A stretch of DNA of 34,210 nt from Myxococcales bacterium (GTDB taxonomy: Bacteria > Myxococcota_A > UBA9160 > UBA4427): positions 59,877 through 94,086 of the forward strand of contig DUCT01000147.1 of the NCBI GenBank assembly GCA_012959665.1, read 5' to 3'. Below, one piece after another: positions 1 to 34,210 of this stretch. Numbering within the stretch: the stretch's first letter is position 1; every line of letters starts with the position of its first letter. Under the pieces are notes generated by a model, which saw only the letters and a list, made by a program, of their open reading frames with translations, ran no database searches and was not told where the DNA came from. The position numbers and the translations under genes are program-made.

Positions 1-250
1 GGAATTTCGTCTTTCAAATCTCATGGATGAGGGCGCGATGGCCCGCCCAACCCTCCGGCTCACCAGGCCAAGGCCCCGCCGGGCCGGTAACATAGACCAG
101 TCGGCGATCTCGGAGAGGCGACAACCGTCGAATCCCCGTGGGAAACTTCACTTCTCGGTCGATGGGCACTGGCGCGAGAGGGCGCTCGGACGTAATCTCC
201 CGCGCTCTGCAGTCGTCACCCCCGAGTGACGAAGGCCAAACGGAGCAAGC

Positions 251-556
251 ATGGCGAAGAAATCCCAAGTAAACCGAGACAACCGACGCAAGGCGCTGAT
301 CGCGAAGCATGCCGATCGACGCGCGGAACTTCGCAAGAAGCTCAACGATCCCGAGGTCTCTATAGAAGAGAAGCTCGAGGTTCAGCGAGCATTTGCCAAG
401 CTCCCCCGCAACTCCTGCCCCACCCGACTCAATCGCCGCTGCGCGGTCTCTGGTCGGTCCAAGAGCTACTATCAGAAATTCGGCATCTCCCGTATTGCCC
501 TGCGCGAGTTGGCCCTAGCCGGTCAACTGCCAGGCGTGCGCAAGTCCAGCTGGTAG
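251..556 (+). CDS. rpsN: 30S ribosomal protein S14, zinc-independent (C-) form
   Basis: The 101-residue product is a 30S head protein that contacts 16S rRNA near the decoding region. It has the basic N-terminus ([12 protein letters not shown]), the central [14 protein letters not shown] segment, [14 protein letters not shown] and the C-terminal LPGVRKSSW that match the long E. coli-type S14. The CxxC...CxxC zinc ribbon of the short S14 form is absent, so this is the C- type. A GGAG lies about 7 nt before the ATG. It is followed 72 bp later by rpmE2 on the same strand, so the two are probably co-transcribed. Clusters of zinc-free ribosomal paralogues are Zur-repressed in many bacteria, but I see no convincing Zur palindrome in the 250 bp upstream. 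The identification is secure. Confidence 0.96.
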
Positions 557-628
557 CCCCGAAACGCGGACCCTCCCGGGGATACCCGCCCCCGGAGCTT
601 CGACAACTCTTGCGCCTGGAAGGACGTC

Positions 629-1009
629 ATGAAGCCTGAAATCCATCCCGATTATCACGATGTGATTTTCGTCGACTCTGCAACGGGAACCGAGTGGACC
701 ACTCGTTCTACGGTGACTTCCGCTGAAACCCGAGAAATCGAAGGGATAGAGGTCCCTGTCGTGCGGTTGGAAATTTCCGCAGTGAGCCATCCCTTCTGGA
801 CCGGCACCCACCGTGAACTCGACACGGACGGCAAGATCGATCGGTTCCGCAAGCGGTACGGCGGAATCAAGCCCGGCAGCGCTACAGCCGAACTCGAGGT
901 GGCCCCAGAGGCTGCAGCGGAAGACGCGCCGGCAGAGGAAGCCACCAGCGAGTCCGAGGACTCCGGCGAAGCTGCCGCCGAGGCGAGCCCGACCGAAGGC
1001 GACGCCTAG
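629..1009 (+). CDS. rpmE2: 50S ribosomal protein L31 type B with acidic C-terminal tail
   Basis: Residues 1 to about 80 match type B L31 (MKPEIHPDYHDVIFVD, SHPFWTG, a C-terminal RFRKRYGG). There is no cysteine, so it is the zinc-free form (YkgM-like in E. coli). L31 bridges the two ribosomal subunits. The usual type B protein ends soon after the RF.KRYG motif. Here about 45 further residues follow, made almost entirely of Ala, Glu, Ser, Asp and Pro (for example EVAPEAAAEDAPAEEA). The extension is strongly acidic, low in complexity and probably disordered. A GGAAGGA sits just upstream of the ATG. The gene follows rpsN closely, consistent with a zinc-free ribosomal protein unit. The stop lies only 5 bp before a 19-bp tandem-repeat array. 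Confidence 0.93.
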   Translation: MKPEIHPDYHDVIFVDSATGTEWTTRSTVTSAETREIEGIEVPVVRLEISAVSHPFWTGTHRELDTDGKIDRFRKRYGGIKPGSATAELEVAPEAAAEDAPAEEATSESEDSGEAAAEASPTEGDA

Positions 1010-1014
1010 CCGCG

Positions 1015-1153
1015 GGTCCATCTACAACTGCCTGGTCCATCTACAACTGCCTGGTCCATCTACAACCGCCTGATCCATCTGCAACCGCTTGGTCCATCTA
1101 CAACCGCTTGGTCCATCTACAACCGCAACCGCGTGGTCCATCCACGACCGCGG
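1015..1153. repeat. Tandem array, 19-bp unit, about 7 copies
   Basis: The unit is close to GGTCCATCTACAACTGCCT. Copies begin at 1015, 1034, 1053, 1072, 1091 and 1110, and a diverged copy follows at about 1135 after a 6-bp insertion. The first two or three copies are nearly identical, and drift increases to the right. There are no unique spacers, so this is not a CRISPR array. Short open frames cross it on both strands, but they only reflect the repeat and show no conserved protein. Confidence 0.93.
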
Positions 1154-1166
1154 CGTGGCCAAACCG

Positions 1167-1236
1167 GCGTTGGCACACGGGCGTTGGCACATCGGCGTTG
1201 GCACACGGGCGTTGGCACATGGGCGTTGGTGTATCA
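1167..1236. repeat. Tandem array, 14-bp unit, 4-5 copies
   Basis: The unit GCGTTGGCACACGG occurs at 1167, 1181, 1195 and 1209, alternating between CACGG-like and CATCG/CATGG-like ends. A decayed fifth copy starts at 1223. The alternation suggests a 28-bp higher-order duplication. The unit is unrelated in sequence to the 19-bp array just before it. Confidence 0.9.
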
Positions 1237-1354
1237 GGGCCCATGCGGCCCTCTGGACGCATCCGCCCAAAGCAGCGGGCGTTCAGAAACCCCGAGGAAC
1301 CCGGGGGACAGCGTTGCCCGTTCTTGATGGCGGTGCCGTGCTGATGCGCTGCTC

Positions 1355-1549
1355 AATAGCGCTGGTGAATAGCGCTGGTGAATGGCGCTGGTGAATAGCG
1401 CTGGTGAATGGCGCTGGTGAATGGCGCTGGTGAATAGCGCTGGTGAATGGCGCTGCTAGAGAGCGCTGGGGAATAGCGCTCATGAACAGCGCCCATGAAC
1501 ACCGGTCGTGAACAGCGCTCACGGACCACGCTGCTAAACAGCCCTGCTC
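1355..1549. repeat. Tandem array, 13-bp unit, 15 copies in register
   Basis: The unit AATAGCGCTGGTG (variant AATGGCGCTGGTG) repeats in exact 13-bp register for 195 bp. The first seven copies are near-perfect. The last seven or eight diverge but keep an AGCGC-like core, for example AATAGCGCTCATG and AACAGCGCCCATG. Most A-variant units contain the palindrome AGCGCT. The array ends 16 bp from the rpmB stop codon, so it lies between convergent transcription units (rpsN-rpmE2 and rpmB). Confidence 0.93.
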
Positions 1550-1565
1550 AAACGGGAAGAGCGCC

Positions 1566-1862
1566 CTAGGCCTTCTTGCCTGCGGAAAGCTTCTTCTTGA
1601 TCTGGTGCTTCAGCTTCAGGGCACCCGGCATCAACCGGTCGTCTCGAGTCGCGAGCAGAAAAGCGTCGAGGCCGCCCTTCTTCTGCACCGTCCGCAGGGT
1701 CCGCGCCGCCACCCGGAGTCGAACCTGCCGCCCCAGGGCGGCCGAGGGGAAGGTCACCTTCTGGATATTGGGCTCAAAGCGGCGATTGGTCGCCCGCATG
1801 GAGTGGGACACGTTATGGCCGAATTGAACTTCCTTGCCTGTCAGTGCGCAGCGGCGGGCCAT
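1566..1862 (-). CDS. rpmB: 50S ribosomal protein L28
   Basis: The 98-residue product begins MARRCALTGKEVQFGHNVSH, continues with the L28 segment TNRRFEPNIQKV, and ends in a Lys-rich tail (KKKLSAGKKA). L28 is a late-assembling large-subunit protein. Only one cysteine is present, so it is the zinc-independent form. It is somewhat longer than E. coli L28 (78 residues), mostly at the C-terminal half. The Shine-Dalgarno GAGGAGG lies about 8 nt upstream of the ATG and supports this start. It is convergent with rpsN-rpmE2 across the repeat region. The usual partner rpmG is not adjacent. Confidence 0.95.
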   Translation of the reverse strand: MARRCALTGKEVQFGHNVSHSMRATNRRFEPNIQKVTFPSAALGRQVRLRVAARTLRTVQKKGGLDAFLLATRDDRLMPGALKLKHQIKKKLSAGKKA

Positions 1863-2074
1863 GGGGACAACGCCTCCTCAATGCTCGGATCGGGTTTCGA
1901 AGAGCGGGATAGGTAGCGAGCGCGCCGGGGAGAATCAACTCAAGGCCGCAGGTTCTCGCCGAATCGGTGACTAAAAGTTCTTTTCCCCCCGCGGGAATCC
2001 GCAAGAGACCCCGCAACAGGGCCACCGCAACGGGCCCACGCCTAGAAATGGGGCTTTCTTAGAAGGCGGGGCTC

Positions 2075-2431
2075 TTAGAAAGGCGGTTCCTCGCTGAAGT
2101 TCGGCGGCTCCTCGGGAATCGGGGGTTCCTCTTCCCGGGCGCTCTCGGCGGTACTCGCATGAATCTGCCAGACGTCCAGACTGTTGAAATACCTGACGTC
2201 GCCGCTCGGACTCGTCCACTCCCGGCCGCGCACGCTGAACTCGACCTGAACCTGATCCCCTTTCGAGAATGCATCGAGCGCCTCGCAGCGATCCCCGGTC
2301 AGCTGGAGGAGAACCTTCTGAGGAAAGCGCCCATCGGCGACTTCAAGGACGAACTCGCGCATTCGAAAACGCTCGGTTTTCTGTTCCGCGTCGAAAATAG
2401 CGTAAAGCGCTCCGGTTATTTCGTATCCCAT
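2075..2431 (-). CDS. DUF3127 OB-fold protein, SSB-like
   Basis: The 118-residue product starts MGYEITGALYAIFDAEQKT and then carries FRMREFVLEVADGRFPQKVLL, a TGDRCEALDAFSKGDQVQVEF strand and a YFNSLDVWQI segment. This is the layout of the DUF3127 family, a compact OB-fold related to single-stranded DNA-binding proteins. The last 20 residues hold three EEPP repeats and end EEPPF. That acidic tail with a terminal Pro-Phe resembles the C-terminal tip through which SSB recruits repair and replication partners. I see no clear Shine-Dalgarno, so the start is chosen because the fold begins there. The gene is divergent from the acyl-CoA dehydrogenase pair, with a 143-bp gap. Nucleic-acid binding is an inference from the family. 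Confidence 0.82.
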   Translation of the reverse strand: MGYEITGALYAIFDAEQKTERFRMREFVLEVADGRFPQKVLLQLTGDRCEALDAFSKGDQVQVEFSVRGREWTSPSGDVRYFNSLDVWQIHASTAESAREEEPPIPEEPPNFSEEPPF

Positions 2432-2574
2432 GAGGCGAGCATAGAGCGGATGGGGGGCCCCGCACAGGGCCGAATGGTTCGACCCTCGACCCTATGCGAA
2501 TATCCGCTGCGCTCCCCTGAAGAGGGGAATCCAAACCCCAGCCGATGCGCCGCCCGCGCGACCCGGGAGACTCC

Positions 2575-3753
2575 ATGGACCTTTGCTTCACCGACGCACA
2601 AATCCAGTTCCAAAGCGAAGTTCGCGACTGGATCGGGGCCCATCTCGAACGCCCCTTCACGAGCGAGGTGCGCGACTCAGCCCACGATGCAAACTCCTTG
2701 GTGGAGGTCCGCCGGAGCTGGCAAAAAAAACTCAACGATGCGGGCTATCTGGGCATGCGCTGGGCAACCGAGTGGGGTGGACGCGGGGCCACCGAGGTCG
2801 AAGAAGCCATCCTGCAAGCCGAGCTCAATCGCGCAGACGCCCCGGTGATTCCCAATTTCCTTGGCGTATCGCTCCTGGGGCCAGCACTGATCCATCATGG
2901 CAGCGAAGAGCAGCGGAGACGCTTCATTCCCAAGATGCTGTCCGCCGACGAAATCTGGTGCCAGGGTTTTAGTGAGCCGGGTTCGGGTTCGGATCTCGCC
3001 TCCCTACGCACCCGCGCGGAACCCGATGGCGACAATTTTCGCATCACTGGCCAGAAGGTCTGGACCACGTTTGGTCCCTGGGCGGATTGGATTTTCGTCC
3101 TCGCGCGCACGGATCCAGAAGACCGGTACGGCGGGATCAGTTTTTTTCTGGTGCCCATCGACCAGGAGGGCGTCGAAATGCGACCCCTCAAGCAAATCAC
3201 CGGGGAGTCCGAGTTCGGGGAAGTGTTTTTCGACGGTGCCCTGGCCAAACGTGAACACCTCGTGGGCCAAGTCGGCGAGGGATGGCGCATCGCAATGACA
3301 GTGCTCGGCTACGAAAGGGGCGCGTCTACTCTGGCCAGCCCCGCCGAATACGAAAGTCAGCTGCGGGGTCTCGTGTCGGCCCTGGAACAACGAGGCACCC
3401 TCGAACAACCCTTGGTACGCGAAAAGCTCGGGCGGCTCGTGGTGGAGAACGAAGTCATGCGCGCCAATGGCCTGCGGACCCTGGCCAATATCGCTGCCGG
3501 TATCGCGCCTGGACCCGAGTCCTCTATCCAGAAAATTTTCTGGTCCGAATACCACCAGCGGATGACCGATACCGCAGTGGAACTGCTTGGCCCCCAGGGC
3601 CAGTTGGAGGCGCGCTCGCCCGAGAGCCGCCCCGAAATCGACTGGGCCTATCAGTACCTGTGGTCCAGGGCCGGCACCATCTACTCGGGCTCGTCGGAGA
3701 TTCAGCGCAACATCATCGCCAAGCGGGTTCTCCACATGCCCACGGCCCGGTAG
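2575..3753 (+). CDS. Acyl-CoA dehydrogenase (FadE type), likely catalytic subunit
   Basis: The 392-residue flavoprotein belongs to the acyl-CoA dehydrogenase family, which introduces the alpha,beta double bond into acyl-CoA using FAD. Visible motifs are WCQGFSEPGSGSDLAS (about 128-143), GQKVWTTFGPWADW (159-172) and the C-terminal YSGSSEIQRNIIAKRVL. The MCAD-type catalytic Glu position near the C-terminus reads S in YSGSS. A Glu at residue 247 in LGYERG aligns with the alternative base position used by isovaleryl-CoA dehydrogenase, so activity is plausible. The ATG at 2575 is preferred because GGGAGA precedes it by a few bases; a longer frame starting at 2545 adds ten unconserved residues. The second acyl-CoA dehydrogenase follows 12 bp later, suggesting a two-gene heteromeric enzyme. 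Confidence 0.92.
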   Translation: MDLCFTDAQIQFQSEVRDWIGAHLERPFTSEVRDSAHDANSLVEVRRSWQKKLNDAGYLGMRWATEWGGRGATEVEEAILQAELNRADAPVIPNFLGVSLLGPALIHHGSEEQRRRFIPKMLSADEIWCQGFSEPGSGSDLASLRTRAEPDGDNFRITGQKVWTTFGPWADWIFVLARTDPEDRYGGISFFLVPIDQEGVEMRPLKQITGESEFGEVFFDGALAKREHLVGQVGEGWRIAMTVLGYERGASTLASPAEYESQLRGLVSALEQRGTLEQPLVREKLGRLVVENEVMRANGLRTLANIAAGIAPGPESSIQKIFWSEYHQRMTDTAVELLGPQGQLEARSPESRPEIDWAYQYLWSRAGTIYSGSSEIQRNIIAKRVLHMPTAR

Positions 3754-3765
3754 GGGAGAACAACC

Positions 3766-4851
3766 ATGCAGTTCGATCTCAACGAAGACCAAGCGCTGCT
3801 TCGCAGATCCACCCGCGAATTCCTTGAAAAAGAGGCTCCCCTGGCAGAGACCCGGGTAGTGATGGAAGAAAGCGCAGAGGGCTACGCCAAGAATCTATAC
3901 GCCCAGTTGGGCGATCTGGGCTACGCCGGACTTCTACTCTCGGAAGAAGAGGGTGGGCTTGGCGCTATCGCGTTTGCCGTCGTCATGGCGGAAATGGGCC
4001 GGGTTGCTTTCCCAGGACCTTTTCTCGACTTGACCCTGGCTGTCCAAATGCTGGCGAACTGCCCCGAAGCCTCGGCGCGAGAATGGCAGGACCGCGCCGG
4101 AGCGGGAAGCGCCCTGGTCGTAATTGCCCAGGGCGAGGATATCGGCAGCACCGACCCGGCAAGTCCGTCGGTGGTCTTTGAGGACAACCGGGTCAGGGGC
4201 AGCAAGGTCTTCGTGCCCTTTGGCGCCCAAGCGGACGCGCTGATCGTTTCAACCGCCCAGGGTCTCGCCCTGGTGCCGCGCCCGGGGGCGGGTTGGAATG
4301 CGATGCCCCTCACCACCCTGGACCACGCTCAGCGTTTCGTCCGCCTGAATTTCGACGACGAGGCGATCCGATTGACCGACCCCGAATCCGGTGCAGCGCT
4401 GCTTGCCGACGCGCTTCGGCTGGGCGCCTTGGGCGCCTCGGCCCAAATGTTCGGCATCATGGAACGCAGCCTGGAAATCGCCGTGGCCTATACATCCGAG
4501 CGCGAGGCCTTCGGCGCCCCGATCGGCTCCTTTCAAGCCCTGCAACATCGCTGTGCCGACATGCTGATCCAGACCGAGAGCACCCGCTCGGCGACATTCC
4601 GCGCCGCCTGGGCTGAGGAGACCGGCACCGGCGAAGCCGCCTACCTGAGCTCTGTGGCCAAGGCTTGGGCGGGCCCGGCCGGGCGTTTCGTCTGCGGCCA
4701 GACGATTCAATTGCTCGGCGGTGTCGGCTTCACTTGGGAATACGATCCGCACATCTATCTAAAGCGGCTGAAGACCCTCGAGCAATTCCACGGCTCAACG
4801 GCTTGGCACATCGAAAATGCCCTGGCGAATGCGCCCTTAATGGAGGCCTAG
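3766..4851 (+). CDS. Acyl-CoA dehydrogenase family protein, partner subunit
   Basis: The 361-residue product has the same fold as the preceding gene but a shorter, divergent sequence. It starts MQFDLNEDQALLRRSTREFL. It has the REAFGAPIGSFQALQHRCADM segment typical of the C-terminal helical domain and the LLGGVGFTWEYDPHIYLKRLK motif near the end. The middle FAD/substrate loop is poorly conserved compared with its neighbour; the usual SEPGSGSD is missing. In actinobacterial FadE pairs, such as the cholesterol side-chain enzymes FadE28-FadE29, such divergent neighbours assemble as alpha2beta2 heterotetramers. A similar arrangement is inferred here. The ATG lies 12 bp after the previous stop, behind GGGGAG. 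Confidence 0.9.
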   Translation: MQFDLNEDQALLRRSTREFLEKEAPLAETRVVMEESAEGYAKNLYAQLGDLGYAGLLLSEEEGGLGAIAFAVVMAEMGRVAFPGPFLDLTLAVQMLANCPEASAREWQDRAGAGSALVVIAQGEDIGSTDPASPSVVFEDNRVRGSKVFVPFGAQADALIVSTAQGLALVPRPGAGWNAMPLTTLDHAQRFVRLNFDDEAIRLTDPESGAALLADALRLGALGASAQMFGIMERSLEIAVAYTSEREAFGAPIGSFQALQHRCADMLIQTESTRSATFRAAWAEETGTGEAAYLSSVAKAWAGPAGRFVCGQTIQLLGGVGFTWEYDPHIYLKRLKTLEQFHGSTAWHIENALANAPLMEA

Positions 4852-4887
4852 ATCGAGGGAGGGAGCACCGCGAAGGGCTTGCTCGCT

Positions 4888-5133
4888 TCAGCCTCCCCCA
4901 ACGCGCGGCAGAAAGTGAACTTCGCTGTCCGGCTCAACGGCTTCGAGCAGCGGGTCATTATAGATTTCGCCGTCGATGGCCACGGCTACCCGGCCCTCGA
5001 GTTCTGCCCCGAGGCCGGGGAAACGAGCATCCAGTGCCGCGAGCAGGGCGCGCACATTTCGCCCTTCGACTTCGTGCTCCAATAGACCGCCCGCGCGCGG
5101 GGCCAGGGCCTGGGGCAGAACAACCCGCGCCAT
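4888..5133 (-). CDS. MoaD/ThiS-like ubiquitin-fold sulfur carrier
   Basis: The small 81-residue protein reads like a beta-grasp sulfur carrier: VEGRNVRALLAALDARFPGL, VAVAIDGEIYNDPLLEAV, SEVHFLPRVGGG. It ends with the Gly-Gly that is adenylated and thiocarboxylated in MoaD and ThiS. It lies 34 bp downstream of, and on the same strand as, the molybdenum hydroxylase large subunit. A role in supplying sulfur for molybdopterin synthesis is therefore more likely than thiamine synthesis. The partner MoaE is not in the window. The Shine-Dalgarno is exceptional (see 5136-5146). Confidence 0.82.
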   Translation of the reverse strand: MARVVLPQALAPRAGGLLEHEVEGRNVRALLAALDARFPGLGAELEGRVAVAIDGEIYNDPLLEAVEPDSEVHFLPRVGGG

Positions 5134-5135
5134 GG

Positions 5136-5146
5136 GATCACCTCCT
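5136..5146 (-). promoter_or_regulatory. Near-ideal Shine-Dalgarno of the moaD-like gene
   Basis: On the minus strand the sequence before the ATG reads AGGAGGTGATCCC-ATG. The 11-base AGGAGGTGATC is an uninterrupted complement of the 3' end of 16S rRNA (GATCACCTCCT), with the AGGAGG core 7 nt from the start codon. Most genes in the window have only 4-6 complementary bases. It fixes the start codon and predicts strong translation of the carrier relative to the upstream hydroxylase genes. Confidence 0.85.
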
Positions 5147-5167
5147 GGGCAATGACGAAGCTGCCGC

Positions 5168-7426
5168 TTAAGCGGCCGACTCCCCGTCGAGACCCGCCAA
5201 TACCTTCGGCGGTGAAAGCGGTAGGTCCCGAAACCGAACGCCGGTGGCGGCGTACACCGCGTTCACCACCGCTGGGATCGGCGCCACAATGGGCACCTCG
5301 CCCACGCCCCGGACGCCATAGGGATGTTTGGGATTCGGAACTTCGACAATCACCGTATCAATCATCGGAACATCCGAAGCGACGGGAATTCGGTAGTCGA
5401 GAAAGCCAGGGTTTTCCAACTTGCCGTCGGAGTCGAAAACGTACTCTTCGTTGAGCGCCCAGCCGATCCCCTGGACAGCCCCACCCTGCATCTGACCCTC
5501 GACATAGCTGGGATGAATCGCTCGGCCCGCATCCTGCACCGCCGTGTAACGGATTACTTCCACCCGGCCGGTCTCCGGGTCCACCTCCACGTCACAAATA
5601 TGTGCGCCAAAACCCATTCCCACGCCCCGGGCGGTCAGCGCCGCTCGCCCCGAAATCGGCCCGCCGGTTCGTCCCGCATTTTGCGCCAATTCAGCGAGGG
5701 TCAGGGGGGCTTGATCACTCTCTCCCTTGAGCCGCGCCTCTCCGTCTTCCCACACCACCCGTTCGGCGTCCACTTCCCAGACCACCGCCGCCCTCTCACA
5801 CAACTGCCGCCGCACATCGGCCGCCGCCTCGATCACGGCCATCCCGGTGGCAAAAGTGACTCGGCTCCCACCGGTCACGTCGGTGTACCCAATGGACTGG
5901 GTATCGGCGATCACCACCTCCACGCGTTCGTATTCGATGCCAAATTCTTCTGCGGTCATCAGGGCCAGAGAGGCCCGAGATCCGCCAATGTCGGGATTGC
6001 CCGAGAGCACCGTCACCGTTCCGTCGGGGTTCAAGTTCACACCGGCACTGGATTGCAAGCCGGCATTGAACCAAAAGCCCACCGCTACGCCTCGCCCCTG
6101 GTGGGGACCCAGAGGCGCCGAATAGTGGGGGTGATCGCGCAGCGCCTCGAGGGTTTCCACGCAACCAACCCGGCGATAGCGCGGACCAAAGGAGGCCAGG
6201 GTCCCCTCCTTTGCGGCGTTGCGCAGACGCAGATCCACTGGATCGACCTCGAGCCTTTCGGCCATTTCGTCGATCACCGTCTCCAAAGCAAAGGCAGCCA
6301 TGGGGGCGCCCGGCGCCCGGTAAGCGGCGCCCTTGGGCTTGTTGACCATTACGTCGTAGCCCGTGCTGCGCACGTGAGGAAACGCATAGGGGGCGAAGAT
6401 CGTCATGCAGCCTGCCATCACGGAGGAACCGCCAAACGCGCCCCCCTCGTAATGAAGCGTCGCCTCTCCCGCCGTAAAAACACCTTCGCTTGTCGCGCCC
6501 AGCTTGAGCTTGATCCGGGTTCCGAGTGTCGGACCACTCGCTCGAAACACCTCCTCCCGGCTCATCACCATCTTGACCGAGCGACCCGATTTCCGGGAGA
6601 GCACCACGGCGAGAGGCTCGAGATAAACCGTCGTCTTCCCCCCAAAGCCCCCGCCGATCTCGGCGGGAATGACCTTGACCAGGGAGAGATCAATATCCAG
6701 CAACTTCGCCGTATAGTCACGGACCATGAAGTGACCCTGGGAACTGGACCACAGGGTGACCCTTCCATCAGGAGTGGTTTGCGCCAGGCAAGCATGGGGC
6801 TCGATATATCCCTGATGGACCGGACGAGTCGTGAACTCGCGCTCGATCACCTCATCCGCCAGATCAAAACCCTCGGCGGGGTCGCCATGACCGAGTTGAA
6901 CTCTGTTCGCGACATTGGACAGCCCAGCACCCTCAACGCCCTGGGTGACTCGGTCTTCGTGAACCAGCGTCGCGTCCGAGGCGATGGCGCTCGCAATATC
7001 AAGGACATGAGGCAGCGGTTCATACTCGACGTCAATGAGTTCCAGAGCTTGGCTAGCAATGGCCGAACTCGTAGCGGCCACCGCGGCGATGGCATGTCCG
7101 TGATAGAGAACCCTTCCCCGAGCCATGACGTTGTGCGCGAGATCGTTAAAACCGTCGTGCCCGCCGTTACTCTTTGCCGCCTCGGCGAATAAGTCCGGCA
7201 AATCTTCAGCCGTCATCACCGCGTGAACACCGGCAAGCGCTTTGGCCCGCTCGAGGTCGATGGATTGGATCCGCGCATGGGCATGGGGGCTGCGCAATAC
7301 CTTTCCCCAGAGCATGTCGGGCAACGCGAAATCCGCGCCGTAATTGGCGCGGCCCGTCACTTTGTCGATGCCATCGGGGCGAATGGGTCGGGTTCCTACC
7401 CAGCGAAATTTTTTCTCTTCGCTCAT
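5168..7426 (-). CDS. Molybdenum hydroxylase large (Mo-pterin) subunit, XdhA/CoxL family
   Basis: The 752-residue catalytic subunit belongs to the xanthine oxidase/CO dehydrogenase family. N-terminal motifs RPDGIDKVTGRANYGAD and LRSPHAHARI begin the aldehyde-oxidase a/b hammerhead domain. GGGFGGK (258-264) and the active-site loop AYRAPGAP (368-375) are in the cofactor domain. The conserved catalytic Glu is at about 710 in GVRGVGE. The loop is neither AYRCSFR (form I CO dehydrogenase) nor AYRGAGR (form II), so CO oxidation is unlikely. The substrate is probably an aldehyde, purine or N-heterocycle. The ATG at 7426 overlaps the stop of the FeS gene as ATGA, and upstream in-frame codons encode no family sequence. 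Confidence 0.92.
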   Translation of the reverse strand: MSEEKKFRWVGTRPIRPDGIDKVTGRANYGADFALPDMLWGKVLRSPHAHARIQSIDLERAKALAGVHAVMTAEDLPDLFAEAAKSNGGHDGFNDLAHNVMARGRVLYHGHAIAAVAATSSAIASQALELIDVEYEPLPHVLDIASAIASDATLVHEDRVTQGVEGAGLSNVANRVQLGHGDPAEGFDLADEVIEREFTTRPVHQGYIEPHACLAQTTPDGRVTLWSSSQGHFMVRDYTAKLLDIDLSLVKVIPAEIGGGFGGKTTVYLEPLAVVLSRKSGRSVKMVMSREEVFRASGPTLGTRIKLKLGATSEGVFTAGEATLHYEGGAFGGSSVMAGCMTIFAPYAFPHVRSTGYDVMVNKPKGAAYRAPGAPMAAFALETVIDEMAERLEVDPVDLRLRNAAKEGTLASFGPRYRRVGCVETLEALRDHPHYSAPLGPHQGRGVAVGFWFNAGLQSSAGVNLNPDGTVTVLSGNPDIGGSRASLALMTAEEFGIEYERVEVVIADTQSIGYTDVTGGSRVTFATGMAVIEAAADVRRQLCERAAVVWEVDAERVVWEDGEARLKGESDQAPLTLAELAQNAGRTGGPISGRAALTARGVGMGFGAHICDVEVDPETGRVEVIRYTAVQDAGRAIHPSYVEGQMQGGAVQGIGWALNEEYVFDSDGKLENPGFLDYRIPVASDVPMIDTVIVEVPNPKHPYGVRGVGEVPIVAPIPAVVNAVYAATGVRFRDLPLSPPKVLAGLDGESAA

Positions 7427-7902
7427 CCTGATTCTCCCCGAAGGTCGGCCGCCGCATCCAGTACCGAGCGAATAATTTTGTCGTATCCCGTGCAGCGACA
7501 AAGATTTCCTGCCAACCAGAAGCGCACTTCTTTTTCGCTGGGGTCGGGGTTTTTTTCGAGCAGCGACTTGGCGGCCACAAGAAAGCCAGGGGTGCAGACG
7601 CCGCATTGGAGCGCCGCCTGCTCGAGGAATCTGCGTTGAAGTGGGTGCAGTACGCCCTCCTGGGCGATGCCCTCGACTGTCTCGACCCGAGCCCCCTCGA
7701 CTTCCGCAGCCAGCACTAGGCAAGCACACACCAGGCGACCATCCACGGTCACGCTGCAGGCCCCGCAATCGCCGGTTCCGCAGCCCTCTTTGGTTCCCGT
7801 CTTCAAGAGCACGTCACGCAGAGCGTCCAGGAGCGTCTGGTCCTCATCGCAAAGAAATTCTCGCGCTTCGCCGTCGATTGTCGCTGTGATATGCCTTTTC
7901 AT
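7423..7902 (-). CDS. Molybdenum hydroxylase small (2x[2Fe-2S]) subunit, CoxS family
   Basis: The 159-residue electron-transfer subunit has the complete cysteine set for two [2Fe-2S] clusters: C41, C46, C49 and C61 (plant-ferredoxin-type) and C100, C103, C135 and C137 (CxxC-x31-CxC, the four-helix domain). It carries electrons from the molybdenum site to FAD. The ATG at 7902 is chosen because MKRHITATIDGEAREF is the canonical N-terminus; a longer in-frame extension begins inside the preceding gene. It starts 7 bp after the FAD-subunit stop, and its own stop overlaps the large-subunit start (ATGA), so translation is probably coupled. Confidence 0.95.
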   Translation of the reverse strand: MKRHITATIDGEAREFLCDEDQTLLDALRDVLLKTGTKEGCGTGDCGACSVTVDGRLVCACLVLAAEVEGARVETVEGIAQEGVLHPLQRRFLEQAALQCGVCTPGFLVAAKSLLEKNPDPSEKEVRFWLAGNLCRCTGYDKIIRSVLDAAADLRGESG

Positions 7903-7909
7903 GTCTGAA

Positions 7910-8767
7910 TCATTGACCTGCTCGCTGGGCGGCGATGATCGCCGCGCGCTTTGCCAAAACACCGACGACCCGGACCCGGTAAACAATCGTGCCTCGCATA
8001 TCGTCGATGGGCCGCGCCGCAGCCCGAGCGGCGGCCTCGAGTTCGGCCAGGGCCGCTTCGTCGAGCCGTCGACCCACCAGCGCCGCAGCCGCTTCGGGAA
8101 CCGCGAGGGGCGTAGGCGCCACCGCGCCCAAGGCCACCCGACACGCCGTACAGGTACCGTCGGGATCCAGGGTCAGGGCCACTCCAGCACCCACCACCGC
8201 GATGTCCATCTCACTTCTGGGAATCAGCCGAAGGTACGCGTCACCCGAGCCAGGCTTCGGCCGGGGGAGACGAAGATGCGCAACGATCTCGTCCCGGGCT
8301 AGGCAGGTACGCCCAGGCCCGGTGATGATTTCCTCAACGGCGACCTCCCGTCGGCCCTCGGGGCCCACGAGGCTGCACACGGCCCCCGCGGCGATCAATG
8401 CCGGGACACTATCCGCCGCCGGGGAAGCGTTGCAGAGATTCCCTCCGAGACTGGCCCGGCCCTGAATCTGGGTCGAACCGATCAGTTCCATCGCTTCGAC
8501 CACGCCCGGCCAGCGCGCACGAAGCCCGGCGTGTTCGCCGAGTTCCGCACCACTCACCGCGGCACCAATTTGGTACTCACCCTCGGCCTCGACGATTTCC
8601 CGGAGTTCGGGAATCTTTTTCAGGTCGATTACCCGCGCCGGCTTAATTCGCCCCACGCGCATCTGGGCGAGCAAGTCGGTCCCCCCCGCTAGGGGAAATG
8701 CGTCCGCACCGCCCTTGGTGAGCAGCGCCACTGCCTCTTCCACCGTGGTGGCCGTTTCGTATTGCAT
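7910..8767 (-). CDS. Molybdenum hydroxylase medium (FAD) subunit, CoxM family
   Basis: The 285-residue product has the FAD-binding signature of the vanillyl-alcohol/CO-dehydrogenase flavoprotein fold: FPLAGGTDLLAQMRVG (24-39) and TQIQGRASLGGNLCNASPAAD (99-119). A C-terminal CO-dehydrogenase flavoprotein domain follows from about residue 170. It passes electrons from the FeS subunit to an acceptor. GGAG and AAGGTG precede the ATG. The gene order FAD-FeS-Mo is that of coxMSL. None of the CO-dehydrogenase maturation genes (coxDEF) is nearby, which again argues against a CO enzyme. Confidence 0.94.
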   Translation of the reverse strand: MQYETATTVEEAVALLTKGGADAFPLAGGTDLLAQMRVGRIKPARVIDLKKIPELREIVEAEGEYQIGAAVSGAELGEHAGLRARWPGVVEAMELIGSTQIQGRASLGGNLCNASPAADSVPALIAAGAVCSLVGPEGRREVAVEEIITGPGRTCLARDEIVAHLRLPRPKPGSGDAYLRLIPRSEMDIAVVGAGVALTLDPDGTCTACRVALGAVAPTPLAVPEAAAALVGRRLDEAALAELEAAARAAARPIDDMRGTIVYRVRVVGVLAKRAAIIAAQRAGQ

Positions 8768-8868
8768 TGCACCTTTCTCCGATACGCCGCACTCGCGCTC
8801 TGCCGCGACCGAAGCTCAAGCTCACAAGAATACACAGAATTTCCGGACCCGACCCACGCCTCCCGCTC

Positions 8869-9195
8869 TCATTCGAGGCGCGGATGATCCCCAAAGCGGA
8901 GTCGGCAGCCGTCCCCCCGCGGCGTGGTTTGGCACGTAAGTATCAGCCCTCGCGCCAACTGCTTCGCCGTCAATGCGCGGTTGACCGCCATCTCGACCTC
9001 ACCCGAATCCAGAGTCGCGACGCATTCGCCGCAGACCCCCGCCACACAGGAGAACGGGGGACACAGACCAGCCCTGTGGACCGCGGAGAAGATCGTCTCG
9101 CCTCGGGCAACTTCTACGGTGTGCTCCCGCTGATCGAGTTCGACGGTCACCGTCCAAGGGGTCGACTCCGAGGGCGGATTGAATTCAGATTCCAT
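8869..9195 (-). CDS. Plant-type [2Fe-2S] ferredoxin
   Basis: The 108-residue single-domain ferredoxin has C50-x4-C55-x2-C58-x29-C88 within the segment from CPPFSCVAGVCGEC to ILTCQT. It resembles the C-terminal ferredoxin domain of oxygenase reductases such as PaaE, but no flavin or NAD domain is attached. It is 101 bp upstream of the FAD subunit on the same strand and may be the external electron carrier of the molybdenum hydroxylase; this is a context inference. It could equally serve an oxygenase elsewhere. The first 15 or so residues (NPPSESTP) look disordered. Confidence 0.88.
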   Translation of the reverse strand: MESEFNPPSESTPWTVTVELDQREHTVEVARGETIFSAVHRAGLCPPFSCVAGVCGECVATLDSGEVEMAVNRALTAKQLARGLILTCQTTPRGDGCRLRFGDHPRLE

Positions 9196-9482
9196 GAATC
9201 AGCGGTCCCGAGCATTAGCATTCATTAGGGGTGGATGGGCTCTCATTTTACCGCTGCGCCCCGAACCCCCGGGCGCGAACCGATTCCGCCGGCTTCGTGG
9301 ATTTCGAATCTCAGCTCAAATCCAGGGGTGTGGTCCTTGTCCCTCATCGACAAAATAGCGTAAGTAGCGGAATACGCGTTTAAAATTATCCCCAGTGCAA
9401 TCTCCATCGGTATACTGCACGCCGATTGGGGCTGAGAGCGGGGGCCGAACTCACGGGCCCTGCCAAGTTTGGAGGAGACGCG

Positions 9483-10187
9483 ATGGAAATCATCAGTTCG
9501 ATGGCGGGGTGGGAGTTCCTTCTGCGGTACACGCACTTTCTTGCGGGTGTCTGCTGGATCGGGGTGCTCTGGTACTTCAATTTCATTCAGACGCCTTTCT
9601 TTGGCACCGAGCTCGGTGGCCAGGCCAAGAGTGCCGTCACCCGGGGCCTTGTCCCCAACGCACTCTGGTGGTTTCGCTGGGGCGCAATGTTCACCTTCCT
9701 GACCGGTTGGGCGATGGTGATGATGAAACTTCATAGCGGCGTCGCCATGGCGGATCCGTATATGACAAAAATTCTCACAGGCGGGCTAATGGGCACGTTC
9801 ATGTGGGCCAATGTCTGGTTCGTCATCTGGCCCGCGCAGCAAGTTGTGATCGCCAATGCCGAGAATGTCGCCGGGGGAGGCGAGCCCAACCCCGAAGCCG
9901 CCGGCCGCGCCGGCCGGGCGGGCATGGCGTCTCGCACCAATACCCTGCTGTCCATTCCCATGCTTTTCTTCATGGGAAGCGCCAGCCATCTGCCCAGTTT
10001 CCTGACCGGAAACAACGATCTCGTTTATTGGCTGGTCGCGGGTGCGATCATCCTCTTCGTCGAGGCTCAGGCACTGATTGGCCCGGGGACCGCAACCCAG
10101 AAACCGCTGACCACGGTCTCCGGAACAATCCACGCAGGGCTAGCCCTCACCGTGCTTCTCTACGTGGTCGGCGTCCTGATCAACTGA
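9483..10187 (+). CDS. Integral membrane protein, PuuD N-terminal (Urate_ox_N) family
   Basis: The 234-residue protein has about six predicted membrane helices: near 9-31, 61-84, 98-128, 148-168, 180-205 and 212-234. The RYTHFLAGVCWIG opening, the FVIWPAQQVV stretch and the SRTNTLLSIPMLFFMGSASH segment resemble the N-terminal membrane domain of PuuD, the urate dehydrogenase that carries a fused C-terminal cytochrome c. Here no cytochrome is fused. Conserved His residues in helix 1, after helix 4 and in helix 6 could bind heme. The start at 9483 follows a strong GGAGGAGA. It faces a c-type cytochrome gene 100 bp downstream on the other strand. Urate activity is not proven; many family members have unknown substrates. 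Confidence 0.8.
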   Translation: MEIISSMAGWEFLLRYTHFLAGVCWIGVLWYFNFIQTPFFGTELGGQAKSAVTRGLVPNALWWFRWGAMFTFLTGWAMVMMKLHSGVAMADPYMTKILTGGLMGTFMWANVWFVIWPAQQVVIANAENVAGGGEPNPEAAGRAGRAGMASRTNTLLSIPMLFFMGSASHLPSFLTGNNDLVYWLVAGAIILFVEAQALIGPGTATQKPLTTVSGTIHAGLALTVLLYVVGVLIN

Positions 10188-10287
10188 GATCGCCTCCGGG
10201 CGAAGACCCGGGCAGCACGGAATCACAAGCGGGATGGTGGCCCCAGGGTCATCATTCCGCTTTTCGTTTGGCTCACTCCCGCGTGGG

Positions 10288-10731
10288 CTAATTCGGCTTC
10301 AGCGGCGAGAGATAGGCGGCCAGAGAGCCGATTTCGTCCTTCAAGTAGGGGAGCGCCATCATGACCCGGCTGTCGCGCTTGGGCGTGTACCCTTCGGGGT
10401 AGCTATTTCTGAGCAAACGGGCCTCGAGCAGTGCCCGAGACGAACCGGCGACTTCTGGACCCAAGGTACCGGGCAGCCCCGGGTCCGGGTTGTGGCAGGC
10501 GCTGCAATTGCTCACGTACACCGAGCGGCCCCGGGCGATCAGCTTTGCCTGGGCGGGATCCACGTCATCCTGCGGAGAACCCGCGGCCGAATTCACGGAT
10601 TGAGCCAATCCGCCCGGGGAGGCTGAATCGGGCCGGGTGCCCTCCTGAGCCGCTTCGGAACACCCGAGACTCATGACCAGCGCCAATACCGCGAGCGTTA
10701 CCTTCTCGCCCCTGCACAACAAGCAGAACAT
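10288..10731 (-). CDS. Small c-type cytochrome, probable lipoprotein
   Basis: The 147-residue protein has one heme c motif, CSACH (76-80), and candidate axial Met residues near 124-125 in SRVMMALPYLKDE. The N-terminus has a hydrophobic segment, TLAVLALVMSLGC, ending in a lipobox-like Cys at 24. A Ser/Ala/Gly/Asp-rich tether to about residue 60 follows, so a lipid-anchored periplasmic cytochrome is likely. The start is uncertain: the ATG at 10731 is tightly preceded by GGGAGG, with almost no spacing, and the open frame extends to 10848. The sequence after heme (GPEVAGSS...YPEGYTPKRDSRVMMALP) is the usual class I pattern. It is convergent with the PuuD-like membrane gene. Confidence 0.87.
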   Translation of the reverse strand: MFCLLCRGEKVTLAVLALVMSLGCSEAAQEGTRPDSASPGGLAQSVNSAAGSPQDDVDPAQAKLIARGRSVYVSNCSACHNPDPGLPGTLGPEVAGSSRALLEARLLRNSYPEGYTPKRDSRVMMALPYLKDEIGSLAAYLSPLKPN

Positions 10732-10884
10732 CCTCCCAGTCGGCGATTTTACCCTAAATTGGAAATGTCGCACCGCGCGGCCCCGAGGAGAAGCCGGGGC
10801 GGTCGGTTTCGCGTACCCCCAGGCCGGCCGAACATCTATACTGGGCATGCGCTCATCTCATCGCGGCGGAGGACAGTCGAACCG

Positions 10885-11814
10885 ATGAAGCAATTCATGG
10901 AAGCCCAGGAACTGGCGAGGGATCGCCGATTCAAACGAACCAAGAGCCAAAACACCCTGCTTCGGTCCCTGCCCGACGACGTGGAAGAAATTGTCCGCAT
11001 CTTCGAGTCCATTGCCGAAAAGATTCGGGAGCGGGTCGCGGAAACCTCCCTTGAGGCGGTCTACGACGACCTGGGTCCGGGCTTCCAGTTTCTAACAGCT
11101 TCCGGGGGCCGCCAGTCCAAAAACGAACGCACCCCGCTGCAACTGCGCCTTCAACTCCACGGAATTTTCGTCGGCGAAATCCAAGCCCTGGAGGCCGCCG
11201 GGCGAACCCTCTGGGATTTTCCCGATTCACCCTGGGCTTTCACCAAGGATATGGCCAGGCAATGCTGGGACGAAGCGCGCCACGTCCAAGCCTATGAAAA
11301 ATTGATTCAGCACGCTGGCGGCGAAGTGGGCGAGTTTCCCGAGACCACTTTTCTGTTCGAAGCATCCTGCCACACCGATCCGGCTCTTCGCCTGACCGGC
11401 GTCAATCGTTGCCTCGAGGGGCTGGCGTGCGATGCCTTTCGCTCGCTCATTGACTACGGGAAGAACGTGGGAGACGAGATCATCGCCCAGGCGGTGGACT
11501 TCGTGCTGGCCGATGAACTGACCCATGTCCGTTTCGGGAGTGAGTGGGTCAAGGAATTCACTCGGGATGACCCGGAACGGGCGAAGCGGGCCCGGGAGTT
11601 CCAGCGCGAGACCGAACGGGCCTTTTCCTTCGGTTCCCAACGCGAACTGGCCCGGGAAGAACGAAGAGAAGCGGGCTTCAGCGAAGAAGAAATGGATGAA
11701 ATCGAAGCCCTCTCCTCCGACGCCCCCAAACGGGAAACCCTTGTCCGTGCGGCCGAGATCCTGCGGGACCGTCACCGTGCGCGCAAAAAGGGTGAGGCCG
11801 TGGCCCCCCTCTAG
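10885..11814 (+). CDS. DUF455 ferritin-like diiron protein
   Basis: The 309-residue, mostly helical protein has the spaced ligands of a ferritin-like four-helix diiron site: E98 in GIFVGEIQALE, E130xxH133 in WDEARHVQAYE, E178 in NRCLEGLACD, and E211xxH214 in DELTHVRFG. The surrounding sequence matches the DUF455 family, whose reaction is not established. The ATG at 10885 follows GGCGGAGGA with about 10 nt spacing; an in-frame extension upstream overlaps the divergent promoter region and is not conserved. The C-terminus is rich in Glu, Arg and Lys and probably helical. It is convergent with the Cys-cluster protein, 39 bp apart. Confidence 0.86.
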   Translation: MKQFMEAQELARDRRFKRTKSQNTLLRSLPDDVEEIVRIFESIAEKIRERVAETSLEAVYDDLGPGFQFLTASGGRQSKNERTPLQLRLQLHGIFVGEIQALEAAGRTLWDFPDSPWAFTKDMARQCWDEARHVQAYEKLIQHAGGEVGEFPETTFLFEASCHTDPALRLTGVNRCLEGLACDAFRSLIDYGKNVGDEIIAQAVDFVLADELTHVRFGSEWVKEFTRDDPERAKRAREFQRETERAFSFGSQRELAREERREAGFSEEEMDEIEALSSDAPKRETLVRAAEILRDRHRARKKGEAVAPL

Positions 11815-11853
11815 CTCGGCCTTCCCCAGGACCCGCTAGTCGAGTCTGCGGGA

Positions 11854-12429
11854 TTACGAGGGAGGCGCAGCCAAGCGATACCGGCGCAGCCTGAGCACAA
11901 GGCGCCTCACGGTTCGCTCGAGCCAGGGCAACCGCCTGCGCTCAAGAGGCCGACCGGGCTTGTGGACTTCGGTCCAGTCTCCTGCCACTCGGTGCTCTTC
12001 CCCCTCGGGAAGGAGCAATCGATAGGAGCGGTCCGGATCCAGCACATTTCCGACGTCGGTAATCCGAACCGGCATGCTGGACCGATATTCTTCCGCAATC
12101 GCCGCTAAACGCTCCGAGGCTTCGAACAACCCGGGGCGACTCTCGCGGATTTCCAGGCGCACCACGGGTCCTTGGGCGACAACATCGAGCACCGCCCCCA
12201 GACGATCGGGGCGGTCCGGTTCAGCCAGCCCCCCCGAGAGCCAGAGACAGCGATACGCCCGGCAGATTTTCGGCCGGCTCGGGTGAATCGAGCAACCCTT
12301 CGCGCCCACGTCCTGGTGGATGCAGGGAACACCGCCAAGCTTGGCCAATTCATCGACACGCAGCACCTGGCAGCAGAGAGAGCAGTCTCCACAGTTTCGA
12401 ACTCCCTGATCAGCGTCGACCTGATTCAT
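11854..12429 (-). CDS. YkgJ-family cysteine-cluster protein
   Basis: The 191-residue product has a compact N-terminal Cys cluster: C13, C16, C19, C20, C36, C46, C56 and C61, in NCGDCSLCC, GCSIHPSRPKICRAYRC and neighbouring sequence. This matches the zinc/iron-chelating YkgJ (UPF0153) domain. From about residue 70 the protein is a generic alpha/beta region, ending in a strongly basic Arg-rich tail (RRLPWLERTVRRLVLRLRR) that could bind nucleic acid or membrane. The biochemical function of the family is unknown. The start is followed directly by the domain, so it is unlikely to be far off. Confidence 0.8.
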   Translation of the reverse strand: MNQVDADQGVRNCGDCSLCCQVLRVDELAKLGGVPCIHQDVGAKGCSIHPSRPKICRAYRCLWLSGGLAEPDRPDRLGAVLDVVAQGPVVRLEIRESRPGLFEASERLAAIAEEYRSSMPVRITDVGNVLDPDRSYRLLLPEGEEHRVAGDWTEVHKPGRPLERRRLPWLERTVRRLVLRLRRYRLAAPPS

Positions 12430-12773
12430 CCGGACCCCGTAGAACCACAGCGGTTAGGGGAACAAAGGCAAGCCGCGAAGCCCGGCCTCGGGCATCCCCC
12501 AAACCGACTCGACCCAGGGGCTGCCTTGAGTAATCGAGCCCCTATAGGGGTTTCCCATTGGATGGTGGGGGCCCCCCAACAAAAATCCGACGCCTTCGGT
12601 TCCGTCGGCACGTTACAGATTTATAAGATTGTTTTCATTGAGGAATTCAGCCTCTCCGGCCCAAGGAAATCGGCCTTCATATTCCCTTTAACTGCATTTG
12701 TAAGAATGTGCATCAGTTCGGTGCTTTCGCGGCAAGTAGCGAAGCAACCAATCGTTCTATCAGAATTTTTTTG

Positions 12774-12802
12774 AAAAAAACCGGCCCCCCCGGAGGGGGC
12801 CC
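12774..12802 (-). terminator. Intrinsic terminator, leftward
   Basis: On the minus strand GGGCCCCC pairs with GGGGGCC across a short TCCGG loop, followed by GG and a run of seven T. The stem is seven or more G-C pairs. The nearest minus-strand coding sequence to the right is the desaturase, which ends 1.3 kb away, so the terminated RNA is not obvious. Confidence 0.72.
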
Positions 12803-12860
12803 TGAATCCTGAGAACACATTGAGGAGGTTTGCAGATACCACGCCGATAAAACGCAAAGG

Positions 12861-12894
12861 GAGCCCTAACCATATGAGTCGAGGGGCTCTTTTT
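12861..12894 (+). terminator. Intrinsic terminator, rightward
   Basis: GAGCCC (12861-12866) pairs with GGGCTC (12884-12889) across a 17-nt loop and is followed by five T. No plus-strand gene lies upstream within the region, so it may end a small RNA, or act as an attenuator ahead of the TauD-like gene at 13042. Confidence 0.68.
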
Positions 12895-13041
12895 CGGTCC
12901 CTAGGGGAACCAACGCAAGACAAACGTAGGTAGGAAGCGCTTTAGGAAAAATGGGTTTACGTCATTCAACGAAACCATCAATCTCAAGAAATTGGTCAAT
13001 GGCTCGACGAATTGTTTTGATTATTAGGGGGGGTAAGAGTT

Positions 13042-13983
13042 ATGAGTATTTCGAGCAACACAAGAGCGATCAAGAAAAAAGCCACGGGGAAGGGAGAGGG
13101 GGGGCTCTCCTCTTCACTACTGGGGCTAAATGTTGGGCTTGAAATCCAAGGCTTGGACCTGTCCGATACATTGGACCCAGCAACAGTCGACGAAATCCAG
13201 AATCTCCTTCTTGAGAGGCAATTTCTCACTTTTCCGAACCAGGCTTTAACGCCTGCTCGGGTCTTGGAAATCGCCAAGCGATTCGGCCATCCCGAGGTGA
13301 ATCCAATTCAGGTCGGCATGGCGCATCATCCCGAGATCATTCGAATGGCCAAGAGGGCATCGGAACCCGACCCCTTACTCTCTGACGCGCGGACCAACGG
13401 AAGTTTCTACGCACGGCCCAGTAAATTTGTCTTCGCCTACTGCGATGACCCCTCGGTGAACTCCGACATCATCTGTAGCTCCATGACCGAAGCCTGGAAC
13501 GGGCTTTCAAAGCCGATTCAGGATTTCCTGGAGCCCCTCACTGCGCTGCACTCCGCGGCCTCGGTTTATGCCCCCACTCAGGAGAACACCGACCTTTACG
13601 TCGGGCGGGCCTCCTCCCAACTCGAATACTCGGACGCGGTCTACCAGACGTCGGAGCACCCGATCGTGCATACCCATCCCGACACCGGCCTGAGAAGTCT
13701 CTTCATCAACCCAGCCTACACCCAGTGTATCAACGAGGTCGCCAAGAAAGAGAGCCGCGCCATTCTGGATTTCCTCTGGCAACACTGTGCGAGGCCGGAA
13801 TTTGGATGCCGCATCGTCTCCTACCCGAAAACCTTATCGATTTGGGACAACCGGGTGACCACGACCATGCTGACCGAGCACGCAAATACGAAAGCTCGCC
13901 TGCTCTACATGGTCTCCACAAGGAACGAAGAAGCGATCAATCCTTCGCCGATTTGGCCGACCCCATCCCAAGTTTTCGCCTGA
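13042..13983 (+). CDS. TauD/TfdA-fold protein with degenerate metal site
   Basis: The 313-residue protein aligns with Fe(II)/2-oxoglutarate dioxygenases of the TauD family: LLERQFLTFPNQALTPARV, AKRFGHPEVNP, IVHTHPDTGLRSLFINPAY and SIWDNRVT are all recognisable. Catalytic residues are not. Family members have a W-H-x-D motif just before the position of residue 121, where this protein runs TNGSFYARPSKF with no HxD. After WDNR (268-271) the distal His is Thr (WDNRVTTTM against VTQH in E. coli TauD). The Arg that binds 2-oxoglutarate is also not evident (LLYMVST). The frame is otherwise intact and normal in length. Either it is a pseudoenzyme or it is a gene losing function. The first 25 residues are Lys/Ser/Gly-rich. 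Confidence 0.85.
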   Translation: MSISSNTRAIKKKATGKGEGGLSSSLLGLNVGLEIQGLDLSDTLDPATVDEIQNLLLERQFLTFPNQALTPARVLEIAKRFGHPEVNPIQVGMAHHPEIIRMAKRASEPDPLLSDARTNGSFYARPSKFVFAYCDDPSVNSDIICSSMTEAWNGLSKPIQDFLEPLTALHSAASVYAPTQENTDLYVGRASSQLEYSDAVYQTSEHPIVHTHPDTGLRSLFINPAYTQCINEVAKKESRAILDFLWQHCARPEFGCRIVSYPKTLSIWDNRVTTTMLTEHANTKARLLYMVSTRNEEAINPSPIWPTPSQVFA

Positions 13984-14081
13984 TCGGCGAACACAGCCAA
14001 AGTGCTGACTCGTCTTGCTGAGCCCGCCGCTAAAACCAGTCCCAGCCGAGCAGGTGACGACCCGGGCAACGACTACGACGA

Positions 14082-15038
14082 CTACGCGGATGCCTGTCGC
14101 GATGCCGCCTGTGCGAGCAGGCTCAGATAGCCTCGGGCGATCAGTGCATCGCCAAGCGCACCTCTTTCCCGGAGAAGAGCATGCATCCGCGGAAGATTAT
14201 AATGGGGCACACGCATCAGAAGGTGATGCTCCAAATGGAAGTTGACCCGGTTCGGCGCAATGAAGATACGCTCCCACCAAGAGGCCAGGGTTGTCCGCGT
14301 ATTGCCGAATTCGCTCTCCAAGTGGGTCGGCATCGAGTGCTCCGCAATCGCGCGGATCCGCATCGCGAGGCTATAGCTCGTGAGCCAGGCCACGACCCAG
14401 AGCAAGTACAAGAGAGGTTCTCCCGCCGCCAGAAGTACACCGAACAGAACTGCGTTGGTCACCGCCACACCCTTGAGTCGGCGAAGCCCGCCTCCGTCCG
14501 TTCGACGCACCCTGCCTTGACTTCTTTCGAGATCCCGCCGCCAGGTCGCTACGGCGCGCTTCCAGCCTGTCTGGCCGGAAAGGTCGCGCCAGATCTTTCG
14601 CCGCAAGCTGCTCGATGCGATAGGAAATGGGCTCGCCAGAGAGCGATCCGGATCTTTTTCCGTCCATGTATGCGCATGATGGCGCAGGTGATAGGGGCGG
14701 TAGGGGTCGAGGTCGCCCCAAATCGGGTAAGCGGCCAGCCAGTTCCCCAAGAAATCATTCACCTTCGGATCACGGAAGAACGCATAGTGGCCGGCATCGT
14801 GCATGAAAACCGCGAGCCCGAGTTGACGCCCACCAATCAGAAAGATCGCCAGTAGGATCGAGAACGGGTTTGTCCAAAGCGCAACCAGCGCGAATGCGGA
14901 GAAGATGATCCCCCAGTTCAGAGCCAAGGAAAAATAACTGCGCCCATCACGCATAGTCTGAAGCTCTCGGATTTCGTCTCCTCCGAGAACCGTTCTCCAA
15001 TCCGGCACTTCATGGGTTGAAGCCGTGGTCGTTGTCAT
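14082..15038 (-). CDS. Membrane fatty-acid desaturase
   Basis: The 318-residue diiron membrane enzyme has the three histidine boxes of the family: HDAGH (80-84), HLRHHAH (117-123) and HLEHH (268-272), plus AEHSM at about 232. Hydrophobic segments near 42-70, 95-107 and 192-222 fit a membrane-embedded enzyme. Such enzymes insert double bonds into, or hydroxylate, lipid acyl chains using O2 and an electron donor. The ATG at 15038 has GAGGAGA 6 nt upstream. It lies 66 bp after the PaaX-type regulator on the same strand, so co-transcription and regulation by that protein are likely. Substrate and regioselectivity cannot be read from the sequence. Confidence 0.93.
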   Translation of the reverse strand: MTTTTASTHEVPDWRTVLGGDEIRELQTMRDGRSYFSLALNWGIIFSAFALVALWTNPFSILLAIFLIGGRQLGLAVFMHDAGHYAFFRDPKVNDFLGNWLAAYPIWGDLDPYRPYHLRHHAHTWTEKDPDRSLASPFPIASSSLRRKIWRDLSGQTGWKRAVATWRRDLERSQGRVRRTDGGGLRRLKGVAVTNAVLFGVLLAAGEPLLYLLWVVAWLTSYSLAMRIRAIAEHSMPTHLESEFGNTRTTLASWWERIFIAPNRVNFHLEHHLLMRVPHYNLPRMHALLRERGALGDALIARGYLSLLAQAASRQASA

Positions 15039-15104
15039 GTTCGTCTCCTCGCTAAAAGACTAATCGCGGCGTCCATTGCCCGGCGCCTCAACTCAATCAC
15101 GCAA

Positions 15105-15989
15105 TCATGAAATCATCCGGGGTAGGGCGCCTGCCACGGAAATCATCTGGTCGGCTCCCTTCATCACCCGTAGATCGGCAGGGGTCCGGCGGTGCAGGAC
15201 GCCGTGCCTCCCTAGAAATTCGGCCCAGCAACTTCGTCCGAAAACATCGTAGTCGCGCATTTGCGCCGCCAGTGCATCCCGCCCAGCGGTCGGCGCGATC
15301 GCATCCGGGAGCAGTGGGTCAAGAACCAGTTGGCGAATCACTCGCCCCCCGAGCCTGAACGTTTCCACCATGGCCTCACGAGCAGGCGCGGCCTCGAGAG
15401 CCACGCGGCTCTCGGAGAGCATCTGGGCGGCCTCGCCATAGGCGTCTCCCAAGGCGACTTCGTCCCACAGCGCCAGCGCCCGGGCTTCCGCCGACGAGTC
15501 AAGGCCAGACAACTCGAAAACCGAGGCTGTGTCTTCAAGGCCAAGATCGCCGAGTTGGGCTCGGAGTTCGCCGACTCCGCCCGCCAAATTGTCTGGACGA
15601 AGAAAGAGAGCCGGCTCAAACTCGCGGAAGCCGAGAAACACCAGGGACTGGTCACCGAGCCGACGCGCCTGCCCCCTTCCCTTCCCCCGGCGTCGATAGA
15701 CACCGATCCAGCCGCCTCTCCACTCGACCGTCTGCGCTTCGAGGCGCCGCCAATTCCGGATCGTGCGAACGACCGGAGCGGCCGCGACGCCCAGCCGGTA
15801 ACGCCCCCGCTCGTCGCGCTCGACGCGTTTCTCGGCGAGCAAACGCGCCAGTGCCACGCGCACAGCCGACGACGCCATCCCGAAACAGTCTCCGGCCTCA
15901 ACGAGTGCCCGGACAGGCATGGAGTGCCCTCCGCTGACGGGCAGGGTCGACAAGAGATCCAGGATCAGGCTCTTGGGTGTAATATCCAC
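15105..15989 (-). CDS. PaaX-family transcriptional regulator
   Basis: The 294-residue protein has the PaaX layout. An N-terminal winged helix-turn-helix (LILDLLSTLP, then FGMASSAVRVALARLLAEKRVERDERGRYRLG) is followed by the central Trp-rich domain (RNWRRLEAQTVEWRGGWIGVYRR) and a C-terminal domain with LALWDEVALGDAYGE and LVLDPLLPDAIAP. PaaX represses phenylacetate catabolism and responds to phenylacetyl-CoA. Here the downstream gene is a desaturase, so the effector may be another acyl-CoA. I place the start at the GTG at 15989: a TTG six bases upstream lies inside the -10 box, and the predicted transcript begins at or near this GTG, implying leaderless translation. Confidence 0.88.
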   Translation of the reverse strand: MDITPKSLILDLLSTLPVSGGHSMPVRALVEAGDCFGMASSAVRVALARLLAEKRVERDERGRYRLGVAAAPVVRTIRNWRRLEAQTVEWRGGWIGVYRRRGKGRGQARRLGDQSLVFLGFREFEPALFLRPDNLAGGVGELRAQLGDLGLEDTASVFELSGLDSSAEARALALWDEVALGDAYGEAAQMLSESRVALEAAPAREAMVETFRLGGRVIRQLVLDPLLPDAIAPTAGRDALAAQMRDYDVFGRSCWAEFLGRHGVLHRRTPADLRVMKGADQMISVAGALPRMIS

Positions 15990-15993
15990 TCTC

Positions 15994-16038
15994 AAATATT
16001 ACTAAACTATGACCATTTTGTCAATTTGTGTAATATTT
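15994..16038 (-). promoter_or_regulatory. Promoter and inverted-repeat operator of the PaaX-type gene
   Basis: On the minus strand there is a perfect -35 TTGACA (16019-16024), a 17-bp spacer and a -10 TAATAT (15996-16001). Transcription would begin near 15989. A perfect 9-bp inverted repeat flanks it: AAATATTAC at 15994-16002 overlaps the -10 and GTAATATTT at 16030-16038 lies just beyond the -35. The arms' centres are 36 bp apart. A further GTGTAATAT copy is at 15977-15985, within the first codons. This layout fits autorepression. Confidence 0.78.
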
Positions 16039-16107
16039 AAGCTTCCATGGACGTGGGGTGATTGTCGCGTCTCGATGCCTCCCGATCGGCCAGCGCGGTT
16101 GCCCCGC

Positions 16108-18225
16108 TTAGGACCGCCGGGCGTGCTGACGCGTGGCTCCCCGTGCTCCCGTCGCAATCAGGCCAAGGATCAGCACGACTACAGCCCCGGGGCTGCTCAT
16201 GGGGACAGCGACCCCGCAGCCGGGAATAGGCGAACTCGAGCAGCCGGTGATCGCGTCACAGGCTTCGGCAGTGCACGGATCTCCATCATCGCAGACCGCT
16301 GGATCGGCGAAGTGGACCAGGAGATCATTCGCCTCGTCGCAGCTGTCGTCGGTACACGCCACCCCGTCGTCCACGGGAACCGGCGTTCCCGCCTCGCAGC
16401 CCAGGGCTACATCACAACTCTCGGATCCATTGCAGAACAAGCCGTCGTCGCAGAGGCTCGCGTTCGCGCTGTTCACCACCTCGTCTCCCACCTCGTCGCA
16501 GCTGTCGTCGGTACACGCCACCCCGTCGTCCACGGAAACCGGTGTCCCCGCCTCGCAGCCCAGGGCTACATCACAACTCTCGGATCCATTGCAGAACAAG
16601 CCGTCGTCGCAGTTGACGGGGGTCGACTGACTGCACTGACCCACTGCATCGCATTGATCCGACGCCGTGCACGCATCCGCGTCGTCGCAAAGGCTTCCCG
16701 CCGGCTCGAATGTGCAGAGGGTGGAGCAGCAGTCCCCGGCCAAAATATTTCCGTCATCGCATTCCTCACCCGTGCCCACAACGCCATCTCCGCATTCGGG
16801 AAAGGCGCTCGAAACGTCCGCTCTGGGAAAGCTCAGGCCATTATCGGGGTTGGCGACGAGGGGCGCGTCGACCGTCATCAAGGCCAGTAAATCCGCCGGC
16901 TCTCGGGAGGGGTCCTGCTCCAACAGCAAGGCCGCGAGCCCACTCACGTAGGGTGCCGCCGCCGAAGTTCCGCTGAAGTTCACCACTCCGCCTCCAAGAT
17001 CCGAAGTGCGCGTTCGCCAGTCCGGAGCCAGAATATCCAGATCGGCGCTGCTGTTGGAATGACAAACGAACTGATCCGCAGCCGTGGTGCTGTCAACGCA
17101 GAGAGCCGGACTGCAACCGGTGGCGCTGCACCAGGAAATTGAACCGACGTTGGCGTCGTAGACCCCCCCCACAGAGATTGCCGCTGGCGCACAGGCCGGG
17201 AATGAAACGCCTCCGTCGTATCCATCATTTCCCGAAGCCACGACTACCGCGATACCCGCGTCCACAAGATCGTTGATCGCGTTGGTCGTGACCGACCCGG
17301 TGCAGGGAAATGTGAGGGGGTTCGCGTATTCGTCGCCGTCCCCCAGGCTCAGGTTAGCAACGCGCACGTTGTTGACCGCATGATTGGTAATCAACCAGTC
17401 GAGCGCGCTATCCAGGTCGGCGAAACTACCGCCTCCGGAGTCATCCAGAACCTTGATAGCGACGATCCCTGTATCCGGGGCGACTCCAGAAGCAGAAACC
17501 ACTCCGCCCGACGTGAGAATGCCGCTGACGCTCGTGCCATGGCCATGGCCATCTTCTGCGGCCCCCGTGCCACTCATCGTCTCGGCGCCATTAGGACAAC
17601 AGCCGATCACGGGACCGGCACCTCCGCTGCACCAACACCGCTCCTCAACGATATCGTCGAGAAGGTCGGGATGATCGGTATCAATGCCCGAGTCAAAAAC
17701 AGCCACGCTCACTCCGGAGCCGGTAAATCCAGCGGCAGCCGCGTGATCTGCACCGACCAATGGGACGCCTTCAGCGAGGGTCGCCCGTATCTCTCGATCA
17801 ATGTAGATCGAGGAAACCCAAGGCTGTGCGGCCAGAGCCTTCAGAGTCCCTGCCCCTGCCCGGCCCGAAAATCCTGAGAGGTTTTCGTAACGACGCAGAA
17901 CCTCGAGATCACCCCCGGTCACCCCATCGATGACTGCCTGCTGACGAACCCGCACTCTCTCTCGCCTGGAAGCTGGTGCCATGCCCATGAAGCCCTCGCC
18001 CGAATCAATCGTGAGCGAGAATCGGACCGTCTCGGACGGGGCCATGGAGACGACACGCGCCCTCAAATCGAGCTTAAATTTTTGATCGATTTCCGTCGTC
18101 TGCCCCCTGGCCACGAGGGGGCAAGCGATCAAGAGGAGACAGACCACTCGGAGCAGAAACCGGGGGGCGCGCCGCGCACGAAGCCTACCGATTTTGGTAA
18201 TCCACCCGAGAGTCCTGCAATCCAT
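16108..18225 (-). CDS. Secreted subtilisin-like (S8) protease with Cys-rich repeats and C-terminal anchor
   Basis: The roughly 705-residue protein starts with a basic n-region and the hydrophobic segment RFLLRVVCLLLIACPL (22-37), a signal peptide. A pro-region to about 150 precedes the S8 domain. The catalytic triad is D178 in VAVFDSGIDTDHPDL, H229 in GHGHGTS and S421 in FSGTSAAAP, with oxyanion N333 in SGND. From about 470 the protein is Cys-rich with CDDG-type units, including two near-identical copies about 53 residues long. It ends VPMSSPGAVVVLILGLIATG followed by a basic tail, the layout of a C-terminal sorting or membrane anchor. An ATG at 18243 is an alternative start. It is probably exported and processed. 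Confidence 0.9.
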   Translation of the reverse strand: MDCRTLGWITKIGRLRARRAPRFLLRVVCLLLIACPLVARGQTTEIDQKFKLDLRARVVSMAPSETVRFSLTIDSGEGFMGMAPASRRERVRVRQQAVIDGVTGGDLEVLRRYENLSGFSGRAGAGTLKALAAQPWVSSIYIDREIRATLAEGVPLVGADHAAAAGFTGSGVSVAVFDSGIDTDHPDLLDDIVEERCWCSGGAGPVIGCCPNGAETMSGTGAAEDGHGHGTSVSGILTSGGVVSASGVAPDTGIVAIKVLDDSGGGSFADLDSALDWLITNHAVNNVRVANLSLGDGDEYANPLTFPCTGSVTTNAINDLVDAGIAVVVASGNDGYDGGVSFPACAPAAISVGGVYDANVGSISWCSATGCSPALCVDSTTAADQFVCHSNSSADLDILAPDWRTRTSDLGGGVVNFSGTSAAAPYVSGLAALLLEQDPSREPADLLALMTVDAPLVANPDNGLSFPRADVSSAFPECGDGVVGTGEECDDGNILAGDCCSTLCTFEPAGSLCDDADACTASDQCDAVGQCSQSTPVNCDDGLFCNGSESCDVALGCEAGTPVSVDDGVACTDDSCDEVGDEVVNSANASLCDDGLFCNGSESCDVALGCEAGTPVPVDDGVACTDDSCDEANDLLVHFADPAVCDDGDPCTAEACDAITGCSSSPIPGCGVAVPMSSPGAVVVLILGLIATGARGATRQHARRS
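16332..16613 (-). repeat. Two 120-bp near-identical copies in the protease gene
   Basis: The segments 16332-16452 and 16491-16613 match over about 120 bases with few differences, at a 159-bp offset (53 codons). They encode duplicate Cys-rich units beginning CDDGLFCNGSESCDVALGCE. The high DNA identity, with few synonymous changes, points to a recent duplication or gene conversion rather than old protein repeats. Confidence 0.88.
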
Positions 18226-18448
18226 CGCCCTGCATTGTCTCATGTGACCTATTGTTAAACCAGCAAAAACTGCTGGGACCTGCAGTCGATGGCCGAAAGA
18301 GCAAGTCCGGTCACTACAGAACCGCGCGAAAGGCACTCGAGGGGGCCTGGCGCTGTCCGGGGAATTATCTCGAAACAGGTGACCCCATCCTCCCATCCGA
18401 AAAATCCCCTCCTATTTTACCCTCCGAAATAAAGAGACGAGGAATTCG

Positions 18449-18500
18449 GCCAGAATTTTCGGCCAGAACTTTCACCCAGAACTTTCGCCCAGAACTTTGA
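18449..18500. repeat. Tandem array, 13-bp unit, 4 copies
   Basis: GCCAGAATTTTCG, GCCAGAACTTTCA, CCCAGAACTTTCG and CCCAGAACTTTGA follow one another in exact 13-bp register. The array lies in the 342-bp divergent gap between the protease (start 18225) and the dioxygenase (start 18568), 67 bp before the latter. The rest of the gap is pyrimidine-rich (CCTCCCATCC-type runs at about 18388-18430), with no clear gene. Confidence 0.88.
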
Positions 18501-18567
18501 AGAAGCGGTTCGTGCCCGGAAAGAAAGGCGAAGCCCGCACTTCGAGGACTGAGAGAGTCACCCTGAA

Positions 18568-19563
18568 ATGCCCGAATACTTTTCTTACGCCGAACAGACT
18601 GCCCATTATTTCAGCCGCCCCCATGCAGCCCTCCCAACGGGACCCATTCCCGGCGCGGGTGCATGGAAAGTCACGGATTTTGTTTCCGAAGACGCCTGGC
18701 GGTTTCGACTCTCCCCCCGTCACATAGACGAATTGGAAGCAGCCGTCGCTATCGCCAGGCGCACGGGAAAGCCTTCGACTGATCTGACGGTCAATGATTT
18801 CCCCCTGCCCACCCTAGCCAGGGAGATCGCGCGATGGCGCGAAGAAATTGACAATGCTCGGGGTTTCCAGGTGGTCTCGGGCTTCCCGATACAAAATTGG
18901 AGCCGCGAGGAGACAGAGATCTTCTTCTGGTGTCTCGGGCTGCATATGGGACGACCCGGTGCCCAGAACCCCGAAGGAGATCTTCTCGGCGAAGTCCGCG
19001 ATACCGGCCAGCAGGAATCCAACCCTTATGTTCGGCTCTACCGAACCCGCAGTGAGATTGCTTTTCACTGCGACGCCGCCGACGTCGTGGGCCTGCTCTG
19101 CATTCGGAGCGCCAAAGAAGGTGGGGTGAGCCGGATCGCCAGTTCGGTAACGATCTACAATGCGGTCCGCGCCCGAAGACCCGACCTGGCCGATCGACTC
19201 TTTGAACCCTTCGCACTCGATATACGCGAGGCCAGCCGAGATGGTGCCTTGCGCCATATTGCCATTCCGCCTTGCCGATTTTCGGGCCAGCGACTTCAGA
19301 CCTTTTATCACAGCGATTATTTCCGATCGGCCCAGCGCCACTCGGATGTGCCCCCCTTTAGTCAGGACGAACAGACCCTGCTGGATCTCTACGAGGAAAT
19401 TGCCAGCGATCCCGAGGTTCGTCTCGAGATGCCCCTAGAGCCCGGAGACATCCAGTGGCTTTCCAACCACTCGATTGTCCATGCCCGAACCGGGTACGAG
19501 GATCACTCGGGCGAGGGCGAGAATCGGGAACTCCTGCGGCTCTGGCTTTCCCTGGAACGCTGA
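18568..19563 (+). CDS. TauD/TfdA-family Fe(II)/2-oxoglutarate dioxygenase (intact site)
   Basis: The 331-residue protein has a complete facial triad: HxD in EIAFHCDAADVVG (about 170-172) and the distal His in WLSNHSIVHARTGYED, followed by the 2-oxoglutarate-binding Arg in RELLRLWLS. A LPLEPGDIQWL-like strand (MPLEPGDIQWLSN) and YHSDYF are family-typical. TauD-type enzymes hydroxylate small substrates such as sulfonates, sulfate esters, carnitine precursors or aryloxyacetates. It faces a sulfatase gene 56 bp downstream on the other strand, which makes organosulfur metabolism a possible theme but no proof. Contrast with the metal-less relative at 13042. Confidence 0.9.
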   Translation: MPEYFSYAEQTAHYFSRPHAALPTGPIPGAGAWKVTDFVSEDAWRFRLSPRHIDELEAAVAIARRTGKPSTDLTVNDFPLPTLAREIARWREEIDNARGFQVVSGFPIQNWSREETEIFFWCLGLHMGRPGAQNPEGDLLGEVRDTGQQESNPYVRLYRTRSEIAFHCDAADVVGLLCIRSAKEGGVSRIASSVTIYNAVRARRPDLADRLFEPFALDIREASRDGALRHIAIPPCRFSGQRLQTFYHSDYFRSAQRHSDVPPFSQDEQTLLDLYEEIASDPEVRLEMPLEPGDIQWLSNHSIVHARTGYEDHSGEGENRELLRLWLSLER

Positions 19564-19619
19564 CCCACTCAGACAATCGGCTTGGGCTCGTTCGCCCATT
19601 CAGCGAACCCAGCAAGGGA

Positions 19620-21344
19620 TCAGGGCGCCGTCCAAGAAACCTCTTGGCTCTCGTGGTAGCCGTAACGAACCGAACGAGCCGTGATTGAGCTTCCTGAGGT
19701 CAAAAGGAAAGGGGTGGTGTAGAGCCGCTCCCGGCCGTCCCCCACTCGATACGCAACCGAAGTATGCGGGTCTACCGGGCGGAGGGTCAGCCAGCCTCCT
19801 TTTGACTCGATCAACGGAGGCGCGGTACGGGGTTGCTCTCCGCCCGGCCACATACGATCAACCATGGCCGCCTCGGTTTCTTCACTCCAATCCGGGACCC
19901 GCTCACGAAAGCCTTCGTATGCCTGGCGTAGACGATCCAGTTCAGCCGCGTATTCCTGTTCTCCCACCAGGTTATGCAACTCGAAAGGGTCACTGGGAAG
20001 GTGGTAGAGACGCTCGCTCCCAGTGGGCTCAAACCAGGTGCGTTGCTCGGCATTCAGTTCCCCCGATTCAAGTAGCTCCCACAATTCGATCATCATCTCA
20101 AGGTTGTCACGAAAAGCAAGTCGATGACCCGTTGCTTTCTCCGGGTACCAGCTACGAATGTACTTGTACTCGCGATCACGAACCGCTCGTTCCCGATCTG
20201 AGAATTTATCGATACGGTCCCGAGAGGCAAAAACGTATTTACGAATTTCCGTTTTCGGGCCCGAAAATTTTCGGCCCTGCATATAGCGAGCAGGGGGCTG
20301 GCCCCCCCAAGCAAGAATCGTCGGAGCCAAGTCAACGAAGCTGACCAGACGCGAGTCAATCGCACCCGCCGGAGACCCCTCGGGCCTCCACCGATCCGGC
20401 CATCGGACAATCATGGGAACGCGTAGACCTGAATCATAAAGTTCGCGTTTCGCCCGAGGCAAACCATCCCCATGATCCGTCGTCCAAATCACGATGGTCG
20501 AATCCGAAAGCCCGGACTCCTCGAGGGCGTCAAGAATTGCCCCCACCTCCCTGTCCATTTGATAAATGTTGTTGTAGTGCCGGGCGATGTCTGCACGTGC
20601 GAGGGGGGTGTCCGCGTAGTAGGGTGGGATCTTTACATCAGCCGACCGAACAGGACTTTCAGCTTCGGGTATCCCAAGCAGCCATGCCCGGCCGAATTGC
20701 ACGACCAAATGCATCAAACTATTGGGCCACCCGTTTCCAAGAGGGGTAAAAATTCCGGTTTCGTGGGTGACTTGGAAATTAATCAAGGCGAAAAAAGGCT
20801 GCTCCAGTTCGGCACTTGCCAACCAATCCGGATCGCTGCCCTCGGCGCTCCATAGGGTCGTGGGCCCACTGCCCGAGAACGTGCCACTGAACTGATAGTC
20901 GAGTTTAGAGTCAGTTACCGTGTAATAACCCGCCCGGCGAAGCAGCTCGGGGAAGGCTTTGACCTCGGGCGGCGGTACTGCTCGGTACGAACCTTCGGGG
21001 CGAGTGGAAGAACGCATATGCTGGCCACCCATGGAGATGGCATGCATGCCGGTCAAAAGTGATGCACGGCTCGGAGCACAGACCCCCGCGGTCGTGAACG
21101 TCTGGGTGTAACGCGTCCCCTCGCGCGCTAGCCGATCGAGGTTCGGGGTTCGGGCAACCAAGTCACCAAACGCCCCAACCCGGCTACTCATGTCTTCGGC
21201 CACGAGGAGAAGGATGTTGGGACGCACTGCGGGTGCCGAGGACACGGTGTTCTCGGCCAGGCAGGGAAAACAAGCGCCCAGAAATAGGGCCAAAAGCAAA
21301 GATGGGAACAAAAGAACTATTCCCTTGGACCGACTTGCTCGCAT
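19620..21344 (-). CDS. Secreted or lipidated sulfatase (formylglycine type)
   Basis: The 574-residue arylsulfatase-fold enzyme has RPNILLLVAEDMSS (Ca-binding Glu50-Asp51), the sulfatase signature C89-A-P-S-R93 in GVCAPSRASLLTGM, and TTDHGDGLPRAKRELYDSGLRVPMIVRWP near the middle. C89 would be oxidised to formylglycine by an FGE or anaerobic maturase; none is in the window. The N-terminus (GIVLLFPSLLLALFLGAC) is a signal peptide with a lipobox-like LGAC at 25, so a periplasmic or lipid-anchored location is likely. The CPSR-type core and overall order suggest the heparan N-sulfatase/arylsulfatase A-like group. Substrate unknown. Confidence 0.92.
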   Translation of the reverse strand: MRASRSKGIVLLFPSLLLALFLGACFPCLAENTVSSAPAVRPNILLLVAEDMSSRVGAFGDLVARTPNLDRLAREGTRYTQTFTTAGVCAPSRASLLTGMHAISMGGQHMRSSTRPEGSYRAVPPPEVKAFPELLRRAGYYTVTDSKLDYQFSGTFSGSGPTTLWSAEGSDPDWLASAELEQPFFALINFQVTHETGIFTPLGNGWPNSLMHLVVQFGRAWLLGIPEAESPVRSADVKIPPYYADTPLARADIARHYNNIYQMDREVGAILDALEESGLSDSTIVIWTTDHGDGLPRAKRELYDSGLRVPMIVRWPDRWRPEGSPAGAIDSRLVSFVDLAPTILAWGGQPPARYMQGRKFSGPKTEIRKYVFASRDRIDKFSDRERAVRDREYKYIRSWYPEKATGHRLAFRDNLEMMIELWELLESGELNAEQRTWFEPTGSERLYHLPSDPFELHNLVGEQEYAAELDRLRQAYEGFRERVPDWSEETEAAMVDRMWPGGEQPRTAPPLIESKGGWLTLRPVDPHTSVAYRVGDGRERLYTTPFLLTSGSSITARSVRYGYHESQEVSWTAP

Positions 21345-21461
21345 TTCAGCCTTTTACCTCCCCAGGCCGATGAGGATTCCACTGTATCACGCCCTACCAA
21401 TCCGGGGTGGGGGCATAGCAATGGTCGCTCGAAGCGTTCCACGCCGAGCCGGGGTTGTCCT

Positions 21462-22205
21462 ATGGTTTGCTCCATGACGAACGAAAGACATCAGGACAGC
21501 TTGGCCCGCTGGGCGAAGGACGGGAAGACAGGAACTCCTCCGGTCCATGCGGCGACCGTTATCCCCATTCGCGACAGTGACGCAGGCATCGAAGTTCTGA
21601 TGCTGCGACGCAACTCGAAAATCGCGTTCGGAGGCATGTGGGTTTTTCCGGGTGGCAGGGTCGATCCCGAAGACGGTTCCACATCGAGCGAGGAAGCCGA
21701 ACAAGCCACAGCGCGTCGTGCTGCCGTTCGAGAAGCTCAAGAGGAAGCCGGCCTTGAGCTCCCTCTCGACACGCTCATTGCCTACTCGCACTGGACGCCC
21801 CCGCCAATTACGCCGAGGCGGTTCCTGACCTGGTTTTTCCTGGCGCCGGCGCCCCAAGGCGAAATCGTGATCGACGGTGGCGAGATTCACGAGCACGCAT
21901 GGTTAAGGCCCGAAGATGCCCTGGCCAAAAGAGATGCGGGCGAAATCGAGATCGCGCCGCCAACATGGGTCACCTTGAATGAGCTGTCCGGGCACGCGAC
22001 GATTGCCCAAGCCCTTGAAAGTACGCGGGGTCGCGAACCCGAGCGCTTCGAAACTCGGATCGCCATGGAGCCCGACGGTCCGACTGCGATCTGGCATGGC
22101 GACTCCGGCTGGCCCCAAGGCGATGCAAACCTGCCTGGACCTCGACACCGCCTGAGAATGCACGGAACCCAATGGACTTACGAACGAGGCACTGGCGCCG
22201 ATTAA
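21462..22205 (+). CDS. Nudix hydrolase, NUDT19/CoA-diphosphatase-like
   Basis: The 247-residue product has FGGMWVFPGGRVDPED (57-71) and then the catalytic helix REAQEEAGLEL (90-100). The two parts of the Nudix box are separated by about 10-15 extra residues (GSTSSEEAEQATARRAAV). That interrupted box is typical of the NUDT19-type family, whose members cleave CoA derivatives. Metal-binding Glu residues 91, 94 and 95 are present. The start is either the ATG at 21462 or the one at 21474; no strong Shine-Dalgarno distinguishes them. The transporter gene follows 58 bp later on the same strand. With many acyl-CoA enzymes around, CoA turnover is plausible but inferred. Confidence 0.85.
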   Translation: MVCSMTNERHQDSLARWAKDGKTGTPPVHAATVIPIRDSDAGIEVLMLRRNSKIAFGGMWVFPGGRVDPEDGSTSSEEAEQATARRAAVREAQEEAGLELPLDTLIAYSHWTPPPITPRRFLTWFFLAPAPQGEIVIDGGEIHEHAWLRPEDALAKRDAGEIEIAPPTWVTLNELSGHATIAQALESTRGREPERFETRIAMEPDGPTAIWHGDSGWPQGDANLPGPRHRLRMHGTQWTYERGTGAD

Positions 22206-22263
22206 CCGGAGCCGACTCGCAATCATCTAACAGGCCCGCGCAGAGAGCCGATTCAAGCTGCCA

Positions 22264-24774
22264 GTGACTCAAAATTTCGACAAAGCACGAATCACGGAAC
22301 TGGTATCTCGCCTGAGCCGAACCTTCGGTTCCCTTGCGGGCTGGTCATTCGATCACCGCTGGTGGGTGGTCTTATTTTCCATTGCCTTCGTGACCGGCAG
22401 CCTCGCCCTGGCCTCCAACGTGAGAATCGACAGTAGCTTCGCGTCCTTCTTCGACCCGATGGATGCCACCTATCGCTCTTACGAGAACTTTCGAGAGGAT
22501 TTCGGATCAGACGAAATTTCCTACATCCTCTACGAAGCTCCCGAAGCCGAGTTCGGTCCCTGGAACCTTGAGATCATGCGGAAGATTGTTGATCTCACCG
22601 AAATTCTCGAGGACGAAGTTCCCTTCGCCTACGAAGTTCTCAGTATCGCGAATGCCGAGTTGATGGTCGGAAACGAGGATGGGGTCGAGATTCGGCAACT
22701 CCGAGACGTCTTTCCAGAGAGCCAGGAAGGGCTCCTTCAACTTCGATCCAGCTACCTCGACAAGCCTATGATGGTGGGTGGAATCTTGAGCGCCGATGCT
22801 CGGTTTGGCGCCATCGTAATCGAAATGGATCTCTCCAGTACCGATCCCCTCGAAGATATCCGCCTCGACCCCGAGGGCGGCGACGGTCTCGGGAATCTCT
22901 ACCCTCAAGCCACTTCGCGATCCATCACCGAAATACTGGCTCGGCCCGAGTACTCCGATATCCAGTTCTATCATTCGGGCGATGTCCCATTGAACGCCTT
23001 CTACAACGAGGTCGTGGGGGAAGAAAGCGCCTTCCTCAATGGTGTCACGGTACTCGTCATCGCCGCGATCCTTTTGTTCTTCTTTCGCTCCATCCCAGGT
23101 GCCCTCGCTCCAGTCCTGGTGGTGCAGATGAGCGTAATTTCAACGGTGGCCTTCATCTTTCTGGTCGGCTGGCAGATAGACCTAAGCTTCGGCAGTGTGC
23201 CGACACTGCTCACGGCGATCGGTGTTGCACACTCGGTTCATATCCTTTCGGAATTTCGCCGAAGCTTTCTTCGGCTGGGCGACCGGCGCGAAGCCCTGGT
23301 TCAAACCCTGTATCTGGTGGGCGTCCCTTGCCTCTTGACCAGCCTGACCACCGCCATGGGGTTCATCGCCATGAGCACTGTTCCCATCGTGAGCATCGCC
23401 CACATGGGGGTCTACAGCGCGTTCAGCTGCCTGATTTCTTTCTTGCTTTCGATCATTGTTCTCTCAGCCCTGCTTTCGTTCGGCCGCCGCACACACCTCA
23501 CACACACCGTACAAACCACACGATCCACAATGTCCACACGATCCACACACAAGAGCACATCCCCGAAGAGCACATCCCCGACCGGCACAACTCCGACCGG
23601 CCAATTCGCTGTCGAAGAGTTGTCCGATCGATTTTTGCGATCGGTTCATGACTTTGTCGTCCGAGCGCGGCGGTCGATTCTGATCACATCCCTCGTCATT
23701 TTCTTGGCCTCAGGGATTGGAATCACCCAGCTTGTCGCCGAGTCGAACTGGTTCAACGATTTCTCCGACTCAGTTCCTGTCAAGGCCGATACGATCCGAA
23801 TCGATGAAACGATGGGGGGACTCAGCAATCTGATTCTTCTTTTCGATGGCGGCGAACCCGGTTCGATCATAGAACCCGCTGCCCTGCGCGAAATCGACCG
23901 GATCCAAACCTGGGCAAACCATGAGGATCTCGTCCGAAAATCGTATTCGATCACCGACATCATCAAGGACCTCAATCAAACCTTTCATGCCAATGACCCC
24001 GACTACTACACGATTCCAGAGAGCCGGGAGCTCATTGCCCAATACTTGATTCTCTACGAAAGTGCAGGTGGCGATGAGGCCTACGAGCTGGTCTCTTCCG
24101 ACTACCAGCGCGCTCAACTTGAGTTGCGTCTCGGTATGAGCAGCACCGCCGAGGTTGTCCTTCTCAAAGACCGGATCGAAAATGAACTCGCCCTCCATCC
24201 CCTGACCGAATCGGCGCTGGAGGTAACGGGAGTCGCCGCGCTGTGGCTGAAGCTCGTCGGTCTCATCGTCACCAGCCAGGCCCAGGGTTTCCTGGTCGCT
24301 TTCTTCACCATCGCAGCTTTTATGTGTGGGCTCCTCGGCTCAGTCAAAACCGGGCTGATCTGTATGGTGCCGAATTTGATTCCCGTTTTTCTCACTTTGG
24401 GTGTCATGGGCTGGATGGAAATACCCCTGGACTACTCGAAAGTAACTATCGCCGCGGTCGCCATGGGAATCGCGGTAGACGACACGATTCATCTGGTACT
24501 TCGTTTCCGGCATGAGTTCAGTTTGTGCGGCCAGTATTCAAAAGCACTCCGCGCCGCGCTCATCGACGTGGGGCGCGCGCTTGTCATCACATCAATTTCC
24601 CTGATCGCGGGATTCCAGGTGCTTCAGCTCTCCGTAATGGACAGCAGTGCCACCCAGGGAATTCTTCTCTCGACTACGATTCTGGCTGCACTTATCGCGG
24701 ACTTCCTGCTGATGCCTGCACTCATTCTCACGTTTAAGCCCTTCGGGCCCGAGCGAGCGGCGGCCGAGGGATGA
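22264..24774 (+). CDS. RND-superfamily (MMPL/Patched-type) transporter
   Basis: The 836-residue protein has two RND halves, each with a first membrane helix, a large periplasmic loop and a five-helix bundle. Half one begins WWVVLFSIAFVTGSLALA and ends at about residue 405. Half two begins about 473. The core motif reads GIAVDDTIHLV in half two, with the proton-relay Asp pair, but AIGVAHSVHIL in half one, where Asp is missing. The halves are joined by an unusual linker of about 45 Thr/Ser/Pro/His-rich residues encoded by tandem repeats. A GTG start is used. No adaptor protein is adjacent, as is normal for this group, whose substrates are often lipids, hopanoids or drugs. Confidence 0.9.
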   Translation: MTQNFDKARITELVSRLSRTFGSLAGWSFDHRWWVVLFSIAFVTGSLALASNVRIDSSFASFFDPMDATYRSYENFREDFGSDEISYILYEAPEAEFGPWNLEIMRKIVDLTEILEDEVPFAYEVLSIANAELMVGNEDGVEIRQLRDVFPESQEGLLQLRSSYLDKPMMVGGILSADARFGAIVIEMDLSSTDPLEDIRLDPEGGDGLGNLYPQATSRSITEILARPEYSDIQFYHSGDVPLNAFYNEVVGEESAFLNGVTVLVIAAILLFFFRSIPGALAPVLVVQMSVISTVAFIFLVGWQIDLSFGSVPTLLTAIGVAHSVHILSEFRRSFLRLGDRREALVQTLYLVGVPCLLTSLTTAMGFIAMSTVPIVSIAHMGVYSAFSCLISFLLSIIVLSALLSFGRRTHLTHTVQTTRSTMSTRSTHKSTSPKSTSPTGTTPTGQFAVEELSDRFLRSVHDFVVRARRSILITSLVIFLASGIGITQLVAESNWFNDFSDSVPVKADTIRIDETMGGLSNLILLFDGGEPGSIIEPAALREIDRIQTWANHEDLVRKSYSITDIIKDLNQTFHANDPDYYTIPESRELIAQYLILYESAGGDEAYELVSSDYQRAQLELRLGMSSTAEVVLLKDRIENELALHPLTESALEVTGVAALWLKLVGLIVTSQAQGFLVAFFTIAAFMCGLLGSVKTGLICMVPNLIPVFLTLGVMGWMEIPLDYSKVTIAAVAMGIAVDDTIHLVLRFRHEFSLCGQYSKALRAALIDVGRALVITSISLIAGFQVLQLSVMDSSATQGILLSTTILAALIADFLLMPALILTFKPFGPERAAAEG
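23488..23603 (+). repeat. In-frame tandem repeats in the transporter linker
   Basis: Three 15-bp units, AGAGCACATCCCCGA, an identical second copy and CCGGCACAACTCCGA, run from 23552 to 23596 and encode STSPK/STSPT/GTTPT-type blocks. Before them, CCACACGATCCACA occurs twice, 18 bp apart, within a CACA-rich tract. All repeats keep the reading frame. Together they make the Thr/Ser-rich linker between the two transporter halves. Confidence 0.85.
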
Positions 24775-24903
24775 ACAAGGGCGGCGGCGCCCCTTGCGAC
24801 CCACACTCCCCATGGTTCCCATTCGGCCGTGGCGGGTCCGGAATAGCTATGTAAAAGTATTCGCCTTGTCCGAACGACCACACATCCAGAGAGGATTTAG
24901 GAA

Positions 24904-26376
24904 ATGACTGCCTCCGGTTCGATTCAGCTCCAGGATCCAGGACTGTTGCGTCACCAGTGCTACGTGAACGGCCAGTGGATCGATTCCCCCGATCAAAAGG
25001 TCATCGAGGTCGACAACCCCGCGACGGGTGAGATCGTCGGTACTGTTCCCGCACTTGGCACCGAGGATACCCGCCTGGCCATCGAAGCCGCGGACGCTGC
25101 CTGGCCTGCCTGGCGGGCTCGGACCGGAAAGGATCGGGCCGGGCTTCTGCGAGCTTGGTTCGAATTGATGCTCCAGCACAAAGACGACCTTGCCCTGCTG
25201 ATGACCACCGAACAGGGAAAACCTCTCGCTGAGTCCGTTGGCGAGATTGCCTACGCGGCGTCTTTTATCGAGTGGTTCGCCGAGGAGGCTAAGCGGGTTT
25301 ACGGCGACGTCATCGGCGACCCGACTCCGGGAAGTCGGATCCTCGTCTACAAACAGCCGATCGGTGTAGTGGCCTCCATTACGCCTTGGAATTTTCCCGC
25401 CGCCATGATTACCCGGAAGTGTGCTCCCGCACTGGCGGCGGGCTGCCCCGTGGTAATCCGCCCGGCATCCCAGACACCTTTTTCGGCCCTCGCCCTGGCG
25501 GAACTCGCCGATCGCGCGGGCATTCCTCCCGGAGTCGTCAATGTAATTACTGGACCCTCCCGTGATATGGGCGCCGAGCTCACGAGTAATCCCATCGTGA
25601 GAAAGCTCAGCTTCACGGGCTCCACCGAAGTCGGAAAACTGCTGATGGAGCAGTGTGCGGGTACCGTCAAGAAAGTTTCTCTCGAACTGGGTGGCAACGC
25701 ACCGTTCATCGTCTTTGACGACGCGGACCTCGATCGTGCCATTGAGGGCGCCATCGCCTCCAAATTTCGAAACGCGGGTCAAACCTGTGTCTGCGCCAAT
25801 CGTTTCCTGGTCCAAGAGGGAATCTACGATGCTTTTTCCGAGCGCTTTGCCAAGGCTGTTTCCGAGTTGAAAGTAGCCGACGGCATGGACCCGGGCTCTC
25901 AGCAGGGGCCAATGATCGACTCCGCAGCGGTTGAAAAAGTCAAGGAACACGTGGCCGACGCAATTGCCAAGGGAGCCAAGCTCTTGACCGGAGGCGGGGC
26001 TCATGAACTGGGGCGCAGTTTTTTTCAGCCCACAGTGCTCGCAGAGGCACGGCCCGACATGCTGGTTTCGCGCGAAGAAATCTTTGGACCCGTTGCACCC
26101 CTGTTTCGGTTTCGGGACGAGGAAGAGGCGATTGCCATAGCCAATGACACCGAGTTCGGACTAGCCGCCTACTTTTACACCCAGGATAACGCGAGGGTCT
26201 GGAGAGTTTCCGAAGCACTCGAATACGGAATCGTAGGCGTCAATTGCGGGGTGGTCTCGACAGAGGTCGGACCATTTGGCGGCGTGAAGGAGTCCGGGAT
26301 CGGGCGCGAGGGCTCCAAGTACGGCATGGACGACTTCATGGAACTCAAGTACGTGCGCATCGGCGGGATCGGCTAG
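24904..26376 (+). CDS. gabD: Succinate-semialdehyde dehydrogenase
   Basis: The 490-residue aldehyde dehydrogenase follows E. coli GabD almost throughout: FIEWFAEEAKRVYGD, PWNFPAAMITRK, LVRKLSFTGSTE-like IVRKLSFTGSTEVG, LELGGNAPFIVFDDADLD with general base E261, NAGQTCVCANR with the nucleophile C295, and GREGSKYG at the end. It oxidises succinate semialdehyde to succinate in GABA and related catabolism. One oddity: the usually invariant cofactor-binding Lys of LKPAS is Arg186 here (IRPAS). A GAGAGGATTTAGGAA region precedes the ATG. No GABA transaminase gene is nearby, and the transporter gene ends 129 bp upstream. Confidence 0.93.
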   Translation: MTASGSIQLQDPGLLRHQCYVNGQWIDSPDQKVIEVDNPATGEIVGTVPALGTEDTRLAIEAADAAWPAWRARTGKDRAGLLRAWFELMLQHKDDLALLMTTEQGKPLAESVGEIAYAASFIEWFAEEAKRVYGDVIGDPTPGSRILVYKQPIGVVASITPWNFPAAMITRKCAPALAAGCPVVIRPASQTPFSALALAELADRAGIPPGVVNVITGPSRDMGAELTSNPIVRKLSFTGSTEVGKLLMEQCAGTVKKVSLELGGNAPFIVFDDADLDRAIEGAIASKFRNAGQTCVCANRFLVQEGIYDAFSERFAKAVSELKVADGMDPGSQQGPMIDSAAVEKVKEHVADAIAKGAKLLTGGGAHELGRSFFQPTVLAEARPDMLVSREEIFGPVAPLFRFRDEEEAIAIANDTEFGLAAYFYTQDNARVWRVSEALEYGIVGVNCGVVSTEVGPFGGVKESGIGREGSKYGMDDFMELKYVRIGGIG

Positions 26377-26383
26377 GCCCCCT

Positions 26384-29300
26384 TCACTGACCCCGAGTAC
26401 CGTCGGCGGCTTTCTCCTGCGGCGCATGCAGGCGCAGGAGTCCGTCCAGATTCGACTCACTGGGTGGAGATGCTTGGCCCACACCCAGCACCCGCTTCAG
26501 GTCCTCAAGAATCAAGTAACCGCACGGAACCAGGAAAAGCGAAATAACCGTGGCGAAGATGACTCCGAATGCCAAGGACACGCCCATGGGAATCACGAAC
26601 TGCGCCCCCATGCTCTTCTCGAAAAGCAGAGGCCCAAGCCCGGCAAAGGTGGTCAGGGAAGTCAGGACAATGGGCCGGAAACGTGAAGCTCCGGCTTCGC
26701 AGACAGCCTGCTCTATACCACTTCCGCCCTTTCTCCTCCGATTGACGGAATGAACCAAGACCAGGCTCGAATTCACCACCACGCCTGAGAGCGCAACGGC
26801 ACCGAAAGTCGACATCATGCTCAGGTTGAGTCCCATCAGGATGTGACCCCCGATGGCCCCCACCAGGCCGAATGGGATTACGGCCATGATGATCAGCGGC
26901 TGCCCGTAACTGCGCAGGGGAATCGCCAGCAATGTGTAGATCATAATCAGCGCAAGGAGATAGGTCCGGCCCAGGGAGTCAAACATCTCCCGCTGCCTTC
27001 GCTGCTCACCCCCCATCGAATGGGAAACACCTGAGTGCCGGATGGACAGTTCCGGGAGTACGCTGGCCCGAATGTCGGCGAGAACCTCGGCGGCATTTCC
27101 CCGGGTCTCATCCACATCTGCGGTGACGCTGATTGTGCGCTGACGATCCACCCGCTTGATGGTCGCGTATCCCCGCATCGTCTTCGCAGTGGCCACAGCA
27201 TAAAAGGGCACTTCTCCGCCATCGGGCGTACGAATGCGCAGGTTTTCCAAATCAGAAAGCGATCGACGCTGGGACGCGGGATAGCGAACCATCACGCGTA
27301 TATCGTCTCTCTCGCGTTGAATTCTTTGAGCCTGCTCTCCATAAAATGCCTGGCGCACCTGGCGCGCAAGGTCCTCCAGGCTCAGCCCCAGAGCCTCGGC
27401 CGCAGGCAGGATCGACAGACGAATCTCCGACTTCCCCCCTTGAAAGGAGTCGCTGATATCAAAAACCCCCGGGTACTCGGAAAGCTTGGCCTTGAGTTCC
27501 TCTGCAGCGCGTTCAAGCTCGGAGACATCCATGGCGTTGAGCTGAATGTCGACGGGATCTCCGAATGAAAAATAATCGGACACAAAAAGGACTTCATCGG
27601 CTTCCAGAATCGACGGTGTTCTCGCTCGCCACAGACTCACCACTTCCTTGGGCGTAATCACCCGTTGATTACCGCCGACCAGTTCTACGCTGACCTCACC
27701 GATATTCGACGCTTCTCCCCCAGATGCATTCTGAGAGGGATCGCCGCGGTTAGCCCCCACCCGTCCGCCCACCATGGCCATCAAGTGTTTCGATATCGAT
27801 CCCTCTCGACCAAATTGAACATCCAGATCAGCGCTCAGCTCATTAAACGATTCTTCCAAGACCTGCACTGCAGCCGCTGTCCGTTCCACGGGAGTGCCAG
27901 GCGGCATGGTGACCGTCGCTGAAATGTAATCACCCTCGACCGGCGGGAAAAAAGTCCATCGAACACGGCCCGTGCCTACGGCCGCCAGGGCCACCATCAG
28001 ACAAGAAATGGCCAGGGCCACGGTTGCATAACGCCATTCCAGGGCTCGCCGTAGAACCGGCAAGTACCCATGACGCGCGAGCCAAGTGAGCGAGCCCGAC
28101 ATTGTCGCCTGAGAACGTTTCCACCGGGTCTGATTTTCGGGCGCGGCGGGATCATTCCCACCCTTTCCCGCGTGGTGGCCAAGGTGTGCCGGGAGAACAA
28201 ACTGGGATTCGACGATCGAGAAAAACAAGGAAATCACCACTACGAGGCCAATCATCCCGAAAAATTGCCCCATGGAACCAGGAGCCATGATCATTGGGAG
28301 GAAAGCCGCGACAGTGGTCAATACACCGAAGATCACGGGCACCGAAACTTCCTGGGCTCCGACGATGGCTGAACGCAGGGGGTCTTGCCCTATTTCCTGA
28401 TGGGTATAGATGTTCTCGCCCACCACAATGGCGTCATCAACGAGGAGTCCCAACACCATGATGAAGGCAAAAAGTGTCAGGACGTCGATGGAAAAATCGA
28501 ACAGCGGAAAAACCGCAAGCGCACCCATCACCGCAACAGGAACGCCTAGGGACACCCAAAGCGCAAGTCTCAGGCGGAGGAAGAGCGCCAGCACCACGAA
28601 CACGAGGGCGAATCCGGTATACGCGTTACGGAGCAGAATGCTGAGCCGATCCTTGAGGTAGCTCGAGTCATCTCGCCAGACAGTCAGCGATAACGCCTCG
28701 GGCAGGCCTGCCCGGATTTCTATCAGTTTCTCTTTCACGCTCCTTGCCAGCTGGAGGACCTTCTGGTCGCCGACACGATAGACGCCGATCATAACCGCGG
28801 GTTCGCCGTTAAAAGTCGCGTAGCGGTCAGTGTCCTCGAAACCGTCAACCACTGTGGCAACGTCGCCGAGCGTCAAACGGGTGCCGTCGGAAGCGCTGCG
28901 TATGACGATGTCTTCGTAGTCCTGCCCCGTGTAGGCCTGCCCCTTGGCGCGGAGCAGGATTTCTCCGCTGCTGGTCTTTATGGCTCCGCCGGGTAAATCC
29001 AGGGATGAACGGCGAATCGCTCGGGCGACTTCGTCGAAAGTCAGGCCATAGCGGCGCAGAGAAGACTCCGAAACCTCGATGGAGATTTCGTAGGCCCGAA
29101 CGCTCGAGAGGTCCACCTGGGTTACGTCGGGCAGAGAAAGGATTCCTTCACGAATCTTTTCCCCGTAGAGGCGAAGCGCCCGCTCGCTGGCATTGCCCGA
29201 GAGGGCGATTTGTAGGGTATTCCGGCGGATAGCCACGTGGTTCACGATGGGCTTTTCAGTTTCCGTGGGGAAAGTGGAAATTGAATCCACCGCGTTCTTG

Positions 29301-29626
29301 ATCTCCGCCAGGGCGCGATCGACGGGATGCCCGGTGATGATTTCAATGCTGACCCCGCAGGCCCCTTCCGCGGATAAGGAGGTCATCTGATCGATGCCGT
29401 CGACACCTTGAAGCTCTTCTTCCAAACGGATGCAGACACCCTCCTCGACCTCGGAGGGCGACGCACCCAGGTACGGGACGCCGATCTGGATCAAATCAAC
29501 ATCAAGATCTGGGAAGGTCTGCTGTTTGATCAAAGGCAGCCCGACAATCCCGGAGACCAGGATGATGACCATCAGGAGATTGGCCGCCACCGAGTTCTCG
29601 GCAAACCATGAAATCACGCTCCTCAT
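26384..29626 (-). CDS. RND efflux permease, HAE-1/AcrB-like
   Basis: The 1080-residue inner-membrane pump has the usual N-terminus (SVAANLLMVIILVSGIVGLP), the QTFPDLDVDLIQIGVPY strand, twelve predicted helices in two halves, and the proton-relay Asp pair in GLLVDDAIVVGENIY. The periplasmic part has porter subdomains (LEEELQGVDGIDQMTS). It would work with the adaptor encoded just upstream and an outer-membrane channel encoded elsewhere. Translation is coupled to the adaptor: its ATG overlaps the adaptor's stop in ATGA. The gene is tail-to-tail with gabD, 7 bp apart. Substrate is unknown. Confidence 0.95.
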   Translation of the reverse strand: MRSVISWFAENSVAANLLMVIILVSGIVGLPLIKQQTFPDLDVDLIQIGVPYLGASPSEVEEGVCIRLEEELQGVDGIDQMTSLSAEGACGVSIEIITGHPVDRALAEIKNAVDSISTFPTETEKPIVNHVAIRRNTLQIALSGNASERALRLYGEKIREGILSLPDVTQVDLSSVRAYEISIEVSESSLRRYGLTFDEVARAIRRSSLDLPGGAIKTSSGEILLRAKGQAYTGQDYEDIVIRSASDGTRLTLGDVATVVDGFEDTDRYATFNGEPAVMIGVYRVGDQKVLQLARSVKEKLIEIRAGLPEALSLTVWRDDSSYLKDRLSILLRNAYTGFALVFVVLALFLRLRLALWVSLGVPVAVMGALAVFPLFDFSIDVLTLFAFIMVLGLLVDDAIVVGENIYTHQEIGQDPLRSAIVGAQEVSVPVIFGVLTTVAAFLPMIMAPGSMGQFFGMIGLVVVISLFFSIVESQFVLPAHLGHHAGKGGNDPAAPENQTRWKRSQATMSGSLTWLARHGYLPVLRRALEWRYATVALAISCLMVALAAVGTGRVRWTFFPPVEGDYISATVTMPPGTPVERTAAAVQVLEESFNELSADLDVQFGREGSISKHLMAMVGGRVGANRGDPSQNASGGEASNIGEVSVELVGGNQRVITPKEVVSLWRARTPSILEADEVLFVSDYFSFGDPVDIQLNAMDVSELERAAEELKAKLSEYPGVFDISDSFQGGKSEIRLSILPAAEALGLSLEDLARQVRQAFYGEQAQRIQRERDDIRVMVRYPASQRRSLSDLENLRIRTPDGGEVPFYAVATAKTMRGYATIKRVDRQRTISVTADVDETRGNAAEVLADIRASVLPELSIRHSGVSHSMGGEQRRQREMFDSLGRTYLLALIMIYTLLAIPLRSYGQPLIIMAVIPFGLVGAIGGHILMGLNLSMMSTFGAVALSGVVVNSSLVLVHSVNRRRKGGSGIEQAVCEAGASRFRPIVLTSLTTFAGLGPLLFEKSMGAQFVIPMGVSLAFGVIFATVISLFLVPCGYLILEDLKRVLGVGQASPPSESNLDGLLRLHAPQEKAADGTRGQ

Positions 29627-30870
29627 GATGGCCCAGATTCCTTCTGTGCCCGCTCTTCGGCCTTGGGGCGAACCGACATACCCTCAATCGCATCGGGCAT
29701 GGGGGAAACCGCAACCCTTTCGCCCGTTTGGAGCCCATCCTCGACAATCACCAGTTCGCGCTCGGTCCGCAAAACCGAGATGGGTCGGTAGTGAAGACGA
29801 TTGCCGGAGTCCAAAACAAGAACGCGACTACCCTGGCGCAGCGCGCTGCGCGGAATCACGATGGCTTCGGGAAGAATTCGACCCGAAATTTCGACTTCCA
29901 CGAATAGGCCCACCGCCAGGGGCGGGCGGCCGTCTTCAGTTCTTCGCCCGTAAGGATCTTCGACTCGGGCCACCACCGTCACCATACGGCTCTTGGGATC
30001 GATTTCACCCTCGGTTCGCACGATACGCCCCGCCCACGCATGCTGTTTTCCGGCAAACTCCGCTCTCAGGATCGCCTGTGGCCCATACATGGTGCCCGAA
30101 CCGACCTCCGCCAATTGGTCGACGGGATAGGCTTCTTCTGTTGCGGCACTGTCCGTCGCCACCGACTCGCGGTAACCCAAAGGCAAATCGAGATAGCGCA
30201 GTTCCCGGTCTGGAATCGGGAGACGAACCTCCGCGTAGTCCACCGCATAGATTCGTGCGAGGGATTCTCCCCGGGCAATGAACTGACCCAAATCGACCCT
30301 CTCGGATCGAACACGGCCCGGGTAGGGCGCATACACGACGGTTCGCTCAAGATCGCGTTCGGCACGCCCCAACTGGGCTTCGGCTTCGCGCAGGCCGGCT
30401 TCGGCTACGTGGGCCCCGTTTTCGGCGTCGTCGATCCGAGCCTGGCTCGACACAGACCGGTCAGCGAGTCGCCGCTGGCGAGCATTTTCCTTGCGGGCCC
30501 GCCCGGCCTCGCTCTGGGCTCGCGCCAGCCGTGCCCGGGCACTCTCAAGATCCGCCTCATAATCCACCGGGTCGATTTTCAAGAGACGGTCGCCGGAGTC
30601 GAAAAAACCTCCGGGCACCAGCGCGGGAGAAACCCAGAGTACCTCCCCCGAAACCTGGGATTTCAGCTCACTCTCGGTTCGTGGCGCAACGGTACCCTGC
30701 GCTTTGACGACCAGTTGAAGTTCCTGAGAGCCCAGAGTCTGAACACGAATCAGCGGCGGTATCAGTTCCACTGGGGTGGGATCCGCCATGGGGCGCGTCA
30801 GCCAAAGAACCCAGACCACTGCAACCCCAACCCCCAGGATTGCTATCGGAATAAACAGGACGCGTTTCAT
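29623..30870 (-). CDS. Periplasmic adaptor (membrane fusion protein) of the RND pump
   Basis: The 415-residue adaptor has an N-terminal membrane anchor (VLFIPIAILGVGVAVVWVLWL), lipoyl-like halves (GTVAPRTESELKSQVSGEV and YAPYPGRVRSERVDLGQF), a coiled-coil hairpin rich in Ala/Arg/Glu (about 115-190, ARARLARAQSEAGRARKENARQ), a beta-barrel and a C-terminal membrane-proximal domain. It links the permease to an outer-membrane factor. It has ATGA overlaps at both ends, with the TetR gene and the permease gene, so the three form a tightly coupled operon. The overall order TetR-adaptor-permease is standard. Confidence 0.94.
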   Translation of the reverse strand: MKRVLFIPIAILGVGVAVVWVLWLTRPMADPTPVELIPPLIRVQTLGSQELQLVVKAQGTVAPRTESELKSQVSGEVLWVSPALVPGGFFDSGDRLLKIDPVDYEADLESARARLARAQSEAGRARKENARQRRLADRSVSSQARIDDAENGAHVAEAGLREAEAQLGRAERDLERTVVYAPYPGRVRSERVDLGQFIARGESLARIYAVDYAEVRLPIPDRELRYLDLPLGYRESVATDSAATEEAYPVDQLAEVGSGTMYGPQAILRAEFAGKQHAWAGRIVRTEGEIDPKSRMVTVVARVEDPYGRRTEDGRPPLAVGLFVEVEISGRILPEAIVIPRSALRQGSRVLVLDSGNRLHYRPISVLRTERELVIVEDGLQTGERVAVSPMPDAIEGMSVRPKAEERAQKESGPS

Positions 30871-31583
30871 TTTTTTCGGATCCCTACTTTTTTCGGGTTC
30901 TGCTGCTCATCACACACGAGAGCGACCAGCCCGGCCGTTGCAAACGAGACAAGACTGTCGACGACCTTCTTCCTTTTCGTGCCCGACGGGTCCACTCTGG
31001 GGTCGGGCCAGACGAAACGCCCGCTGATCAGGTGAACCACCACGCCGAAAGACAGCTCGAGGGCCAGACCGAGTTGCTCCCGGTCTGCCCCGGTGACCGC
31101 CCGTCCAAGCGCCTCCCGAAACTCGGCGGTGACCGCTCCAAAAACCTCCTGCTGCATCTTCTTTACCAACTCGGGAGGATCAACATATAGGCGCGCTGCC
31201 AGGGCTCGTCCGGAATCCTCCTGGTGCTGCGGGTCGGTGCGCAGTTCAAACAAAGGAACGATAAACGCTTCCAGAATCGCCTTGACCCTCGCCGGGCCGG
31301 GGCTGGTCTGTGCCTCGGCGGATGCCAGGGCTTTGAGGCGAAGGCCATTGAGTGGTGCGGCTCGCTGGATGAGTGCCGCGCGGAGAAGTTCCTCCTTGCT
31401 GCCGAAGTGGTAGTTGGCCGCGGAGACACTGGTCCCGGCCAACTGGGTCACCGCCCGCATGGAGGTGGCGTGAAAACCCTGCTCGGCAAAAATTTGAACG
31501 ACCGCATCCAGCAGACGCGCCTTGGTATCGCCTTGGGGGGCTTCGGTGACCACGGGCCGGACGGCCGATGCTGGGGGGGGCAC
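30867..31583 (-). CDS. TetR-family regulator of the RND operon
   Basis: The roughly 238-residue regulator has the TetR N-terminal helix-turn-helix: TKARLLDAVVQIFAEQGFHATSMRAVTQLAGTSVSAANYHFGSKEELLRAAL. The C-terminal ligand domain ends LVSFATAGLVALV. Its stop overlaps the adaptor ATG (ATGA). I place the start at the GTG at 31583 because AAGGAG lies about 9 nt upstream. A longer frame running to 31664 would add a Pro/Ser-rich tail read through a G-rich tract and has no Shine-Dalgarno. Divergent from the SDR gene. It probably represses its own operon, with the palindrome at 31888-31899 as the site. Confidence 0.88.
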   Translation of the reverse strand: MPPPASAVRPVVTEAPQGDTKARLLDAVVQIFAEQGFHATSMRAVTQLAGTSVSAANYHFGSKEELLRAALIQRAAPLNGLRLKALASAEAQTSPGPARVKAILEAFIVPLFELRTDPQHQEDSGRALAARLYVDPPELVKKMQQEVFGAVTAEFREALGRAVTGADREQLGLALELSFGVVVHLISGRFVWPDPRVDPSGTKRKKVVDSLVSFATAGLVALVCDEQQNPKKVGIRKK

Positions 31584-31611
31584 GGTCAAGCTCTCCTTGG
31601 GTGATCGCGAT

Positions 31612-31633
31612 GGGCGGGGGGCGGGCGGGGGGG
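31612..31633 (+). other. G-tract cluster (possible G-quadruplex)
   Basis: Four G-runs of three or more bases separated by single C residues (GGGCGGGGGGCGGGCGGGGGGG) lie about 30 bp upstream of the TetR start. The runs are on the plus strand, which is the template strand for TetR. A further G-run of eight at about 31573-31580 lies inside the TetR coding region near its start. It fits the classical quadruplex pattern, but folding is only a prediction. Confidence 0.6.
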
Positions 31634-31691
31634 AAGCCGAATCGGGGAATCCAAAAAACCCCAAAGAATGCGAGGGGCCAGGCGTGGTGTT

Positions 31692-31845
31692 ACAAGAGCG
31701 GTTTTACAAGAGCGCCTTTACAAGAGCGGTTTTACAAGAGCGCCTTTGCAGGAGCGCCTTTGCAGGAGCAGTTCTACAGGAGCGCCTTTGCACGAGCGCC
31801 TCTGCAGCAGTGCCTTTGCAGTAGTGCCTTTGCAAGAATGGCTTC
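31692..31845. repeat. Tandem array, 14-bp unit, 11 copies
   Basis: The unit ACAAGAGCGCCTTT (variant ACAAGAGCGGTTTT) runs for 154 bp in exact 14-bp register. The first four copies alternate GGTTTT and GCCTTT ends. Later copies change ACAAG to GCAGG and then decay to GCAGTAGTGCCTTT and GCAAGAATGGCTTC. It lies between the TetR and SDR genes. The AGCGC core resembles that of the 13-bp array at 1355. Confidence 0.93.
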
Positions 31846-31874
31846 CCAGGAGCGGGATGAAGAAGCACCGATAA

Positions 31875-31899
31875 GAACGACCATTTCGAACGAGCGTTC
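31875..31899. promoter_or_regulatory. Candidate TetR operator
   Basis: GAACG-AG-CGTTC (31888-31899) is a perfect 5-bp palindrome with a 2-bp centre, preceded at 31875 by another GAACGA half-site. This GAACG/CGTTC pattern is common for TetR-family operators. It lies in the TetR-SDR gap, about 165 bp from the SDR start and about 290 bp from the TetR start, so it could control both. Confidence 0.55.
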
Positions 31900-32062
31900 T
31901 AATGTACGTCAAAGCATGCCGAAACTGCAAGACGCTTCGCTCCTCTTCCCACGAACCCGCCGGGGATGCCCTCCTCTCGGTCTGAAAACGTGTCAGACTC
32001 GCCCCAGAGCCAACCCCGCCATCGGGGCTGGGGGGGGCTCCGGGCAGCGAGGAGGAACGGAC

Positions 32063-33028
32063 GTGGATAAATTCGAGGGAAAAATAGCTGTGGTCACCGG
32101 GGGCGGGTCCGGGATGGGGCGCGAGTTGTGCCTGCAACTCGCCACCGAGGGCTGCCATGTCGCGCTCTGCGATGTCTCTGCGGAGTCCCTGGAAGGGACC
32201 CGGGCTCTCTGCACTCGGGCCGCGCCAGCGGGAACCCGGATCAGCACCCACGAAGCCGATGTCTCCGACGAGGCCCAAGTCATCGGCTTCCGGGATGCAG
32301 TGGTCGACGTGCACGAAACCGATCATATCCATCTCGTGTTCAACAATGCGGGCATCGGGGCCGGAGGGAGTTTTCTCCTCGACGACCGGGAGGCGTGGGA
32401 GAAAACGTTCGCGGTCTGCTGGGACGGCGTTTACTACTGCTCCCGCGCGTTCGTCCCCCTCCTGGTGGCCAGCCCCGAGGGCCACCTAGTCAACACAAGC
32501 AGCGTCAATGGATTCTGGGCGTCCCTCGGACCCCAGTCCGCCCACAGCGCGTATAGCAGCGCGAAGTTCGCAGTGAAGGGATTCACCGAAGCGCTGATCA
32601 ACGACTTTCGAATCAATGCTCCCCATGTTGGGGTTTCCCTGGTCATGCCCGGACATATCGGCACCTCAATCGTGATCAACTCGGGCCGGATTCTTGGCCG
32701 CGAGCCCAAGGAACTGCCCGATGACCAACTGGCCGAAATTCGAGATCGCATGGAACAGGCGGGATTGGAACTCGAGGGGGCGACAAACGACGAGATTCGA
32801 AATGCCCTCCAGGCAAGGGCCGAGAGCTTTCGTGATGATGCCCCCATGACTGCGGCCGATGCAGCCACCGTCATCCTCGACGGAGTCCGCAACGGGAATT
32901 GGCGGATATTGGTGGGCCAGGACGCCGTCACCCTGGATCGGATGGTCCGAGAAAACCCCGACCAAGCCTACGAGATCGCGTTCATGGAGAAGTTTCTCGC
33001 ACAGTCAGGCTGGTCCATTGGCGGTTGA
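32063..33028 (+). CDS. Short-chain dehydrogenase/reductase
   Basis: The 321-residue classical SDR has the nucleotide-binding motif TGGGSGMG (12-19), NNAG (94-97), catalytic Ser in NTSSVNG (near 146) and the YxxxK pair Y164 and K168. An Asp after the second strand (CDVSAES, about 37) favours NAD(H). The C-terminal part (200-321) is longer than usual and helical, probably shaping the substrate pocket for a bulky alcohol or ketone such as a steroid or long-chain substrate. The GTG start at 32063 follows GAGGAGG by about 7 nt. It is divergent from TetR across the repeat region. Confidence 0.92.
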   Translation: MDKFEGKIAVVTGGGSGMGRELCLQLATEGCHVALCDVSAESLEGTRALCTRAAPAGTRISTHEADVSDEAQVIGFRDAVVDVHETDHIHLVFNNAGIGAGGSFLLDDREAWEKTFAVCWDGVYYCSRAFVPLLVASPEGHLVNTSSVNGFWASLGPQSAHSAYSSAKFAVKGFTEALINDFRINAPHVGVSLVMPGHIGTSIVINSGRILGREPKELPDDQLAEIRDRMEQAGLELEGATNDEIRNALQARAESFRDDAPMTAADAATVILDGVRNGNWRILVGQDAVTLDRMVRENPDQAYEIAFMEKFLAQSGWSIGG

Positions 33029-33079
33029 CTCTTCTTTCGGCTCCAGCCGCCCTGCCCGATTCCTCGGCCAAAGACCCCG

Positions 33080-34210
33080 CTAGCGACCGAAGACATTCAG
33101 CTTGATATCCCAATTGATTGGGACACGAAGGGTCAGGGAAACATCCGGAGCATCGTCGGTGACGCCAATGGCCACCAAGAAGTTGTAGCTCATGCTCGCG
33201 TTTTTCCGGCTCGTCACACCGATGCCCAAAGTACCAATTTGAAGGGGGACAGCATTCGGTGCGGTCACGCCATTCTGCTTGCTTTTCAGCACGATTGAGT
33301 GGTCATAGCTGAAATTCATGGAAAGCTTTTGATTCAGTGAGAGGCCCATTCCAAAGCTACCGCCAATCACATCCCCGGGATCGATTTCGCCGTAGGCCTC
33401 CTGGGTACCAGGCTGAACGGTGTGCACCGTCCGGGGAATGTTCCAGCTGTAGTGCAAGCTGCCGAAAATGACCCCCGGCTCGGTGGGATAGACAAACGAA
33501 AGGGTCGGACTGACCGAGAAAAACCCGCTTCCGGTGGGCACATCGGTCTCGATGTAATTTTCCTCCGCGCCATGACGCTTGACCTCGTAGGGACTCGTGC
33601 CCGTGGGCACCCGGACGCCGACTCCCGCCACGAATGTTGCCAGGGATTCCGTTCCCTGGTTGATCTGAGCTCGGATTCCAAAACGTAGGTCGCCGATGCC
33701 ATAGCCCGAAGCATCCAGCGTCGAGCTGCGATCCTCCACCGTGTTCTTGGCGGAGAGGGAAAAGCTGCTCCAACTCGAGACAAAGGATGCAGCGGCATCC
33801 AGTTCGATCCGGCCGTTGAAGCCGTATCGCACAGCCACCGTGCCCACTAGGCTCGTCTTGTTGTGGGTCGTCACGTCGATCAGCCCCAGGGTGAGCGCAG
33901 GAAGAATCGTGTAACCGGAAATCGCGACCCGATTGACCCCGGAGAAGGAATATCGAAAATCGGGTTCGATCATCAGACGACCGGCCGGGAGCAGCACCCC
34001 GCCCGAGCGAACCGGAATCGCCTCGGCGAGCTGGGCGCGTACCTCCTCGGCTTTCTCTTCCCGACTGTCGGGTCGCTGGGCTTGGCGGGTCGCCTCGGGC
34101 GGACGTCCAGCCGGAGCCGGGGCCCGACGGGCCTGGGCCGGCGGAACCGCAGCGGGTTGCGCAGCCGGGGTCGGGGCGGGGGTCGGGGTAGGGGTAGGGG
34201 TCGGGGCAGG
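33080..34210 (-). CDS. Outer-membrane beta-barrel protein, 5' end outside window
   Basis: The open frame continues to the window edge (376 codons visible), so the start and probably a signal peptide lie beyond it. The visible N-terminal part is Pro/Ala/Thr-rich (PTPTPTPTPAPTPAAQPAAV), then a charged stretch (about 40-75), then amphipathic strands from VLLPAGRLMIEPDFRYSF to the end, LTLRVPINWDIKLNVFGR. The terminal strand ends in Arg after Phe-Gly rather than in the usual final aromatic. Alternating hydrophobic residues and long Gly/Asn/Ser turns fit a 14-18 strand barrel, similar to transporter-like proteins of phenol-degradation clusters. Substrate unknown. Confidence 0.82.
   Translation of the reverse strand, partial: PAPTPTPTPTPAPTPAAQPAAVPPAQARRAPAPAGRPPEATRQAQRPDSREEKAEEVRAQLAEAIPVRSGGVLLPAGRLMIEPDFRYSFSGVNRVAISGYTILPALTLGLIDVTTHNKTSLVGTVAVRYGFNGRIELDAAASFVSSWSSFSLSAKNTVEDRSSTLDASGYGIGDLRFGIRAQINQGTESLATFVAGVGVRVPTGTSPYEVKRHGAEENYIETDVPTGSGFFSVSPTLSFVYPTEPGVIFGSLHYSWNIPRTVHTVQPGTQEAYGEIDPGDVIGGSFGMGLSLNQKLSMNFSYDHSIVLKSKQNGVTAPNAVPLQIGTLGIGVTSRKNASMSYNFLVAIGVTDDAPDVSLTLRVPINWDIKLNVFGR
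34167..34206 (+). other. Seven G4-runs (possible G-quadruplex) over the Pro/Thr-rich codons
   Basis: GGGG or longer runs occur at 34167, 34173, 34178, 34185, 34191, 34197 and 34203, separated by one or two bases. On the coding strand the same bases are a CCC-GAC/TAC/GCC-type repeat read as Pro-Thr/Pro-Ala. The pattern fits quadruplex formation on the template strand. Confidence 0.6.

What the first reader, a model, noticed from the sequence alone, without database searches (positions are those of the whole stretch)
1015..1549. Three unrelated tandem arrays between two ribosomal protein units
The gap between rpmE2 and rpmB holds arrays of 19, 14 and 13 bp with different unit sequences, placed head to tail. 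The 15-copy 13-bp array is in perfect register. The same kind of object, with yet other units, recurs at 18449 and 31692. Intergenic minisatellites with a new unit each time suggest a local expansion process such as slippage or template switching rather than a copied element. Copy number changes could alter termination or spacing between the convergent genes.
Basis: seen in the sequence. Interest (0 to 1): 0.62.

Follow-up and report, generated by a model that had tools for sequence, protein, structure and literature searches.

The report
Newborn minisatellites between genes, genus-wide
Short repeats of 13, 14 and 19 letters between two ribosomal protein genes are real and belong to roughly two hundred such arrays in this uncultured bacterium; each seems to have grown on the spot from local sequence, which makes this genus a natural case for studying how repeat DNA is born.

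Summary
The 556-bp convergent gap between rpmE2/L31 (629-1009, +) and rpmB/L28 (1566-1862, -) carries three direct-repeat arrays: 19 bp x6, 14 bp x5 and 13 bp x15, the last in unbroken register. Similar arrays lie at 18445-18498 and 31686-31834. They are part of a genus-wide trait: intergenic arrays occur at 36 per 100 kb of spacer in five species of the genus, 6 in other genera of the family, 0 in other families of the order, 0 in an E. coli control. Gene order is conserved among the five species, yet all three array loci of the window are species-specific in unit and mostly in position. Several arrays run into a gene's stop codon with the conserved gene end as first copy, which points to birth in place by tandem duplication rather than a copied element. 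Arrays avoid divergent (promoter) gaps, consistent with tolerance downstream of genes. Units are not fully unrelated: they resemble each other slightly more than chance. A termination or regulatory role is not supported. Closest known case: tandem repeats of archaeal Borg elements. New variant of a known kind (minisatellite).

The parts
1015..1128 (.). Array 1: 19-bp unit GGTCCATCTACAACCGCCT, 6 copies, starting 6 bases after the L31 stop codon
   Evidence: score 182; copies 16-19 of 19 identical
1152..1235 (.). Array 2: 14-bp unit GGCGTTGGCACACG, about 5 copies plus degenerate ends, with a 28-bp higher-order (two-unit) pattern
1354..1548 (.). Array 3: 13-bp unit GAATAGCGCTGGT, 15 copies in unbroken register; identity falls from 13/13 to 8/13 towards L28
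629..1009 (+). rpmE2 (L31), left convergent neighbour, with an acidic C-terminal tail
   Evidence: Pfam PF01197
1566..1862 (-). rpmB (L28), right convergent neighbour
   Evidence: Pfam PF00830
2042..2089 (-). Three degenerate copies of the DUF3127 gene end (CCGCCTTTCTAA, CCGCCTTCTAA, CCCCATTTCTAG); the same gene end carries full arrays with other units in three sister species
   Evidence: gene 2075-2431 PF11325
18445..18498 (.). 13-bp array TTCGCCCAGAACT, 4.2 copies, in the divergent gap subtilase/TauD-type dioxygenase; absent from the same gap in four sister species
31686..31834 (.). 14-bp array (GAGCGCCTTTGCAG type; 28- and 42-bp higher-order patterns) in the divergent gap TetR/SDR; absent from that gap in G001 and G003

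Best explanation
These are minisatellites born in place. A stretch of about 13-15 bp (up to about 19-22) of local spacer, often including the last codons and stop codon of the neighbouring gene, is tandemly duplicated, and the array then grows and turns over by slipped-strand or template-switch replication, sometimes in blocks of two or three units (28- and 42-bp higher-order patterns). The birth rate is raised in this genus. Arrays persist mainly downstream of genes, because a duplication across or after a stop codon leaves the protein and the promoter intact, while one in a promoter is selected against. The arrays themselves are most likely near-neutral. Shown here: reality, genus-level enrichment, species-specific position and unit, gene-end seeding in several cases, avoidance of divergent gaps, higher-order patterns. 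Inferred: the slippage/template-switch step, the raised rate, the neutrality.
For: (1) Intergenic arrays at TRF score >=80: 56 in 154 kb of spacer of five genus members, 5 in 78 kb of other genera of the family, 0 in 31 kb of other families of the order; rate ratio 7.9, p 1e-8; without the discovery genome 6.1, p 1e-4; E. coli 0 in 33 kb by the same pipeline, whose gene caller recovers 38 of 39 annotated stops. (2) Gene order of the window is conserved in G001-G004, but the TetR/SDR and subtilase/TauD arrays have no counterpart and the L31-L28 gap has other arrays (12 bp in G002; 14 bp in G004) or none (G001 and G003, with an ordinary hairpin instead). (3) At the DUF3127 3' end the conserved ending CCGCCTTTTTAG is the first copy of arrays with a different unit in G001 (14 bp), G003 (15 bp) and G002 (14 bp, then a 13-bp array), and of three degenerate copies in the window; other arrays repeat their gene's own end and stop (L138, L045, L054, L140, L129), and for L138, L045 and L054 that end aligns to within 0-4 bases of the stop in sister species. 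(4) Arrays per 100 kb: convergent 128, tandem 71, divergent 19, p 5e-6. (5) Arrays inside genes mostly have periods divisible by 3, intergenic ones peak at 13-15.
Against: Units of different loci are somewhat more alike than random spacer, and a GCGCYTNTSAA tandem occurs in arrays of several species and two other genera, so not every array need be independent. Contact of arrays with stop codons is no more frequent than random placement in these short gaps (16 against 13.1 +/- 2.8); only contact with start codons is low (3 against 8.1 +/- 2.5), so gene-end seeding is shown for cases, not as a rule. No sequencing reads, hence no direct view of copy-number change.
Confidence: 0.72

Rival explanations
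1. A dispersed satellite family: one ancestral 13-15 bp array (core [GC]CGCYTNTSAA) spread through the genus and each copy drifted and was homogenised locally, so that units now look different.
For: Unit pairs from different contigs score >=5 in 57 cases against 33 +/- 6 for random spacer 14-mers (maximum of 100 draws 48). The motif in tandem is found in G000, G002, G004, G009 and G037, against one hit of the reversed control. AAGCGC is not enriched in array-free spacer.
Against: Most units have no relative; gene ends conserved in sisters are the first copies of several arrays; sister species carry different units in the same gap, or none, between conserved flanks; no terminal repeats or target-site marks were seen.
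Confidence: 0.14
2. Functional arrays: repeated binding sites or terminators acting at gene ends (for example rut-like sites or protein-binding iterons), so that copy number tunes termination or expression.
For: Concentration at gene 3' ends; the L31-L28 gap of G001 and G003 has a hairpin terminator that the window lacks.
Against: No strand bias of C over G on the transcript (52% of 44 tandem-gap arrays); RNA folding no better than shuffles; terminator-like hairpins are rare with or without arrays (0 of 43 against 7 of 258 gaps); no conserved unit; no Rfam match.
Confidence: 0.1
3. Assembly or binning artefact of a metagenome-assembled genome.
For: The genome is a fragmented MAG, and contigs of G003 break inside a 19-bp array.
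Against: Copies differ by point changes in an ordered way; the trait recurs in five separately assembled MAGs (four with accessions) and not in other MAGs of the same order; in-gene arrays mostly keep the reading frame. Copy numbers may still be collapsed.
Confidence: 0.03

Closest known systems
Tandem repeats of archaeal Borg elements (Schoelmerich et al. 2023, PMC9879509)
   Same: Many arrays scattered over a replicon, each with its own unit; arise independently; rarely conserved in alignable relatives; [quoted passage not shown] flanking partial repeats taken as seeds; in-gene units divisible by three.
   Different: Borgs are extrachromosomal elements of archaea with perfect, A-rich units, about half in genes; here they are on what appears to be a bacterial chromosome, imperfect, not A-rich, period peak 13-15, mostly intergenic and downstream of genes.
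Bacterial minisatellites / VNTR loci
   Same: Direct repeats of 10-60 bp, imperfect, with higher-order blocks, presumed slippage origin (general knowledge).
   Different: Density (36 per 100 kb of spacer at score >=80 against 0 in the E. coli sample), and a lineage-wide supply of new units.
TAACTGA intergenic direct repeats of Beggiatoaceae (MacGregor 2015, PMC4679880)
   Same: Many intergenic direct-repeat sets in a marine bacterium, some near ribosomal protein genes.
   Different: One fixed heptamer at 169 sites, mostly just upstream of start codons; here units differ and promoter gaps are avoided.
MIRU elements of Mycobacterium (from memory, not tested)
   Same: Intergenic repeats that touch stop codons and vary in copy number.
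   Different: One related unit family of about 50-100 bp copied to many loci, not new units of 13-15 bp.

Membership tests
Minisatellite / VNTR | Head-to-tail copies of a 10-60 bp unit | tested here: met
Minisatellite / VNTR | Copy number varies between individuals of the species (VNTR proper) | not testable with these tools
   no second strain and no reads; between species the arrays differ or are absent
Borg-type tandem repeats | Each locus has its own unit, formed after divergence of close relatives | tested here: met
   qualified by the weak unit resemblance
Borg-type tandem repeats | Perfect repeat units | tested here: not met
   units vary, 8-13 of 13 and 16-19 of 19 identical
Dispersed repeat family (REP, MIRU, TAACTGA type) | The same unit at many loci of the genome | tested here: not met
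   the whole gap finds one relative in its genome (75% over 104 bp); units differ
CRISPR array | Repeats separated by unique spacers | tested here: not met
   13-19 bp copies are head to tail without spacers
Rho-dependent (rut) terminator | C over G excess on the transcript strand | tested here: not met
   52% of 44 tandem-gap arrays C over G
Intrinsic terminator | G+C-rich hairpin followed by T run at the 3' end | tested here: not met
   no site in 1010-1565; present in G001 and G003 (sequence)

The most novel reading that the evidence does not exclude
This genus has an active, genetically determined process that keeps making new 13-15 bp tandem arrays from the sequence at gene 3' ends (for example a replication or repair defect acting where transcription and replication collide after translation stops), so that spacer DNA is rebuilt at each speciation.
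Probability: 0.25. Interest if true: 0.7.

Novelty: new variant of a known kind. Interest (0 to 1): 0.5.

Why it matters
How minisatellites are born is hard to catch, because most genomes hold a few old loci. Here one bacterial genus holds an estimated two hundred per genome, in syntenic gaps where arrayed and empty sites of sister species can be aligned, and several with the seed still recognisable as a gene end. The narrow unit size of 13-15 bp and the genus-level boundary give handles on mechanism. If functionless, the arrays are a clean read-out of slippage; if functional, they would change how spacers downstream of genes are read.

Tried and rejected
Rho-utilisation sites with a spacing matched to Rho: no strand bias. 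Intrinsic terminator or structured RNA. Strict seeding at stop codons: contacts are not more frequent than random placement; stop codons in units are more frequent than in random spacer (56% against 36%) but about equal on sense and antisense (23 and 20 of 44), so not a stop-codon signal. Terminator replacement by arrays: numbers too small. Loss of mismatch repair: MutS1 is found in all 30 genomes and ExoVII in 29 of 30, genus g1 included. RecJ is found in none of 30 genomes, but that is order-wide and so cannot by itself explain a genus-specific trait. Reverse transcriptase: none in G000, G001, G002 or G004. First null for unit similarity was spoiled by runs of N and replaced.

Full report
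What was checked. The gap 1010-1565 lies between rpmE2/L31 (629-1009, +, PF01197) and rpmB/L28 (1566-1862, -, PF00830), with S14 upstream. TRF and a unit-by-unit reading confirm three arrays: 19 bp (6 copies, 1015-1128), 14 bp (about 5 copies, 1152-1235) and 13 bp (15 copies in unbroken register, 1354-1548). Shuffled spacer gives none. Arrays of the same kind are at 18445-18498 and 31686-31834.

Where the window comes from. It is part of a 3.57-Mb metagenome-assembled genome in 268 contigs. The organism is thus an uncultured relative within what is labelled Myxococcota; the other named relatives are environmental MAGs.

A genus-wide trait. About 640 kb of this genome, 75-220 kb of each sister species and samples of 29 more distant genomes were run through one pipeline. 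At TRF score >=80, spacer arrays number 41, 8, 17, 37 and 49 per 100 kb of spacer in the five genus members (36 pooled), 6 in other genera of the family and 0 in other families of the order. The contrast holds without the discovery genome (p 1e-4), and an E. coli K-12 control of 200 kb has none. Extrapolated, the genome holds on the order of 200. In-gene arrays mostly have periods divisible by three; spacer arrays peak at 13-15 bp.

Turnover. Gene order across the window is the same in the sister species, but arrays are not. The subtilase/TauD array is absent from the same gap in all four; the TetR/SDR array is absent in G001 and G003 (the gap is cut off in G002 and G004). The L31-L28 gap has a 12-bp array in G002, 14-bp arrays in G004, and a plain hairpin without arrays in G001 and G003. 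Conversely G004 and G003 have arrays in gaps that are empty in the window.

Birth in place. The DUF3127 gene next to L28 ends in CCGCCTTTNTAA/TAG/TGA (one species CCGCCCTTTTAG) in all five species. In G001 this ending is the first copy of a 14-bp array, in G003 of a 15-bp array, in G002 of a 14-bp array followed by a 13-bp one, and in the window of three degenerate copies; the spacer further on is conserved between G001 and G003. Other arrays repeat their own gene's end and stop: GAGCGGGTCTAA (L138), TCAAGGGGCGCTGA (L045), GTTAGCCCGGTGA (L054), CCGTACCACTAA (L140), GACTAG (L129). For L138, L045 and L054 the gene end aligns to within 0-4 bases of the stop in sister species, so the seed is probably older than the array. 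This favours tandem duplication in place. It is not a rule: contacts with stop codons are no more common than random placement gives, while contacts with start codons are rarer.

Placement. Arrays per 100 kb are 128 in convergent, 71 in tandem and 19 in divergent gaps (p 5e-6). The simplest reading is selection against arrays in promoters. Density is also higher within 120 bp of a 3' end than further away in tandem gaps, which leaves room for a link to transcription ends.

How unrelated are the units? Mostly different, but pairs from different contigs resemble each other more than random spacer 14-mers (57 against 33 +/- 6 at score 5; 27 against 12 +/- 4 at score 6). One flavour, GCGCYTNTSAA in tandem, recurs in several species and two other genera, and its core is not enriched in array-free spacer. 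Either some arrays share ancestry, or the process prefers such sequence. This is the main open point.

Function. No terminator, no excess RNA structure, no rut-like strand bias, no Rfam family. A role in termination is not supported. The higher-order patterns (28 bp in array 2; 28 and 42 bp at 31686) show block duplication. Array 3 decays towards L28.

Mechanism candidates. MutS1 and ExoVII are present; RecJ is not detected in any of 30 genomes of the order although the control genomes ring; few have any DHH protein. Loss of RecJ may be a permissive background (general knowledge: single-strand exonucleases limit slipped misalignment in E. coli), but it is not specific to the genus. No reverse transcriptase is found in four of the five species.

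Known comparisons. The Borg tandem repeats are the nearest described phenomenon: independent birth, own unit per locus, start at ORF ends, flanking partial copies. They differ in replicon, perfection, A-richness and in-gene share. The TAACTGA repeats of Beggiatoaceae are the opposite case of one unit at many loci. A limited literature search found no report of such arrays in Myxococcota; subscription journals are not covered.

Noticed in passing
30 genomes of the order, G000-G018 and G030-G040: RecJ (TIGR00644) is detected in none of 30 genomes while 13 of 14 control genomes give it; DHH-domain proteins pass the cut-off in only 7 of 30. An order-wide loss of a near-universal exonuclease would be notable.
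   Followed up: partly
window 32966-33075: This 110-bp stretch at the 3' end of the SDR gene is 95% identical to G001:C171:10519-10628 and 98% to the end of G001:C45, although the SDR orthologue lies on G001:C14 at about 76% identity: a recent transfer, or a misjoin in one of the MAGs.
   Followed up: partly
L092:1-96 and L094:17-130 (G003 contigs C75 and C86): Two contigs end in the same 19-bp array and flank genes that are neighbours in the window (9483-10187 and 10885-11814), so assemblies break at these arrays and true copy numbers are probably larger.
   Followed up: partly
L090:1646-1789, L096:14858-14880: The C-terminal tail of L31 in G002 and G004 is itself built from in-frame 9-, 12- and 36-bp repeats; the tail beyond residue about 82 is poorly conserved in the genus.
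   Followed up: no
G000 sample: Scaffolds of this MAG hold many N runs (16,617 bases in the sampled stretches), unlike those of G001-G003.
   Followed up: no
L012 near 389-430 (G016): Another genus of the family shows an incipient two-copy repeat right after the DUF3127 stop codon (TAGTCATTCCACC TAGCCATTCCAGA).
   Followed up: no
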